From Venatoribacter cucullus (GTDB lineage Bacteria; Pseudomonadota; Gammaproteobacteria; Pseudomonadales; Oceanobacteraceae), in contig NZ_CP046056.1 of the NCBI RefSeq assembly GCF_016132445.1, positions 1,240,001-1,304,000 on the forward strand: DNA of 64,000 nt, given 5' to 3'. Shown one piece after another: positions 1-64,000 of this stretch. The translations under genes were made by a program, and so were the position numbers. The stretch's first letter is position 1; every line of letters begins with the position of its first letter. The notes under the pieces were generated by a model. It had not been told where the DNA came from. It saw nothing but the letters and a program-made list of their open reading frames with translations, and ran no database searches.

Positions 1-1
1 T

Positions 2-1453
2 CTGAATGCCCTGTTTCCAACCTTGCCAGCCGGGCAAACCGACTGGCAGAAAGTGGCCGCCGCCACGGCCTGTTTACAGCGCTTTACCGTGATTACCGGC
101 GGCCCCGGCACCGGTAAAACCACCACGGTGACGCGCTTGCTCAGCGCCTTGCTGAGTACCCAGCCAGAGCTTTCCATTGCCCTGGCCGCGCCCACGGGTA
201 AGGCGGCGGCGCGCATGACCGAATCCATCCGTAACGCCAAACTGAAGGGCGCGTTGCCCTATGCGGAACAGATTCCCGACGACAGCTTTACCCTGCATCG
301 CTTGCTGGGCTGGACTCCCAACGGCTTCCGCTACGGCGCGCAGCGGCATTTACCCTTTGATTGCGTGGTGGTGGACGAAGCCTCGATGGTGGACTTGCCC
401 ATGATGCACCATCTGCTGATGGCGCTGGCGCCGCACACGCGGCTGATTCTGCTCGGCGACCGCGACCAGCTGGCATCGGTGGAAGCCGGCAGCGTACTGG
501 CGGATTTATGCGATGCCGGCGTTGAACACGGCCCGGATACAGCTTTTGCCACCCGCCTGAGTGCGTTAACCGGCTATCCGTTGCAGCAGGTGGCCGAAGT
601 GGCCTGCAGCCCCATGCAGAATGCACTGGCGCAGCTGCGGGTATCGCATCGTTTTGATGCCAGCAGCGGCATTGGCCAGCTGGCGGCGGCGGTGAATAAC
701 AGCGATATCAGGGCAGCGCAGCAGGCATTCCGTACCTTTGTTGAGCAGATACGTACTTATGAACTGGGGCAGCAGGATGCGCCGCCGTACTGGAACAACA
801 ACGACTGGCAGCAAAACGTACGCGCAGGGCTGCAGGGTTTTTGCCATGCCGTGACCGCACAACGCCCGGCCACCGAGGTGTTTGACGCCTTTGGCCAATA
901 CCGGCTGCTGGTGGCGCTGCGCAACGGCCAGAGTGGGGTAGAGGAGGTGAACCGGCAGGTGGAACAACTGCTGGTAAAACAGGGCTTATTACCGGGCCGC
1001 CCGGAAAAAGGTTTGTGGTATGCGGGGCGGCCGGTAATGATCAGCCGCAACGATTACGATCTGGGCCTGTTTAATGGCGATGTCGGCATTACCCTGTGGC
1101 ATACCGACGGCAGCAAACCGCAACTGAAAGTGGCTTTCCCGGACAGCGACGGCGGTATCCGCTGGTTATTACCCAGCCGTTTGCCGGCGCATGAAACCGC
1201 CTTCGCCATGACCGTACACAAAAGCCAGGGTTCGGAATTTACCCGCGTGTGCCTGTTATTGCCGGAACAATGGCAGAACGTGATTACCCGCGAGCTGATC
1301 TACACCGCCATTACCCGCGCCCGCGAGCAGTTTGATGTGTTCAGCAGCAGCGACAGCTGGGAGCGTGGCGTACGCGCCCGGGTGCAGCGTGCCAGTGGTT
1401 TGCGCGAAGCATTATGGCCACAAGCGGCCAATGAGGTTGAGGAATTGTTATGA
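2..1453 (+). CDS. recD: RecD, exodeoxyribonuclease V alpha subunit (5' truncated by window edge)
   Basis: RecD is the 5'-3' helicase motor of the RecBCD double-strand-break repair nuclease. The reading frame is open to the first base, so the true start lies upstream; about 484 of the usual ~600 residues are present. Visible motifs are the Walker A loop GGPGTGKTTT near base 100, the Walker B box VVVDEASMVD near base 365, and the C-terminal superfamily 1 motifs FAMTVHKSQGSEF and LIYTAITRARE. A TTG at base 23 is open but would cut into the conserved region before Walker A, so I do not take it as the start. The stop overlaps the next start as ATGA, suggesting translational coupling with the AsmA-like gene. 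recB and recC are expected upstream, outside the window. Confidence 0.95.
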   Translation: MNALFPTLPAGQTDWQKVAAATACLQRFTVITGGPGTGKTTTVTRLLSALLSTQPELSIALAAPTGKAAARMTESIRNAKLKGALPYAEQIPDDSFTLHRLLGWTPNGFRYGAQRHLPFDCVVVDEASMVDLPMMHHLLMALAPHTRLILLGDRDQLASVEAGSVLADLCDAGVEHGPDTAFATRLSALTGYPLQQVAEVACSPMQNALAQLRVSHRFDASSGIGQLAAAVNNSDIRAAQQAFRTFVEQIRTYELGQQDAPPYWNNNDWQQNVRAGLQGFCHAVTAQRPATEVFDAFGQYRLLVALRNGQSGVEEVNRQVEQLLVKQGLLPGRPEKGLWYAGRPVMISRNDYDLGLFNGDVGITLWHTDGSKPQLKVAFPDSDGGIRWLLPSRLPAHETAFAMTVHKSQGSEFTRVCLLLPEQWQNVITRELIYTAITRAREQFDVFSSSDSWERGVRARVQRASGLREALWPQAANEVEELL

Positions 1454-4086
1454 ATAAACGTCGCACCCGGTTGGGTAAAAAACTCTGGATGTGGCTGGCA
1501 CTGGTGCTGGCCATGTTGCTTGCTCTGTTGCTGGTGGTGTTGCACAGCCTGCCCGGGCTGGGCCTGCTGGCAGCATCACGCTGGTACGCTCAGCAAGGCG
1601 AAGGCTATGCCTTAAGCGCCCAGAACTGGCAGTTTGCGCCGTTTAAAACCCGGCTGGAGCTGCACGGAGTCGAGTTACAGCACCCCGGTGTTGGTGCGGA
1701 CAGCACGCAGTTAAAGCGGCTGGTACTGCAATTCCGGCTGCGCGAACTGTTTAATCGGCGGCTGCTGGTGGAACAGGTGCAGGTGGATGGCCTGCACGGT
1801 CAGCTGGCCGTAAAGGAACAGGCTGACGGCCAGCATCTGCAGCTGGCGGGGCTGAGCTTTCCACTGGTGGCAGCACCCATGAGCGACCGTGAACCCCTGA
1901 GTGAGCAAGCGGCTGATGAGCCGGCGGTGGGCAATGCTGACGACGCTGCTCCGGGTACTGAGCCTGTGCAGGACAGCGGGCCGGAATCCGGCACCGAACC
2001 CTGGCGCTTTGCCCTTAATCAATTGCAGCTGAACGACGTGCAGTGGCAGTGGGATATTGCCCTGGCCGGGCTGCGTACTCAGGGCCAGCTGAATCTGCAG
2101 ACCTTTCAGCTCAGCCAGTTTGACAGCCTTGGTGAGCAGCCGGTGAGGGCAGAGCTGACGCTGCAACTGGCGCGGCTGGCGGTACAGCAGCCGGCAATAA
2201 CGGCCGGCGATACCGGTGATTTCAGCGACACGCTGGTGTTGCAGCAACCATTACAGCTGCAGCTGAATGGCCGCATCCACGACCTGCAGACCCAGCCGCG
2301 CTGGGAAGGTGAGGCTGGTCTGTACGATCTGCAGCTGGATATGCCGGGGCTGGTCCGGCTTAGCCTGGCTGAACTGTTGCTGGCAGGCATAAATGCCGAT
2401 GCGGTGCAGCAACAACTGCACAGTCTGCAGCTTAATGGGGTGCTGATTGAGGACAATTCCGGTCGCAACCCGGCCGTACAGCTGGAACAGCTGCACCTGC
2501 AGGAGCTAAGTAATGATGGCCGGCTGCAGGCGGTACAACAGCTGCAGCTGCAGGGCTTACGGGTCGGTGATGCGGAACAGCCGCTGCTGTTGCTGCAGCA
2601 TTACCAGCTGCAGGATATTCAATGGCAAAGCCTGGCCGGCGCTGAAGCGGCACAGAAAGGCCAGCGTCTGAGTGTTGGTGCACAGCAATATTACGGGCTG
2701 GAACTGGCGCTCCGCCGGGCCGCCGATGGCCAGATTCTGGGGCTGGCGGCAGCTGCTCCGAACGCGGTTACTGCAGAACAGACGGCTGATGCCGTTGCTG
2801 TCGAACCCGCGCCCGCCGCGGAGGAAGCGCCAGGCACAGCAGCCACAGCGTCACCGGCGCAGGCAGTATTAACACTACTGCTGGCCGGCCTGAGCCAGGC
2901 CGTGCCGGACCATGATGATGCCAGTGCCGCTGACAGTGCAGAAAACAGTGCAGAAAACAGTGCAGAAAACAGTGCAGAAAACAGTGCAGAAAACAGTGCA
3001 GAAAACAGTGCAGAAAACAGTGCAGAAAACAGTGCAGAAAACAGTGCAGAAAACAGTGCAGAAAGCAGTGCCGCTGACCGTGCTGAAAGTGCGGTGACCA
3101 GCGGCAGCACACTGATTATTGAAGACCGCAGCGTGAATCCACCGCTGCAAACCACCCTGGCCCTGCATGAGTTGCAGGTCGGCGCCGTAAACAGCCAGCT
3201 GGATGCACAGGGGTTTAACCTGCACAGCAGCGTACCGCTGCATCTGCTGCTGGGGCTGGACCGTTTTAACCGCATTACACTGGATGCCGAACTGGGCTTA
3301 TTTCAGCGCGATAACCAGCTGTACCCGCAGGGGCCGCTGCAGGTAACGGTGCGGCAGCTGGATCTGGTGCCTTTCAACGGTTATCTGGCGGAGGCCCTGG
3401 GTTACCACGTCGACCGCGGCACGCTGGATGTGGACGCCAATATCCGCATCGACAAGGCGCAACTGCAGGGCGAAATCAAACTGCTGCTGCGCAATTCCCG
3501 CTTTGTCCCGGTGGATGAGGCGACCATTGACCGGGTCAGTAAACAGATTGCCATGCCGGTGGAAACCGCACTGGATTTATTGCGCGATGATAACGGCAAC
3601 ATCCGTTTAACCATTCCGGTCAGTGGTGATCTGGCCGATCCCGATGTGGGGCTGGGGGATATTACCCGCCAGCTCAGCCGGCTGGCGTTACAGCAAGGGG
3701 CGCTGTTTTATCTGCGCCAAAGCCTGCAGCCTTACAGCACCATGCTCAGCATTGCCTCGTACGCCGGCGACTACCTGTTTGCTATCCGGCTCGATTCACT
3801 CAGCTTTGCCGACCACAGCAGTGCTATTACCGATGAGCACCAGCAACACCTGCAGAAACTGATTGGGGTTATGCGGGATAAAAAGAACCTGGAAGTGCAG
3901 GCTTGTCCTTTTGTGAATGCCGCAGAAGCGGCGGCGCTGGGGGAAAACTGGCCGCAGCTGGCCCGGGCCCGGGGCGATAACCTGAAAGCGGCGGTGGCCG
4001 CCCTGGATGCACCACTGGCTGACCGTATTTCCGTGTGCCGGCCACAGCAGGGGAAACGGGCCGAAGTGATGCTGGGTGTGAACTGA
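1450..4086 (+). CDS. DUF748/AsmA-like envelope protein with SAEN tandem repeat
   Basis: An 878-residue protein with one N-terminal membrane anchor (about residues 10-38, rich in Leu/Val/Ala after a basic MNKRRTRLGKK start) and a long periplasmic part of repeated beta-rich segments, as in the DUF748/AsmA-like family linked to outer-membrane and lipid homeostasis. The family call rests on overall pattern, including the C-terminal section (about 640-760) where VDANIRIDKAQLQGEIKLLL is typical. The last ~100 residues (ITDEHQQHLQKLIGVMRDKKNLEVQ) recall an OmpA-like region. Residues 496-535 are ten perfect SAEN units, a low-complexity linker joining two folded parts. It starts inside the recD stop codon, so it is probably co-transcribed with recD. 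Exact function is unknown. Confidence 0.75.
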   Translation: MNKRRTRLGKKLWMWLALVLAMLLALLLVVLHSLPGLGLLAASRWYAQQGEGYALSAQNWQFAPFKTRLELHGVELQHPGVGADSTQLKRLVLQFRLRELFNRRLLVEQVQVDGLHGQLAVKEQADGQHLQLAGLSFPLVAAPMSDREPLSEQAADEPAVGNADDAAPGTEPVQDSGPESGTEPWRFALNQLQLNDVQWQWDIALAGLRTQGQLNLQTFQLSQFDSLGEQPVRAELTLQLARLAVQQPAITAGDTGDFSDTLVLQQPLQLQLNGRIHDLQTQPRWEGEAGLYDLQLDMPGLVRLSLAELLLAGINADAVQQQLHSLQLNGVLIEDNSGRNPAVQLEQLHLQELSNDGRLQAVQQLQLQGLRVGDAEQPLLLLQHYQLQDIQWQSLAGAEAAQKGQRLSVGAQQYYGLELALRRAADGQILGLAAAAPNAVTAEQTADAVAVEPAPAAEEAPGTAATASPAQAVLTLLLAGLSQAVPDHDDASAADSAENSAENSAENSAENSAENSAENSAENSAENSAENSAENSAESSAADRAESAVTSGSTLIIEDRSVNPPLQTTLALHELQVGAVNSQLDAQGFNLHSSVPLHLLLGLDRFNRITLDAELGLFQRDNQLYPQGPLQVTVRQLDLVPFNGYLAEALGYHVDRGTLDVDANIRIDKAQLQGEIKLLLRNSRFVPVDEATIDRVSKQIAMPVETALDLLRDDNGNIRLTIPVSGDLADPDVGLGDITRQLSRLALQQGALFYLRQSLQPYSTMLSIASYAGDYLFAIRLDSLSFADHSSAITDEHQQHLQKLIGVMRDKKNLEVQACPFVNAAEAAALGENWPQLARARGDNLKAAVAALDAPLADRISVCRPQQGKRAEVMLGVN
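2935..3066 (+). repeat. 12-bp in-frame tandem repeat (10 perfect copies plus one variant)
   Basis: The unit AGTGCAGAAAAC occurs ten times without a mismatch (2935-3054) and once more with AGC for the last codon (3055-3066). It encodes Ser-Ala-Glu-Asn within the DUF748 gene. The unit is a multiple of three, so copy-number change keeps the frame. Absence of synonymous differences points to recent slippage expansion. Confidence 0.97.
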
Positions 4087-4181
4087 CTGTTGCAAACCTG
4101 ACCGGGCCGGTGGGGTGCTGGACACCCGCCAGCCCCTTGCTGATAATGCCCGACTTACTTTAAACCTTGGTGTAACGTTCT

Positions 4182-4802
4182 ATGGAAAAGCCGCAATCCA
4201 TTATTCTGAAATCCCTCGCTGAATTTTTTCTGTTTGCTGTAATGGCCATTCTGCCGGCCTTGTTGTTGCGGTCCGATCTGGGTGCCGACTCAACCTGGGC
4301 CGGTGAATTTGCCGTAACCGAAATTCTGCAGGAAGTTTTATTGTTACTGAGCGCCGGTTTGTTCTGGTTGCTGGCGGTCAAAAAACCGGAAATCCGCGGG
4401 TTTGTGGTGTTGGTGGCCGGCTTTTTTACGGTCATGCTGATCCGTGAAATGGATGCTTTCCTGGATGATATCCGCCATGGTTTCTGGGTATATCCGGCCC
4501 TGTTGGTAGCCGTTGCCAGTATTGCCTGGGCCACCGTATTTAACCGTGCCACCATCGCTCAGCCGATGGCCGTGTTTTTTAATACCAAAGCGTATTTTCT
4601 GATGGCGATTGGCCTGGTAACCCTGCTGTTTTTCAGCCGTACTATTGGCAGCGGTAAAATGCTGTGGAGTGGTATGTTGGGTGATGCCTATTCCAATGAT
4701 TTCAAAAATGCGCTGCAGGAAGGTATCGAACTGTACGGCTATATTCTTATCGGTTACAGCGCGGTGCTGTACAGCAAATTACAGCTGAGCCGCAGCCGCT
4801 GA
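4182..4802 (+). CDS. Six-helix inner membrane protein, function unknown
   Basis: A 206-residue hydrophobic protein with about six membrane segments, near residues 10-27, 45-63, 68-87, 100-120, 130-150 and 183-200. I recognise no catalytic or transport motif. Charged residues sit in short loops (for example IREMDAFLDDIRHG at about 87-100, which could lie at a membrane surface and carry functional acids). The gene stands alone between the DUF748 gene and the reductase, and is followed directly by a strong hairpin terminator, so it is probably a single transcription unit or the tail of the recD unit. It could be an uncharacterised DUF family; confidence in the frame is high, in function nil. Confidence 0.8.
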   Translation: MEKPQSIILKSLAEFFLFAVMAILPALLLRSDLGADSTWAGEFAVTEILQEVLLLLSAGLFWLLAVKKPEIRGFVVLVAGFFTVMLIREMDAFLDDIRHGFWVYPALLVAVASIAWATVFNRATIAQPMAVFFNTKAYFLMAIGLVTLLFFSRTIGSGKMLWSGMLGDAYSNDFKNALQEGIELYGYILIGYSAVLYSKLQLSRSR

Positions 4803-4809
4803 GTAATGG

Positions 4810-4868
4810 CCGGTGCCGGTGGGTGGCAGAAATGTTCACCATCCACCGGGGCCGGTGCGGTATTTTTT
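4810..4868 (+). terminator. Rho-independent terminator after the six-helix protein
   Basis: Arms 4810-4826 and 4839-4855 pair over about 16 of 17 positions (two of them G-T) around a 12-base loop, followed by six T at 4863-4868. It separates the membrane protein from the reductase gene. Confidence 0.75.
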
Positions 4869-4969
4869 CCCTTCTCTTGATCCGGGTCAGATCCCGGTAA
4901 TCAGCGCCTTTTCTGATTGCCTGTTCAGGCATAGAGTACAGCCCTGCTGTTTTATCCGGAGGGCGGTGT

Positions 4970-6301
4970 ATGGCCCATATCAAACGCGTTTTTCTGTTCC
5001 TTTCTGTGTTCTTCACGGTGCTGTGGTTACTGGCGGATACCTTATGGCCGCAACCGCTGACCTATTTTTCTTTCCGTAGCGTGTTTGTGCAGTTCAGCGG
5101 CTGGCTCGCCATGGCGGCCATGAGCCTGGCCATGCTGCTGGCGCTGCGGCCGCGCTGGCTGGAAGCGCCGCTGCACGGGCTGGATAAAATGTACCGGCTG
5201 CATAAGTGGCTGGGCATCAGCGCGCTGGTGCTGGGGTTGCTGCACTGGTGGTGGGCCAAAGGCACCAAGTGGATGGTGGGCTGGGGCTGGCTGGTTAAAC
5301 CGCCACGGTCGGGGGCGGCGCCGGAATATACCGGGCTGGAAGCCTGGCTGCGTACTCAGCGTGGGCTGGCCGAAACCCTGGGCGAGTGGACCTTTTACAT
5401 AGCGCTGGTGCTGCTGGTGCTGGCATTAGTCAAAGCCTTTCCTTATCGCTTATTCCGTAAAACCCATAAATTGCTGGCGCTGGTGTATCTGGTGCTGGTG
5501 TATCACAGCCTGGTGCTGTTTAAAGCAGAATACTGGGCGCAGCCGTTGGGCTGGGCGATGGCGGCGCTGTTGCTGGTGGGCACCGTGGCCGCCGTACTGG
5601 TGCTGACCGGCCAGGTGGGGCACAGCCGTAAGGTCGCCGGCACCATCTGCAGCCTGCATGCCTACCCGGGTGTGCAGGTGGTGGAGGGCTGCATTCAGTT
5701 ACAGCCGGGCTGGCCGGGACATAAGCCGGGGCAATTTGTCTTTGTCACTTCCAGCCGCTCGGAAGGCGCGCACCCTTATACCATCGCTTCGGCCTGGGAC
5801 CCGCAGCAGCAACAATTAACCTTTGTGATCAAGGCGCTGGGGGACTGGACCGGGCAGCTGCAGGATTATCTGCACGAAGGCTTGCCGGTGCAGGTGGAAG
5901 GGCCCTATGGCTGCTTTGATTTTAACGACCAGCAACCCCGCCAGATCTGGATTGGTGCTGGTATTGGCATTACGCCTTTTATTGCCAAGATGAAACACCG
6001 GCTCAGCCACCCGTCTACCCAGGTGATTGATCTGTTTCATGTGACGGCGGAACGGGATGATGAGGCGCTGCAACGGTTGCGTGCCGATGCCGCTGCCGCC
6101 GGGGTGAACCTGCATATCCGTCTCAGCCGCGAAGAGGGCCGGCTGACGGCTGAACAGATCCGCGCGGCGGTACCCGAGTGGCAACAGGCCAGCGTCTGGT
6201 TCTGCGGGCCGGCGGCGTTTGGCCAGACCTTGCAGCAGGATTTCCACCGCCATGGGCTGGCCGGTGGCCGTTTTCATCAGGAGTTGTTTAATATGCGCTG
6301 A
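4970..6301 (+). CDS. Ferric-reductase-like flavocytochrome (transmembrane heme domain + FAD/NAD reductase)
   Basis: A 443-residue membrane oxidoreductase of the ferric reductase/NADPH-oxidase-like superfamily. The N-terminal ~220 residues hold about six helices with histidines suited to heme ligation (HKWLGISALVLGLLHWWW; KTHKLLALVYLVLVYHSLV). A ferredoxin-reductase-type module follows: FAD motif HPYTIAS at about 267-273, pyridine-nucleotide motif WIGAGIGITPF at about 327, and the terminal WFCGPAAFG near 409. It should pass electrons from cytosolic NAD(P)H through FAD and heme to an acceptor across the membrane; ferric chelate, oxygen or another acceptor cannot be told from sequence. The ATG follows a good Shine-Dalgarno (CGGAGGG). 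It appears monocistronic. Confidence 0.88.
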   Translation: MAHIKRVFLFLSVFFTVLWLLADTLWPQPLTYFSFRSVFVQFSGWLAMAAMSLAMLLALRPRWLEAPLHGLDKMYRLHKWLGISALVLGLLHWWWAKGTKWMVGWGWLVKPPRSGAAPEYTGLEAWLRTQRGLAETLGEWTFYIALVLLVLALVKAFPYRLFRKTHKLLALVYLVLVYHSLVLFKAEYWAQPLGWAMAALLLVGTVAAVLVLTGQVGHSRKVAGTICSLHAYPGVQVVEGCIQLQPGWPGHKPGQFVFVTSSRSEGAHPYTIASAWDPQQQQLTFVIKALGDWTGQLQDYLHEGLPVQVEGPYGCFDFNDQQPRQIWIGAGIGITPFIAKMKHRLSHPSTQVIDLFHVTAERDDEALQRLRADAAAAGVNLHIRLSREEGRLTAEQIRAAVPEWQQASVWFCGPAAFGQTLQQDFHRHGLAGGRFHQELFNMR

Positions 6302-6355
6302 AAAACCGGATAATAGCCGGCCATTCTTTTCGCCCGCTTATTCTGGTATTCCCGC

Positions 6356-8560
6356 ATGGAAATTAAGGTTAATTTTCTCGACAACCTCCGGCTTGAAGCG
6401 AAGTTTGACGACTTCACCGTGATTGCCGACCAGCCCATCCGCTACAAAGGGGATGGGTCGGCGCCCGGTCCGTTTGATTACTTCCTCGCTTCATCGGCGC
6501 TCTGTGCGGCTTACTTTGTGAAGCTGTATTGCCAGACTCGCGATATTCCCACTGAGAATATCCGTCTGTCGCAAAACAACATCGTTGACCCGGAAAACCG
6601 CTACAACCAGATTTTTAAAATTCAGGTTGAGTTACCCGCGGATATTTCAGAAAAAGACCGCATTGGTATTCTGCGCTCCATTGACCGCTGCACCGTTAAA
6701 AAAGTAGTGCAGACCGGGCCCGAATTTGTCATTGAAGTGGTCGATAACCTTGATGCCGATGCCCAGGCGTTATTGCTGGCACCGCAGGCGCAGGGCGAAG
6801 GCACCCGCATCGAAGGCAAAGACCTGCCGCTGGAACAAACCATTGCCAATATGTCGGCCATTCTGGCCGGGCTGGGCATGAAAATTGAGATCGCTTCATG
6901 GCGCAATATTGTGCCCAATGTGTGGTCGCTGCATATCCGCGATGCCCATTCGCAGATGTGTTTTACCAACGGCAAAGGCTCCAGCAAAGAAAGCGCGCTG
7001 GCCTCGGCGCTGGGCGAATTTATTGAACGTCTGAACTGCAATTTCTTTTATAACGACCAGTTCTGGGGCGAAGAGATCGCCAATGCCGATTATGTGCATT
7101 ACCCGGAAGAACGCTGGTTTCAGCCCGGCCCTAACGATGAACTGCCGGCGGACATTCTGGATGACTATTGTCTGGACATTTATAACCCGGACGGTGAGCT
7201 GCGCGGTTCGCATCTGTACGACACCAACTCGGGTAATACCAAGCGCGGTATTTGCTCGCTGCCGTTTGTGCGCCAGTCCGACGGCGAGGTGGTGTATTTC
7301 CCGTCCAACCTGATCGAAAACCTGTATTTAAGCAACGGCATGGCCGCCGGCAATACATTGGCGGAAGCGCAGGTGCAGTGTTTGTCGGAAATTTTTGAGC
7401 GCGCGGTAAAGCGCGAAATTCTTGAAAATGAACTGACGCTGCCGGATGTGCCGGAGCACGTACTGGCCAAATACCCTGGTATTGTCGCTGGTATTAAAGG
7501 CCTGGAAGAGCAGGGCTTTCCGGTGCTGGTAAAAGACGCTTCGCTGGGCGGCCAGTTCCCGGTGATGTGCGTCACCTTAATGAACCCGCGTACCGGTGGT
7601 GTGTTTGCCTCGTTCGGCGCCCATCCCAGTTTTCATGTGGCGCTGGAGCGCAGCCTCACCGAACTGCTGCAGGGCCGCAGTTTTGAAGGCCTGAACGACC
7701 TGCCACGGCCGACCTTTGAAAGCCATGCGGTGACCGAGCCGAACAATTTTGTCGAACACTTTATTGATTCCAGCGGCGTGGTGTCCTGGCGTTTCTTCAG
7801 TGCCCGTTCCGACTATGACTTTGTCGAATGGGATTTCACCTATCAGGGTGCCGACGCCAATACCCAGGAAGCCGCCACGCTGTTCGGCATTCTGGAAGAC
7901 CTGGGCAAGGAAGTGTATATGGCGGTGTACCCGCATCTGGGCGCCAATGCCTGCCGTATTCTGGTACCGGATTATTCCGAGATTTATCCGCTCGATGACA
8001 TCATCTGGGATAACACCAATAAAGCGCTGCTATTCCGCGAAGATATTCTTAACCTGCACCGCTTAACCGATAAGCAGCTGAAGGCGTTACTGAAACGTCT
8101 GGATGACAGCGAGCTGGATCATTACACCGATATCACCACCCTGATCGGCATTGAATTTGACGACAATACCGTCTGGGGTCAGCTGACCATTCTGGAACTG
8201 AAACTGCTGATCAGTCTGGCCCTGCAACGGCTGGAAGATGCTCAGGATCTGGTCGGAGAATTTCTGCAATTTAACGACAACACCGTTGAACGCGGGCTGT
8301 TTTATCAGGCCATGAATGCCGTGCTGGAAGTAACACTGGACGACGAGCTGGAACTGGCTGACTTTGAGCCCAATTTCCGCCGCATGTTCGGTAATGAACG
8401 TATGGATGCTGTGATTGGCTCAGTCGATGGTTCAGTGCGCTTCTATGGCTTAACGCCCACCAGTATGAAGCTGGAAGGGCTGGATAAGCACCTGCGCCTG
8501 ATCGACAGCTATAAAAAGCTGCACGCCGCGCGGGGCAGGGCGGTTAATAATATTGGTTAA
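6356..8560 (+). CDS. ycaO: OsmC-YcaO fusion, YcaO-type (ribosomal protein S12 methylthiotransferase accessory factor)
   Basis: A 734-residue protein. Residues ~1-140 are OsmC-like (SAPGPFDYFLASSALCAAYFVKLYC, with the redox-type Cys), and the rest is a YcaO ATP-grasp-like amide-activating domain. YcaO ATP/Mg signatures are visible: SKESALASALGEFIERLNC and AEAQVQCLSEIFERAVKREI, with the spaced acidic residues typical of the family, then a helical C-terminal region. E. coli YcaO, which affects RimO-dependent beta-methylthiolation of S12, has about 586 residues and lacks the OsmC part, so the length difference equals that added domain. No precursor peptide or RiPP genes lie nearby, so a housekeeping role is preferred over RiPP cyclodehydration. 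The start ATG is followed by a convincing OsmC sequence; terminated by a shared hairpin. Confidence 0.88.
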   Translation: MEIKVNFLDNLRLEAKFDDFTVIADQPIRYKGDGSAPGPFDYFLASSALCAAYFVKLYCQTRDIPTENIRLSQNNIVDPENRYNQIFKIQVELPADISEKDRIGILRSIDRCTVKKVVQTGPEFVIEVVDNLDADAQALLLAPQAQGEGTRIEGKDLPLEQTIANMSAILAGLGMKIEIASWRNIVPNVWSLHIRDAHSQMCFTNGKGSSKESALASALGEFIERLNCNFFYNDQFWGEEIANADYVHYPEERWFQPGPNDELPADILDDYCLDIYNPDGELRGSHLYDTNSGNTKRGICSLPFVRQSDGEVVYFPSNLIENLYLSNGMAAGNTLAEAQVQCLSEIFERAVKREILENELTLPDVPEHVLAKYPGIVAGIKGLEEQGFPVLVKDASLGGQFPVMCVTLMNPRTGGVFASFGAHPSFHVALERSLTELLQGRSFEGLNDLPRPTFESHAVTEPNNFVEHFIDSSGVVSWRFFSARSDYDFVEWDFTYQGADANTQEAATLFGILEDLGKEVYMAVYPHLGANACRILVPDYSEIYPLDDIIWDNTNKALLFREDILNLHRLTDKQLKALLKRLDDSELDHYTDITTLIGIEFDDNTVWGQLTILELKLLISLALQRLEDAQDLVGEFLQFNDNTVERGLFYQAMNAVLEVTLDDELELADFEPNFRRMFGNERMDAVIGSVDGSVRFYGLTPTSMKLEGLDKHLRLIDSYKKLHAARGRAVNNIG

Positions 8561-8601
8561 ATTCTGGCAGTAACAATAAATGAACCTGGAATAAGCCAAA
8601 G

Positions 8602-8634
8602 AAAAAAAAGAGCCTCAATTGAGGCTCTTTTTTT
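8602..8634. terminator. Bidirectional terminator between ycaO and the carboxylase gene
   Basis: Perfect stem AGAGCCTC-AATT-GAGGCTCT flanked by eight A on the left and seven T on the right, so it can end transcription from both converging genes. Confidence 0.95.
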
Positions 8635-8654
8635 AGTCCGGAACCGCGCTGAAA

Positions 8655-11600
8655 TTATTCAGCCGCGACCGGTTTTACCACAAACAACAGATCGCCCTGG
8701 TTCACCTGCTGGCCATCGCTGTTCATGATGCGCGTCACCTTATACTTCTGCGACGCCGGGTACAGGTCAGTACCGGCACGGTTGAAGTGTTTCAGGCTCA
8801 GCGGCGTGAACATTTTCATCGCTTCCATCAGACACAGGGTCTGATCGATATTGATGATATCGCCTTCTTTCACGAACGGCGGTTCACTCGGTGAAGACGA
8901 GCCGTAGAAAATGCTGGTCGAGGGTGACAGCACTTTCAGTTCGTCGGAGCCTTCAATCTTCAGTGCAGCGGCGTCAACCGCGTTGGCACTCAGCTCGGCG
9001 GCGTCTTCAATATCCTGAATCAGGGCATCGGCATCAATGCGATCGAGGAATTGCGGCAGGTAAGTGGTGTCGTACACACCTTCCTGGAACACCTTATCGT
9101 CCAGCACGCGCTTCAGCAGCGGAATGTTGGTGCACACGCCGGTAATACGTACGCGCTCCAGGTATTCACGCAGCTTGGCGATGGTGTCGTTACGGTCTTT
9201 GCCGTAGCAAATAATCTGCACCACCATGCTGTCGTAGAAGGGCGATACTTTCTTGCCAGGCGCCGCCATGGCGATCAGCTCGATGTAATCTTCTTCCGGC
9301 AGCACACAGTCGCGGATCTGACCCGGGGTCGGCACAAACTCGATGTTGTCGTTTTTGCGCACGGCTTTTTCAGCGTTCACCCGCACTTCAATGGCGTAGC
9401 CTTTAGATACCGGTTTCAGGTCGGCAATGGATTCGCCTTCGGCAATTTTGAACTGCGTGCTGACGATATCAATGCCCGACACCAGTTCAGTAACCGGGTG
9501 CTCTACCTGCAAACGGGTATTCATTTCCATGAAATAAATGGTGTTGGCGGCCAGGTCGAAAATAAATTCAACCGTACCGGCACCCACGTATTTCACCGCA
9601 TCGGCCAGCTTGGCGGCGTAGTCGTAAGCGGCTTGTTCCAGTTCACGCGGCAGCATGGTGGAACCGGACTCTTCAAAAATCTTCTGGTTATTACGTTGTA
9701 CAGAACAGTCGCGCAGACCGAGGATTTTGGTGTTGCCATGGCTGTCACGCAGTACCTGCACTTCAATATGACGCAGTGAGGTCACGTATTTTTCCAGGTA
9801 CACGTCGCCGTTACCGAAGGCGGCTTTGGCTTCCATGGAAATCTGCTGGAACAGGGCATGGATTTTATCGGCGGAATGCACCACCTGAATGCCCTTACCA
9901 CCGCCACCGTGTACCGCTTTCAGCAGCACCGGGTAGCCGATTTCGTCAGCCACCGCGGCGGCATTGGCCGAGCTGGTTAAAATACCGTGCGAACCCGGTA
10001 CCACCGGTACCTGTACGCGCATGGCGGTATTAATGGCGTTGGATTTGTTACCCATGGTTTCCATGGCGGAAACCGGCGGCCCAACAAAGTTAATGTCGTG
10101 GTTACCACACAGAGCGGCAAACTGGCTGCTTTCCGACAGGAAGCCGATACCCGGGTGCAGGGCGTCCACTTCTTCGTGGTGGGCGATACGCAGCACCGAT
10201 TTGGCGTTCAGGTAACTTTCATCCGGGGTGTTACCACCGATACAGATCACGCGGTCCTGCGGGCCGAGCATATCGACCGGTACCGAATCCATATCCGGGT
10301 CGGACTGAATCAGCACCACCTGAATATTGTTTTCCTGCGCTTTGCGGATCAGCTTCACCGCGGTACAGCCACGGGCGTGAATCAGAACCTTGTCGATCTT
10401 GCCGAATTTTTTCAGCTTGCTGGCGTTTTCACCGGTATCCGGTGCCAGACGTTCCGCGGTCACGAAGCCCTGCAATACACGATCCAGTACGTCATCGACG
10501 CTGTAACGGGCCACCGGCATATCCGGGTCAATGGCGCGCAGACGTTCGTCCAGATCGTCAAAGAACGGGTGGCGTACCAGGCCGTCCATGGACTGCGGTG
10601 ATACCGACAGATAGTTAGACAGCGTGCAGGTGCTGGGCAGGTAGCTGGGTACCACAATCTGGCCGGCGAACGGCATGTTGGTGCCGGAGAAATAATAGTT
10701 TTGCGCCAGCGGGTGCGTTACGAAGGATGCCTGCGCACCACCGGTACAGTCACCAAAGCCGAAAATCACAATCGGCAGGTCGTTATCACGCACAAAGCGG
10801 GTGATACGGTCGTTGACCACGGCCATAGAGAACAGAGCCGCAGCCCCTTCTTTGGTTTGCATGCCACCGGACGATACAAAGCACACAATCGGCAGGTTCA
10901 GGCGTGCACATTCCACCATCAGTTTGCAGAATTTCTCGGCGGCGGCCATATCGAAGGCGCCGGCCTGGAAGTCCAGGTTGGAGACCAGCGCGCCCACCTG
11001 CTGCTGACGGTCACCGATCTTGATGGTACCGATACCGGTAATCACACCGCAGGGTTTGATGTCTTTTTTCAGCGCTTCTTCGATGGAGCTGCGGAAGCCC
11101 GGGAAGGCCACCGGGTCGGCGGACATCAGGCTGGCGTTGGTTTCGGTGAAGTCACTGAAGAAACGCGCAACAATGGCCTTGGCCGAGGTTTTCTTCTGCC
11201 GCTTGGTGTCATCCAGAACCTGCTGAATCAGCAGGTCGTGGTAAGCCATGGTCAGGCGGTTCCAGAAGTCTTTACGGCGACCAATGGATACCGGGCTGAT
11301 GCGGCCGTTGTAGGCTTTGCCATCCTGCTCAGCGGCATGATATTCCGGCAGCAGTTTTTCAAAGATAAAGGTGATTACCACAAACAATGTGTCGGACAGG
11401 CGCGGGAAGGCCAGTTTTTTCCACTCTTCCACTGACTTCAGGAAGTCACCACGCTGGCTGCTCTTAATGAAGTAGCTCAGCCAGTGGTTGAAGGATTCAC
11501 GTTCCTGCGCGGTGTAGCTGTCGCCGGCGGTGGCTTCGGCCAGGGATTTTTCCAGCAGCACTTTCAGCGAGTCACGCGACAGCGCGCGGTGCTCGTTGGC

Positions 11601-13562
11601 TTCTTTGGCCACGTTCACCAGGTTGCCGATAAAGTTGTCGTACAGCTGACCGAATACCAGCATGTTCTGACACACATGGCTGAATTCATCGCGCAGTTCG
11701 TCGTGCAGAATGGCGTCCAGAATGGTGATATCCGGATGCGCCGGGTTCTGGATATTGTCCTGACGGAACTGAATATAGGGCGCCAGCGCTTCTTCCAGAA
11801 TACGGCGGTTGGCTTCCACTTTGCTGCTGGCCAGACTGTTGGCCAGGGCTTCAGTACGGGTAGACAGTTTCAGCTGGGCGCGGATTTCATCGGGAATCAG
11901 ATCATCCTGCAGAATGCTGTTCAGCGCCGTGGCCAGCGCTTGCTTCAGGGCGCCCCGGGATTTTTCTTTGGTTAAGCCCTGGGTCAGTTCCTGACGGGTT
12001 TCGTGCGGTAACTGTTCACGGATCCAGGTGGCCAGTGCGTGCGGATTTTTCTCAATAAATTCAGCAACTGCGGTGGCATCCAGAATATCGCCGGCACGCA
12101 GCATAAACTGGCTTTGTTTGTAGTCTTCCAGGTAATTCATCAGGCCGTCAAAGTTGACCGGCGCATCAGACTTCCAGCGGTTAAACAAATACAGGCCGAG
12201 GTTAAAGCACAGTTCCTGCTTGGCTTTCAGGTAATTGTTTTTCGGCTCACCCAGAAACAGCCGGGCAATGGTGCTGCGGCTTTCGTCACGGTCTTCGTAT
12301 TTAGACCAGAAATTTTTCCAGCTTTTGTGCAGCAGGTCGTCGTAAACGATTTTTTCCGGTGCCTGCAGCCAGTTCTGGAATTTGCGCTTGGATTCACGCT
12401 GCAAACGCTGTTGCAGCTGACCTTCCGGTACCTCTTTATCCGCCAGGCGACCATAATTTTCCACGCTGGTGGAATGAATTCGGCGGCGCATGGTGAGGTA
12501 ACGGGTATAGCGGTAGCTTAAGCCGAACAGGTTGATGTGCTCGGTCGGGTTCTGGGCGAGGAAGAAATTCGCGCCTTTTTCCAGTTTAACCAGCTTATCG
12601 GACGGCGACAGGAAACGGTCAATACTGCGCTTGTAGTGGTCCATCAGATACGGATTGGTGCGGGCAAATTCGGCCGCACTTTCTTCGATGGACTGAATGC
12701 CGGTGGTGATGGCCTGCAGCAGGTTGTAACGTTTTTCGTCGGCGTCGGACGGAGCGTAATCAATAATGCCGTCGATAATACCGGCGGCCCGCAGTTCGTA
12801 AGAAGATACGCCAACATACTTGGCGCATTCCTGCCACGACAGGTTGTATTTACGCGCAATACTGGCCAGACCCTGCGGCTGGATGGTGTTGAAAATACCA
12901 TCACGTACGCTCAGCAGAATGTTGGTGGCGGCCAGCGGAATGGCACCACCGGAATAGCCAGCGCCCCAGATAATACCGACGGTCGGCACATCGTTGTTGG
13001 CCATTTCGGTGATCAGGTGGGAAATACTGTGAGCCTGGTTGGCGGCGTTAGCGGCCTCACCGGCATCGGCACCGGGGGTGTCGATAAAGGTCACAATCGG
13101 CATGGAACGACGGGCAAAAGCACGGGCAACCTGAGCAGCACGATTATGGTGTTGCGGGCCCCAGGCGCCATGGGCGTGTTCGCGGTTCTGACAGATAAAA
13201 CCGACCCGGCGCTGATGGTCACCAAATTCGACATCGGCTTCGGCGCAATACAGCGGGCCGTCTTCGGTTTCGGTAATAATGCGGATAACCAGGTGCTTGA
13301 TGATGTCTTTGGCACCCATGCGGTTACTGTTTTCGCTGGGCGCGACAGCCTGCTCAATGTAGCTGTCGATGTCCAGCTCGCGCAGGCGCTCCACTTCGGC
13401 GTTGCACCTGGCCGGCGAGATCAGGCCTTTAACGCGGTGGTCAACGGCGTTGTCTTCGTATTCCGGAAACAGGGAAAAGTCTGCCGACAGCTGCTCGGCT
13501 TCCTGGAACAGTTGGTCGACGCTGCGGTCGGTGGTGTCAAGCGGGTTGATTTTTTGTTTCAT
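8655..13562 (-). CDS. Single-chain acyl-CoA (probably acetyl-CoA) carboxylase, domain order AccA-AccD-AccC-AccB
   Basis: A 1635-residue multidomain biotin enzyme. Residues ~90-310 resemble the AccA carboxyltransferase half (IVTFIDTPGADAGEAANAAN; GAGYSGGAIPLAATN). About 500 residues follow without a domain I recognise. Residues ~820-1030 resemble the AccD half (LPIVCFVSSGGMQTKEGAAAL; FGDCTGGAQASF), with no obvious zinc finger. Residues ~1050-1500 are biotin carboxylase (glycine-rich KAVHGGGGKGIQ, FMEMNTRLQVEHPVTE). The biotinyl domain is at the end, with EAMKM and biotin-accepting Lys1583; about ten extra residues seem inserted after this motif. I start at MKQKINPL because the upstream in-frame GTG at 13634 lies inside a hairpin and adds a non-conserved 24 residues. 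It follows fabB on the same strand, suggesting malonyl-CoA supply for fatty acid synthesis. Propionyl-CoA or longer substrates cannot be excluded. Confidence 0.9.
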   Translation of the reverse strand: MKQKINPLDTTDRSVDQLFQEAEQLSADFSLFPEYEDNAVDHRVKGLISPARCNAEVERLRELDIDSYIEQAVAPSENSNRMGAKDIIKHLVIRIITETEDGPLYCAEADVEFGDHQRRVGFICQNREHAHGAWGPQHHNRAAQVARAFARRSMPIVTFIDTPGADAGEAANAANQAHSISHLITEMANNDVPTVGIIWGAGYSGGAIPLAATNILLSVRDGIFNTIQPQGLASIARKYNLSWQECAKYVGVSSYELRAAGIIDGIIDYAPSDADEKRYNLLQAITTGIQSIEESAAEFARTNPYLMDHYKRSIDRFLSPSDKLVKLEKGANFFLAQNPTEHINLFGLSYRYTRYLTMRRRIHSTSVENYGRLADKEVPEGQLQQRLQRESKRKFQNWLQAPEKIVYDDLLHKSWKNFWSKYEDRDESRSTIARLFLGEPKNNYLKAKQELCFNLGLYLFNRWKSDAPVNFDGLMNYLEDYKQSQFMLRAGDILDATAVAEFIEKNPHALATWIREQLPHETRQELTQGLTKEKSRGALKQALATALNSILQDDLIPDEIRAQLKLSTRTEALANSLASSKVEANRRILEEALAPYIQFRQDNIQNPAHPDITILDAILHDELRDEFSHVCQNMLVFGQLYDNFIGNLVNVAKEANEHRALSRDSLKVLLEKSLAEATAGDSYTAQERESFNHWLSYFIKSSQRGDFLKSVEEWKKLAFPRLSDTLFVVITFIFEKLLPEYHAAEQDGKAYNGRISPVSIGRRKDFWNRLTMAYHDLLIQQVLDDTKRQKKTSAKAIVARFFSDFTETNASLMSADPVAFPGFRSSIEEALKKDIKPCGVITGIGTIKIGDRQQQVGALVSNLDFQAGAFDMAAAEKFCKLMVECARLNLPIVCFVSSGGMQTKEGAAALFSMAVVNDRITRFVRDNDLPIVIFGFGDCTGGAQASFVTHPLAQNYYFSGTNMPFAGQIVVPSYLPSTCTLSNYLSVSPQSMDGLVRHPFFDDLDERLRAIDPDMPVARYSVDDVLDRVLQGFVTAERLAPDTGENASKLKKFGKIDKVLIHARGCTAVKLIRKAQENNIQVVLIQSDPDMDSVPVDMLGPQDRVICIGGNTPDESYLNAKSVLRIAHHEEVDALHPGIGFLSESSQFAALCGNHDINFVGPPVSAMETMGNKSNAINTAMRVQVPVVPGSHGILTSSANAAAVADEIGYPVLLKAVHGGGGKGIQVVHSADKIHALFQQISMEAKAAFGNGDVYLEKYVTSLRHIEVQVLRDSHGNTKILGLRDCSVQRNNQKIFEESGSTMLPRELEQAAYDYAAKLADAVKYVGAGTVEFIFDLAANTIYFMEMNTRLQVEHPVTELVSGIDIVSTQFKIAEGESIADLKPVSKGYAIEVRVNAEKAVRKNDNIEFVPTPGQIRDCVLPEEDYIELIAMAAPGKKVSPFYDSMVVQIICYGKDRNDTIAKLREYLERVRITGVCTNIPLLKRVLDDKVFQEGVYDTTYLPQFLDRIDADALIQDIEDAAELSANAVDAAALKIEGSDELKVLSPSTSIFYGSSSPSEPPFVKEGDIINIDQTLCLMEAMKMFTPLSLKHFNRAGTDLYPASQKYKVTRIMNSDGQQVNQGDLLFVVKPVAAE

Positions 13563-13630
13563 CGGTAATGTCCATGACGGTTCGGGAGTTACCAGACTGG
13601 CCTGTATCGGATGGCGCAAAACCAATCTGA

Positions 13631-13662
13631 GCACCCGGTGGCGAAATCGCCACCCTGAGTGC
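13631..13662 (-). promoter_or_regulatory. Leader hairpin between fabB and the carboxylase gene
   Basis: GGTGGCGA-AA-TCGCCACC is a perfect 8-bp stem (13637-13654), extended after an internal loop by GCAC/GTGC. It lies in the 171-base fabB-carboxylase gap and has no T-run after it, so RNA stabilisation, processing or partial attenuation is more likely than full termination. Confidence 0.5.
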
Positions 13663-13733
13663 CTTAGTAAACCCCAAAAAGTGTTGCTTTAAAATCACTG
13701 ATCGGCCTTAAAGACCGGGCATTATGTCACTAA

Positions 13734-14945
13734 TTACAGAGACTGAAAAACCAGCGCCGCGTTGGTGCCACCAAAGCCAAAACTGTTCGACATAACGGTT
13801 TTCAGCTGGGCCGGGCGGTTTTCAGTCACAATCGGGAAGCTGGCCGCGCCTTCGTCCCGTTCGCTGATGTTGGCACTGCCGGTAATAAAACCGTGTTTCA
13901 GCATCAGCAGGCTGTAAATGGCTTCCTGCACACCGGCGGCACCCAATGAGTGACCGGTAAGGGATTTGGTGGAACTGATCGGCGGAATGGTATTGCCAAA
14001 GGCCTCTGCCACCGCTTTCAGCTCGGTGATGTCACCGGCTGGGGTGCTGGTGCCGTGAGTATTCAGATAATCAATGGTCGGGTTGCCGGCCATGGCCAGG
14101 GCATCACGCATACAGCGGATCGCGCCTTCACCGGACGGGGCGACCATATCGGCACCGTCGGAGGTGGCGGAGTAACCAATCAGTTCGGCATAAATAGTGG
14201 CACCACGTTTTACCGCGTGTTCGTATTCTTCCAGTACCAGCATGCCGCCGCCGCCGGCGATGACGAAGCCGTCACGGTTGGCATCGTAAGGGCGGGAAGC
14301 GCTTTCCGGGCTGTCGTTGTATTTGCTCGACAGGGCGCCCATGGCGTCAAACTGGGTGGTCAGGGACCAGTGTTCTTCTTCACCGCCACCGGCGAAGACG
14401 ATGTCTTGCTTGCCCCACTGAATCAGCTCCATACCGTGGCCAATACAATGCGCACTGGTGGCGCAGGCGGAGGTCATGGAGTAGTTCACACCTTTAATAG
14501 AGAAAGGCGTGGCCAGGTTGGCAGAGACGGTGCTGCCCATGGTGCGGGTAACGCGGTAGGGGCCAACTTTGCGGACGCCTTTTTCGCGCAGAATATCGAC
14601 GGATTCGACAATGTCGCTGGCGGAAGCGCCACCGGAACCGGCCACTAAGCCGGTACGCGGGTTACTGATCATCTCTTCGGTGAGGCCGGCATCGGCAATG
14701 GCTTCACGCATGGACAGATAGGCGTAAGCGGCCGAGTCACCCATAAAGCGTTTCAGTTTGCGGTCGATGACTTCGTCGAGGTCAATCTGCGGTTTGCCGG
14801 CCACATGGCTGCGCAAGCCCAGTTCGGCGTATTCCGGCATAAAGCGGATACCTGAACGCTGTGCCTGCAATGACGCCAGCACTTCCTCTTTGTTGTTACC
14901 AATGCAACCAACGATACCAATACCTGTAACCACAACTCGACGCAT
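13734..14945 (-). CDS. fabB: FabB, 3-oxoacyl-ACP synthase I
   Basis: A 403-residue condensing enzyme that elongates acyl-ACP with malonyl-ACP; FabB-type enzymes are required for unsaturated fatty acid synthesis. The thiolase-fold triad is complete: nucleophile Cys161 in SACATSAHC, first His in [11 protein letters not shown], second His in TGHSLGAAG, and a glycine-rich [10 protein letters not shown] end. Start choice: ATG at 14945 gives the family-typical MRRVVVTG; a GTG two codons upstream (14951) is also possible, and an AAAGGT Shine-Dalgarno lies just before both. fabA is not adjacent, unlike the fabAB pair of many pseudomonads; instead the fused carboxylase gene lies downstream after 171 bases. 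A 22-base palindrome sits 28-49 bases upstream of the start. Confidence 0.93.
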
Positions 14946-14972
14946 AACCACTCGACCTTTTCAGCAAAATAC

Positions 14973-14994
14973 CATCTGCACAGTGTGTCAGATG
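14973..14994 (-). promoter_or_regulatory. Palindromic operator candidate upstream of fabB
   Basis: CATCTG-CACA and TGTG-CAGATG style arms form an inverted repeat that is perfect apart from one extra base. It lies between fabB and the divergent small HTH gene, close to the expected fabB promoter (TTGTCA at 15007-15012 on the minus strand could be a -35). It does not match the FadR or DesT consensus as I know them, so the regulator is unknown. Confidence 0.45.
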
Positions 14995-15114
14995 AAGTTT
15001 GAGGTAGTATGACAACCTCTTTGGCGGGCTTCACTATATAGCAGTGAGGAAAAAGTCATAAAGAAAAATATTGTTAACTAATAGTTGGTAATTCTCTGCT
15101 TGAGGGGTTTATTA

Positions 15115-15366
15115 ATGAAGACAGGGCAGGATATCCGTTGGCAGCGGGCGCAGGAGTTATTGCAGGAAAACGCGTTGGATATTGCCACGATGGCGGCTTG
15201 TCTGGGGCAGGATGAAACAAAACTTCAGGCGATGCTGAGCGCGCAGCCCAGCCGTAAAATACCGGATGCGCTGGCGGAACAGATGGAGCAGACCTTCTGC
15301 AAACCGCGCGGATGGCTCAGTCAGTCCGATGATGGCGGCATTTCCTTTGATCTGTTTGGTGCCTGA
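15115..15366 (+). CDS. Small HTH-like protein
   Basis: An 83-residue protein with a compact helical pattern: RWQRAQELLQEN, DIATMAACLGQDETKLQAML, then PSRKIPDALAEQMEQTFCKPRGWLSQ. The last segment matches the tail of many XRE/Cro-type helix-turn-helix proteins, where a helix ends in an xxGWL motif. The body would then recognise DNA, but the recognition helix is weak and I rate the family call as tentative. The ATG follows TGAGGGG at a good distance; an upstream in-frame extension has no ribosome site. It is divergent from fabB and just upstream of glpD (42 bases), so it could regulate either neighbour. It could also be an uncharacterised small protein of another fold. Confidence 0.6.
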   Translation: MKTGQDIRWQRAQELLQENALDIATMAACLGQDETKLQAMLSAQPSRKIPDALAEQMEQTFCKPRGWLSQSDDGGISFDLFGA

Positions 15367-15407
15367 CGCTCGCTGAATGCTTACTTTCTCTCCCACCGGA
15401 AGCACAG

Positions 15408-17021
15408 ATGATAACCATGGATAATAAAAACTTAGCCAGCCGTAATGACCGGGCCAGCCAATGGCAGCAGCTGCAGCAGATGACAGAACCCTGGGATGTG
15501 CTGGTTGCTGGTGGCGGTATTACCGGTGCCGGTGTGGCCCGCGAAGCAGCCCGCCGGGGCTTGCGGGTACTGCTGGTGGAGCGGCAGGATTTTGCCTGGG
15601 GTACCTCCAGCCGCTCTTCCAAAATGGTACATGGTGGCCTGCGCTATATGGCCGCCGGTGATTTCCGCACCACCCGCCATTCGGTACAGGAGCGTGAACG
15701 GCTGCTGCGCGAGGCGCCGGGGCTGGTGGAATTAATGCCCTATGTGATGCCGCATTATCGTGGCCATTTTCCTGGTCCCTTCTTATTTAATGCGTTGTTG
15801 TGGCTGTACGACGCGTTTGCCGGTAAACGCTACCGGCGTTTTCACAAGGCGGCCTCGTTCCACGCTCAGGTACCGTTTTTGTATGACGATGGACTGACCG
15901 GGGCCACTGAGTTTGCCGATGCCGTGACTGATGATGCGCGGTTGGTGCTGCGGGTATTGCGGGAAGCCCAACAGGATGGCGCGCAGACCCTGAACTATGT
16001 CGGTGTGGAACAGCTGCTGCAGCAGAATGGGCGGGTGTGTGGGGCCGTATTAAAAGATGCGCTCAGCGGCCAGCAATGCGACGTACGGGCGCAGGTGGTG
16101 ATCAACGCCACGGGTGCCTGGGTGGATGAATTGCGTGGCCAGTTGCAGCAGGCGCCGAAAATCCGGCCCGCCCGCGGCAGCCATATTGTGGTGGCCGCCG
16201 AGCGTTTGCCGGTGACCATGGCGTTTACCATTCTGCATCCGGATGATCAGCGCCCCATTTTTGTGTATCCCTGGGAAGGCCGTACCGTGATTGGCACCAC
16301 CGATCTGGATCATCCGGGACTGGGTAATGAAGAAGTAGGCATCAGTCGGTCCGAGCTGGAGTATCTGCTGAAGCTGGCAGCGCATCGTTTTCCTGCTGCA
16401 GCAGTAACGGAACAGGATGTGATTGCCAGCTGGGCCGGCGTCCGGCCGCTGGTTTCATCCGGGGCCCTGAATCCGTCTAAAGAGAAGCGGGACCACAGTG
16501 TCTGGGATGATCAGGGATTGGTCAGCGTCAGCGGCGGTAAGCTGACCACCTTCCGGTTGATTGCTCTGGATGCGTTAAACGCGGCCCGCCGCTATCTGAC
16601 TCATTGGCCGGCCGGGGATTTTCCGACGCAAATTTTCCGCCCGTACAAGCCGCAGCATCCTTCCTGGTCGGCCTTGCCAGCTGCCATCCAACAGCGTTTG
16701 CTGGGCTATTACGGTCAGGATACCGATGCACTATTGCAGCGGGCACAGTCCGGCGAGCTGACGGTGATTCCGGGTACCCATACGCTGTGGGCGGAGTTGC
16801 GCTTTGCCGCCGCTTGCGAAGCCGTGCAGCATTTGGATGATCTGTTATTGCGGCGTACCCGTATCGGTTTATTGCTGGAACAGGGCGGGATGTTGTGGGC
16901 AGAGAAGATACGCGCAGTCTGCCAGCCGGAGCTGGGCTGGAGTGATGAACATTGGGCGGCTGAGCAGCAGCGTTATGAGCAGATCTGGCAGCGCTATTAC
17001 AGCCTGCCGGTGTCGGCTTAA
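15408..17021 (+). CDS. glpD: GlpD, aerobic glycerol-3-phosphate dehydrogenase
   Basis: A 537-residue FAD enzyme that oxidises sn-glycerol 3-phosphate to dihydroxyacetone phosphate and passes electrons to quinone at the inner membrane. The N-terminal dinucleotide fold is clear (DVLVAGGGITGAGVAREAARRG, about 30-52), followed by the family block WGTSSRSSKMVHGGLRYM, the middle motif VINATGAWVDELRG, and the domain with GRTVIGTTDLDH and SVSGGKLTTFRLIA. Length is in the usual range (~500-540). A CCGGAAG Shine-Dalgarno supports the first ATG. glpK, glpF and glpR are not present here. The stop codon overlaps the convergent EAL-HDOD gene by four bases, so the two transcripts overlap at their 3' ends. 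Confidence 0.93.
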   Translation: MITMDNKNLASRNDRASQWQQLQQMTEPWDVLVAGGGITGAGVAREAARRGLRVLLVERQDFAWGTSSRSSKMVHGGLRYMAAGDFRTTRHSVQERERLLREAPGLVELMPYVMPHYRGHFPGPFLFNALLWLYDAFAGKRYRRFHKAASFHAQVPFLYDDGLTGATEFADAVTDDARLVLRVLREAQQDGAQTLNYVGVEQLLQQNGRVCGAVLKDALSGQQCDVRAQVVINATGAWVDELRGQLQQAPKIRPARGSHIVVAAERLPVTMAFTILHPDDQRPIFVYPWEGRTVIGTTDLDHPGLGNEEVGISRSELEYLLKLAAHRFPAAAVTEQDVIASWAGVRPLVSSGALNPSKEKRDHSVWDDQGLVSVSGGKLTTFRLIALDALNAARRYLTHWPAGDFPTQIFRPYKPQHPSWSALPAAIQQRLLGYYGQDTDALLQRAQSGELTVIPGTHTLWAELRFAAACEAVQHLDDLLLRRTRIGLLLEQGGMLWAEKIRAVCQPELGWSDEHWAAEQQRYEQIWQRYYSLPVSA

Positions 17022-18250
17022 CCGCCGAGCTGACCGAACAGCTCGCGGGTGGTGTGGAGGGCATTCAGGTAATGCCGCTCCATATCGGCTGGTTCAAGAC
17101 CCAGCCCTTGTAACAGCGGCCAGTCGATTTCTTCCCAGCGCCCCTTTTCCATGGCGACGGTGGTGGCCAGGATCAGGCCGTAATCGCCCTGATGCTGCAA
17201 TAATGCCTGGGTCAGCGATTCCGGCAGGTGCAGCTGTTGGCAGATTTCAGTAAGCGGGTGATCAAAAAACGCATCCAGCAGTGAAAACAGTCCAAGCGTA
17301 AAGGCGGTGTCTTCATCCAGCCCGGGCCAGGCAAAAACCATGGCTTTGCATAAATGTGCCCGTACCACCGCTTGTTCCCGCAGGACATCAGGCTTGTGCT
17401 GCAGTTTGCCCAAGGCGATCAGGTTTGACCAGGAACGCAGCCGGTCAAGGCCAACCAGCATAATGGCGTGGGGGATAGAGGAAACCACGCTGACAAAGCC
17501 CATGGCGGCTGAGTTCACCAGTTTCAGCAGCTTATAGCTGAGCTGCGGATCGGTCTGCAGTACGCTGGCAACATCGTTAATACGCGCATCGGGCATATTC
17601 AGCACTTTCAGAATTTGCAGTACCGCCAGCTGGCTGTCGGGCAGGCGTTTGCCGTACACATTGGCCGGGTGGCTGAAAAAATAGCCCTGAAACAGATCGC
17701 AGCCGGCAGCCAGACAAAACTCAAATTCTTCCTGGGTTTCTACTTTTTCTGCCAGCCATTTCAGACCATGAGCTTTATGTTCTTCAATCAGCTGCGGCAG
17801 CATGGCCAGATCGGGCAGGCGGCGGATATCAACTTTGATAATATCGACCAGAGGAAACAGCGCCACTGGCGCTGCATCACCCTGATAGTCGTCCAGGGCA
17901 ATGCGGTAGCCGAATTTGCGCAGGCTTTGCAGCGCCTGCAGATTCTCGGCATCCGGTTCAATGTATTCCAGCAGTTCGGCCACCAGACGATTGGACGGCA
18001 GCATCGGCGGGTTGTGCAGCCAGTGGCGGGTAAAATTAATAAAAGCTGGTAAGCCACCGGTGACCTGGTCAATGCCGATATCATTGAAGGCACTGATCAG
18101 AACTTCGCTGGTGGCATGGTCACCGAAAACATCCTGCCACTGGCGGGTGTCCTGGGGCACCGGGCGACACAGCAGTTCATAACCGACCACTTTCTGGCGG
18201 CGGTTAAGAATAGGCTGACGGGCAAGCAAGGGCAGTGACGTGTTATCCAT
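17018..18250 (-). CDS. EAL-HDOD signalling protein (YuxH type)
   Basis: A 410-residue protein. Residues ~5-195 form an EAL-like domain with motifs in the expected order: GYELLCR in place of EAL, FINFT, AELLEYIEP, ALDDYQGD, IIKVDIR, AEKVET and GYFFSHP. Residues ~200-400 are an HDOD domain (LQILKVLNMPDARINDVASVLQTDPQLSYKLLKLVNSA). HDOD proteins are HD-related regulators of signalling and cell cycle. EAL-HDOD proteins are generally regulatory, often not active c-di-GMP phosphodiesterases; ELL for EAL and DDYQ for DDFG support a degenerate or altered site here, but several acidic residues are kept. cheV starts divergently about 100 bases away, so a motility or chemotaxis link is possible. Confidence 0.88.
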   Translation of the reverse strand: MDNTSLPLLARQPILNRRQKVVGYELLCRPVPQDTRQWQDVFGDHATSEVLISAFNDIGIDQVTGGLPAFINFTRHWLHNPPMLPSNRLVAELLEYIEPDAENLQALQSLRKFGYRIALDDYQGDAAPVALFPLVDIIKVDIRRLPDLAMLPQLIEEHKAHGLKWLAEKVETQEEFEFCLAAGCDLFQGYFFSHPANVYGKRLPDSQLAVLQILKVLNMPDARINDVASVLQTDPQLSYKLLKLVNSAAMGFVSVVSSIPHAIMLVGLDRLRSWSNLIALGKLQHKPDVLREQAVVRAHLCKAMVFAWPGLDEDTAFTLGLFSLLDAFFDHPLTEICQQLHLPESLTQALLQHQGDYGLILATTVAMEKGRWEEIDWPLLQGLGLEPADMERHYLNALHTTRELFGQLGG

Positions 18251-18349
18251 ATCGTTTCCTTGATAGTTGTGTCCATTGTAGCGGTAAAAATGCAGCGCAT
18301 TCTGGTGAATTGTCTACACTTTACGAAATTAAAGTGATTGGAGTGTGGT

Positions 18350-19300
18350 ATGAGCGGTGTGCTGAGTAGTGTTGATGCCCGCACAAAGCTGGTCGGGCAG
18401 AACCGGCTTGAGTTATTGCTGTTCAATTTAGGCGGTACCCAGCAGTTCGCCATTAACGTATTCAAGGTCCAGGAGGTGATGCGCCTGCCTCGCCTGACCC
18501 GTATTCCTGATCGTCATCCGGTGGTGCGTGGGGTAACGCACTTGCGTGGGCAAACGGTACCGGTGGTGGATTTACGCCATGCTATCCAGATGGGTCCGCT
18601 GAAGGTGAATGAAAGTGAAGCCACTATTATCGTTACCGAGTACAACCGCACGGTGCAGGCCTTTCTGGTTGGTGGCGTTGACCGCATCGTTAATATGAAC
18701 TGGAATGAAATTCTGCCGCCACCCGGAGGCTCGGGCCGCCAGCATTACCTGACCGCCATCACCCGTATTGATGATCGCATTGTCGAGATTATTGACGTTG
18801 AAAAAGTGCTGGCTGAAATCGCACCGTATCAGCTTAATTTGTCGGAAGAAGCGTACGACAAAGAACTGATGGCCCGTATTAAGGGCAAGGATATTCTGAT
18901 TGTTGACGATTCCCATGTGGCCATTCACCAGATGCGGCAGGTGCTGGAGCCGATGGGGATGAACATCATCGAAGCGCATAACGGTCTTGAAGCCTATCAG
19001 TTGCTGATGCACTGGAAGGAAGAGGGGCGTGATATTACCGACCGTTTGCTGATGATTATTACTGACGCAGAAATGCCGGAAATGGACGGTTATATGCTGA
19101 CCACCGAAATCCGTCGTGATCCGGAATTGCAGTCATTAATGGTCATTCTGCATACTTCACTGTCGGGTAATTTTAATAAGGCGATGGTGGAAAAAGTCGG
19201 TTGTGATGGCTTTTTGTCGAAGTTTGCCCCGGAAGCGCTGGCCAAAGATGTGCAGCGTCTGTTGCGGCAAAAACTGAATATGCCGCCGCGCGAAGAATAA
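18350..19300 (+). CDS. cheV: CheV, chemotaxis coupling protein (CheW + receiver)
   Basis: A 316-residue protein: a CheW-like domain (~20-165; LLLFNLGGTQQFAINVFKVQEVM, THLRGQTVPVVDLR) and a receiver domain (~182-310; ILIVDDSH, phospho-acceptor Asp239 in IITDAEMPEMDGYML, Lys in DGFLSKF). CheV couples receptors to CheA, and phosphorylation of its receiver helps adaptation. I start at the ATG at 18350, which follows TTGGAG at good spacing; a TTG at 18338 would place the start over that ribosome site. No other che gene lies in the window, which is normal for cheV. A hairpin terminator follows, so it is monocistronic. Confidence 0.95.
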   Translation: MSGVLSSVDARTKLVGQNRLELLLFNLGGTQQFAINVFKVQEVMRLPRLTRIPDRHPVVRGVTHLRGQTVPVVDLRHAIQMGPLKVNESEATIIVTEYNRTVQAFLVGGVDRIVNMNWNEILPPPGGSGRQHYLTAITRIDDRIVEIIDVEKVLAEIAPYQLNLSEEAYDKELMARIKGKDILIVDDSHVAIHQMRQVLEPMGMNIIEAHNGLEAYQLLMHWKEEGRDITDRLLMIITDAEMPEMDGYMLTTEIRRDPELQSLMVILHTSLSGNFNKAMVEKVGCDGFLSKFAPEALAKDVQRLLRQKLNMPPREE

Positions 19301-19328
19301 CCTTATTGGTTTTTACCCCTCACTGAGT

Positions 19329-19351
19329 ACGGCCAGCATTTTGCTGGCCGT
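19329..19351 (+). terminator. Terminator after cheV
   Basis: A 10-bp perfect stem ACGGCCAGCA/TGCTGGCCGT with a three-T loop, followed by the T-rich TCTGTTT. Confidence 0.85.
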
Positions 19352-19398
19352 TCTGTTTGGCCGCAGTACAATACCGGCAGCTGATCCGAGGTGCGCCG

Positions 19399-20205
19399 AT
19401 GCTGCAGATTTCCCGCTTGTTTATGTATCCCATTAAGTCCTGTGCCGGTATGGAAGTATCCGAGCTGACGCTGGATGCCTGGGGCGCTGTGGGCGACCGG
19501 CGCTTTGTGCTGGCGGATGCGCAGGGGCAGTTTCTGACCCAGCGGCAATTACCTCAGATGCAGCGTATTCAGCCGCGCTGGCAGGGTGACGATTTGCAGG
19601 TTGTCTGTGCCGGCCATGCTGATTTGCTGGTACCCGCCGCGGCCGGAGCCGGGGAGTGTTTGGTGCAGGTGTGGAAAGATTCGGTTGCTGCTCAGGATTG
19701 TGGCGAGGCGGCGGCAGACTGGTTTAGCACTGTTTTGGGCGTTTCCTGCCGGTTGCTGCGGTTGCCGCAGCAGCGTTTTCCGGCCACGCAGCAACGCCGG
19801 GTAAATCCGAAATATACCGAACAGGATCACTGGCTGAGTTTTGCTGATGGTTTTCCGTTGCTGTTGGTGAATCAGTCCAGCCTGGATGCATTAGGGCAGA
19901 CATTAGGGCGGCCACTGGATGTTATCCGCTTCCGGCCGAATGTGGTGCTGAGCGGTGCACAGGCCTGGCAGGAATTGCGCTGGAGCGAGTTACACAATGA
20001 TGACGGCGGCACGCTGATGTGCTGCAAACCCTGCGAGCGTTGCGTAATTCCCACCCGTCATCCGCAGACACTGGCACGAGAGGCGGATGTGCTGGAAGCA
20101 CTCAAAGCACAGTGTCGTATCGATGGGAAAATTATTTTCGGCCAGAACGCGCTCTTCCATGAGCTGACGGTGCTGCGCAGAGGCGATACGTTCCGCGCTG
20201 GCTGA
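19399..20205 (+). CDS. MOSC-domain protein (YcbX/mARC-like)
   Basis: A 268-residue protein with an N-terminal MOSC beta-barrel (ISRLFMYPIKSCAGMEVSELTLDAWGAVGDRRFVLAD, ~3-40) and a MOSC domain with the conserved end FRPNVVLSG and CKPCERCVIPT, whose Cys is the expected molybdenum ligand. By family it should bind molybdenum cofactor and reduce N-hydroxylated compounds (such as 6-hydroxylaminopurine in E. coli YcbX), with electrons from a partner or a fused ferredoxin domain. The E. coli protein has a C-terminal 2Fe-2S domain; this one (268 against ~369 residues) lacks it, so an external ferredoxin-like partner is implied. The ATG at 19399 follows a GAGGTG-like site. Confidence 0.85.
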   Translation: MLQISRLFMYPIKSCAGMEVSELTLDAWGAVGDRRFVLADAQGQFLTQRQLPQMQRIQPRWQGDDLQVVCAGHADLLVPAAAGAGECLVQVWKDSVAAQDCGEAAADWFSTVLGVSCRLLRLPQQRFPATQQRRVNPKYTEQDHWLSFADGFPLLLVNQSSLDALGQTLGRPLDVIRFRPNVVLSGAQAWQELRWSELHNDDGGTLMCCKPCERCVIPTRHPQTLAREADVLEALKAQCRIDGKIIFGQNALFHELTVLRRGDTFRAG

Positions 20206-20210
20206 AATTC

Positions 20211-21080
20211 TCAGCGGCTGCTCTTTGGCAGCCGCAGCAGCAGGGCTGAAGTATCCAGTTTTCCTGCCCCTTGCTGCTGCAATTCGCCATAAAACTGATC
20301 CACCAGTGCCGTTACCGGCAAACTGCTGCCATTGTGAAGGGCCTCCTGCAGGCAGATCTGCAGGTCTTTACGCATCCAGTCCACCGCAAAACCGTGGTCA
20401 AACTCGCCGTTCAGCATGGTTTGATGGCGGTTCTGTAATTGCCAGCTGCTGGCTGCGCCCTGACCGATCACCTTCATTACCTGCTCAGCGTCCAGACCGG
20501 CGTTACGGGCAAACTGCAGGCCTTCGGCCAGCGCCTGAATCAGGCCGGCCACGCAGATCTGATTCACCATTTTTGCTTTCTGACCACAGCCCGGGTTACC
20601 CAAGCGTTCAATCAGGCGGGTGTAGGGCGCGGTGATACGCACAATGTCGTCATAATCGGCGGCTGCGCAACCGGCCATCAGGCTCAGCTGGCCGTTGATG
20701 GCACCTTGCTGACCACCGGAAACCGGTACATCAGCAAAGCGTAAGCCCTGTTCGGCACAACGGGCGGCCAGTTCTTCCGCCAGCCGGGCCGAGGTGGTGG
20801 TGTGATCGATAAGCAGCGTCCCTGGTTGCAGCTGAGCCAGCAGCTGGTCATTTAACAGCTCGCGGACATCGGCATCACGGCCGACGCACAGAATAACGGC
20901 ATCGGCATTGTGTGTTGTGGTTGCCGGTGTTGTGCAGGCGGTACCGGGAAATTCCTCCGCCCAGCGTTGCGCTTTGTTGTGAGTACGGTTGAAAACCCGC
21001 AGCTGGTGGCCGCTGTTGGCCAGATGCCCGGCCATGGGGTAACCCATATTACCGAGGCCTAAAAATGCGATGGTTGCCAT
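20211..21080 (-). CDS. 3-hydroxyisobutyrate dehydrogenase family (beta-hydroxyacid) dehydrogenase
   Basis: A 289-residue NAD(P)-dependent dehydrogenase. The N-terminal Rossmann motif IAFLGLGNMGYPMAGHLANSGH (GLGxMGxxM) is followed by the substrate motif DVPVSGGQQGA (~118-128), and by the catalytic Lys in GNPGCGQKAKMVNQI (~170). The family acts on 3-hydroxyisobutyrate, tartronate semialdehyde, glyoxylate/succinic semialdehyde or related acids, and specificity cannot be assigned here. ATG at 21080 is preceded by GAGGAAG at ideal spacing; an upstream in-frame extension is not conserved and covers the gltA terminator. It lies downstream of gltA in the same direction, separated by that terminator, so it may receive some read-through. 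Confidence 0.87.
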   Translation of the reverse strand: MATIAFLGLGNMGYPMAGHLANSGHQLRVFNRTHNKAQRWAEEFPGTACTTPATTTHNADAVILCVGRDADVRELLNDQLLAQLQPGTLLIDHTTTSARLAEELAARCAEQGLRFADVPVSGGQQGAINGQLSLMAGCAAADYDDIVRITAPYTRLIERLGNPGCGQKAKMVNQICVAGLIQALAEGLQFARNAGLDAEQVMKVIGQGAASSWQLQNRHQTMLNGEFDHGFAVDWMRKDLQICLQEALHNGSSLPVTALVDQFYGELQQQGAGKLDTSALLLRLPKSSR

Positions 21081-21115
21081 GCTACTTCCTCTGTCGGGTA
21101 ATGAATCAGCGCCCA

Positions 21116-21142
21116 TAAAAAAGCCGCTCATGTGAGCGGCTT
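21116..21142 (-). terminator. Terminator after gltA
   Basis: Perfect hairpin AAGCCGCTCA-TG-TGAGCGGCTT; on the minus strand it is followed by a run of T (AAAAAA at 21117-21122 on the plus strand). Confidence 0.9.
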
Positions 21143-21158
21143 TGGTCAGCAAATTGAA

Positions 21159-22439
21159 TTATTTGCTGGGGTAGTCACGCTTGGCGTGACCAGTGTACAG
21201 CTGACGCGGACGACCAATACGGTAGTCAGAGCTGATCATTTCGTTCCAGTGGGCAATCCAGCCCGGGGTACGGCCAGTGGCGAAGATGACGGTGAACATT
21301 TCAGTCGGAATGCCAATGGCTTTCAGGATGATGCCGGAGTAGAAGTCGACGTTCGGGTACAGACCGCGCTTCACGAAGTACTCGTCTTCGGTGGCGATTT
21401 TCTCCAGTTTCATGGCGATCTTCAGCAGCGGGTCATCCTGCATGCCCAGTTCAGACAGAACTTCATCGCAGGTTTGCTTCATCACTTTGGCGCGCGGGTC
21501 AAAGTTCTTATACACACGGTGGCCGAAGCCCATCAGACGGAACGGATCGTCTTTGTCTTTGGCTTTGGCAATAAAGGTATCGATGTTGGATTCGTCACCG
21601 ATTTCGCTCAGCATGTTCAGAACCGCTTCGTTAGCACCACCGTGAGCAGGGCCCCACAGGGCTGCAATACCAGAAGCGATACAGGCGAACGGGTTGGCAC
21701 CGGTAGAGCCGGCCAGACGCACAGTAGAAGTAGAAGCGTTCTGTTCGTGGTCAGCGTGCAGCAGGAAAATACGATCCATAGCACGGGCGATGACCGGGCT
21801 GATTTTCTTCTCTTCACAGGGGGTGTTGAACATCATGTGCAGGAAGTTTTCAGCGTAAGACAGCTCATTACGCGGGTATACGAACGGCTGACCGATGGAA
21901 TATTTGTAAACCATGGCCGCCAATGTTGGCATTTTGGCGATCAGACGGTGAGCAGAAACCAGACGGTGATGGTCGTCATGGATATCCAGCGAGTCATGAT
22001 AAAAAGCCGACAGGGCGCCGACAACGCCACACATAACGGCCATCGGGTGTGCATCACGACGGAAGCCATTAAAGAAGTGGCTTAACTGCTCATGCACCAT
22101 GGTGTGGTTTTTGATGGTGTTAACGAAAGTTTCTTTTTCCTGAGCGTTCGGCAGCTCTCCGTGCAGCAGCAGGTAGCAGGTTTCGAGGTAATCAGATTTC
22201 TCGGCCAGTTGCTCAATCGGGTAGCCGCGGTGCAGCAGAACACCGGCAGCACCATCAATATAGGTGATCTTGGATTCGGTGGCGGCAGTGGACATAAAGC
22301 CGGGATCGTAGGTGAACAGACCCTTGCCAGAGAGGCTGCGAACGTCGACAACATCGGGCCCTATTGTGCCTTCATAGACCGGCAGTTCTAAGGTTTCTTC
22401 AATGCCATCAACTTTCAGTGTTGCTTTTTTGTCAGCCAT
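21159..22439 (-). CDS. gltA: GltA, citrate synthase (type II)
   Basis: A 426-residue citrate synthase condensing acetyl-CoA and oxaloacetate. Catalytic regions are complete: [28 protein letters not shown] with the catalytic His, and [17 protein letters not shown]. The length (~427) and N-terminal beta segment fit the hexameric, NADH-regulated gammaproteobacterial type. It is divergent from sdhCDAB across a 350-base control region, as in pseudomonads, and has its own sigma-70-like promoter and terminator. A Shine-Dalgarno AGGAGGC lies just upstream of the ATG. Confidence 0.97.
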
Positions 22440-22505
22440 GGATAGGCCTCCTGCTGTTCGGAATTAAGCCTTAAAAAAAGGCGTGATCTCAAAAGAAAGG
22501 GCACA

Positions 22506-22533
22506 ACTATAGGTTCAGATGTTCGTTTGTCAA
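22506..22533 (-). promoter_or_regulatory. gltA promoter (sigma-70 type)
   Basis: Reading the minus strand, TTGACA (22533-22528), a 16-base spacer and TATAGT (22511-22506) match the consensus closely. The leader to the gltA ATG is about 60 bases. Confidence 0.8.
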
Positions 22534-22645
22534 TTACCCAGCAGTAGGGCAGAACAAGTTGCGCGGATGCATTATAGTCGCAGCCCGACGAAGCACTGCA
22601 TGGTTTTTTTACTGACCGGTATCTCTTTAAGTACGGAATCCGCGT

Positions 22646-22674
22646 TTGTAAAAGCCGGGTGTGGTGACTATAAT
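22646..22674 (+). promoter_or_regulatory. sdhC promoter (sigma-70 type)
   Basis: TTGTAA (22646-22651), 17-base spacer, TATAAT (22669-22674). Transcription should begin near 22681, giving a ~110-base leader. Together with the gltA promoter and the two boxes below, this explains most of the 350-base gltA-sdhC gap; 22534-22645 holds nothing else I recognise. Confidence 0.85.
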
Positions 22675-22690
22675 TTGTCGCAACCTGAAA

Positions 22691-22711
22691 CTTGTGCAAG
22701 ACTTGTACAAG
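22691..22711 (+). promoter_or_regulatory. Two palindromic boxes just downstream of the sdhC start site
   Basis: CTTGTGCAAG (22691-22700) and CTTGTACAAG (22702-22711) differ at one base and have starts 11 bases apart, one helical turn. Each is a palindrome or near-palindrome. Their place at roughly +10 to +30 suits a roadblock repressor. Regulator unknown. Confidence 0.5.
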
Positions 22712-22789
22712 CGTAGGGTGTCTTCCTGAGCCTGCGCTTAACCCCTGCCTCAGACAGGGTGGCTAAGCCCATAAGAGAGTGTAAGAGCC

Positions 22790-23164
22790 GTGAATAGCAA
22801 AAGACCTACCAATTTAGATCTGACTACCATTCAGCTCCCACTTCCCGCCAAGGCATCCATCATTCACCGTATTTCCGGTCTGATTCTGTTTTTCGCTGTG
22901 GCTTTTATGCTGTGCGCGTTGGCGGCATCGCTGGAGTCTGAACAGTCTTTTGCTGATCTGAAAGCGGGGTTTGATAACGGCCTGGTTAAGTTCATCACCT
23001 GGGGCATTTTATCTGCACTGGGTTACCACTTTGTGGCAGGTATCAAACACCTGTTGATGGACATGGGAATTGGTGAAAGCAAAGAAGGCGGTCGTACCGG
23101 TGCCATTATTACCTTAATTGGTGGCGCGATCGTAATCGTTCTGGCAGGAGTTTGGGTATGGTAA
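22790..23164 (+). CDS. sdhC: SdhC, succinate dehydrogenase cytochrome b556 subunit
   Basis: A 124-residue membrane anchor with three helices (~30-50, 65-85, 103-123). It carries the family motif SIIHRISGLILF and the heme-ligand region YHFVAGIKHLLMDMG. With SdhD it binds heme b and quinone and anchors SdhAB to the inner membrane. The start is GTG (MNSKRPTNLDL) preceded by GTAAGAG; no better ATG exists upstream. It overlaps sdhD by seven bases (ATGGTAA), a sign of translational coupling. First gene of the sdhCDAB operon under a consensus promoter. Confidence 0.95.
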   Translation: MNSKRPTNLDLTTIQLPLPAKASIIHRISGLILFFAVAFMLCALAASLESEQSFADLKAGFDNGLVKFITWGILSALGYHFVAGIKHLLMDMGIGESKEGGRTGAIITLIGGAIVIVLAGVWVW

Positions 23165-23505
23165 ACAGTGTCACCAACTATGGCCGGAATGGCGTGCATG
23201 ACTGGATTATTCAGCGTGCGAGCGCTGTGATTCTGGCTCTTTACACCCTGTTTCTGCTGGGCTTCGTCATCGCGACGCCGGATATGCAGTACGGACAATG
23301 GCAGGGTTTGTTCGCCCAGACCTGGATGAAAGTGTTCAGTCTGGCTGCCCTGGTCGCCATCTGTGCCCATGCCTGGGTCGGTATGTGGACAATTTCAACT
23401 GATTACCTCAAAGCAGCGGCTGTCCGTTTCGCTTTCCAGATGATGTGTGCAGGTTTCCTGTTCGTTTATCTGGTATGGGGTATCGCCATTCTGTGGAGTG
23501 TGTAA
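23158..23505 (+). CDS. sdhD: SdhD, succinate dehydrogenase membrane anchor subunit
   Basis: A 115-residue, three-helix anchor (NYGRNGVHDWIIQRASAVILALYTLFL at the start, with the quinone-site Arg and Trp region). ATG at 23158 lies inside the end of sdhC; a TTG two codons earlier is less likely. Three bases separate it from sdhA. Confidence 0.95.
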   Translation: MVNSVTNYGRNGVHDWIIQRASAVILALYTLFLLGFVIATPDMQYGQWQGLFAQTWMKVFSLAALVAICAHAWVGMWTISTDYLKAAAVRFAFQMMCAGFLFVYLVWGIAILWSV

Positions 23506-23508
23506 GTC

Positions 23509-25281
23509 ATGGCAAAAATCAGAACCATGTCCTATGACGCCATCGTAATCGGTGGTGGTGGTGCTGGCATGCGTGCCGCGCTGCAGCTGACTGAAGCCGG
23601 CATCAAGACTGCGTGTATTACCAAAGTATTCCCGACCCGTTCGCATACGGTATCGGCGCAGGGTGGTATTACTTGTGCGATTGCTTCTGCCGACCCGAAC
23701 GATGATTGGCGCTGGCACATGTACGATACCGTTAAAGGTTCCGACTATATCGGTGACCAGGACGCTATCGAATACATGTGTTCCGTAGGCCCGCAGGCGG
23801 TATTCGAGCTGGAGCATATGGGTCTGCCATTCTCCCGTACCGAAGAAGGCCGTATTTATCAGCGTCCTTTCGGTGGTCAGTCCAAGGGTCCGGATAACCC
23901 GACTCAGGCTGCCCGTACCTGTGCCGCCGCTGACCGTACCGGTCACGCGCTGCTGCACGCCCTGTATCAGGGTAACCTGAAAGGCGGTACCACCTTCCTG
24001 AACGAATGGTATGCCGTTGATCTGGTGAAAAACGCGAAAGGTCAGGTGGCGGGTGTTATCGCTATCTGTATCGAAAACGGTGAAACCGTTTACATCAAAG
24101 CCAAAGCCACTGTACTGGCGACCGGCGGTGCCGGCCGTATTTACCAGTCCACCACCAACGCCCTGATCAATACCGGTGACGGTGTTGGTATGGCTGTACG
24201 TGCTGGTGTGCCGCTGCAGGATATGGAAATGTGGCAGTTCCACCCGACCGGTATTGCCGGTGCCGGCGTTCTGGTAACAGAAGGCTGTCGTGGTGAAGGT
24301 GGTTACCTGATCAACTCGGAAGGTGAGCGCTTTATGGAGCGTTACGCTCCGAACGCCAAAGACCTGGCCGGCCGTGACGTTGTGGCCCGTTCCATGGTGC
24401 TGGAAATTCTGGAAGGCCGCGGCTGTGGTCCGAACAAAGATCATGTACTGCTGAAGCTGGATCACCTGGGTGAAGAAACCCTGAACCTGCGTCTGCCGGG
24501 TATCTGTGAGCTGTCCAAAACCTTCGCTGCTGTTGACCCGGTGAAAGAACCGGTACCGGTGGTTCCGACCTGTCACTATATGATGGGCGGTATTCCGACC
24601 AATATCGGTGGTCAGGCACTGGCGCAGGACGAAAACGGCAACGACGTAGTGGTTGAAGGCCTGTACGCCGCTGGCGAAATCGCTTGTGTATCTGTACACG
24701 GCGCTAACCGTCTGGGTGGCAACTCACTGCTGGATCTGGTGGTGTTTGGTCGCTCTGTGGGTCTGCAGGTTGAGAAAAACTTCCGCGAAGGTTTCGACTT
24801 TGTTGATCCGACCGATGCTGATATCGAACGTGCGATGGCCCGTCTGGATCGTCTGAATAACTCTACCTCTGGTGAGTCTGTAGCCGCCGTACGTGCGGAT
24901 CTGCAGAAAACCATGCAGCTGTACTTCGGTGTATTCCGTGACGGCGAAGCCATGGCCAAAGGTCTGCAGTTGCTGAATGAAATCGGCGAGCGCATCAAAA
25001 ATACCGTGCTGGAAGACAAGAGCGGCCCGTTCAACACCGCCCGTATTGAAGCACTGGAGCTGGATAACCTGTTTGAAACCGCTTATGCCACGGCTGTTGC
25101 GGCTATCGAGCGTAAAGAATCCCGCGGTGCGCATGCGCGTAACGACTTTACCGAACGTGATGACGAGAACTGGCTGTGCCACTCTCTGTACATTCCGCAA
25201 ACCAAGACAATCGGCAAACGTGCAGTGAACTTCGCTCCGAAGACAGTTCCTGCCTTTGAACCGAAAGTCCGTACCTATTAA
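23509..25281 (+). CDS. sdhA: SdhA, succinate dehydrogenase flavoprotein subunit
   Basis: A 590-residue flavoprotein oxidising succinate to fumarate. FAD fold [19 protein letters not shown]; covalent-FAD His46 in [10 protein letters not shown]; substrate motifs [27 protein letters not shown] and [19 protein letters not shown]; catalytic-Arg region [18 protein letters not shown]. Length is as expected (~588). Codon use is very regular, as for a highly expressed gene. Confidence 0.98.
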
Positions 25282-25296
25282 TCCGGGAGTATCAGT

Positions 25297-26007
25297 ATGT
25301 TAGTGAGTATCTATCGCTACAATCCGGAGAAGGACGCCGCTCCGTATATGCAGGACTACGAAATCACCATTCCGGGCGACCGCGATGTGATGATTCTGGA
25401 CGTTCTGGCATTGGTGAAAGAACAGGATTCAACCCTGGCTTACCGTCGTTCCTGTCGTGAGGGTGTGTGTGGCTCTGACGGTATGAACATTAACGGTAAG
25501 AACGGTCTGGCCTGTATTACGCCGATTTCCGAAGCCACCAAAGGCAAGATGGACAAGCTGGTGCTGCGTCCGCTGCCGGGTCTGCCGGTTATCCGTGACC
25601 TGGTCATCGATATGACCCTGTTCTATAAGCAGTACGAAAAGATCAAACCGTTCCTGATGAATGACACTCCGGCTCCGGCCATTGAGCGTCTGCAGTCTCC
25701 GGAAGAGCGTGAGAAGCTGGATGGCCTGTACGAGTGTATTCTCTGTGCCTGCTGTTCAACGGCCTGTCCGTCGTTCTGGTGGAACCCCGACAAGTTCGTG
25801 GGCCCGTCTGGTCTGTTGCAGGCTTACCGCTTCCTGGCGGACAGCCGTGACACCCACACTGAAGAACGATTGGCCGCTTTGAGCGATCCGTTCAGTGTGT
25901 TCCGTTGCCGTGGCATCATGAACTGCGTTAACGTCTGCCCGAAAGGATTGAACCCGACCCGTGCGATCGGTCATATCCGTAATATGCTGCTGTCTCAACA
26001 GGTGTAA
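25297..26007 (+). CDS. sdhB: SdhB, succinate dehydrogenase iron-sulfur subunit
   Basis: A 236-residue protein with the three Fe-S centres in order: 2Fe-2S ligands in SCREGVCGSDGMNINGKNG, 4Fe-4S in CILCACCSTACPSFWWNPD, and the 3Fe-4S/4Fe-4S set in CRGIMNCVNVCPKGLNPTRAIG. It carries electrons from SdhA to quinone in SdhCD. Last gene before the sucA leader, ended by a strong hairpin at 26087-26115. Confidence 0.98.
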   Translation: MLVSIYRYNPEKDAAPYMQDYEITIPGDRDVMILDVLALVKEQDSTLAYRRSCREGVCGSDGMNINGKNGLACITPISEATKGKMDKLVLRPLPGLPVIRDLVIDMTLFYKQYEKIKPFLMNDTPAPAIERLQSPEEREKLDGLYECILCACCSTACPSFWWNPDKFVGPSGLLQAYRFLADSRDTHTEERLAALSDPFSVFRCRGIMNCVNVCPKGLNPTRAIGHIRNMLLSQQV

Positions 26008-26040
26008 TCGCTGAATACACTGTTTTAATGGTGGTATTAG

Positions 26041-26074
26041 ACGTAAGTGGGCTGGACACACAGCCCTCTTACGT
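26041..26074 (+). promoter_or_regulatory. Hairpin in the sdhB-sucA gap
   Basis: ACGTAAG and CTTACGT arms with an inner GGGCT/AGCCC helix form a stable stem without a T-run. It may stabilise the sdhCDAB transcript end. Confidence 0.5.
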
Positions 26075-26086
26075 TAACAATTTCTC

Positions 26087-26115
26087 AAAAATAACGCTCA
26101 CAAAGCGTTATTTTT
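26087..26115 (+). terminator. Terminator or attenuator after sdhB
   Basis: Twelve perfect pairs (AAAAATAACGCT/AGCGTTATTTTT) around a five-base loop, with the T-run forming the 3' arm end. It should stop most sdh transcription, so sucA expression may depend on read-through or on its own promoter. Confidence 0.8.
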
Positions 26116-26134
26116 AACTAAGCTTAAATTAGTT

Positions 26135-26245
26135 GAGGGAGCGGGGAATTCCCGGTTCACCTCAGAGGCCTAGCGACCTATCCGGTCGGCCCTCTATCTC
26201 GCAAGCGCTAGAGTCGGTGCACACACTCTGTGGGTGATTTCCCTC
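26135..26245 (+). ncRNA. Structured sucA 5' leader RNA (candidate cis-regulatory element)
   Basis: The long-range helix GAGGGA (26135-26140)/TCCCTC (26240-26245), supported by TCACC (26157-26161)/GGTGA (26233-26237), closes a junction holding a hairpin at 26142-26154, a hairpin at 26164-26195 (AGAGG/CCTCT, CC/GG, GACC/GGTC) and a further stem. The CTCTA at 26192-26196 can also pair with TAGAG at 26209-26213, and AGAGT (26210-26214) with ACTCT (26225-26229), so alternative folds exist. The element ends 29 bases before the sucA start. Conserved RNA motifs named sucA and sucA-II have been described in 5' leaders of sucA (the latter in Pseudomonadales); whether this is a member needs a covariance-model search. 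Confidence 0.6.
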
Positions 26246-26274
26246 GTTTTGGACCTAAAACAGGGTGGTCGTAC

Positions 26275-29130
26275 ATGCACGAGCAGACAATGGAGCAACT
26301 CTGGAAAACCTCTCAGCTTGCTGGAGGCAACGTTGCTTATATCGAGGAGCTCTTTGAAACCTACCTAAGAGATCCCAACGAAGTGTCAGAAGAATGGCGT
26401 AACTACTTCGATCAGTTACCCCGTGTCGATGAAAATACTTCAACAGATACCCCGCATAAGCCCATCCGGGAGCAGTTTCTCCTCCTCTCTAAAAATCAGC
26501 GTCGTTCCCGTCCGGTAGCCCAGTCTGCGGTCTCCACGGATCACGAACGCAAGCAGGTTAAAGTACTGCAGCTGATCAATGCCTACCGTGGTCGTGGTCA
26601 TCAGCATGCCAAGCTGGATCCGCTGAACCTGATGGAACGGCAGAAAGTACCTGATCTGGATCTCGCATTTCATGGGTTGTCCCGTGCCGATCTGGACGTT
26701 GTATTTCAAACCGGTTCGCTCTTCATCGGTCAGGAAGAAGCACCGCTGAAAGATATCATCAGTGCCCTCGAAACCACTTACTGTGGCACTGTGGGTGCTG
26801 AATACATGCACATTGTAAACACCGCCGAACAGCGCTGGTTCCAGCAGCGTCTGGAAAGTGTGCGTGCCCATCCGAAATACGGCAGTGAAGTAAAACTGCA
26901 TCTGCTTGAGCGCCTGACTGCGGCTGAGGGGCTGGAAAAATACCTGGGTTCCCGTTACCCCGGTGTAAAACGCTTTGGTCTGGAAGGCGGCGAAAGCTTA
27001 ATTCCGATGATGGACGAGCTGATCCAGCGCAGCGGTACCTATGGTGCCAAAGAAATCGTGATCGGTATGGCGCACCGCGGTCGTCTGAATACCCTGATCA
27101 ACACATTGGGTAAAAAGACGTCCGATCTGTTCGATGAGTTTGACGGTAAAGTCCATTACGAATCTCACGGTGACGTGAAATACCACCAGGGCTTCTCGTC
27201 CAACGTGATGACCTCTGGCGGTGAAGTGCATCTGGCGCTGGCGTTTAACCCGTCGCATCTGGAAATTGTATCGCCGGTAGTGGAAGGTTCCGTACGTGCC
27301 CGCCAGGACCGCCGTAACGATAAAACCGGTGAGAAAGTGGTGCCGGTCAGCATTCATGGCGACTCTGCCTTTGCTGGTCAGGGCGTGGTGATGGAAACCT
27401 TCCAGATGTCACAGACCCGGGCTTACAAAACCGGTGGTACCGTTCACATCGTTATCAACAACCAGGTTGGCTTTACTACCAACAAACGCGAAGACGTGCG
27501 TTCAACCGAATACTGTACCGACGTTGCGAAAATGATCGAAGCGCCGATCCTGCACGTTAACGGTGATGACCCGGAAGCGGTTCTGTTTGTTACCCAGCTG
27601 GCGGTGGATTACCGTAATGAGTTCCACAAAGACGTGGTGCTGGATCTGGTTTGCTACCGTCGTCGTGGCCACAACGAAGCCGATGAGCCGTCTGGTACTC
27701 AGCCTCTGATGTACAGCAAAATCAAAGCACAGAAGAGCACCCGTGAACTGTACTCTGACAAGCTGATCACAGAAGGCGTGATTACCGCCGAAGCGTCAAA
27801 AGAACTGGAAGAAGAATACCGCAAGGCGCTGGATGAAGGTCGCCACGTGGTGAAGAGTCTGGTTAAAGAGCCGAACAAAGAACTCTTTGTTGACTGGACT
27901 CCGCACATTGGTCACGAGTGGACCACCAAAGCGGATACCACCTTCGATCTGAAACGTCTGCAGGAACTGTCCAACAAGTTGCTGGAAGTACCGGAAGGCT
28001 TCTCCGTGCAGCGTCAGGTTGGCAAAATTCTGGAAGACCGCGCCAAAATGGCCGCCGGTGCTATGCCAATCAACTGGGGCTTCGCCGAAACCATGGCTTA
28101 CGCCACCTTGTTGGATCAGGGCTATCAGATTCGTATCACAGGTCAGGACGTTGGCCGTGGTACCTTCTCACATCGCCATGCGGTGCTGCACAACCAGAAA
28201 GATGGCTCGGCCTATGTTCCGCTGGCGAACCTCAGCCCGGCGCAGCCACCGATTGCTATTTACGACTCTTTGCTGTCTGAAGAAGCGGTACTGGCGTTCG
28301 AATACGGCTATTCCACCACCACGCCAAACGCGCTGGTGATATGGGAAGCGCAGTTCGGTGACTTTGCCAACGGTGCACAGGTTGTGTTTGACCAGTTTAT
28401 TTCGTCCGGTGAGCACAAGTGGGGCCGTCTGTGTGGTTTAACCATGCTGCTGCCGCATGGCTATGAAGGGCAGGGGCCGGAACACTCATCCGCCCGTCTG
28501 GAGCGTTACCTGCAGCTGTGTGCCGAGCACAACGTACAGATTTGTGTACCGTCCACACCAGCACAGGTTTACCACATGCTGCGTCGTCAGGTGATCCGTC
28601 CGCTGCGTAAGCCGCTGGTGGTGATGTCACCGAAGAGTCTGCTGCGTCATAAATTGGCGACCAGCACGCTGGAAGAACTGTCCGGTGGTCGTTTCCGTAC
28701 CGTTATTGATGAAATCGATCAGCTCGATGCGGCCAAAGTACGTCGTATTCTGCTGTGCTCCGGTAAGGTGTATTACGATCTGCTGGAACGTCGTCGTGCG
28801 GAAAATATCGATGATATTGCCATCGTGCGTATCGAACAGCTGTATCCGTTCCCGGCCAAGCAACTGGCTAAGATTTTGTCTAAATACGTTAACGTTCAGG
28901 AAGTATTCTGGACTCAGGAAGAGCCTATGAATATGGGCGCCTGGTACAGCAGTCAGCATCATATGCGTCGTGCTCTGCAGCAGCTGAACCCGGCTCTGCA
29001 TCTGGAATACGCCGGTCGTAAAGCCTCGGCCTCTCCGGCGGCCGGCTATATGAAGCTGCACCTTGAACAGCAAGAACAATTAATCCGTGACGCTCTGGGT
29101 TTACAGAGCCAGGTAACTGCAGGAAACTAA
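26275..29130 (+). CDS. sucA: SucA, 2-oxoglutarate dehydrogenase E1 component
   Basis: A 951-residue thiamine-diphosphate enzyme that decarboxylates 2-oxoglutarate and succinylates the lipoyl group of SucB. The N-terminal E2-binding segment LWKTSQLAGGNVAYIEELFETYL is followed by the ThDP region (IVIGMAHRGRLNTLIN; GDSAFAGQGVVMETFQMSQ; VINNQVGFTTN) and the transketolase-type part (GQDVGRGTFSHRHAVLHNQ; WEAQFGDFANGAQVVFDQF; LPHGYEGQGPEHSSARLER). I take the ATG at 26275 (MHEQTMEQLWKTS), which has AGGGTGG upstream; the more upstream start would lie in the RNA leader. MEQLWKTS at 26290 is another possibility. Confidence 0.97.
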   Translation: MHEQTMEQLWKTSQLAGGNVAYIEELFETYLRDPNEVSEEWRNYFDQLPRVDENTSTDTPHKPIREQFLLLSKNQRRSRPVAQSAVSTDHERKQVKVLQLINAYRGRGHQHAKLDPLNLMERQKVPDLDLAFHGLSRADLDVVFQTGSLFIGQEEAPLKDIISALETTYCGTVGAEYMHIVNTAEQRWFQQRLESVRAHPKYGSEVKLHLLERLTAAEGLEKYLGSRYPGVKRFGLEGGESLIPMMDELIQRSGTYGAKEIVIGMAHRGRLNTLINTLGKKTSDLFDEFDGKVHYESHGDVKYHQGFSSNVMTSGGEVHLALAFNPSHLEIVSPVVEGSVRARQDRRNDKTGEKVVPVSIHGDSAFAGQGVVMETFQMSQTRAYKTGGTVHIVINNQVGFTTNKREDVRSTEYCTDVAKMIEAPILHVNGDDPEAVLFVTQLAVDYRNEFHKDVVLDLVCYRRRGHNEADEPSGTQPLMYSKIKAQKSTRELYSDKLITEGVITAEASKELEEEYRKALDEGRHVVKSLVKEPNKELFVDWTPHIGHEWTTKADTTFDLKRLQELSNKLLEVPEGFSVQRQVGKILEDRAKMAAGAMPINWGFAETMAYATLLDQGYQIRITGQDVGRGTFSHRHAVLHNQKDGSAYVPLANLSPAQPPIAIYDSLLSEEAVLAFEYGYSTTTPNALVIWEAQFGDFANGAQVVFDQFISSGEHKWGRLCGLTMLLPHGYEGQGPEHSSARLERYLQLCAEHNVQICVPSTPAQVYHMLRRQVIRPLRKPLVVMSPKSLLRHKLATSTLEELSGGRFRTVIDEIDQLDAAKVRRILLCSGKVYYDLLERRRAENIDDIAIVRIEQLYPFPAKQLAKILSKYVNVQEVFWTQEEPMNMGAWYSSQHHMRRALQQLNPALHLEYAGRKASASPAAGYMKLHLEQQEQLIRDALGLQSQVTAGN

Positions 29131-29143
29131 TAAGGAATAACTG

Positions 29144-31815
<2,672 letters not shown>

Positions 31816-31821
31816 CACGTT

Positions 31822-31839
31822 GGCCCGGATTTCCGGGCC
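31822..31839 (+). terminator. Weak terminator-like hairpin after lpd
   Basis: Perfect GGCCCGGA-TT-TCCGGGCC stem followed only by TTCGCTTT; partial read-through into sucCD is likely. Confidence 0.55.
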
Positions 31840-31850
31840 TTCGCTTTATG

Positions 31851-31927
31851 GCCGGACGAAGGTTGTATTAACAACCGCCGACACAATCGGCTGTCCGGTT
31901 AACAACAGACTGTTGGGTACCCCCAAC
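31851..31927 (+). ncRNA. Structured sucC 5' leader RNA (candidate cis-regulatory element)
   Basis: An outer helix GCCGGAC (31851-31857)/GTCCGGT (31893-31899) encloses GGTTGT-ATTA-ACAACC (31861-31876) and CCGA-CACAA-TCGG (31878-31890), a three-way junction. A separate hairpin GTTGGG-TACC-CCCAAC (31912-31927) lies just before the Shine-Dalgarno region of sucC. Nearly all bases of a 77-base stretch take part in pairs. A sucC leader motif has been described in gammaproteobacteria; membership is untested here. Confidence 0.6.
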
Positions 31928-31953
31928 GCAAGAAGAGAGACAGGACAAAAGCG

Positions 31954-33120
31954 ATGAACCTTCACGAATATCAGGGTAAACAGCTTTTTGCTCAGTACGG
32001 CCTGCCGGTTTCCAAAGGCGTGGCTGCGCAAACCGCGGAAGAAGCTGCCGCTGCAGCCGACACCATTGGCGGTAGCCGCTGGGTTGTTAAAGCACAGGTA
32101 CATGCCGGTGGCCGTGGTAAGGCCGGTGGTGTGAAACTGGTATCTTCTAAAGAAGAAATCAAAGAATTCGCCAATAAGTGGCTGGGTAAAAACCTGGTGA
32201 CTTATCAGACTGATGAGAAAGGTCAGCCGGTCAGCCGCATTCTGGTAGAAAGCTGCACCGACATCGCCAAGGAACTGTATCTGGGCGCGGTCGTTGACCG
32301 TTCCTCGCGTCGTATCGTCTTCATGGCCTCAACTGAGGGCGGCGTGGAAATTGAAAAAGTAGCGGAAGAAACGCCGGAAAAAATTCTCAAAGCCACTGTT
32401 GATCCGCTGGTTGGCGCTATGCCGTATCAGGGTCGCGAGCTGGCATTCCAGCTGGGCCTGGAAGGTGATCAGATCAAACAGTTCACCAACATTTTCCTGG
32501 GTCTGGCCAAGCTGTTCCAGGACAAAGACCTGGCGCTGCTGGAAATCAACCCGCTGGTGATCACCAACGAAGGCAACCTGCACTGTCTGGATGCCAAAAT
32601 TGTGATCGACAGCAACGCTCTGTACCGTCACAAAGACCTGCAGGCCATGCGTGATCCGTCGCAGGAAGATCCGCGCGAAGCTCATGCTGCCGAGTGGGAA
32701 CTGAACTACGTAGCACTGGATGGCAACATCGGCTGCATGGTAAACGGTGCCGGTCTGGCCATGGGTACCATGGACATCGTGAAGCTGCACGGCGGTAAGC
32801 CGGCTAACTTCCTCGATGTGGGCGGTGGTGCGACCAAAGAGCGTGTAGTTGAAGCGTTCAAGATCATCCTGTCTGACACCAACGTAAAAGCCGTATTTAT
32901 CAATATCTTTGGTGGTATCGTGCGTTGCGACATGATTGCGGAAGGTGTAATCGGTGCTGTGAAAGAAGTTGGCGTTAAAGTACCTGTTGTGGTTCGTCTG
33001 CAGGGTAACAACGCTGAACTGGGCGCCAAAGTGCTGTCTGAAAGCGGCCTGAACATCATTGCAGATACCGACCTGACTGGCGCCGCCAAGCAAGTCGTGG
33101 CAGCAGCAGCTGGCAACTAA
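31954..33120 (+). CDS. sucC: SucC, succinyl-CoA synthetase beta subunit
   Basis: A 388-residue ATP-grasp subunit: starts [22 protein letters not shown], nucleotide loop [20 protein letters not shown], metal-binding [15 protein letters not shown], and CoA/phosphate end with [19 protein letters not shown]. With SucD it converts succinyl-CoA to succinate with nucleotide triphosphate formation. The AGAGAGACAGG leader region supplies the ribosome site. Nine bases separate it from sucD. Confidence 0.98.
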
Positions 33121-33129
33121 GGGGTAATC

Positions 33130-34002
33130 ATGAGCATTTTAATCAACAAAGACACCAAAGTGATCTGCCAGGGCTTTACCGGCGCACAGGGTACTTTTCA
33201 CTCTGAACAAGCCATTGCCTACGGCACCAAAATGGTTGGCGGTGTAACTCCGGGCAAGGGTGGTTCTACTCACCTGGGTCTGCCGGTGTTCAATACTGTT
33301 AAAGAAGCGGTAGAAGCCACCGGTGCAGAAGCCTCTGTTATCTACGTACCAGCCGCCTTCTGTAAAGATTCCATTCTGGAAGCAGCCAACGGCGGCATCA
33401 AGCTGATCGTCTGCATCACCGAAGGCATTCCGACGCTGGATATGCTGGATGCCAAAGTGAAGTGTGACGAGCTGGGCGTGCGCCTGATCGGCCCGAACTG
33501 CCCGGGCGTGATCACCCCCGGTGAATGCAAAATCGGCATTATGCCGGGCCACATTCACCTGCCGGGTAAAGTGGGTATCGTTTCCCGTTCCGGTACGCTG
33601 ACCTATGAAGCCGTTAAACAGACCACTGATTACGGTTTTGGTCAGTCTACCTGTGTAGGTATTGGTGGTGACCCGATCCCGGGTTCCAACTTTATCGACA
33701 TCCTGAAACTGTTCCAGGAAGACCCGAAAACCGAAGCCATCGTAATGATCGGTGAGATCGGTGGCAGCGCCGAAGAAGAAGCGGCGGCTTTCATCAAAGC
33801 CAACGTCACCAAGCCGGTGGTGTCTTACATTGCGGGTGTGACTGCACCGGCCGGTAAGCGCATGGGCCACGCTGGCGCCATCATTTCCGGTGGTAAAGGC
33901 ACCGCAGCAGAGAAGTTTGCTGCCCTGGAAGACGCCGGTGTGAAAACCGTTAACAGCCTGGCCGATATCGGTGCAGCGCTGAAAGAACTGACTGGCTGGT
34001 AA
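33130..34002 (+). CDS. sucD: SucD, succinyl-CoA synthetase alpha subunit
   Basis: A 290-residue subunit with CoA-binding N terminus ([27 protein letters not shown]), the block [19 protein letters not shown], and the phosphorylated His in [17 protein letters not shown]. It ends the TCA cluster and is followed by a strong terminator. Confidence 0.98.
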
Positions 34003-34023
34003 GTTACCCGCTGTACGGTTCAT

Positions 34024-34049
34024 AAAAACCCGCTCCGGCGGGTTTTTTT
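34024..34049 (+). terminator. Terminator after sucCD
   Basis: AACCCGC-TCCG-GCGGGTT hairpin, flanked by A and followed by seven T. Between it and prpE (34050-34201) I see no gene and no convincing promoter pair. Confidence 0.93.
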
Positions 34050-34201
34050 ATGGCCGTTATTTGCCGCTGCGTCGCTGTTCTGGTCGCTTATTATCGCTGT
34101 CCTGATCAGTCTCTATACCTTGGTGTTATGACCCTTGGTCGAATGGCTGGCGCAGCCTCTGATCCCCTATGGTAGCTCTATTGTTATGCAGGGGAATCAG
34201 C

Positions 34202-36088
34202 ATGAGTTATCAGCAGGAATATCGTTTATCCATCGAACAACCGGAACAGTTCTGGGCGAAGCAGGCCAAGAATATCCAGTGGTTTAAAGCGCCGCGGCGT
34301 ATTCTGAGCAAAGACGAAAATGGCATTGACCGTTGGTTTGCCGACGGTGAGTTGAATACCGCCTTTCTGGCACTCGATTACCATGTGTTGCACGGTCGTG
34401 GTGAGCAGCTGGCGCTGATTTACGATTCGCCGGTTACCGGCCAGCGCAGCACCTATACCTACAACCAGCTGACCGAAGCGGTAGCGCGTTGTGCCGGGGC
34501 ATTGCAGCAGCTGGGCGTGGGCAAGGGCGATCGCGTGGTGATCTATATGCCGATGATTCCCCAGGCCGCTATTGCCATGCTGGCCTGCGCGCGTCTGGGC
34601 GCGGTGCATTCAGTGGTCTTTGGCGGTTTTGCGCCGCACGAATTGGCCATTCGTATTGATGATGCCGAGCCCAAAGTGGTGATATCGGCTTCCTGCGGTA
34701 TCGAAGTGGATCGCGTTATTGAATATAAGCCCATTCTGGACTCCGCCATCGCTATGGCCACGCACAAGCCGGAGTGGTGCCTGATTTATCAGCGTGAGCA
34801 GAAACCCTGCAACCTGATTGCCGGCCGCGATCTCGACTGGTCACAAACGGTTGCCCGGGCGCAACCGGCCGATTGCACTCCGGTACGGGGTGATGACCCG
34901 CTCTATGTACTCTACACCTCCGGCACCACCGGCAAGCCCAAAGGCGTTGTGCGTGATAACGGTGGCCATGCCGTGGCCATGCGTTACAGCATGAAAGTTA
35001 TGTACGATATGCAGCCCGGTGACGTGTTCTGGGCCGCCTCGGATGTGGGCTGGGTGGTTGGCCACTCCTACATTGTTTATGCGCCGCTGATCGCCGGCTG
35101 CACCACCATTCTTTACGAAGGTAAACCGGTACGCACTCCGGATGCCGGTGCGTTCTGGCGCGTGTGTGCTGAGTATGGTGTGAAAGGACTGTTTGCCGCC
35201 CCGACTGCGTTCCGGGCTATCCGCAAAGAAGATCCGGAGTGCACTCAGGCAGGCAAATATGACCTGAGCAAGCTGAAAACCATTTTTATGGCCGGCGAAC
35301 GGTTGGATCCGCCCACCTATGACTGGGTGGTTAAGCATCTGCAGCGCCCGGTGATTGATCACTGGTGGCAGACCGAAACCGGTTGGGCCATTGCCGGCAA
35401 CCATGTTGGTCTGGATCCGGTGGCGGTGAAAGCCGGTTCAGTAACCCGGCCATCACCGGGCTATAACGTGCAGATTCTGGATGCCAAAGGCAAGCCGGTA
35501 GCCGCCGGCGAGCAGGGCATTATTGCCATTAAGCTGCCATTGCCACCGGGTTGTCTGCCGACCATCTGGGCGAATCATGAGCGCTTTGAGGCCGGGTATC
35601 TGAATGCCTTCAAAGGCTATTACATCACCGGTGACGGTGGTTATGTGGATGCCGACAACTACCTGTATGTGCTGGGCCGTACCGATGACATTATCAACGT
35701 CGCCGGTCACCGGTTATCCACCGGTGAAATGGAAGAGGTGGTGGCCGGACATGAAGCCGTAGCGGAATGTGCCGTGATTGGCCGCCACAGCGAGCTGAAA
35801 GGCGAAGAGCCATTAGGCCTGGTGCTGCTGAAAGACGGTGTGCAGATTGATGAAGAGCAGCTGCGTGCCGAGCTGGTGCAGCGCGTACGGGATCAGATTG
35901 GTGCGGTCGCCAGCTTCCGCGATGCCATTGTGGTGCAGCGCCTGCCAAAAACCCGGTCCGGTAAAATTCTGCGCAAAGTGCTGCGTAATATCGCCAACCA
36001 CGAAGAGTATCAGGCGCCATCCACCATCGATGATCCGGCCTGTCTGGCCGAGATTGAGCAGATCCTGAAAAGCAAAGGCTTAAGCTGA
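34202..36088 (+). CDS. prpE: PrpE, propionyl-CoA synthetase
   Basis: A 628-residue AMP-forming acyl-CoA synthetase activating propionate. P-loop YTSGTTGKPKGVVRDNGGH, WAASDVGWVVGHSYIVYAPL, adenylate motif DHWWQTETGWAIAG, hinge YLYVLGRTDDIINVAGHRLSTGEMEE, and acetylatable C-terminal Lys in KTRSGKILRK. The N terminus (YRLSIEQPEQFW...GELNTAFLALDYHV) and length equal PrpE (628) rather than Acs (~650). The ATG at 34202 follows AGGGGAATC; an upstream extension has no ribosome site. The prpBCD genes are absent here, so this copy is outside a methylcitrate operon. An acetate-using enzyme is the main alternative. Confidence 0.9.
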   Translation: MSYQQEYRLSIEQPEQFWAKQAKNIQWFKAPRRILSKDENGIDRWFADGELNTAFLALDYHVLHGRGEQLALIYDSPVTGQRSTYTYNQLTEAVARCAGALQQLGVGKGDRVVIYMPMIPQAAIAMLACARLGAVHSVVFGGFAPHELAIRIDDAEPKVVISASCGIEVDRVIEYKPILDSAIAMATHKPEWCLIYQREQKPCNLIAGRDLDWSQTVARAQPADCTPVRGDDPLYVLYTSGTTGKPKGVVRDNGGHAVAMRYSMKVMYDMQPGDVFWAASDVGWVVGHSYIVYAPLIAGCTTILYEGKPVRTPDAGAFWRVCAEYGVKGLFAAPTAFRAIRKEDPECTQAGKYDLSKLKTIFMAGERLDPPTYDWVVKHLQRPVIDHWWQTETGWAIAGNHVGLDPVAVKAGSVTRPSPGYNVQILDAKGKPVAAGEQGIIAIKLPLPPGCLPTIWANHERFEAGYLNAFKGYYITGDGGYVDADNYLYVLGRTDDIINVAGHRLSTGEMEEVVAGHEAVAECAVIGRHSELKGEEPLGLVLLKDGVQIDEEQLRAELVQRVRDQIGAVASFRDAIVVQRLPKTRSGKILRKVLRNIANHEEYQAPSTIDDPACLAEIEQILKSKGLS

Positions 36089-36093
36089 GCCAC

Positions 36094-36120
36094 AGGCTCC
36101 GGCTACTGGCCGGAGCCTTT
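36094..36120 (+). terminator. Terminator after prpE
   Basis: AGGCTCCGG/CCGGAGCCT nine-pair stem with seven-base loop; short T-run (TTT) follows. Confidence 0.75.
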
Positions 36121-36139
36121 CATCACGGCTGTTTTGCCT

Positions 36140-36541
36140 TCAGGCATTAAACCCGGAGCCGCCGGCCTGCAGTAGTTGTTTGGCTACCTGCCGGTCAAAC
36201 ACTGCGCCACGCTGGCGGTTTTCTTCTTCCAGTTCATCCAGTTGCTGGAACAGGCTGATTTCCTCATCGGTCAGGAAATGCAGGCATTCACCACCAAAAA
36301 ACCACAGCAAATCCCGGTCAATGGCGGGGGTCAGCTGCGGTACATGGGTGAAAATATGCACCAGCCAATCGCCGCCACGGGCATAGGCTGAATCAGAATG
36401 TTCCTGCAGCAGGTCAATAACCTGCGCCAGCTGGTGTAGAATCTCGTCACTGATCAGTCCGCCGGCTTGTGGTTGGGCGTTGGTCAACCGTTCCTGAACG
36501 CGGTACAGCAGCTGGATGTGGTCATTCAGTCGTTCACTCAT
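36140..36541 (-). CDS. Conserved hypothetical protein, PA2817-like
   Basis: A 133-residue soluble, acidic, mostly helical protein (LNDHIQLLYRVQERLTNA; ISDEILHQLAQVIDLLQEHS; LLWFFGGECLHFLTDEEISLFQQLDELEEENRQRGAVFD). It resembles the PA2817 family of pseudomonads as I remember it; no function is known. The WFFGGECLHFL stretch is the likely conserved core. The start is only 22 bases from the divergent ABC transporter gene, which in Pseudomonas also has a neighbouring ABC pair, so the link may be conserved. Confidence 0.75.
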   Translation of the reverse strand: MSERLNDHIQLLYRVQERLTNAQPQAGGLISDEILHQLAQVIDLLQEHSDSAYARGGDWLVHIFTHVPQLTPAIDRDLLWFFGGECLHFLTDEEISLFQQLDELEEENRQRGAVFDRQVAKQLLQAGGSGFNA

Positions 36542-36563
36542 GTTTCACTCTTAAGGTTATTCA

Positions 36564-37487
36564 ATGTCAGTTCCCGCGCTGGTGGTGCGAGACCTCACCA
36601 AAGTTTACAGCAATGGATTTCAGGCCCTGAAAGGCATCAGCCTGAGTGTGGAGCAGGGCGATTTCTTTGCGCTGCTCGGCCCCAATGGCGCCGGCAAGTC
36701 TACCACGCTTGGCATTCTGGCGGGGCTGGTGCAGAAAACCAGCGGCAGCGCTGAAGTGATGGGGTTCGACGTTAACCAGCAGGCTTTTTCGGCCCGTCGC
36801 TATCTGGGGGTGGTGCCACAGGAGTTCAACTTCAATCAGTTTGAAAAGGTGTATGACATCGTTATCACCCAGGCCGGGTATTTCGGTCTGACCGCCGAAC
36901 AGGCGGCCCCGAACGCTGAAAAACTGCTGAAAGCCCTGGATTTATGGGATAAGCGCGACCAGCAGTCACGGATGCTCTCCGGTGGCATGAAGCGCCGCTT
37001 AATGATTGCCCGGGCGCTGGTGCACGAGCCCAAAGTGCTGATTCTGGATGAGCCAACCGCGGGGGTGGATATCGAGCTGCGGCGCTCTATGTGGGAATTT
37101 ATGCAAACGCTTAACCGGCAGGGCATGACCATTATTTTAACCACCCATTATCTGGAAGAAGCGGAGCAGCTGTGCCGCAATATCGCCATCATCGATAAGG
37201 GTGAGATTATTCAGGCCACCAGTATCCGCAAATTGCTCAGTCAGCTCAGTACCGAAACCTTTATTGTTGACCTGAACTGCAGCATTGCCGATGACTTTGC
37301 TTTGCCAGGTTACGTCTGCCGGAAAATTGCTGACGATGGTTTTGAAATTACGGTGGAAAAAGGCCAGAGCATTAACCGGATTTTTGCTTTGCTGACCGAG
37401 CGCGGTATTGAGGTACGCAGCATGCGCACCAAGTCCAACCGTCTGGAAGAATTATTTGTGGGTCTGGTACGGGGAGGTAAAGCATGA
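36564..37487 (+). CDS. ABC-2 type exporter ATP-binding protein (YadG-like)
   Basis: A 307-residue ATPase: Walker A LGPNGAGKSTT (~38-48), Q-loop VPQEF, signature LSGGMKRRLMIARAL, Walker B VLILDEPTAGVD, H-loop TTHYLEEAEQL. The ~70-residue C-terminal extension is typical of ABC-2 exporters. It overlaps the permease start by four bases (ATGA). Substrate unknown; drug-, polysaccharide- or lipid-type export are all possible. The similar E. coli pair YadGH is uncharacterised. Confidence 0.92.
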   Translation: MSVPALVVRDLTKVYSNGFQALKGISLSVEQGDFFALLGPNGAGKSTTLGILAGLVQKTSGSAEVMGFDVNQQAFSARRYLGVVPQEFNFNQFEKVYDIVITQAGYFGLTAEQAAPNAEKLLKALDLWDKRDQQSRMLSGGMKRRLMIARALVHEPKVLILDEPTAGVDIELRRSMWEFMQTLNRQGMTIILTTHYLEEAEQLCRNIAIIDKGEIIQATSIRKLLSQLSTETFIVDLNCSIADDFALPGYVCRKIADDGFEITVEKGQSINRIFALLTERGIEVRSMRTKSNRLEELFVGLVRGGKA

Positions 37488-38260
37488 GCGTATGGCGTAT
37501 TCAGTGGGTTGCCTTCAACACCATTCTGGTAAGAGAAATCCGGCGTTTTATGCGCATCTGGCAGCAAACCCTGTTGCCCCCGGCCATTACCATGACGCTG
37601 TATTTTGTTATTTTCGGCCAGTTAATCGGCAGTAAAATCGGCCCGATGGATGGCGTCGATTACATGTCGTTTATTGTGCCGGGTCTGATCATGATGAGCG
37701 TAATCACCAATGCCTATGGCAACGTGTCGTCGTCTTTCTTCAGCAATAAGTTTCAGCGCAGCCTGGAAGAGCTGATGGTGGCACCGGTGCATCCGCTGAC
37801 CTTGTTGCTGGGCTATGTAGCCGGGGGAGTGGCACGAGGGGTCGCCGTTGGTTTTATCGTAACGCTGTTGTCGCTGTATTTTACCGATCTGCAGATTCAT
37901 AATCTGGCCGTCGTGGTCGGTGTTGTGCTGTTGTCTGCGGTGGTGTTCTCGCTGGGTGGTTTTATTAACGCGGTGTTTGCCACTAAATTTGATGATATTG
38001 CCATTATTCCGACCTTTATTATTACCCCCTTAACCTATCTGGGCGGGGTGTTTTATTCCATCAGTCTGTTGCCGGGGTTCTGGCAGCAAGTGTCTTTATT
38101 TAACCCAATTCTGTATATGGTAAACACCTTCCGCTACGGCATTCTCGGCATCAGCGATATTGATGTGCTGACCGCCATGCTGATGCTGGTAGTGTTTATT
38201 CTGTTGCTGGGTGGCTGGAGTATCTGGTTACTGCGGCGCGGTGTGGGGATGCGTCAGTGA
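37484..38260 (+). CDS. ABC-2 type exporter permease (YadH-like)
   Basis: A 258-residue inner membrane protein with six helices and the ABC-2 pattern (YMSFIVPGLIMMSVITNAYGN; SLEELMVAPVHPLTLLLGYVAGG; PLTYLGGVFYSISLLPGFWQ; FNPILYMVNTFRYGILGISD). It pairs with the ATPase immediately upstream, coupled by overlap. Seven bases separate it from queF, so the three genes form one unit. Confidence 0.92.
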   Translation: MSVWRIQWVAFNTILVREIRRFMRIWQQTLLPPAITMTLYFVIFGQLIGSKIGPMDGVDYMSFIVPGLIMMSVITNAYGNVSSSFFSNKFQRSLEELMVAPVHPLTLLLGYVAGGVARGVAVGFIVTLLSLYFTDLQIHNLAVVVGVVLLSAVVFSLGGFINAVFATKFDDIAIIPTFIITPLTYLGGVFYSISLLPGFWQQVSLFNPILYMVNTFRYGILGISDIDVLTAMLMLVVFILLLGGWSIWLLRRGVGMRQ

Positions 38261-38267
38261 GGTCGGT

Positions 38268-39089
38268 ATGACATCGGTAACAAGTGAATTTAATCCACTG
38301 GGTAAAGTATCGGCCTATAAAGATCAGTACGATCCGTCGTTATTATTTCCTATTGAACGCAACGAAAGCTGGCAGGCGCAGGGGCTGGATCGCAGCGCGG
38401 TGGCTTTTTATGGCGAAGATATCTGGAATGGCTATGAAATTTCCTGGCTGAATGAGCGCGGTAAGCCGCTGGTGTGCATGGCGGAATTCCGCATCCCGGC
38501 CAGCAGCCGTTTTCTGATCGAATCCAAATCGTTCAAGCTGTACCTGAATTCGTTTAATCAGAGCCGTTTTGCTGATGCCGAAACCGTGCGCCGGTTAATG
38601 GTGCAGGATTTATCCGCGGCGGCGGGTGCGCCGGTAACTGTCGTGTTGCATGCGCTGGATGTGCAATTTCCACAGCCACCCGCAGCCCGTTGCATCGATG
38701 AGCTGGATATCGAGGTGCAGGCTTATCAACCGGATGCCGGTTTATTAAAACTGGCTGAGGGGCAGTTTGACGGCTGGCTGTGCAGCCATCTGCTGAAATC
38801 CAACTGCCCGGTTACCGGACAGCCGGATTGGGGTTCGCTGTATATTTATTACCGCGGACAGGCGTTGGATGAAGCAACCTTGCTGGCTTATGTTATTTCG
38901 CTGCGCCAGCATCAGGATTTTCATGAGCAGTGCGCTGAACGCACCTTTCACGATATCTGGCAGCGTTGTCAGCCAGAGGCGCTTACGGTATATGCGCGCT
39001 ATGTGCGCCGGGGTGGGTTGGATATTAATCCGTTCCGCAGCTCAGACCAGCAGGCACAGGCCGAAAACTTCCGTACCAGTCGTCAGTAA
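38268..39089 (+). CDS. queF: QueF, NADPH-dependent preQ0 reductase
   Basis: A 273-residue two-domain T-fold enzyme reducing 7-cyano-7-deazaguanine to preQ1 in queuosine synthesis. The nitrile-attacking Cys180 lies in LLKSNCPVTGQPDWGSLYIYY; the NADPH motif is ESKSFKLYLNSFNQSRF; the substrate-binding FHEQCAERTFHDI and C-terminal RRGGLDINPFRS are typical. Length matches the long (YqcD-unlike) E. coli type (~282). The ATG at 38268 is directly after GGTCGGT; an upstream start would overlap the permease. Co-transcribed with the ABC genes, with no evident functional link. Confidence 0.95.
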   Translation: MTSVTSEFNPLGKVSAYKDQYDPSLLFPIERNESWQAQGLDRSAVAFYGEDIWNGYEISWLNERGKPLVCMAEFRIPASSRFLIESKSFKLYLNSFNQSRFADAETVRRLMVQDLSAAAGAPVTVVLHALDVQFPQPPAARCIDELDIEVQAYQPDAGLLKLAEGQFDGWLCSHLLKSNCPVTGQPDWGSLYIYYRGQALDEATLLAYVISLRQHQDFHEQCAERTFHDIWQRCQPEALTVYARYVRRGGLDINPFRSSDQQAQAENFRTSRQ

Positions 39090-39121
39090 TCTGTGCTGAT
39101 AACCCGTGGTGCCTCGTTAAA

Positions 39122-39145
39122 CCGCTGAGCAGACAGGCTCAGCGG
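39122..39145. terminator. Hairpin between converging queF and cyclase genes
   Basis: CCGCTGAGC/GCTCAGCGG nine-pair stem with six-base loop, overlapping the last codons of the cyclase gene; no T-run of note. Confidence 0.5.
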
Positions 39146-40533
39146 CTGACGTCGGCCACTTTGCCGCGCAGTTTATTAGCGGCTTTTTCCAGGGCATCAG
39201 CAACCCGTTCTTTTTCCTCTTCGCGGATTTTCTCCGACTCCAGATAGAGCGAGAAGCCTTCCGTTTCATGGTTAACGAAGCTGGGGTTCGAGCCCAGATC
39301 GCGGCGGTAATCCACCACCTGATACAGTGGCACCGGATCGCGGAAACCTTTCACCATGGCCGTACCACGCTGGCGACAGATAATTTTATCTTTTACCAGG
39401 GCAAAGGTTTCGTGGGAAATCAGAATCTCACCGGCATCGGCTTCGCTTTCCAGGCGGCTGGCAAGGTTCACTTCCTTACCGATGATGGTGTAATCCATAC
39501 GGCTGTCAGTACCGAAGTTGCCCACCGTACAGTAACCGGTGTTAATACCCATGCGGATCTGCAGTGGGGCGGTCATACCGTGTTCGGCCCATTGTTTGCG
39601 CAGTTTCAGCATGTGGCGGCGCATCTCAATGGCCATGGATACGCAGGCCAGCGCATCACGTTTGGTGCCCTTACTGACCGGATCGCCGAAGAAAATCATA
39701 ATGCCGTCACCGATGAACTTATCGATGGTGCCGCCGTATTTCAGCGCGATGCGGGACATATCAGTGAGGTATTGATTTAGTAAATCGGTGAAGGCCTCGG
39801 CCTCGATCTGCTCGGACAAGGATGAAAACCCAACGATGTCAGAGAAAAATACCACCAGTTTTTTGCGCTGGGTTTCCAGCCGTGCCTGACGGCGACCGGA
39901 AAAAATGGATTCCCACACCTGCGGCGCTACGTATTTGGACACCTGCTGCGATAAAGCCTGAAAACGCTCGACCTGGCCCTGAAACTTCTGCTTCAGGCGG
40001 ATCAGGTCACGGGCCTGGCGGTTACTGTTAAAGGCAGTGACGGCCAGATGCATCCCCACGCCGAAAGCCGCCGTCATAAACAGAGCTGGCGGTGCCGCTG
40101 GGGCCGTATGAAAACCAAAAATCAGGATACCGGTAGATACGCCAGCCGCCAGAGATGTGACGCAAAATACCCAGGCGGTAATGCTGCCGACCACAATAAA
40201 GCTGGTGTTGATCATAATCAGAAACAAGCCGGCGATTTCCATCGGCAGGTGCAGAAAACCCAGAAAAATACCGAACAGAAAGGCGTCGATATTAATCAGA
40301 AACTTGCGGGTGGCACGCTTCTTTTTTTCAAACGGACGGCTGAGGATAAAAACCAGATGCGGGTACAGTAAGCTGACCAGAGCGACCGCAAATACACGCT
40401 GGTCGAAGTACTCCAGCAGGTAACCCACCATAACGGTAACCGCAGCCACCCCGTAGCCCAGCCCCCGGGCCATGTAATCCTGCCGTGGCAGGGTGGTTTC
40501 GGTAAAATGGGACGGATCATGCGGTCTGGACAT
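39139..40533 (-). CDS. Class III adenylate cyclase with MASE2-like membrane domain (CyaB type)
   Basis: A 464-residue protein. Residues ~25-185 form about six helices of MASE2 type (GYGVAAVTVMVGYLLEYF; RKFLINIDAFLFGIFLGFL), then a helical linker (~190-225), and a class III catalytic domain (~235-420). Metal Asp residues are in VVFFSDIVGFSSL and FIGDGIMIFFGD; the adenine-selecting Lys is in IDKFIGDG and its Thr partner in MDYTIIGKEVNLASRLE, so ATP is the likely substrate. The architecture and length match Pseudomonas CyaB, which raises cAMP for Vfr. It acts at the inner membrane. A short charged coiled tail follows (EKIREEEKERVADALEKAANK). Confidence 0.9.
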   Translation of the reverse strand: MSRPHDPSHFTETTLPRQDYMARGLGYGVAAVTVMVGYLLEYFDQRVFAVALVSLLYPHLVFILSRPFEKKKRATRKFLINIDAFLFGIFLGFLHLPMEIAGLFLIMINTSFIVVGSITAWVFCVTSLAAGVSTGILIFGFHTAPAAPPALFMTAAFGVGMHLAVTAFNSNRQARDLIRLKQKFQGQVERFQALSQQVSKYVAPQVWESIFSGRRQARLETQRKKLVVFFSDIVGFSSLSEQIEAEAFTDLLNQYLTDMSRIALKYGGTIDKFIGDGIMIFFGDPVSKGTKRDALACVSMAIEMRRHMLKLRKQWAEHGMTAPLQIRMGINTGYCTVGNFGTDSRMDYTIIGKEVNLASRLESEADAGEILISHETFALVKDKIICRQRGTAMVKGFRDPVPLYQVVDYRRDLGSNPSFVNHETEGFSLYLESEKIREEEKERVADALEKAANKLRGKVADVSR

Positions 40534-40708
40534 GAGGCAGACTCAGCAGTTTTTTTCTTATAATAAAGGCCACGATGCTACCGGCTTTAATGATAGAGTT
40601 CATCTGTATACTCAGAATATGTCATGACAGCAAGTGCAGCCGTTTTGATTCAGTTGTGCTGCACTTTAAGGCAATACGGTTACTTTTTTATTGATATGGA
40701 CAGCACCT

Positions 40709-41275
40709 ATGCATGCCCTTGATGTTCTCACCCAGCGTGTTTCCATTGCTCAGCTCAGTGGACCGGATATTACCACTGACCAGCAGGAAATGCTGATCCG
40801 TGCTGCACTGCGCGCCGCCGACCATGCCTGGCTGCGTCCGAGCCGCTATCTGACCGTTCAGGGCGCCGCCCGTTCCCGTCTGGGGGAAATATTTTTACAG
40901 GCCACCCCCGATTGGCAGCAACTGCCGGCCGACAAGCAACAAAAACTGCTGAATGCTCCCTTACGTGCGCCACTGGTCATTGTTGCCATCTGCCGGGTGC
41001 AGGAGCATCCCAAAGTGCCGGCGCTGGAGCAGCTGCTGTCGACCGGGGCCGGCGTACAGAACATGCTCAATGCTGCCTGGGCGTTGGGGCTTGGTGCCAT
41101 CTGGCGCAGTGGTGATGTTGCTCATAACCCGGCCGTCGCCGCAGCGCTGGGGTTGGCGGCCAATGAACAGATCGTGGGCTTTATCTATGTGGGCCATCCC
41201 AACACCACGCCTAAGGCCGTACCGGAACTGGAGGTTCGTGATTTTGTAACCGCCTGGGAAGCAAAAACGCTCTGA
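40709..41275 (+). CDS. Nitroreductase family protein (YdjA-like)
   Basis: A 188-residue FMN-dependent nitroreductase-like oxidoreductase. The N-terminal block HALDVLTQRVSIAQLSGPDIT, the HAWLRPSRYLTVQGAARSRLGEIF motif, and ALGLGAIWRSGDVAHNP with GFIYVGHPNTTPK are as in YdjA. The physiological substrate is unknown. The ATG at 40709 fits the family start; the 175-base gap upstream, toward the divergent cyclase gene, must hold its promoter (TTGATA-type and TATACT-type hexamers are visible but badly spaced). Confidence 0.88.
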   Translation: MHALDVLTQRVSIAQLSGPDITTDQQEMLIRAALRAADHAWLRPSRYLTVQGAARSRLGEIFLQATPDWQQLPADKQQKLLNAPLRAPLVIVAICRVQEHPKVPALEQLLSTGAGVQNMLNAAWALGLGAIWRSGDVAHNPAVAAALGLAANEQIVGFIYVGHPNTTPKAVPELEVRDFVTAWEAKTL

Positions 41276-41300
41276 AAACAACGAATTGCATCACCGGGTG

Positions 41301-41329
41301 TTGACTGGCAGCAGGGCTGTGCGTATAGT
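41301..41329 (+). promoter_or_regulatory. tRNA-Ser promoter
   Basis: TTGACT, 17-base spacer, TATAGT, followed by a GC-rich discriminator (CGCGGCC) typical of stringently controlled stable RNA promoters. Confidence 0.88.
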
Positions 41330-41356
41330 TCGCGGCCTCTGAGCTAGCTCAGATCC

Positions 41357-41446
41357 GGTGAGGTGTCCGAGTGGTTGAAGGAGCACGCCTGGAAAGCGTG
41401 TATAGGTTTATCCCTATCGAGGGTTCGAATCCCTCCCTCACCGCCA
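41357..41446 (+). tRNA. tRNA-Ser (anticodon GGA)
   Basis: A 90-base class II tRNA with acceptor GGTGAGG/CCTCACC, discriminator G, encoded CCA, anticodon stem CACGC/GCGTG, anticodon GGA at 41391-41393, a long variable arm and GGGTTCGAATCCC T-arm. Confidence 0.97.
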
Positions 41447-41458
41447 CGAATCAACATT

Positions 41459-41492
41459 AAAAAAGCCCCTGTCGCAAGACCGGGGCTTTTTT
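41459..41492 (+). terminator. Terminator after tRNA-Ser (copy 1)
   Basis: AAAAAAGCCCC/GGGGCTTTTTT stem with an inner GTC-GCAA-GAC tetraloop helix. The same hairpin recurs at 41606 and 41747 in the tandem repeat, so transcripts have three successive stops. Confidence 0.93.
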
Positions 41493-41788
41493 AATGTCTG
41501 AAATTCACGGTGATGGGCGGGTACGGAGAACCCTCGTGGGTTCGACCCGAGCGAGGTACGAGCGACAAACGTCAGCTTTGCTGACGGTCATCCCGACCTT
41601 GTAAAGCCCCTGTCGCAAGACCGGGGCTTTTTTAATGTCTGAAATTCACGGTGATGGGCGGGCACAGAGAACCCTCGTGGGTTCGTACCGAGCGAGGTAC
41701 GAGCGACAAACGTCAGCTTTGCTGACGGTCATCCCGACCTTATGCAGCCCCTGTCGCAAGACCGGGGCTTTTTTAATGTCTGAAATCC
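41465..41788 (+). repeat. 141-bp tandem repeat behind tRNA-Ser (two full units plus a 42-bp third)
   Basis: Units begin at 41465, 41606 and 41747, each with GCCCCTGTCGCAAGACC. Full units differ at only a few bases. Each holds the terminator hairpin, a tRNA T-arm-like GGGTTCG segment, and a perfect hairpin CGTCAGC-TTT-GCTGACG. No open frame of note exists; this accounts for most of the 432-base gap before gltX. It looks like the repeats behind E. coli tyrT (rtT RNA) in arrangement, not in sequence. Confidence 0.92.
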
Positions 41789-41878
41789 GCGCACCACTCA
41801 TTCCGCGGATCAGATGCAGCCAGCGCCTGAATTCTCTATAATCGCCGGCCTTGAATTACTTATTACCGGAAATCCGTT

Positions 41879-43411
41879 ATGACCAAGGTCCGCACCCGTG
41901 TTGCGCCGTCGCCCACCGGCGATCCGCACGTAGGCACCGCCTACATTGCTTTGTTCAACCTGGCCTTTGCCCGTCAGCACGGCGGTGAATTTATCCTGCG
42001 TATTGAAGACACCGATCAGGTGCGCAGTACGCCGGAGTCGGAACAGGCGATTCTCGACAGTCTGCGCTGGCTGGGTATCGAATGGTCAGAAGGCCCGGAT
42101 GTGGGTGGTCCGCACGGTCCATATCGTCAGAGCGAGCGTGGCTCGGTGTATGCCGAGCATGTGGAAAAACTGCTGGCTTCCGGTCATGCCTTTAAATGCT
42201 ACCGTACTCCGGAAGAGCTGGATGCGATGCGCGCTGCCCGTCAGGCGTCTGACAGCAGCATGGCGTTGAAGCCGTCTGATTTATTGTTACCAGCTGATGA
42301 AGCTGCCCGCCGCGAAGCCGCTGGTGCCCCTTATGTGGTGCGTATGATGGTGCCGGAAGAGGGTGTGTGCGTGGTGAATGACCTGCTGCGCGGCCCGATT
42401 GAGCTGGACTGGTCGCAGGTGGATGCGCAGGTGCTGATGAAGTCGGATGGTATGCCGACCTACCATCTGGCGAACGTGGTGGACGATCATCTGATGGAAA
42501 TCACCCACGTGATCCGTGGTGAAGAGTGGATCAGCTCGGCACCCAAGCACAAGCTGCTGTATGAATACTTTGGCTGGGATATGCCGCAGTTGTGCCATAT
42601 GCCGCTGCTGCGTAACCCGGATAAGAGCAAACTGAGCAAGCGTAAAAACCCCACCTCCATTATGTTCTACGAGCGCATGGGCTTTATGCCGGAAGCGCTG
42701 TTGAACTACCTCGGCCGTATGGGCTGGTCGATGCCGGATGAGCGGGAGAAATTCACCCGTGAAGATATGTTCAGCCACTTCGATATCCACCGCGTATCCC
42801 TCGGTGGGCCGGTGTTTGATCTGGAAAAACTGCGCTGGCTGAACAGCCTGTGGCTGCGTGAGCTGGATGTTGAAACCTTTGCTCAGCGTTTTGCGCAATG
42901 GGGCCTGAAAGCCGAACGTGTCCTGCCGATTATTCCCCACGTGCAGCCGCGGGTTGAAACCTTCTCCGATGTGGTGCCGCTGGCCGGGCATTTCCTCGGT
43001 GGTTTAACGCAGCTGACACCGGCGCAGTTTGAACACAGAGCCTACGATGACGAGAAATTACTGACGCTGCTGCAATTTGGTTTATGGCAGCTGGAAAGCA
43101 TTCGCCACTGGTCAAAGGAATCCATTGAACAGAGCCTGTTCCCGCTGGCGAAACAGCTGGATCTGAAAATCCGTGATTTCCTGTTCCCGTTCTTTATTGC
43201 CATTGCCGGCACCCCGGCCACCATTTCCGTACTCGACAGCATGGCATTGCTGGGGCCGGATATGAGCCGTGCGCGTCTGCGTCATGCGCTGAGTGTGGTG
43301 GTTGGTCCGGTGGAATTGGGTAAAAAACGCCTGAAGAAACTGGAAAAAGACTATCAGCAGATTCTGGCTGCCATCGCCGCTGAGGCCGCTGCGGTAACCA
43401 CGGCTGAATAA
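41879..43411 (+). CDS. gltX: GltX, glutamyl-tRNA synthetase
   Basis: A 510-residue class I synthetase. HIGH-type motif [13 protein letters not shown] at the start, KMSKS-type motif KLSKRKN (~253), and the discriminating block [20 protein letters not shown]. Length is slightly above the usual 470-495. It is followed after ~130 bases by a tRNA cluster containing tRNA-Glu, its likely substrate, a gene order shared with pseudomonads. ATG follows a CGGAAATCC region rather than a strong Shine-Dalgarno. Confidence 0.96.
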
Positions 43412-43420
43412 GTGGTTAGT

Positions 43421-43452
43421 TTGTCGGGGCGGAGTAGCTTCTGCCCCGGCAA
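43421..43452 (+). terminator. Hairpin after gltX
   Basis: CGGGGC/GCCCCG stem extended by TTG(T)/(G)CAA around a 12-base loop; weak T content afterwards. Confidence 0.55.
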
Positions 43453-43496
43453 AACGCTCTAAGTTATTGTTTATGAAAATTTTTTGAATCTTATTG

Positions 43497-43525
43497 TTGA
43501 CACCTTTGGGGGCCATCAGTAAGAT
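43497..43525 (+). promoter_or_regulatory. Promoter of the tRNA-Ala/Glu/Ala cluster
   Basis: Perfect TTGACA, 17-base spacer, TAAGAT, then a C-rich discriminator (TCGCCC), about 19 bases before the first tRNA. Confidence 0.88.
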
Positions 43526-43543
43526 TCGCCCACGTTTTGAGAC

Positions 43544-43619
43544 GGGGCCTTAGCTCAGCTGGGAGAGCGCAACACTGGCAGTGTTGAGGTCAGCGGTTCG
43601 ATCCCGCTAGGCTCCACCA
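43544..43619 (+). tRNA. tRNA-Ala (anticodon GGC), copy 1
   Basis: 76 bases with acceptor GGGGCCT/AGGCTCC, anticodon loop CTGGCAG, T-arm GCGGTTCGATCCCGC and encoded CCA. Confidence 0.97.
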
Positions 43620-43640
43620 AACTCTCAAAACAGTCCTTGT

Positions 43641-43716
43641 GTCCCCATCGTCTAGAGGCCTAGGACACCGCCCTTTCACGGCGGTAACAGGGGTTCGAAT
43701 CCCCTTGGGGATGCCA
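43641..43716 (+). tRNA. tRNA-Glu (anticodon TTC)
   Basis: 76 bases with acceptor GTCCCCA/TGGGGAT, anticodon loop CTTTCAC, discriminator G and encoded CCA. Neighbour of its synthetase gene gltX. Confidence 0.97.
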
Positions 43717-43747
43717 CTATTTACTGTCCCGCAGTAAATATTTTTTT

Positions 43748-43823
43748 GGGGCCTTAGCTCAGCTGGGAGAGCGCAACACTGGCAGTGTTGAGGTCAGCGG
43801 TTCGATCCCGCTAGGCTCCACCA
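43748..43823 (+). tRNA. tRNA-Ala (anticodon GGC), copy 2
   Basis: Identical to the copy at 43544-43619. A T-rich tract follows (TTTCCTTTTTTG) and probably ends the tRNA transcript. Confidence 0.97.
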
Positions 43824-43958
43824 AATTTCCTTTTTTGTTTATTTCTTTTTTACAATCGGCACCGGCTCCCGGTCTGGCTGATTTTCTCTGTATTCCGCCC
43901 ATAACATCCGCGCGCTGAAACCGTTACAATGCCTGCCTCTCAGGCAGGATTAACGACC

Positions 43959-44519
43959 ATGGTTCATTTACCCAATGTGATCAAAGAAAAAGCCCGCGCA
44001 GTGCGCCTGGTGGTATTCGATGTCGATGGCGTGTTAACCGACGGCACGCTGGTGTATGCCGCTGATGGTGAGCAGGTAAAACACTTTAACGTAAAAGACG
44101 GTGTCGGCATTAAACTGCTGAATACTTACGACATTCTCACTGCCGTTATTTCAGCAAAAGAATCAGCAGCACTGAGCCGGCGGGTAAAAGACCTGGGTAT
44201 TCAGCATTTTTTTCCCGCCACCAAAGATAAGTGGGCGGTGTTATCCGCACTGATGGATGAATTGCTGATTGGCACCGAAGAAGTGTGCTTTGTCGGCGAT
44301 GACGTTATAGACCTGAAAGTAATGAAAAAAATTGGCCTGAGCATTGCACCGAAAGATGCCTTCTGGATGGTAAAAGACCACGCCGATTTAATTACCGACA
44401 GCGAAGGTGGGCGTGGGGTGGCACGCGAGGTGGCTGATATTATTCTCGGCAGCCGGATGCCGTTAGAAGAAGCTTACATTAAGGCCATGCTGCCGGAATT
44501 TGAAAACGTTAAACAGTGA
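43959..44519 (+). CDS. kdsC: KdsC, KDO-8-phosphate phosphatase
   Basis: A 186-residue HAD-family phosphatase releasing KDO from KDO-8-P for LPS core synthesis. HAD motifs: VVFDVDGVLTDG (two Asp), AVISAKES, FVGDDVIDLKVM. Its small C0-type, capless form and length (E. coli 188) fit KdsC. The ATG at 43959 lies after AGGCAGGA; an upstream ATG at 43929 overlaps a small CTGCCT/AGGCAG hairpin. kdsB follows after 22 bases. Confidence 0.93.
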   Translation: MVHLPNVIKEKARAVRLVVFDVDGVLTDGTLVYAADGEQVKHFNVKDGVGIKLLNTYDILTAVISAKESAALSRRVKDLGIQHFFPATKDKWAVLSALMDELLIGTEEVCFVGDDVIDLKVMKKIGLSIAPKDAFWMVKDHADLITDSEGGRGVAREVADIILGSRMPLEEAYIKAMLPEFENVKQ

Positions 44520-44541
44520 TGCCTCAAGCGGATTAAAAGAG

Positions 44542-45312
44542 ATGGCCGACTATAAAATTGTGATACCTGCCCGTTATGCCTCCAGTCGTTTACCGGGTAA
44601 ACCGCTGCTGATGCTGGCCGGTAAGCCGATGATTCAGCATGTGTATGAGCGTGCTGTGGCCACCGGTGCGACCGATATTATTATTGCCACCGATGATGAG
44701 CGTATCCGCGACGTGGCTGCCGGGTTTGGCGCCGAGGTGGTAATGACGTCGCCGGATCATGAAAACGGCACCGAGCGTATCGCCGAAGTGGCCCGCATTA
44801 AACAGTGGCCGGCCGAGGCGGTGGTGGTGAACCTGCAGGGCGATGAGCCGTTAATTCCGCAAAGTCTGATTGCCTTAACGGCGCAGGGTTTAATTCAGCA
44901 TCCGCAGGCGGGTATGAGTTCGGTCTGTACCGCGCTGAAACACGATGCCGATGCCTTTAACCCGAACGTCGTGAAAGTGGTGTTGGATCAGCAGCAATTT
45001 GCGTTGTATTTCAGTCGTGCATCGATTCCCTGGGATCGGGATGCGTACAAAAATGGCACGGGTATGATGACCACGAAAATACCTGTCTACCGTCATATTG
45101 GTATGTACGGTTATCGGGTGTCCTTTTTGCAGCAATACACCGCGATGCAACCCTGTGCGCTGGAAGGTACCGAAGCGCTGGAGCAATTACGCGCACTTTG
45201 GTACGGCGTAAAAATTCACATGGCCATTATTGATGAAGCGCCGGGGCATGGTGTGGATACGCCGGACGATGTCGCCCGGGTTGAAGCGATGTTGCAGGCG
45301 TTGAATACCTGA
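44542..45312 (+). CDS. kdsB: KdsB, CMP-KDO synthetase
   Basis: A 256-residue cytidylyltransferase activating KDO with CTP. Nucleotide motif KIVIPARYASSRLPGKPL, metal-binding VVVNLQGDEPLIP, and FSRASIPWDRD / RHIGMYGYR sugar motifs. The ATG at 44542 (MADYKIVIPARY) fits the family; the in-frame ATG at 44500 would overlap kdsC. Operon with kdsC. Confidence 0.95.
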   Translation: MADYKIVIPARYASSRLPGKPLLMLAGKPMIQHVYERAVATGATDIIIATDDERIRDVAAGFGAEVVMTSPDHENGTERIAEVARIKQWPAEAVVVNLQGDEPLIPQSLIALTAQGLIQHPQAGMSSVCTALKHDADAFNPNVVKVVLDQQQFALYFSRASIPWDRDAYKNGTGMMTTKIPVYRHIGMYGYRVSFLQQYTAMQPCALEGTEALEQLRALWYGVKIHMAIIDEAPGHGVDTPDDVARVEAMLQALNT

Positions 45313-45316
45313 TAAA

Positions 45317-45342
45317 ACGGCGGCTACAACCGTAGCCGCCGT
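45317..45342. terminator. Hairpin between converging kdsB and GNAT genes
   Basis: Eleven perfect pairs (ACGGCGGCTAC/GTAGCCGCCGT), four-base loop; overlaps the end of the GNAT gene. Confidence 0.7.
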
Positions 45343-46235
45343 CCTTCTCTCAGCATCTGGCTGCTGCGCAAGAGTTCCTTAAACAGCTCCAGCTCTTTCG
45401 CTGCACGGGCACGGTCAGTGAAGCACGCAATGGTTTGGTCGCGCTGAATGTCGATATAGCCGTGCGGTTTCAGCACGATCAGATTCTGATTAACCGATGA
45501 ATGCACTTGTATCTGCACGCGGCTGCTCAGCCGTTGTTGCCATTGCAGCAGCGGGTGGTCAGCGATGCCGGCGTATTCGGATGGAATAAGAATCTGCATT
45601 GTGCGCCGGCGTGAAGCGCGCAGCCAGGCGGTGAGGCGGGTGTAGGTGTCGCGGTCACGCCAGACCGGTAATTGCAGATCAGCGCAATGAACAGCAAGGC
45701 CAGCCACACTGAATTGGGTGGCAATCTGCAGCAGGCCGTTGGCGGCGCAGGGGCTGTTCAGAACATAGCGCTGGCTGTCTTTACCCGGAATAAATTGCTC
45801 GCTGGGGCTGAGGGTGCGCCCCAGCACTTTGCTCATACGGATATGGGTAATACCGGCATCCACATTAAAATCCGGCTCCGGTGAATAACCGTTTTGCCAG
45901 TAAAAATAATAGGCCTGGGTTTGTACGTTGGCACGCAGACTGCGGCCGCGCATCTCATTCAGATAATGCTGTTCAGCGCTGCGCAGCAGCTGGCTGCCAA
46001 TGTGCTGACCACGGTATTCCGGCATCACCGCCATGCGGCCCAGCGTGCCATTGCTCAGCAGGCGCAGGCAGCCGGCCGGCCGTTTGCCGTCACGAGCCAG
46101 AAAATGCACGGCGCTGGCATCGTCACTGTCCCATTCCAGTGCTTCCGGTACGCCTTGTTCGTCAATAAAGACGCGCCGGCGCACCGCACGCAGCGCATCC
46201 TTATGGACGGTCCAGTTGGCCAGCTCAATCTGCAA
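45324..46235 (-). CDS. GNAT acetyltransferase with C-terminal domain of unknown function
   Basis: A 303-residue protein. Residues ~1-140 are GNAT (VRRRVFIDEQGVPEALEWDSDD; LGRMAVMPEYRGQHIGSQLL with the acetyl-CoA loop RGQHIG), as in ElaA/YjdJ-like proteins. Residues ~150-303 form a second domain I do not recognise (LAVHCADLQLPVWRDRDTYTRLTAWLRASRRR; LIVLKPHGYIDI), perhaps a nucleic-acid or phospholipase-D-like half fold. I choose the TTG at 46235: GGAG lies six bases upstream and the sequence LQIELANW starts the GNAT fold. Longer readings run through roxA in another frame. It overlaps the end of roxA by 11 bases, hence translational coupling. Confidence 0.8.
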   Translation of the reverse strand: MQIELANWTVHKDALRAVRRRVFIDEQGVPEALEWDSDDASAVHFLARDGKRPAGCLRLLSNGTLGRMAVMPEYRGQHIGSQLLRSAEQHYLNEMRGRSLRANVQTQAYYFYWQNGYSPEPDFNVDAGITHIRMSKVLGRTLSPSEQFIPGKDSQRYVLNSPCAANGLLQIATQFSVAGLAVHCADLQLPVWRDRDTYTRLTAWLRASRRRTMQILIPSEYAGIADHPLLQWQQRLSSRVQIQVHSSVNQNLIVLKPHGYIDIQRDQTIACFTDRARAAKELELFKELLRSSQMLREGRRLRL

Positions 46236-47400
46236 ATTCAATCTCCGGGCTGTACAGCAAGTGGCGTTGCCACAGTTGTACCAATAAGTTGCGCAACGGT
46301 TCACTGCCAGCCAAGGCCTGCAGCTGTTCTGATTGATAGTGGCTGTGGTTGGCCAGATACGCAACGCCGGCGCTGTCGCTGGCAGGCAATGCCCAGCTCA
46401 TGCCCAGGGCAAAAAAGCGGCAGTTATCGCCGTGCTGGCTGTAGGCAAAACGCGCAAATTCGGAACGGCGCCATGGTTGGTATTCCTGCAGCTCTTCGTC
46501 CAGTTCTTCCCAGCTGGCGTCATCGCGCGGTTCGGGTAACTGTTCCGGGTATTTGGGTTCGCTCATCAGCTTACCCAGAATGGTTTGCAGACGTTCTTCG
46601 TCATCAAACGCGCTGATCAGCAGTTGTTTCAGGCGGGCGGTGGCATCGGCCCCGATGCGGCCCGGCTCAGCCTGAGGCTGTAAGTCGGCATCCGTGTAAC
46701 GGCAGTCTTCACTGCTGCTGGCCAAAATATCGTCCAGCGCCGCTTGCGCCAGTTCCGCCTGGGACGGGGCGCGGAAGCCGATGCTGTAGGTCATGCACTC
46801 GCCTTGGGCGATGCCGTAATGCGCCAGTTGCGGCGGCAGGTAGAGCATGTCGCCGGGGTTCAGTACCCAGCGCTCGGTTTCGTCAAACTGTTCCAGTACA
46901 CGGATTTTCGGGCCTTGCAGAATGGGCGATTGTTCGCTGCATATCTGACCGATACGCCATTCGCGCTGGCCTTCGGCTTGCAGCAGAAACACATCGTATT
47001 GGTCGTAATGCGGGCCTACCGAGCCGCCATCGACGGCGTAACTGATCATCAGGTCGTCGATGCGCCAGGACGGAATAAAACGGAAATGTTCCAGCAGGTC
47101 GGCGGCTTCGGGAATCCAGTGATCCACGGCCTGCACCAGCAGCGTCCATTTGTTTTCCGGCAGGCTGCGGTAGTCGTCTTCGGTGAAGGGGCCCTTGCGG
47201 ATTGACCAGGGGCCGTCCTTGCCTTGCTCTTCGACGATGCGGGATTCGATTTCTTCTTCCAGACTGAGGCCGGCCAATTCCTGTGAGCTGAGCAGGGGAG
47301 TAAAGCCCGGCCAGGCATTACGGATGACTACCGGTTTTTTTTGCCAGTAGTCGCGCAGGAATTCTTCAACGCTTAAATGACCGAGGACGTGCATAGACAT
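46225..47400 (-). CDS. roxA: RoxA, ribosomal protein uL16 3-hydroxylase (cupin/JmjC)
   Basis: A 391-residue Fe(II)/2-oxoglutarate oxygenase hydroxylating an Arg of ribosomal protein L16 (E. coli YcfD). The N terminus LGHLSVEEFLRDYWQKKPVVIRNA is diagnostic. The iron site HxD...H is in GPHYDQYDVFLLQ and PPQLAHYGIAQG. The C-terminal winged-helix-like part is present, so length is as usual (~373-390). Coupled to the GNAT gene downstream. Confidence 0.92.
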   Translation of the reverse strand: MSMHVLGHLSVEEFLRDYWQKKPVVIRNAWPGFTPLLSSQELAGLSLEEEIESRIVEEQGKDGPWSIRKGPFTEDDYRSLPENKWTLLVQAVDHWIPEAADLLEHFRFIPSWRIDDLMISYAVDGGSVGPHYDQYDVFLLQAEGQREWRIGQICSEQSPILQGPKIRVLEQFDETERWVLNPGDMLYLPPQLAHYGIAQGECMTYSIGFRAPSQAELAQAALDDILASSSEDCRYTDADLQPQAEPGRIGADATARLKQLLISAFDDEERLQTILGKLMSEPKYPEQLPEPRDDASWEELDEELQEYQPWRRSEFARFAYSQHGDNCRFFALGMSWALPASDSAGVAYLANHSHYQSEQLQALAGSEPLRNLLVQLWQRHLLYSPEIEFAD

Positions 47401-47436
47401 TACTCAACTCTGAAAATGAATGAACGGAAAATCAAT

Positions 47437-47460
47437 AAAAAAGCCTCCCGCAGGAGGCTT
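47437..47460 (-). terminator. Terminator after purB
   Basis: AAGCCTCC-CGCA-GGAGGCTT stem; on the minus strand six T follow. Confidence 0.9.
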
Positions 47461-47474
47461 ATATCAGGTGCAGT

Positions 47475-47568
47475 TTCAGGTGCTGCTTGAGCAACCGTGT
47501 GCGCCACGGATGGCGCACTCGAGCCCCCAGGGATGGGTTTACGGCGAGTTGCACAAGCAGTGCCTGAA
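47475..47568. repeat. 94-bp palindromic intergenic element
   Basis: Arms of 21 bases (47475-47495 and 47548-47568) are inverted copies with three mismatches. They enclose a perfect hairpin GTGCGCCA-CGGA-TGGCGCAC (47499-47518) and a C-rich/G-rich stretch. It sits between purB and its terminator. The form suggests a repeated extragenic palindrome, or a purB 3' RNA element. Confidence 0.65.
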
Positions 47569-47595
47569 GCTAGCACTAGCTGAGATAAGCAGCGC

Positions 47596-49677
<2,082 letters not shown>

Positions 49678-49701
49678 GCAAGGTCTGTTATCTGCTCTGC
49701 C

Positions 49702-50538
49702 TCAGCGCAGAGCGATAGCGCCTTTATTAACCCCTTCAAAGGCCTTTACCTTCACATTGGCTTGTGGGTGTCCGGCTTTAATAACCGCCGCCAGATGGCT
49801 GGCAATGAATTCCACCGTGGTGTCGGTGTTCATCAGGTAGCAGCGTGACGCTGGCATGCTCAGGCGGAACTCGCCCTGGCGGGCGGTGTAGGCAAATTCA
49901 TACTGGCCATCGTTCAGGGCGATGGTGTCTTCTTCGGTGGCCAGATAAATATCGGCCCAGCGTTCGGCCCATTCTTGTTCCAGTTCGGCGCTGCGCCGAT
50001 CGTTCAGCCAGATCTGAATGCGCGAACGGTGTCCGTGGGCGATGCGCTGGCAGTTGCCGTTGTGTTTTTTCAGGCCGTGGCTGTAATGGTAAAACGCACC
50101 GTCGATGGCTTCCGGCTCAAAACTCAGACGCAGTTGTTCCACGTTCACAGGAAACTGTCCGCGCAGTTGTTCGCGACACCACTGGGCTACGGATTGGGCG
50201 GTGATGCTGGCGGCATCGACCAGTGCCACTGCCTCACGCGGGGCGTCCATCTTAATATGCTCACCGTTATCCAGTTGCCACTCTAACTGCACACGCTCGC
50301 CGTTGTTCTGCAAACGCAGCGCCGGTGATTGCACCGGTACCAGCAGGCGGTGGTCAACCTCAAGATCCAGCCAGTTGCGCAGGGTTTTCTTTACAATGCC
50401 GAAATCGCAGATCATGCCTTCGTCATCGAGCGCGCCATCCAGCAGGGCGGAGGCCCACCAGGTTTCCCCGACAATGCCGCGGTGGGCATCGAGGTAGCTG
50501 AAATCGACGTTGGTGAGTTGATCGACAAAAAGTTGCAT
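49702..50538 (-). CDS. Tandem T-fold 6-pyruvoyl/carboxy-tetrahydropterin synthase-like protein
   Basis: A 278-residue protein made of two QueD/PTPS-like halves. Half 1 (~1-85) has the CDFGIVKKTLRNWLDLEVDHRLL block, which gives the catalytic Asp-His, but has GETWW where LHGH would stand. Half 2 (~125-278) has SHGLKKHNGNCQRIAHGHRSRIQIW, with zinc His residues and nucleophilic Cys, and TTVEFIASHLAAVIKA plus the pterin-anchoring Glu in KAFEGVNKGAI, but no DFG/DH block. Together one full active site would result. Usual QueD has ~120 residues in one domain. A role in queuosine or folate-related pathways is inferred; queF is 11 kb away. ATG at 50538 or 50544. Confidence 0.75.
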   Translation of the reverse strand: MQLFVDQLTNVDFSYLDAHRGIVGETWWASALLDGALDDEGMICDFGIVKKTLRNWLDLEVDHRLLVPVQSPALRLQNNGERVQLEWQLDNGEHIKMDAPREAVALVDAASITAQSVAQWCREQLRGQFPVNVEQLRLSFEPEAIDGAFYHYSHGLKKHNGNCQRIAHGHRSRIQIWLNDRRSAELEQEWAERWADIYLATEEDTIALNDGQYEFAYTARQGEFRLSMPASRCYLMNTDTTVEFIASHLAAVIKAGHPQANVKVKAFEGVNKGAIALR

Positions 50539-50799
50539 GAGCATTCCGCAGCCGCTGGCTGAAACAGGGTGGTTAAACGCCGGCATTTTAGCCTAAAGGC
50601 GGGCGGGCGTCACAGGCTGGCTTTCTATGATTTATATACCGTTATCTTTCCAGGTGGCTGCGGGTGGTTAGCAGTCATCGGGCAGTTCCTGTATACTTCG
50701 GCGTCCTGATTTGCTCATTGCCACCTGTTCCGGGTCGGTAATGACAACTTTCCACATCCGGCATCAGCCGGTTGAGACTGCTACTTTTGAGGCTTAACA

Positions 50800-52977
50800 A
50801 TGACTGGATACGTTCAGAAAGGTGGTATTCAGGTCGCACAGGCTCTGTACGACTTTGTGAATGAAAAAGCGATTCCGGGTACCGGTATCGATGCAGAAGC
50901 ATTCTGGGCTGGTTTTGATGCCCTGGTGAATGATCTGGCGCCGAAAAACAAGGCATTGCTGGCCAAACGTGATGACCTGCAAGCCAAGATCGATGCTTAC
51001 CACACTGAGCGCAAAGGTCAGCCGCACAACGCGGCCGAATACAAAGCGTTCCTGCAGGAAATCGGTTACCTGCTGCCGGAAGGCGAAGCCTTCGAAGCCA
51101 CAACCGCCAACGTTGAGCCGGAAATCGCCACCATGGCAGGCCCGCAGCTGGTTGTACCGGTGATGAATGCCCGTTTCGCCCTGAATGCGGCCAACGCCCG
51201 TTGGGGGTCTCTGTACGATGCCTTGTACGGCACCGACGTCATTTCTGAAGAAGGCGGCGCGGAAAAAGGCACCGGTTACAACAAAGTCCGTGGCGACAAA
51301 GTGATTGCCTGGGCCCGTGCCTTCTTGGACACCGCTGCACCGCTGATGTCCGGCTCTCACGCTGACAGCACCAACTATGCCATTGAAGCTGGCAAGCTGG
51401 TTGTGACCCTGAAAGACGGTTCAACTACCAGTCTGAAAGTAAGCTCACAGCTGGTGGGTTATGTGGGTGAGTTCAAAGCCCCGACCGCCATCCTGCTGAA
51501 AAACAACGGCCTGCATTTTGAAATCCAGATCGATGCCACCTCTCCGGTCGGTTCGACCGATGCCGCTGGCGTTAAAGACATCCTGATGGAAGCGGCACTG
51601 ACCACCATTATGGATTGTGAAGACTCGGTTGCTGCTGTAGATGCCGCTGACAAGGTTGTTACTTACAGCAACTGGCTGGGTCTGATGAAAGGTGACCTGG
51701 CTGAATCGGTAAGCAAAAACGGCAAAACCTTTACCCGTACCATGAACGGCGACCGCGAATACGTGGGTCTGAACGGCGAAACCATCCGCCTGAAAGGCCG
51801 CTCCATGCTGTTCATTCGTAACGTTGGCCATCTGATGACCAACCCGGCGATGCTGGATAAAAACGGCAACGAAGTACCGGAAGGCATTATGGATGCCATG
51901 GTAACTACTCTGGTTGCCATCCATGACCTGAAAGGCAACGCGCCGTTCCGCAACTCCACCACCGGTTCTGTGAACATCGTTAAGCCGAAAATGCACGGTC
52001 CGGAAGAAGTGGCGTTCGCCAACGAACTGTTTGGCCGCGTTGAAGACGCACTGGGTCTGCCACGTTTCACCATGAAAATGGGCATCATGGACGAAGAGCG
52101 TCGCACCACCGTCAACCTGAAAGAATGTATCCGTGCTGCCAAAGACCGCGTGGTGTTCATCAACACCGGCTTCCTGGACCGTACCGGTGACGAAATCCAT
52201 ACCTCTATGCTGGCCGGTGCTTTTGTACCCAAGTCACAGATGAAACAGCAGGTGTGGATCAACGCTTACGAAAACTGGAACGTCGACACCGGTCTGGAAA
52301 CGGGCCTGCAGGGTCGCTCCCAGATTGGTAAGGGTATGTGGGCAATGCCGGACGAAATGGCTGGCATGATGGAACAGAAAATCGGTCACCCGAAAGCCGG
52401 TGCCAACACCGCCTGGGTTCCCTCCCCGACGGCGGCCACGCTGCACGCCACTCACTACCATCAGGTGAACGTGTTTGAAGTTCAGAACGAACTGAAAAAC
52501 CGTGCCCATGCGTCTGTTGACGACATCCTGACCATCCCGCTGATGACTGCTGAGCAGGCCAAAGCACTGACCACTGAACAGATTCAGAAAGAACTGGACA
52601 ACAACTGTCAGGGTATTCTGGGTTATGTGGTGCGCTGGATTGACCAGGGCGTTGGTTGCTCGAAAGTACCGGACATCAACAACATTGGCCTGATGGAAGA
52701 CCGCGCGACTCTGCGTATTTCTTCTCAGCACGTTGCCAACTGGCTGGAGCACGGTATTTGTACCCGCGAACAGGTTGAAGACAGCCTGAAGCGCATGGCC
52801 GCTATCGTTGACCAGCAAAACGCCGGTGACCCGCTGTACATCAACATGGCTCCGGCCTTTGATGGCATTGCGTTCCAGGCCGCGTCTGACCTGATCTTCA
52901 AAGGTAAAGAGCAACCCAGTGGTTACACTGAGCCGCTGCTGCACGCTTACCGTCTGAAGTTCAAAGCCTCCCGCTAA
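50800..52977 (+). CDS. glcB: GlcB, malate synthase G
   Basis: A 725-residue monomeric malate synthase joining glyoxylate and acetyl-CoA. The block [18 protein letters not shown] holds the metal-binding acids, [23 protein letters not shown] and [17 protein letters not shown] are typical of isoform G (723 residues in E. coli), and the catalytic Asp lies in the C-terminal [11 protein letters not shown] region. The 261-base gap upstream (50539-50799) has a TATACT hexamer (50693-50698) and no gene. Isocitrate lyase is not in the window; glcB completes the glyoxylate shunt or glycolate use. Strong terminator follows. Confidence 0.97.
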
Positions 52978-52995
52978 GGCAGGTTGCTTAAAAAG

Positions 52996-53020
52996 AGCCC
53001 GGAACCTTCCGGGCTTTTTA
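52996..53020 (+). terminator. Terminator after glcB
   Basis: AGCCCGGAA-CC-TTCCGGGCT stem followed by TTTTATT. Confidence 0.93.
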
Positions 53021-53126
53021 TTGCCTGTTGTTCATGTAAACAGGCAGTAAAACCGGCCGTGGGGCTGTTTAGGCCAGACGCCGGCAGGTACAATCCGTTG
53101 GCTTTCTTACAAACAGAATAATAATT

Positions 53127-56123
53127 ATGAAACAGACCTCCCGACGTTCCGCCGTCTTTATGGCTGCAGTGTTTATGGCCGTTACGCTGGCTGGTTGCAG
53201 TGGTAACAGTTCATCTTCATCAGGCCGGCAACCCGTCACCCCGAATTATGTTAATGGCTACCTGGGTACGGCCAATATCCGCAATGCCACGGTGTATGCC
53301 GTGCCGGTTAACGTGCAGGGCCAGCCCGGTACTGAGCTGGATAAACTGAACCAACAGGTTTATCTGGGCGAAGTCACCAGCTCGGACGTGCAGGGTTATT
53401 ACCGGGTGCGGGTTGCCCAGCAGGATATTGGCAAAGCCATGGTGCTGATTGTGCAGGGTAAAGACGCCGGCACCACCACGGCGGTATGTGAACTGACCCT
53501 GGGCTGTGCCGATGGCTGGGCCTACAAACAAGCCAAAGACGTCGCCAGCGATTTCAGCCTGACCGCGGCGGTCGGCAATGTGCAGAACAACACCCGCATT
53601 AACATCAACTGGCTGACGCATCTGGCCGCTGACCATGCCTACACCAGTTACATTGATGATGATGATGATGATGATAATGATAATGGTAATGGGCAAGCAA
53701 CCACGCCCACTGAAGGCATGTTTACCCCGTTCACTATTGAGCGCGGCAATATCTGGTTAAGCCGTCAGTTTGGTCTGAGCGATGTGGTATCGGTACGTCC
53801 GATTGCACCATCGGAGATGCACAATGATCCAGGCCTTAGTGCTGTTATCCGCCAGGAAGGTATTCTGTACGGCTTACTTCTGGCTGCTGGTCAGCAATTG
53901 GCACTTGATGCTGACCAGAATGAGGTTGAGTGGTTGCGCGATGTGGTTGCTCAGCAGCGCCAGTTGGGCGGTCAATTATATCTGAACAATTCCAGCGGGT
54001 TTTCAATGGCAGCCCTTTATCAGGCTGCGCTGGGTATCGCCGAACAGCATCAGCAACGGTTGCAATCGTCTTCTCTGGCTGTACCGCCGCAGCTGCCTGC
54101 GGTGATTGAAATTCTGCGTAATCAAGCCAATCAGTTATCGGCTCTCGCTGAGGGTACTCGTTCTGACATCCGTGTTGATGCTGCAGAGATTAATAACTGG
54201 GTTGATCGTTTTAAGCAGGCCGAAGAGTTTTTGACCGATCTGAACCAGCGCTTGCTGAATTTCAGCGGCGATGACCCGAAAACCTGTGGCCTTTATACGG
54301 GTGATGATTGCGTTAACAGCTTTGTTGACCCGGCCTATGTGGAAAAAACCGTTGATTATTACGATGGCCTGGAAGCCCTGTACCGTAAGGTCGGGCCGGG
54401 GCTGGATATCGCTGTGGAAAGGCTGCGCGATCATGCGTTGGATTTTATCCGCTGCCTGAATGGCGCAACCTGTATCAGCGCGAATTTCAACGCCACCGCC
54501 AAAACCTACAGCGTCGATAGACTTACCCTGACGGTGAAAGGGGTGCTGGTGGGCCTGGATGGCGAAGTGGCCGGTAAATTTAACGCCTTTGATGTCGAGA
54601 TTACCGGCACTCAGACGGTGAGCTATGTGAACGGGAATGGTGAGCGCCAAACCCTGTACGTGGCCTATCAACCCGTTAAAAATGCCGGCACCAATACAGA
54701 AAGCAAAGCCCGTTTGCGGCTGGTGTATAACAACGCTTTCACGCAGCCGCCGCTCACCGCAGTGGATGATGGCAGTGGCATCTTGCCATCCGGTTATACC
54801 GAAGCGCTGGGTTTTGATCTTGAGTGGCCGCTGGTGGAAATTACCTTTAATGGCGAACAGGAAACGCTGGATTTTTATCTGGCGGCCAAATTAATCGGCG
54901 TTAAAGACGCTCTCGAACCGACCAGCCTGTATCACTACAACCTCACCGAGCTGTCGCTGCGTACCCGGGTACAGGGCGAGCCGCTGGGTAGCTTTAATGA
55001 GCAGGGCGTCTCCGGTGATTTACGCAATCAGGCCGAGCTGACCTTCAGTCTGAAGCCTAATAACGCCGCCAACTATTATTCCCCCACGCCCTGGCCGCGC
55101 AGTGCCGATTATTTTCAGGCCCGCGAAGGGTTCGTGGCGGATGACACCACCCCGGTGCGGGAAACCGGTTTGTTCAGATATCGACTATTGGATAATCAGA
55201 GCATTGTGCTGAGCGCCACCGAAGCCGGCGTCGAAACCCGGGTAACAGCGAATTACCTGGAAATTGAAACCCCGGGGCTGGGTATTAACCGCTTTGAATT
55301 ATTCACCACCGATGATCAGAAGATGCTGCGAAAATGTTCCATTGAACGCGATGAAGATGGCCGGTCACGGGAGCTGAAAAAAATCTGTACCTCGCCCAAC
55401 AGCGTTGTGGACGATTTTGATCTGATCAAGGATCTGATTAACGGCGAAGAAGATTATCTGGGCCTGTTTGCTATTCCCGGTCGCGGGGCCTATAAGCCGG
55501 ATTTTCCAGCAAGCATTGACTGGAGTGATGATGATGATGTCGTTATCGACGGTATTCTGCGCGCTTCCTTTGTGCAGGGGCTGGACCAGCTGAACTTGCG
55601 CGTGGCGCATGAGCTGGTGGATATGGTGAACAATGTAGCCACCCGCGCACCGCGCGCCATCGTCAATGTGCGGGTCAACCGGCCCACGGTCGATAACTGG
55701 GAAGTGGCCATTGCTGCTGGTTACGATTATGACTATCTGGTCGATGTGCTGCCCACCGGCACCCGGGCGCAAAGCTTGTATTTATCTTATCTGGTACGTG
55801 ATCTGGGCGGGCAGGGCGATAAGCGTTTCTTTACCGAACTGGGCAGCCTGATCGTGTTCCGTGGCGGAGTTAAGCTGTTCACCAATGACGAAAAGGGCGA
55901 AAGCATTGGCGTCACGCTGGCTTCAAGGGTCGACTACGAACTGGGTGATGAAAGCACCCCCTGCGGTTATGCCAACCGTGATCAGTTGGTGGCGGTGGCC
56001 GGCAGCTGTGACGCCGTTGGCTATATTACTTTCCGCAATGCGCTGGTGGCGGTCATCCGCGAAGAACGGGGCGTGTACGTGGCCCGCTTCAGCGACGGCC
56101 GTTTTATTGTGCTGGGAGTCTGA
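53127..56123 (+). CDS. Large outer-membrane-type lipoprotein, function unknown
   Basis: A 998-residue secreted protein. The N terminus has a type II signal peptide (basic MKQTSRRS, hydrophobic 9-20, lipobox LAGC with Cys24) followed by a Ser-rich linker; no Asp at +2, so outer-membrane sorting is likely. An early beta-rich region (~35-150) looks like an Ig/carboxypeptidase-regulatory-type fold (NVQGQPGTELDKL). Residues 177-183 are seven Asp in a DDDDDDDNDNGNG stretch, possible calcium site. The rest is mixed helical (~200-440) and beta-rich (~450-998). I recognise no enzyme motif. The next gene, only six bases on, encodes a barrel-like protein, so the two probably act together at the outer membrane. 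Confidence 0.8.
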   Translation: MKQTSRRSAVFMAAVFMAVTLAGCSGNSSSSSGRQPVTPNYVNGYLGTANIRNATVYAVPVNVQGQPGTELDKLNQQVYLGEVTSSDVQGYYRVRVAQQDIGKAMVLIVQGKDAGTTTAVCELTLGCADGWAYKQAKDVASDFSLTAAVGNVQNNTRININWLTHLAADHAYTSYIDDDDDDDNDNGNGQATTPTEGMFTPFTIERGNIWLSRQFGLSDVVSVRPIAPSEMHNDPGLSAVIRQEGILYGLLLAAGQQLALDADQNEVEWLRDVVAQQRQLGGQLYLNNSSGFSMAALYQAALGIAEQHQQRLQSSSLAVPPQLPAVIEILRNQANQLSALAEGTRSDIRVDAAEINNWVDRFKQAEEFLTDLNQRLLNFSGDDPKTCGLYTGDDCVNSFVDPAYVEKTVDYYDGLEALYRKVGPGLDIAVERLRDHALDFIRCLNGATCISANFNATAKTYSVDRLTLTVKGVLVGLDGEVAGKFNAFDVEITGTQTVSYVNGNGERQTLYVAYQPVKNAGTNTESKARLRLVYNNAFTQPPLTAVDDGSGILPSGYTEALGFDLEWPLVEITFNGEQETLDFYLAAKLIGVKDALEPTSLYHYNLTELSLRTRVQGEPLGSFNEQGVSGDLRNQAELTFSLKPNNAANYYSPTPWPRSADYFQAREGFVADDTTPVRETGLFRYRLLDNQSIVLSATEAGVETRVTANYLEIETPGLGINRFELFTTDDQKMLRKCSIERDEDGRSRELKKICTSPNSVVDDFDLIKDLINGEEDYLGLFAIPGRGAYKPDFPASIDWSDDDDVVIDGILRASFVQGLDQLNLRVAHELVDMVNNVATRAPRAIVNVRVNRPTVDNWEVAIAAGYDYDYLVDVLPTGTRAQSLYLSYLVRDLGGQGDKRFFTELGSLIVFRGGVKLFTNDEKGESIGVTLASRVDYELGDESTPCGYANRDQLVAVAGSCDAVGYITFRNALVAVIREERGVYVARFSDGRFIVLGV
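53655..53675 (+). repeat. GAT trinucleotide repeat (7 copies) in the lipoprotein gene
   Basis: Seven GAT codons in a row encode poly-Asp, followed by AAT/GAT alternation. Frame is kept whatever the copy number. Confidence 0.95.
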
Positions 56124-56129
56124 TCCGCT

Positions 56130-57173
56130 TTGTGGCATTACCGGTCACCTCTGGCCGTATTGACTGGCCTGTTAGTCACCGGCTGGCCGTCGGTGTCAGT
56201 GCAGGCCGCGGAGGTGTTTGCCAGCATCGGTCTGCACAGTTCTTCAGAGCCGGTGCCGGTGTACGACATGGTGCATGGCTGGGGTGATGACGTTCGCCGT
56301 GGCCGTTACGCCTGGGCGGATGGGCGGGTTCAGTCCGGTTTCCTGGCGCAGGGCTGGATGGTCGCCTGGGAGCGGCGCTGGCATTACGATTTCCGCTTTG
56401 GTGCAGAAACCGCCGAATTTTATGGCCGCCTTGAACAGGGGGATAACCGCCCGGGGGATTACCGGCTGCAACTGCAGGCTACGGCATTACAGATGCGTGG
56501 TGTGCGGGCCGGTTATGAGTTTGAATGGCAGCGTTTTCGTGTGCAGCCGGTGGTCAGCCTTTACCGGGTTGATCAATATCAGGCCGGCCATTTACAGGGC
56601 TTTGCTGATTCTGCTGCGCTGGAGTCCGCCTCGGTGCTGCTGGATTACCACTTTGATGACGACAAATTACTGGGTTGGCCAACCGCGCCGGAAGACGGGC
56701 ACGGGGTCAGCGCCGATCTGAACCTGGCCTATAACGGCCTGCGCTGGCAGTTGGAACTGCAACTGCAGGATCTGTGGAGCCGTATGGAGTTGCCGGCTGC
56801 GGCCTTTACCCGCGGCTGTATCAATCTGGGCGGTGCGGAAAACCCGGTGTGCAGCAGCGGCAATGCGGTGGCTGGTAACTCCGGCTATGCCGATTACCGC
56901 ACCGAACTGCACTACAGCGGCCAGTTGCGGGCTGCGGATACCGACCTCGGGTTGCAGTTTACGGCGTTCTGGCATGACCGTTACCAGCGCATCAGTGCAC
57001 AGAAAAACTGGCGCACCAGAATTGGTGAGCTGGGGCTGTCGGCGCATTCCACGGCGCAGCTGGGGCTGCACTGGAGCAGTAACTGGCATCAGCTGGCGCT
57101 GGTTACTGACCAGGCCGACTGGCAACAAGCCCGGCATCTGCAGCTGCAGCTGGCGTTGCGGTATCCGTGGTAG
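56130..57173 (+). CDS. Outer-membrane beta-barrel-like protein
   Basis: A 347-residue exported protein with a signal peptide (cleavage near SVQA-AEV, residue ~26) and many alternating, aromatic-rich strands (VAWERRWHYDFRFGAETAEFYGRL; VRAGYEFEWQRFRVQPVVSLY). The last residue is Trp in LQLALRYPW, as a barrel-assembly signal. Two Cys (RGCINLGGAENPVC) may form a disulfide. No named family recognised; a copper-resistance or LptD-like role is not supported. TTG is the start because it alone precedes the signal peptide, with GGGAG upstream. Six bases separate it from the lipoprotein gene, hence one operon. Confidence 0.7.
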   Translation: MWHYRSPLAVLTGLLVTGWPSVSVQAAEVFASIGLHSSSEPVPVYDMVHGWGDDVRRGRYAWADGRVQSGFLAQGWMVAWERRWHYDFRFGAETAEFYGRLEQGDNRPGDYRLQLQATALQMRGVRAGYEFEWQRFRVQPVVSLYRVDQYQAGHLQGFADSAALESASVLLDYHFDDDKLLGWPTAPEDGHGVSADLNLAYNGLRWQLELQLQDLWSRMELPAAAFTRGCINLGGAENPVCSSGNAVAGNSGYADYRTELHYSGQLRAADTDLGLQFTAFWHDRYQRISAQKNWRTRIGELGLSAHSTAQLGLHWSSNWHQLALVTDQADWQQARHLQLQLALRYPW

Positions 57174-57230
57174 AGGCCCGGCGCGCTGAAATCCGGTATC
57201 ATCGGGCCTCTTTGATCAGCTGAATCCACC

Positions 57231-58730
57231 ATGTACCTTGAGCACTTCGGCCTGCAGCGCCTGCCTTTTACCATTGCCCCGGACCCCGACCTGCTGTATC
57301 TGTCGCGCGGGCATCAGGAGGCGTTGGCGCATCTGCATTATGCCCTGACCGGGCATGGCGGGCTGGTGTGCTTAACCGGCGAGGTCGGTACCGGTAAAAC
57401 CACGCTGTGCCGGGCGTTTCTGCATCAGTTACCGGCGCACGTGCGCAGTGCCTACCTGTTTAATCCGCAACTATCAGCCACCGAACTGCTGCACAGTCTG
57501 TGCGACGAGCTGGGCATTGTGGTGGCTGAACAGGCCAGCCCGCGCGAGCTGTTTAACCGCCTGAACCATGAGTTACTGCAGGGCTACGCCGCTGGTCAGC
57601 GCTTTATCTGCATTATTGATGAAGCCCAGAGCATGCCGGTGCCTTTGCTGGAGCAGGTGCGGTTATTAACCAATCTGGAAACCGATAAAGAAAAGCTGCT
57701 GACGGTTATTCTGGTGGGCCAGCCGGAGCTGCGTCAGCAGCTGGCGCGTTACGATTTACGCCAGCTTAGCCAGCGCATTACGGCCCGTTATCATCTGCAG
57801 CATCTGGGCTTCAGCGAAACCCGGGCGTATCTGCAGCATCGTTGCCGGCTGGCCGGCGCAGAACGTCCGCTGTTCAGTGTCGCTGCGCAATGGCAGTTAT
57901 GGCGCGCCAGCGGGGGTATTCCACGGCTGTTAAACAGCCTGGCCGACCGTGCTTTGCTGGGGGCTTACGCCAATGGCAAGACGCTGGTAACGCCGCAATG
58001 GGTGCGCGGCGCGCAGCGGGAAATTTTGCCGGCGCGTGCTTACTTTTCCCCGCACGGCAAGTCCGGCTGGCGCCTTTCGCCGGGGTCGCTGGTGTTGTTA
58101 TTGCTGATTCTGTTACCGGCGCTGTGGTGGTGGTTGCCCTCGCTGCCACGCACACTGGAAGCGGTAGTCTTATCCTCCGGGAGTAGCGGCCAGCATCTTG
58201 CGGCCACTGACCATGCCGCCGGCCCCGCGCTTAACCCGGTGCATTTGCTTGGCCGGGAACTGGGCTTGCCGGCCGTGCAGGATTGTTCGGCGCTACCGGC
58301 ACAGGGGTGGCGTTGTCTGTGGCTGGAATGGCCACTGGAGTATTTGCAGCGTTTAGCGGTACCGGTGGCAGTACCGCAGGCCGGTACCAGCGGCACGGTC
58401 TGGCAGCTGGCTCAACATCTTGCCGCCGGGGCCCGGTTAAGTGGGCGTAGTCTGGTGTTGTGGCAACCGCCGGCCAGTTTTGACCGCAAACTAATCCGTC
58501 CGGGTAACCAGCACGATACGGTGCGCTGGGTGCGCCAGCGGTTAGGCGTTGCGGCACCCTCCGGCTGGCAGGTCATTGGTCCGCAAGGGCAGAGCAGTCA
58601 GCCGGATGATGGTTTTTACGATCCGTTACTGGCGCAGGCGGTGCTGGAATTTCAGCAGCAGCATGGGCTGAAAGCAGACCGTATTCTGGGGCCACAAACC
58701 CTGTTTATGCTGTGGCTGCAGGAGGGCTGA
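57231..58730 (+). CDS. ExeA/GspA-family AAA ATPase with peptidoglycan-binding tail
   Basis: A 499-residue protein: cytosolic ATPase (~1-275; YLEHFGLQRLPFTIAPDPDLLYLS; Walker A GEVGTGKTT; Walker B FICIIDEAQSM), one membrane helix (~285-305) and a periplasmic part ending in a peptidoglycan-binding domain (~435-495; DGFYDPLLAQAVLEFQQQHGL). ExeA with ExeB inserts the type II secretion secretin through the cell wall. gspB follows after two bases. No secretin or other gsp genes lie here; MSHA-type pili also use ExeA-like proteins. It could serve a distant T2SS or another secretin. Confidence 0.9.
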   Translation: MYLEHFGLQRLPFTIAPDPDLLYLSRGHQEALAHLHYALTGHGGLVCLTGEVGTGKTTLCRAFLHQLPAHVRSAYLFNPQLSATELLHSLCDELGIVVAEQASPRELFNRLNHELLQGYAAGQRFICIIDEAQSMPVPLLEQVRLLTNLETDKEKLLTVILVGQPELRQQLARYDLRQLSQRITARYHLQHLGFSETRAYLQHRCRLAGAERPLFSVAAQWQLWRASGGIPRLLNSLADRALLGAYANGKTLVTPQWVRGAQREILPARAYFSPHGKSGWRLSPGSLVLLLLILLPALWWWLPSLPRTLEAVVLSSGSSGQHLAATDHAAGPALNPVHLLGRELGLPAVQDCSALPAQGWRCLWLEWPLEYLQRLAVPVAVPQAGTSGTVWQLAQHLAAGARLSGRSLVLWQPPASFDRKLIRPGNQHDTVRWVRQRLGVAAPSGWQVIGPQGQSSQPDDGFYDPLLAQAVLEFQQQHGLKADRILGPQTLFMLWLQEG

Positions 58731-58732
58731 GC

Positions 58733-59422
58733 GTGTCGTACATTCTGGATGCCCTGAAAAAATCGGAACAACAGCGCGCCAGCGCCCAGCCGGTGCCGGC
58801 GGCGGTCAGCTTACCCGTTGCGACCGCACCAGCCCGGTCAGCCTTGCGCGGAGCCCTGGTGGTGCTGGCTTTGCTGCTGAGTCTGCTGTTGATCTGGTGG
58901 TGGCCGGAGTCAGCAACCGAACTTGCGCCGCAAACCGTAACGGCGACCCCGCCGGCGCCGGTAGCAGAGCCTCAGACGGTGCTTAACAGCGCTGAAGTGG
59001 CTGACATGCCGGAAACCCGCCTGCCGGAGGCGCCGCCGCCGGTTTGGGTAACGGCCGACCCGTCAGTAACAAACGAGCCAGCCGCTGTGCCTGAGTTGCA
59101 ACCGGCATTACCCGCAGATTCCCGGCTTGCAGAATCACGGCCAGAAGAATCACGGCCAGTGGAAGCGCGCGTTGAAACCCGGCGCTTACCGCCGCTGCAG
59201 TCTTTGCGGCGTATTCCGGCGCTGATGATTAACAGCCATATTTACAGCCCGCTGCCGGAGAAACGCAGCGTTACCATTAATAACCGCGCCTGGCGCGAAG
59301 GCGAACCGCTGGCCGAGGGTATTTTCCTGCAGGAAATTACCCCGCAAGGCATTGTGCTGGATGTCGATGGCTGGCCGTTACCGGTCAGTCGTCAGCAAGG
59401 CTGGCAGCCTGTCCCTCAATAA
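58733..59422 (+). CDS. GspB-like general secretion pathway protein
   Basis: A 229-residue inner-membrane protein: the N terminus SYILDALKKSEQQRA is a hallmark of GspB, then a helix (~38-58), a Pro/Ala/Glu-rich periplasmic spacer (~60-155) and the GspB C-terminal domain (ALMINSHIYSPLPEKRSVTINNRAWREGEPL...GIVLDVDGWPLPV). It forms a complex with ExeA. The start is GTG at 58733 after GGAGGG. Contains a short duplication of AGAATCACGGCCAG near 59140. Confidence 0.88.
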   Translation: MSYILDALKKSEQQRASAQPVPAAVSLPVATAPARSALRGALVVLALLLSLLLIWWWPESATELAPQTVTATPPAPVAEPQTVLNSAEVADMPETRLPEAPPPVWVTADPSVTNEPAAVPELQPALPADSRLAESRPEESRPVEARVETRRLPPLQSLRRIPALMINSHIYSPLPEKRSVTINNRAWREGEPLAEGIFLQEITPQGIVLDVDGWPLPVSRQQGWQPVPQ

Positions 59423-59434
59423 TGGAAGCGACTT

Positions 59435-61528
59435 ATGCTCAGTAGTGAAACCAAAGAGCGCATTCAGTCGCTGTACCGCGAATGCATTAAAGCGCTGGAT
59501 CTGAAACCGCGGCTGGGCCAGCGGGTGATGATTGCCGAAATCGCCAAAAGTCTGGCCGCCGTACACGAAGACGACAAAGGCCAGCGCGACAACGATGCCG
59601 GCATTGCCGTGGTGGAAGCCGGCACCGGTACCGGTAAAACGCTGGCGTATTTACTGGCGGCCTTGCCCATTGCCATTGAAAAAGAAAAAAAACTGCTGGT
59701 GTCTACCGCCACGGTGGCCCTGCAGGAGCAGATTCTGGATAAAGATTTACCCAATCTGCAGAACACCATTTCCATGCCCTTTAAATTTGCCCTGGCCAAA
59801 GGGCGCGGGCGTTACCTGTGCCTGCTGAAACTGGATAAATCACTGCAGCAATTATCCGGTTTATTGTCGACCGTGGATTTATTTGAACAAACTCCGGAAG
59901 AACAGGACCGCGAACTGTACGAAAAATTATTGCAGCAATACGGCAGTGGCCAGTGGGATGGCGACCGTGACCGTTTGCACGAAGAAATGGCCGATAAACA
60001 GTGGTCGCATTTAACCGCCACCCACCGCGAGTGCTCTAACCGCCGTTGTCCGCATTTTAACAATTGCGCGTTTTACAAGGCGCGCTCGGCTATGGAAGAT
60101 GCCGATGTGATTGTTGCCAACCATGACCTGGTGCTGGCGGATATTTCTCTTGGTGGCGGGGCGGTATTACCGGCGCCGGAAAAAACCATTTATGTGTTCG
60201 ACGAAGGCCACCATCTGGCGGATAAAGCGCTGAATCATTTCCGCCTGGAAGTGGGTGTGCGCGGACAGCGCCAGTGGTTGCAACAGCTGGAAAAGGGCAT
60301 TGAGCAATTTGTCGCCGATGCCGGTATTCCGGTCAGCATGATGCATGCGTTAACCGAAGCACCGCAAAATATCCGCGAAATTCTGCAAAGTCTCGCCCTG
60401 GTGTGGCCGCTGCTGCAGGATATGCTGGGCGAACAGGAGCGGTTGCGTTTTGAGCAGGGCTTAATGCCGGAAAATCTGCGGCAGCTGTTAATTAATATTA
60501 AAGAACCCCTGCAGCCGTTATTGCTGTGCCTGGAAAAACTCAACGATTTATTGCAGAAATCCCTCGACCCGAAAGAAGACGGAGAATTCCGCCGTGACGT
60601 GGCGGAAAACTGGCAAACGCCGATGGGCGTGATGCTGGCCCGGGCCGAACAGCTGTCGGAAACCATCGGATTGCTCTGTGCGCAGGAAGCCGAAGGCGAT
60701 TTACCCGTGGCGCGCTGGCTGGCCAAAATCCCCTTCGGTGACGGCTGGGATATCCGCTTAAGTGCTTCTCCCATTGCGGTCGCCGGTCAGTTACGCCGCG
60801 ATTTATGGTGGCGTTGTTATGGTGCGGTGGTCACCTCGGCGACCCTGACGGCGTTAAACAGTTTTAATAAACTCAGCTGGGAAAGTGGCCTGCCGGACTG
60901 GGCCAATTATCAGCGCGTAACCAGCCCGTTTAATTACCCCGAGCTGGGTGAAATTCAGCCGGTGGCGCTGGGTTCTGATCCGAAAAGCCCGCAGTTTCAG
61001 GTGGATGTGGAAGACTGGCTGCGGGAGCAGGTCGACCTGAGCCGTGGCACGCTGGTGCTGTTCAGTTCGCGGGCGCAGCTGGAAGCCACGCGCGATACCT
61101 TTTTGCAGAATTGGTATGACCAGCTGTTATGTCAGGGTTTTTTACCCAAAGCCGAAATTGTTCGTCGCCACAAAGAACGTATTGATAACGGTGACGGCAG
61201 TATTATTTTCGGTCTGGCCAGTTTTGCTGAAGGCATCGACTTGCCGGGTGAGTACGTCACCCATGTGGTGATTGTGAAAATTCCTTTTGCCGTACCCGAT
61301 GATCCGATTCAGGCGGCCATTTCAGAGTGGCTGGAAAGCCGTGGGCGTAACCCCTTTATGGAACTGACGTTGCCCGCAGCCTCCATTCGTCTGGTGCAGG
61401 CTTGTGGACGGTTAATCCGCACGGAAAGTGACCGGGGCCGTATCAGTATTCTGGATAAACGCCTGTTGTCGCAGCGTTATGGAAAATTACTGCTGGATTC
61501 CCTGCCACCGTTCCGGCGTATTTCCTGA
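59435..61528 (+). CDS. dinG: DinG, ATP-dependent 5'-3' DNA helicase
   Basis: A 697-residue superfamily 2 XPD-type helicase that unwinds D-loops and R-loops. Walker A VVEAGTGTGKTLAYL (~53-67), Fe-S Cys set (YLC near 128; ECSNRRCPHFNNC around 200-213), DEGH box FDEGHHLADKAL, and motif VI QACGRLIRTESDRGR. Length is as in E. coli (716). It begins 12 bases after gspB, perhaps by chance co-transcription. No LexA box is evident just upstream. Confidence 0.95.
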   Translation: MLSSETKERIQSLYRECIKALDLKPRLGQRVMIAEIAKSLAAVHEDDKGQRDNDAGIAVVEAGTGTGKTLAYLLAALPIAIEKEKKLLVSTATVALQEQILDKDLPNLQNTISMPFKFALAKGRGRYLCLLKLDKSLQQLSGLLSTVDLFEQTPEEQDRELYEKLLQQYGSGQWDGDRDRLHEEMADKQWSHLTATHRECSNRRCPHFNNCAFYKARSAMEDADVIVANHDLVLADISLGGGAVLPAPEKTIYVFDEGHHLADKALNHFRLEVGVRGQRQWLQQLEKGIEQFVADAGIPVSMMHALTEAPQNIREILQSLALVWPLLQDMLGEQERLRFEQGLMPENLRQLLINIKEPLQPLLLCLEKLNDLLQKSLDPKEDGEFRRDVAENWQTPMGVMLARAEQLSETIGLLCAQEAEGDLPVARWLAKIPFGDGWDIRLSASPIAVAGQLRRDLWWRCYGAVVTSATLTALNSFNKLSWESGLPDWANYQRVTSPFNYPELGEIQPVALGSDPKSPQFQVDVEDWLREQVDLSRGTLVLFSSRAQLEATRDTFLQNWYDQLLCQGFLPKAEIVRRHKERIDNGDGSIIFGLASFAEGIDLPGEYVTHVVIVKIPFAVPDDPIQAAISEWLESRGRNPFMELTLPAASIRLVQACGRLIRTESDRGRISILDKRLLSQRYGKLLLDSLPPFRRIS

Positions 61529-61531
61529 GGT

Positions 61532-61565
61532 AAAAAAATGCCCGGAATATCCGGGCATTTTTTTA
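61532..61565. terminator. Bidirectional terminator between dinG and the hydrolase gene
   Basis: ATGCCCGGA-ATA-TCCGGGCAT perfect stem, flanked by A7 on the left and T7 on the right. Confidence 0.95.
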
Positions 61566-61576
61566 CCTGCCGGGGT

Positions 61577-62854
61577 TCAGGCCGGCTGAACCTGCAGGCT
61601 GTCATCCGGCGTGTCGTGTACCATCAGCAGATGGGTCTGCAGATAATTCAGCAGGGCATCGGCCGCTTTTAAGTTGTGCTGAATAATTAAACAACGCAGG
61701 GTTTTACGCTGCCGTTCCAGAATGTGCACCGTATATTGATGCCCGGTTTCCGGTAATTCCAGCCGCAGGCCACTGGTGTTTTCTGTCAGGCTGAGATCCG
61801 CCTGGGTTAATTCCAGCTCGCAGCCGGCAAAATTAATATTCTGAATACGGACGATATGCTCTTTACCGGTATGGCAGTCGAGCAAACGGTAAGGTTGTTC
61901 CAGCGGCCGCTGGCGTCCCTGTAAGCGTTGTTCAACTCGAATATAACTGTGCGGATCAAATACCTGAGCACCGGCAACATGGTGCAGCGACTGGCCGCAC
62001 ATAAAGCGGTGAAACAGGCTGGTGGTGGTTTCTTTGCGCTCAAACTGCGACAGGTGGTCTGCATTGTTGATCACAGCAAAGGTGGCGTTGGCGCACTGGC
62101 TGGCCACGGCGGCGTTTTCAGTGGGCAGGGTAAAGTTGTCGTATTCGCCGGTGGCGATCAGGGTCGGGCATTGCGGGTAGGCGGTAAAGCCGGGGAAATC
62201 CAGCAAACGCTGGGTATTCTGCGCATAGCGCTGCCGCTCGTTGTCGCTCAGACGGGCAATCTGCCGGTACAGCAGACGGCGGTAAGTGGTGCTGACTTCG
62301 GTTTCCTGCAGGCGGCTGTGGTTGATCAGGTTGCACACCGCGGTGGTGGCGAAGGCGTTCATATCACCGGCTGCCAGCTGGGCTAACGAATCTTCCAGCA
62401 GGGTAATCAGGCTGTCGCGGCGGAAACAGGTAATGCCGGATAACAACAGACGCTCAACGTAGTCCGGATACGCCGCCGCAAACAAGGTGGCCATGGCTGA
62501 ACCGTAGCTGATACCCAGCATCATCACTTTGGGCAGCTGTTGCGCGGTACAGAACAACTGAATCAGGCTGGCGTAATCGGGCAGGCTGAGCTCAGGTGCC
62601 AGCTGGTCGTTATTACCCTGCGAGGGGAAGTCGGCCAGGATAACCGGATGGGTACTCAGTACCTGTTCCACTTCGCTTTTGAATGAAACAAAGCTCTGAA
62701 ACGCACCACCGAGAAACACCACCGGGGTTTTACCGAGGTTGGCAGGTTCGCAGAACGCCTGATATTCAACTTTGTAGGTCTGACCACGGAAATTCAGCAA
62801 CTGAATATGCGGGGCATCCCGTAACGCATTGGCGGAGAAGGTAGAGAACTGCAT
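61577..62854 (-). CDS. Alpha/beta hydrolase (RhlA/PhaG-like) with PilZ-like C-terminal domain
   Basis: A 425-residue protein. Residues ~1-275 are an alpha/beta hydrolase: oxyanion region PVVFLGGAFQS, nucleophile elbow LGISYGSAMA (Ser), acid in IATGEYDNFTL, catalytic His in NNADHLSQFE. Spacing and sequence recall RhlA/PhaG-type acyltransferases that act on 3-hydroxyacyl thioesters. Residues ~305-400 resemble PilZ: RLQGR (RxxxR) and NINFAGCELEL (a degenerate D/NxSxxG), so c-di-GMP binding is possible though not certain. It may link surfactant or storage-lipid formation to signalling. It is a single gene with its own terminator; no rhlB/C nearby. Alternatives are a plain esterase. Confidence 0.7.
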   Translation of the reverse strand: MQFSTFSANALRDAPHIQLLNFRGQTYKVEYQAFCEPANLGKTPVVFLGGAFQSFVSFKSEVEQVLSTHPVILADFPSQGNNDQLAPELSLPDYASLIQLFCTAQQLPKVMMLGISYGSAMATLFAAAYPDYVERLLLSGITCFRRDSLITLLEDSLAQLAAGDMNAFATTAVCNLINHSRLQETEVSTTYRRLLYRQIARLSDNERQRYAQNTQRLLDFPGFTAYPQCPTLIATGEYDNFTLPTENAAVASQCANATFAVINNADHLSQFERKETTTSLFHRFMCGQSLHHVAGAQVFDPHSYIRVEQRLQGRQRPLEQPYRLLDCHTGKEHIVRIQNINFAGCELELTQADLSLTENTSGLRLELPETGHQYTVHILERQRKTLRCLIIQHNLKAADALLNYLQTHLLMVHDTPDDSLQVQPA

Positions 62855-62975
62855 GGCACTTGCTCTTTTTGTTCTTATAGTGCGCTGACTCTAACCCAGT
62901 TATAGACAGATTGCCATAGGTGTATGTTTTCTTTACGAAACCTTGATTGGGTTATAACGTGTTGATTTTTATGGT

Positions 62976-63008
62976 AAAAATAAAGCCCGCTGGAAAGGTG
63001 CGGGCTTT
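62976..63008 (-). terminator. Terminator after the secreted unknown
   Basis: AAAGCCCGC/GCGGGCTTT stem with nine-base loop; on the minus strand followed by ATTTTT. Confidence 0.88.
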
Positions 63009-63028
63009 GGCAGGACAAATTGGCCCAA

Positions 63029-63661
63029 TCAGCGCTGTGGCAGATTGATGGTAAAAATAATGTCTAAGGGCGTAACGTCCACTTTCATTTCCCCGCCCGG
63101 CGTCTGTTGAGTTAACGCCGGATGATCGTTGGTGTTGGGGATACGGATGCTGAACTGATCTGCTTTCAGTTCATAGCCGGTCAGGCCGGTAGGAACGGGG
63201 GGCAGCGTCGACGGCATGGGAAATTTCAGATTGTTGTAATCAATGGGTTGACCGGCTTTCAGCCCCAGCAGATCACGCAGGTAGGCTTCACGGGCAGCAA
63301 TGTTGGCATCGGTGGGTTGTGGCTGGGTAATGCCCGGTTGCTGTTGTTGCTGCAGCTGCCGGTCGCGCTGTTCTGACAAATACTGTTCAGCGGCCGGGGT
63401 CAGGTCTGGCCGGGCGCTGCGGTCATCACCCGGGGTGGCCTGGTTGCTGCCGGGCAGATCTTCCAGCGGTGCCACTTTAACGGTGGCGGCGGTGGCGGAG
63501 GAATTCTGGTTTTGCTGCGGTACGACCACCGTGGTGTCACGGATATAGGCTTCGGTCATTTCTTCCGGCGGAATTTCCTGAATATCGGCAACCGCGGAAG
63601 CCGCCAGCAGGCAGGTGCTGCTGAATAAGGTTAACAAAAAGGTACGGTGAGTGGTGTTCAT
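63029..63661 (-). CDS. Secreted protein, function unknown
   Basis: A 210-residue protein with a type I signal peptide (cleavage likely at ASAVA-DIQ, residue ~25), a Gln/Ser/Pro-rich disordered middle (~50-120; includes QQQQQ) and a conserved-looking C-terminal segment ([30 protein letters not shown]... [17 protein letters not shown]). No domain recognised. It is likely periplasmic. The ATG start directly precedes the basic and hydrophobic signal; the gap upstream (63662-63843) holds only promoters toward both sides. Confidence 0.7.
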
Positions 63662-63843
63662 GCGGATCTTTCCCGTTAATTTTGTTGCCTATGCTAGAAC
63701 GGGCGCCTGAAACAACAAGGACTGCAGGGGCCACTTTACAAGAGTTTTGCGCAGTTGCTGTGCTGCCTGCACCGAGGCCCCGGGCTTGTCGGGGTGCTCC
63801 GGCTGCGGCACTATGGCGCCTGATTTTTCCGGATGACCTTTGC

Positions 63844-64000
63844 ATGTCTTTATTTATTCGTCAGCTGCCATTGTGGATTGGCTTGCGTTATCTGGCCGCC
63901 AAGCGGCGCAATCATTTTATTTCGTTTATTTCAGCGTCTTCGATGGTGGGGATGACCCTGGGCGTGGCGGTGCTGATTCTGGTGCTGTCGGTGATGAACG
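63844..64000 (+). CDS. LolC/LolE family lipoprotein-release permease (3' cut by window edge)
   Basis: The first 52 residues: [30 protein letters not shown] then a first membrane helix ([19 protein letters not shown]). The WxGLRYLxAKRRNxFxSFIS start is diagnostic of LolC/LolE, the permease moving lipoproteins to LolA. lolD should follow. Confidence 0.88.

Follow-up and report, generated by a model that had tools for sequence, protein, structure and literature searches.

A long-form AccS-like gene next to fabB in Venatoribacter cucullus probably encodes a single-chain acetyl-CoA carboxylase

Acetyl-CoA carboxylase initiates fatty-acid synthesis. In most bacteria it is heteromeric and consists of separate polypeptides, with a Cys4 zinc ribbon in AccD, and in the eukaryotic and actinobacterial homodimeric enzymes biotin carboxylase (BC) and the biotinyl carrier domain (BCCP) precede the carboxyltransferase (CT). 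A gene in the stretch of Venatoribacter cucullus DNA analysed here (64,000 nucleotides, hereafter the window) matches neither arrangement, and it raises the question of what carboxylase it encodes, whether that class has been described and whether the genome holds another. In all likelihood, judging by sequence comparison, its product is a single-chain acetyl-CoA carboxylase of the AccS type, which provides the malonyl-CoA used in type II fatty-acid synthesis; we further infer that it is biotinylated, forms a dimer, acts on acetyl-CoA and uses its linker as a scaffold.

Domain order and kinship with Shewanella AccS

The accS-like gene occupies 8655..13562, the coordinates originally predicted, on the minus strand, from an ATG at 13562 to a stop at 8655, with 1,635 codons in one frame, and its assignment as a single-chain acetyl-CoA carboxylase rests on this open frame and on a phmmer match to PDB 9kkm. 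An alternative in-frame GTG at 13634 adds 24 residues (1,659 codons in total), and the matches of most relatives begin at residues 22-40 of this longer version, which provides the numbering used here (P0001; GTG at 13634 = residue 1). An OsmC-YcaO protein gene at 6356-8560 on the plus strand (TIGR03549, 1486.1 bits) converges with accS. Elsewhere in the window, two plus-strand open reading frames of 878 and 998 amino acids (1450-4086 and 53127-56123) had no match in an NCBIfam search at E 1e-60.

From its N terminus the protein carries an AccA-like CT half (12675..13412; residues 75-320), an all-helical linker of about 510 residues (11145..12674; residues 321-830), an AccD-like CT half without a zinc ribbon (10410..11144; residues 831-1075), a BC domain (9045..10397; residues 1080-1530) and a biotinyl carrier domain (8658..8987; residues 1550-1659), all on the minus strand and with approximate borders for the first three. 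The AccA-like half is placed by PF03255 (residues 150-315, 101 bits), NF041504 and the structure model, the AccD-like half by TIGR00515 (829-973, 44.7 bits), the BC domain by NF006367 (1080-1530, 488.9 bits) and alignment to E. coli AccC, and the carrier by TIGR00531 (1550-1654, 47.3 bits) and alignment to E. coli AccB, with every score under its curated cut-off among the 25 of 55 NCBIfam matches listed for the protein. We take an AccB-like 'thumb' to be part of the carrier domain. Weak Pfam matches (DUF2529, KinB_sensor and similar) fell below the cut-off and were dropped. The reversed order of the CT halves is shown independently by PF01039, since its first match, at residues 142-237, falls on profile positions 294-389, in the second half, whereas its other match, in the later AccD-like block, covers the first half (35-146).

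Structure comparison gives the same placement. Residues 75-1075 were modelled with a mean pLDDT of 78.0 and a pTM of 0.65. The best structural match to this model is 9kkm_A, at Z 40.5 over 826 residues, followed at Z 29.0-29.7 by CT-alpha-type chains that align inside the first ~325 residues of the model: 9a4k_B; 2f9i_C and 5kdr_A, both of S. aureus; 2f9y_A and 8uz2_A, both of E. coli; and 9m70_B of Chloroflexus, all six of which we take to be AccA chains. The N-terminal block is therefore not in the AccD position, a placement that would have undone the original prediction of an AccA-AccD-BC-BCCP order in one 1,635-residue chain; that order is borne out by the Pfam and NCBIfam placements and the structure model. 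Its contrast with the eukaryotic enzyme, LCC and PCC-type enzymes was also right: the window protein shares with eukaryotic and actinobacterial homodimeric carboxylases (SACE_4237) a single chain with all three functions and a large extra region, but its BC (1080-1530) and BCCP (1550-1654) come after both CT halves.

The closest solved relative by sequence is 9kkm/9w4a, a 1,517-residue 'Acetyl-CoA carboxylase multifunctional enzyme AccADCB' that the window protein matches with 1914.9 bits in phmmer (552.8 over 36-508 and 1365.0 over 634-1656). The 9kkm entry, released on 2025-11-19, is titled 'cryo-EM structure of acetyl-CoA carboxyltransferase holoenzyme dimer from Shewanella oneidensis, mutant E1238A'. 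SO_0840 is the AccS of S. oneidensis, with 1,517 amino acids (PMC4793157), and 9kkm is very probably this same protein, given the equal length and organism. The same source states that S. oneidensis has no AccABCD homologues and has AccS instead, though a separate AccB homologue exists (PMC4793157). In PMC11602165, AccS is a multiple-domain ACCase whose domain order is unlike the eukaryotic one, is biotinylated, runs near 170 kDa and is encoded by a gene activated by the LysR-type regulator AccR. The AccS class is thus already described, in print since at least 2016 and solved in Shewanella. That the close homologs form a described class is one of the outcomes that would have refuted the original prediction, and it largely holds; the undescribed architecture that the original prediction had implied does not stand against PMC4793157, PMC11602165 and a near end-to-end solved structure. 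A literature search on the entry codes and topic found no paper describing 9kkm, the name AccADCB turned up in a gene list in Berkiella, in a passage that does not mention fusion, and a non-exhaustive search found no report of AccS in Thalassolituus.

Compared with Shewanella AccS, both CT halves, the linker, BC and BCCP are homologous and stand in identical order. The window protein is set apart by a linker about 115 residues longer, which makes it a long form, and its gene has fabB as the upstream neighbour on the same strand, whereas Shewanella has a divergent accR. No LysR domain or divergent accR was found in the 10 neighbouring open reading frames scanned; such a divergent accR-accS pair is not a defining feature of AccS.

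Linker, catalytic sites and integrity of the gene

The original prediction had singled out a joining region of about 500 residues without a recognised domain, and no Pfam family matches there above its cut-off, although its homologue in 9kkm is solved. An AlphaFold2 model of the linker alone, with a mean pLDDT of 79.8 and a pTM of 0.73, consists almost entirely of helices. The single Foldseek match under E 0.001 is 9kkm, which also leads the structural alignment (Z 26.9, 2.8 A, 284 residues; next row Z 4.7) and appears in the profile search at E 5.4e-147, so the linker has a solved relative within AccS. Among the structural matches listed, none besides 9kkm stands out, so that no kin outside AccS, the central domain of eukaryotic acetyl-CoA carboxylase included, showed up, with the caution due to a helical model of more than 400 residues. 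The simplest role for the linker would be that of a scaffold on which the AccA-like and the AccD-like half, which usually are separate polypeptides, can fold within a single chain, and its helices may hold both halves and the BC domain in position.

About 115 linker residues of the window protein have no counterpart in the 9kkm match. The stretch skipped there (11736..12110, minus strand; residues 509-633) is nearly absent in other short forms as well. Among the 42 hand-picked rows of the tree, residues 505-640 correspond to 113-139 residues in long forms versus 16-23 in nine short forms (L101-L103, L107, L123-L126 and L128); across 79 aligned rows, four have 16-19 residues there and the remainder 115-139. 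A tree built without the columns of the extra stretch gives four changes of state in the 42 rows, a count that is unsure because the branch of L128 measures 5.75 and joins a second long branch. One short-form relative, L124, shares the BC-loop and BCCP traits described below with the window protein.

For conserved sites, 107 open reading frames were reduced to 84 sequences by removing copies and adding the window protein, and to 79 by leaving out five shorter than 1,450 residues; counts refer to the 78 rows other than L001, which is identical to the query, and structure alignments covered 38 of the aligned loci plus the window. With the residue roles and E. coli numbers that we assume for the BC, CT and biotin positions, BC residues K116, K159, H209, Q233, K238, E276, E288, N290 and R292 are invariant in all 78 rows, and E296 and R338 are kept in 77 rows, the remaining row holding an unread residue in each case. 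The glycine pairs of both CT halves (window residues 229-230 and 965-966) are likewise invariant (78/78). The predicted biotinylated lysine, K1607 in EAMKM (8814..8816, minus strand), is a lysine in 74 rows and gapped in four. The insertion that had been predicted after EAMKM is real: relative to E. coli AccB it comprises 13 residues (8757..8795, minus strand), and it is family-wide, as the span from the lysine measures 29-31 residues wherever the region is covered (74 of 78 rows). By the established pathway of biotin-dependent carboxylases and the Shewanella enzyme, the BC domain would carboxylate the biotin attached to K1607 at the expense of ATP and with bicarbonate, and the C-terminal carrier would then move to the CT formed by the two halves, where acetyl-CoA would become malonyl-CoA.

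Each window domain aligns with its subunit of heteromeric E. coli acetyl-CoA carboxylase (63/267 identical aligned residues for AccA, 29/97 for AccB, 174/446 for AccC and 52/257 for AccD). The window enzyme differs in being fused, in having 13 residues after EAMKM, in lacking the AccD zinc ribbon (no CxxC occurs in the chain) and in the residue at the E. coli His236 position. This position, the BC loop histidine of RRHQK in E. coli, is occupied by N in 40 of the 78 rows and by K in the other 38, never by His; in the window it is N (residue 1316, 9687-9689), and the Q and K that follow are invariant. Such a replacement would count against an acetyl-CoA carboxylase, but we rest no functional claim on it.

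An unusual fusion could also be an inactive or chimeric product, made by joining separate genes in assembly or left by a decaying pseudogene. The architecture is rare, as had been expected for gammaproteobacteria (the linker occurs in six of 370 genomes drawn evenly from the class, the window's own included), and the matches in three related genomes (G017, G018 and G021) list one or two internal stops, though the open frames there span 1,628-1,675 residues. Against this, the window's own gene has no internal stop, the listed catalytic positions show little or no variation and a relative has been solved in 9kkm. In addition, 79 distinct sequences of at least 1,450 residues, counting the window protein, can be aligned over the length of the chain, which excludes an assembly error, and the loci encoding AccS encode the chain at 51-90% identity to the window protein in their best segments, which excludes a chance origin of the open frame. 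We therefore give an inactive or chimeric product next to no probability.

Substrate and place in the genome

The window belongs to a genome of one contig, with 2,827,114 bases and 99.64% completeness. No separate accA, accD or accB scored over its cut-off in this genome, and Carboxyl_trans matched nothing but the two halves of the accS-like frame. The gene is thus very probably the sole acetyl-CoA carboxylase of the genome, and malonyl-CoA very probably comes from its product. The search for accABCD elsewhere, proposed with the original prediction, returned one second BC, at C1:2480386-2481720, which passes NF005525 'acetyl-CoA carboxylase biotin carboxylase subunit' (928.4 bits, cut-off 768). 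Its neighbour is of the pyruvate carboxylase B/oxaloacetate decarboxylase alpha type (NF006761, 924.7 bits; TIGR01108, 854.5 bits), and since it scores so as pyruvate carboxylase subunit B we interpret the two genes as the two subunits of a pyruvate carboxylase. A third BCCP-like match lies in a 596-residue frame at C1:2245105. At 2.83 Mb the genome is much smaller than those of eight relatives of the same genus (3.9-4.4 Mb).

The enzyme might instead carboxylate another or a broader range of substrates, such as propionyl-CoA or longer-chain acyl-CoA, and serve odd-chain or secondary metabolism and not bulk malonyl-CoA. Single-chain carboxylases can be broad, as SACE_4237 carboxylates both acetyl- and propionyl-CoA (PMC6491548), and the window also contains, at 34169-36088, a propionate--CoA ligase-like gene with 741.3 bits, below the cut-off of 955. 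This reading is very unlikely in view of the missing second carboxyltransferase and missing accA, accD and accB just described, and of the CT halves, which score as AccA and AccD and align better with CT-alpha-type chains than with PCC chains (Z 29 versus 22 and less). The CT half of another single-chain bacterial carboxylase, which presumably has a different domain order and a PCC-type CT, also aligns less well, at Z 20.5. In Shewanella, growth of an accR mutant of S. oneidensis is rescued by accS or by E. coli accA/accD/accBC (PMC11602165), and rescue of a regulator mutant by the E. coli acetyl-CoA carboxylase supports acetyl-CoA as the substrate. An acetyl-CoA carboxylase is accordingly what we take the window protein to be in the following.

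fabB pairing and distribution

The gene directly upstream of accS is fabB (beta-ketoacyl-ACP synthase I; 13734..14951, minus strand; NF005935, 683.1 bits, cut-off 630), on the same strand and 171 bases before the accS ATG. A fabB homologue stands in the same place in 27 of the 30 loci L001-L030, missing in L027, L029 (whose flank is only 917 bases) and L030. None was found upstream of accS in L054-L058, L061-L089, L091-L093 and L095-L107 (several with short flanks), nor in L123-L127 and L129. Since no homologue was found there beyond the window's side of the tree, the pairing characterises the Thalassolituus side and not AccS overall. One distant relative, L128 (1695-9607 of its locus, genome G039), has FabA-like (NF003509, 216.3 bits, cut-off 124), FabB-like (NF005935, 595.7 bits, below the cut-off of 630) and FabV (513.7 bits, cut-off 403) genes in a row with a short AccS, in a genome that also keeps separate accA, accD and accB. 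The fabA of the window genome lies elsewhere, at C1:654577. Both the fabB context and this row of fab genes fit a supply of malonyl-CoA for fatty acids.

AccS was found in 35 of 55 genomes, counting the window's own and the split or partial matches in G039 and G049. The carriers are the window genome, seven of eight others of its genus, 24 of 25 others of the family and three of 21 others of the order, so that 31 of the 33 family genomes searched besides the window's own have it. Separate accA, accD and accB are below cut-off in 32 of the 35, and all three are present in G026, G030 and G039. Among the 20 non-carriers, accA scores over the cut-off in 17, a cut-short accA piece falls just below it in G045, and G007 and G031 have neither system. 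A further 21 carriers were chosen as gene-bearing; many are metagenome assemblies, 16 have no stated completeness, and L049 was left out. Within this set, 19 have no accA and accD over the cut-off, and G202 and G425 have both, the latter being the genome of Saccharospirillum salsuginis (L103), with AccS alongside separate subunits. With five carriers (G026, G030, G039, G202 and G425) holding separate subunits too, AccS need not be the sole acetyl-CoA carboxylase everywhere.

Three carriers are labelled Verrucomicrobia, Lentisphaeria and Kiritimatiellae (L101, L102 and L107). All have short-form AccS and no separate accA or accD over the cut-off, and their proteins form one starred group in the trees. 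The Lentisphaeria carrier is arguably not a stray contig, since its record, of 1.95 Mb, is described as a chromosome.

As far as literature searches show, and leaving aside the supplementary list of AccS holders in PMC11602165, three features may be new: the long form, the pairing with fabB and the occurrence in other phyla. A more speculative proposal, which we consider rather unlikely, is that long-form AccS and the fabB locus mark a branch with regulation of its own, where the supply of malonyl-CoA and the condensing step come under joint control, that the extra stretch serves regulation or assembly and is missing from the solved Shewanella enzyme, and that AccS also moved between Gammaproteobacteria and Verrucomicrobiota/Lentisphaerota/Kiritimatiellota. 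The window protein extends the known range of a rare layout of acetyl-CoA carboxylase, with a domain order unlike the eukaryotic one, and the long and short forms, together with the five genomes that hold both systems, offer natural comparisons for the evolution of subunit fusion.
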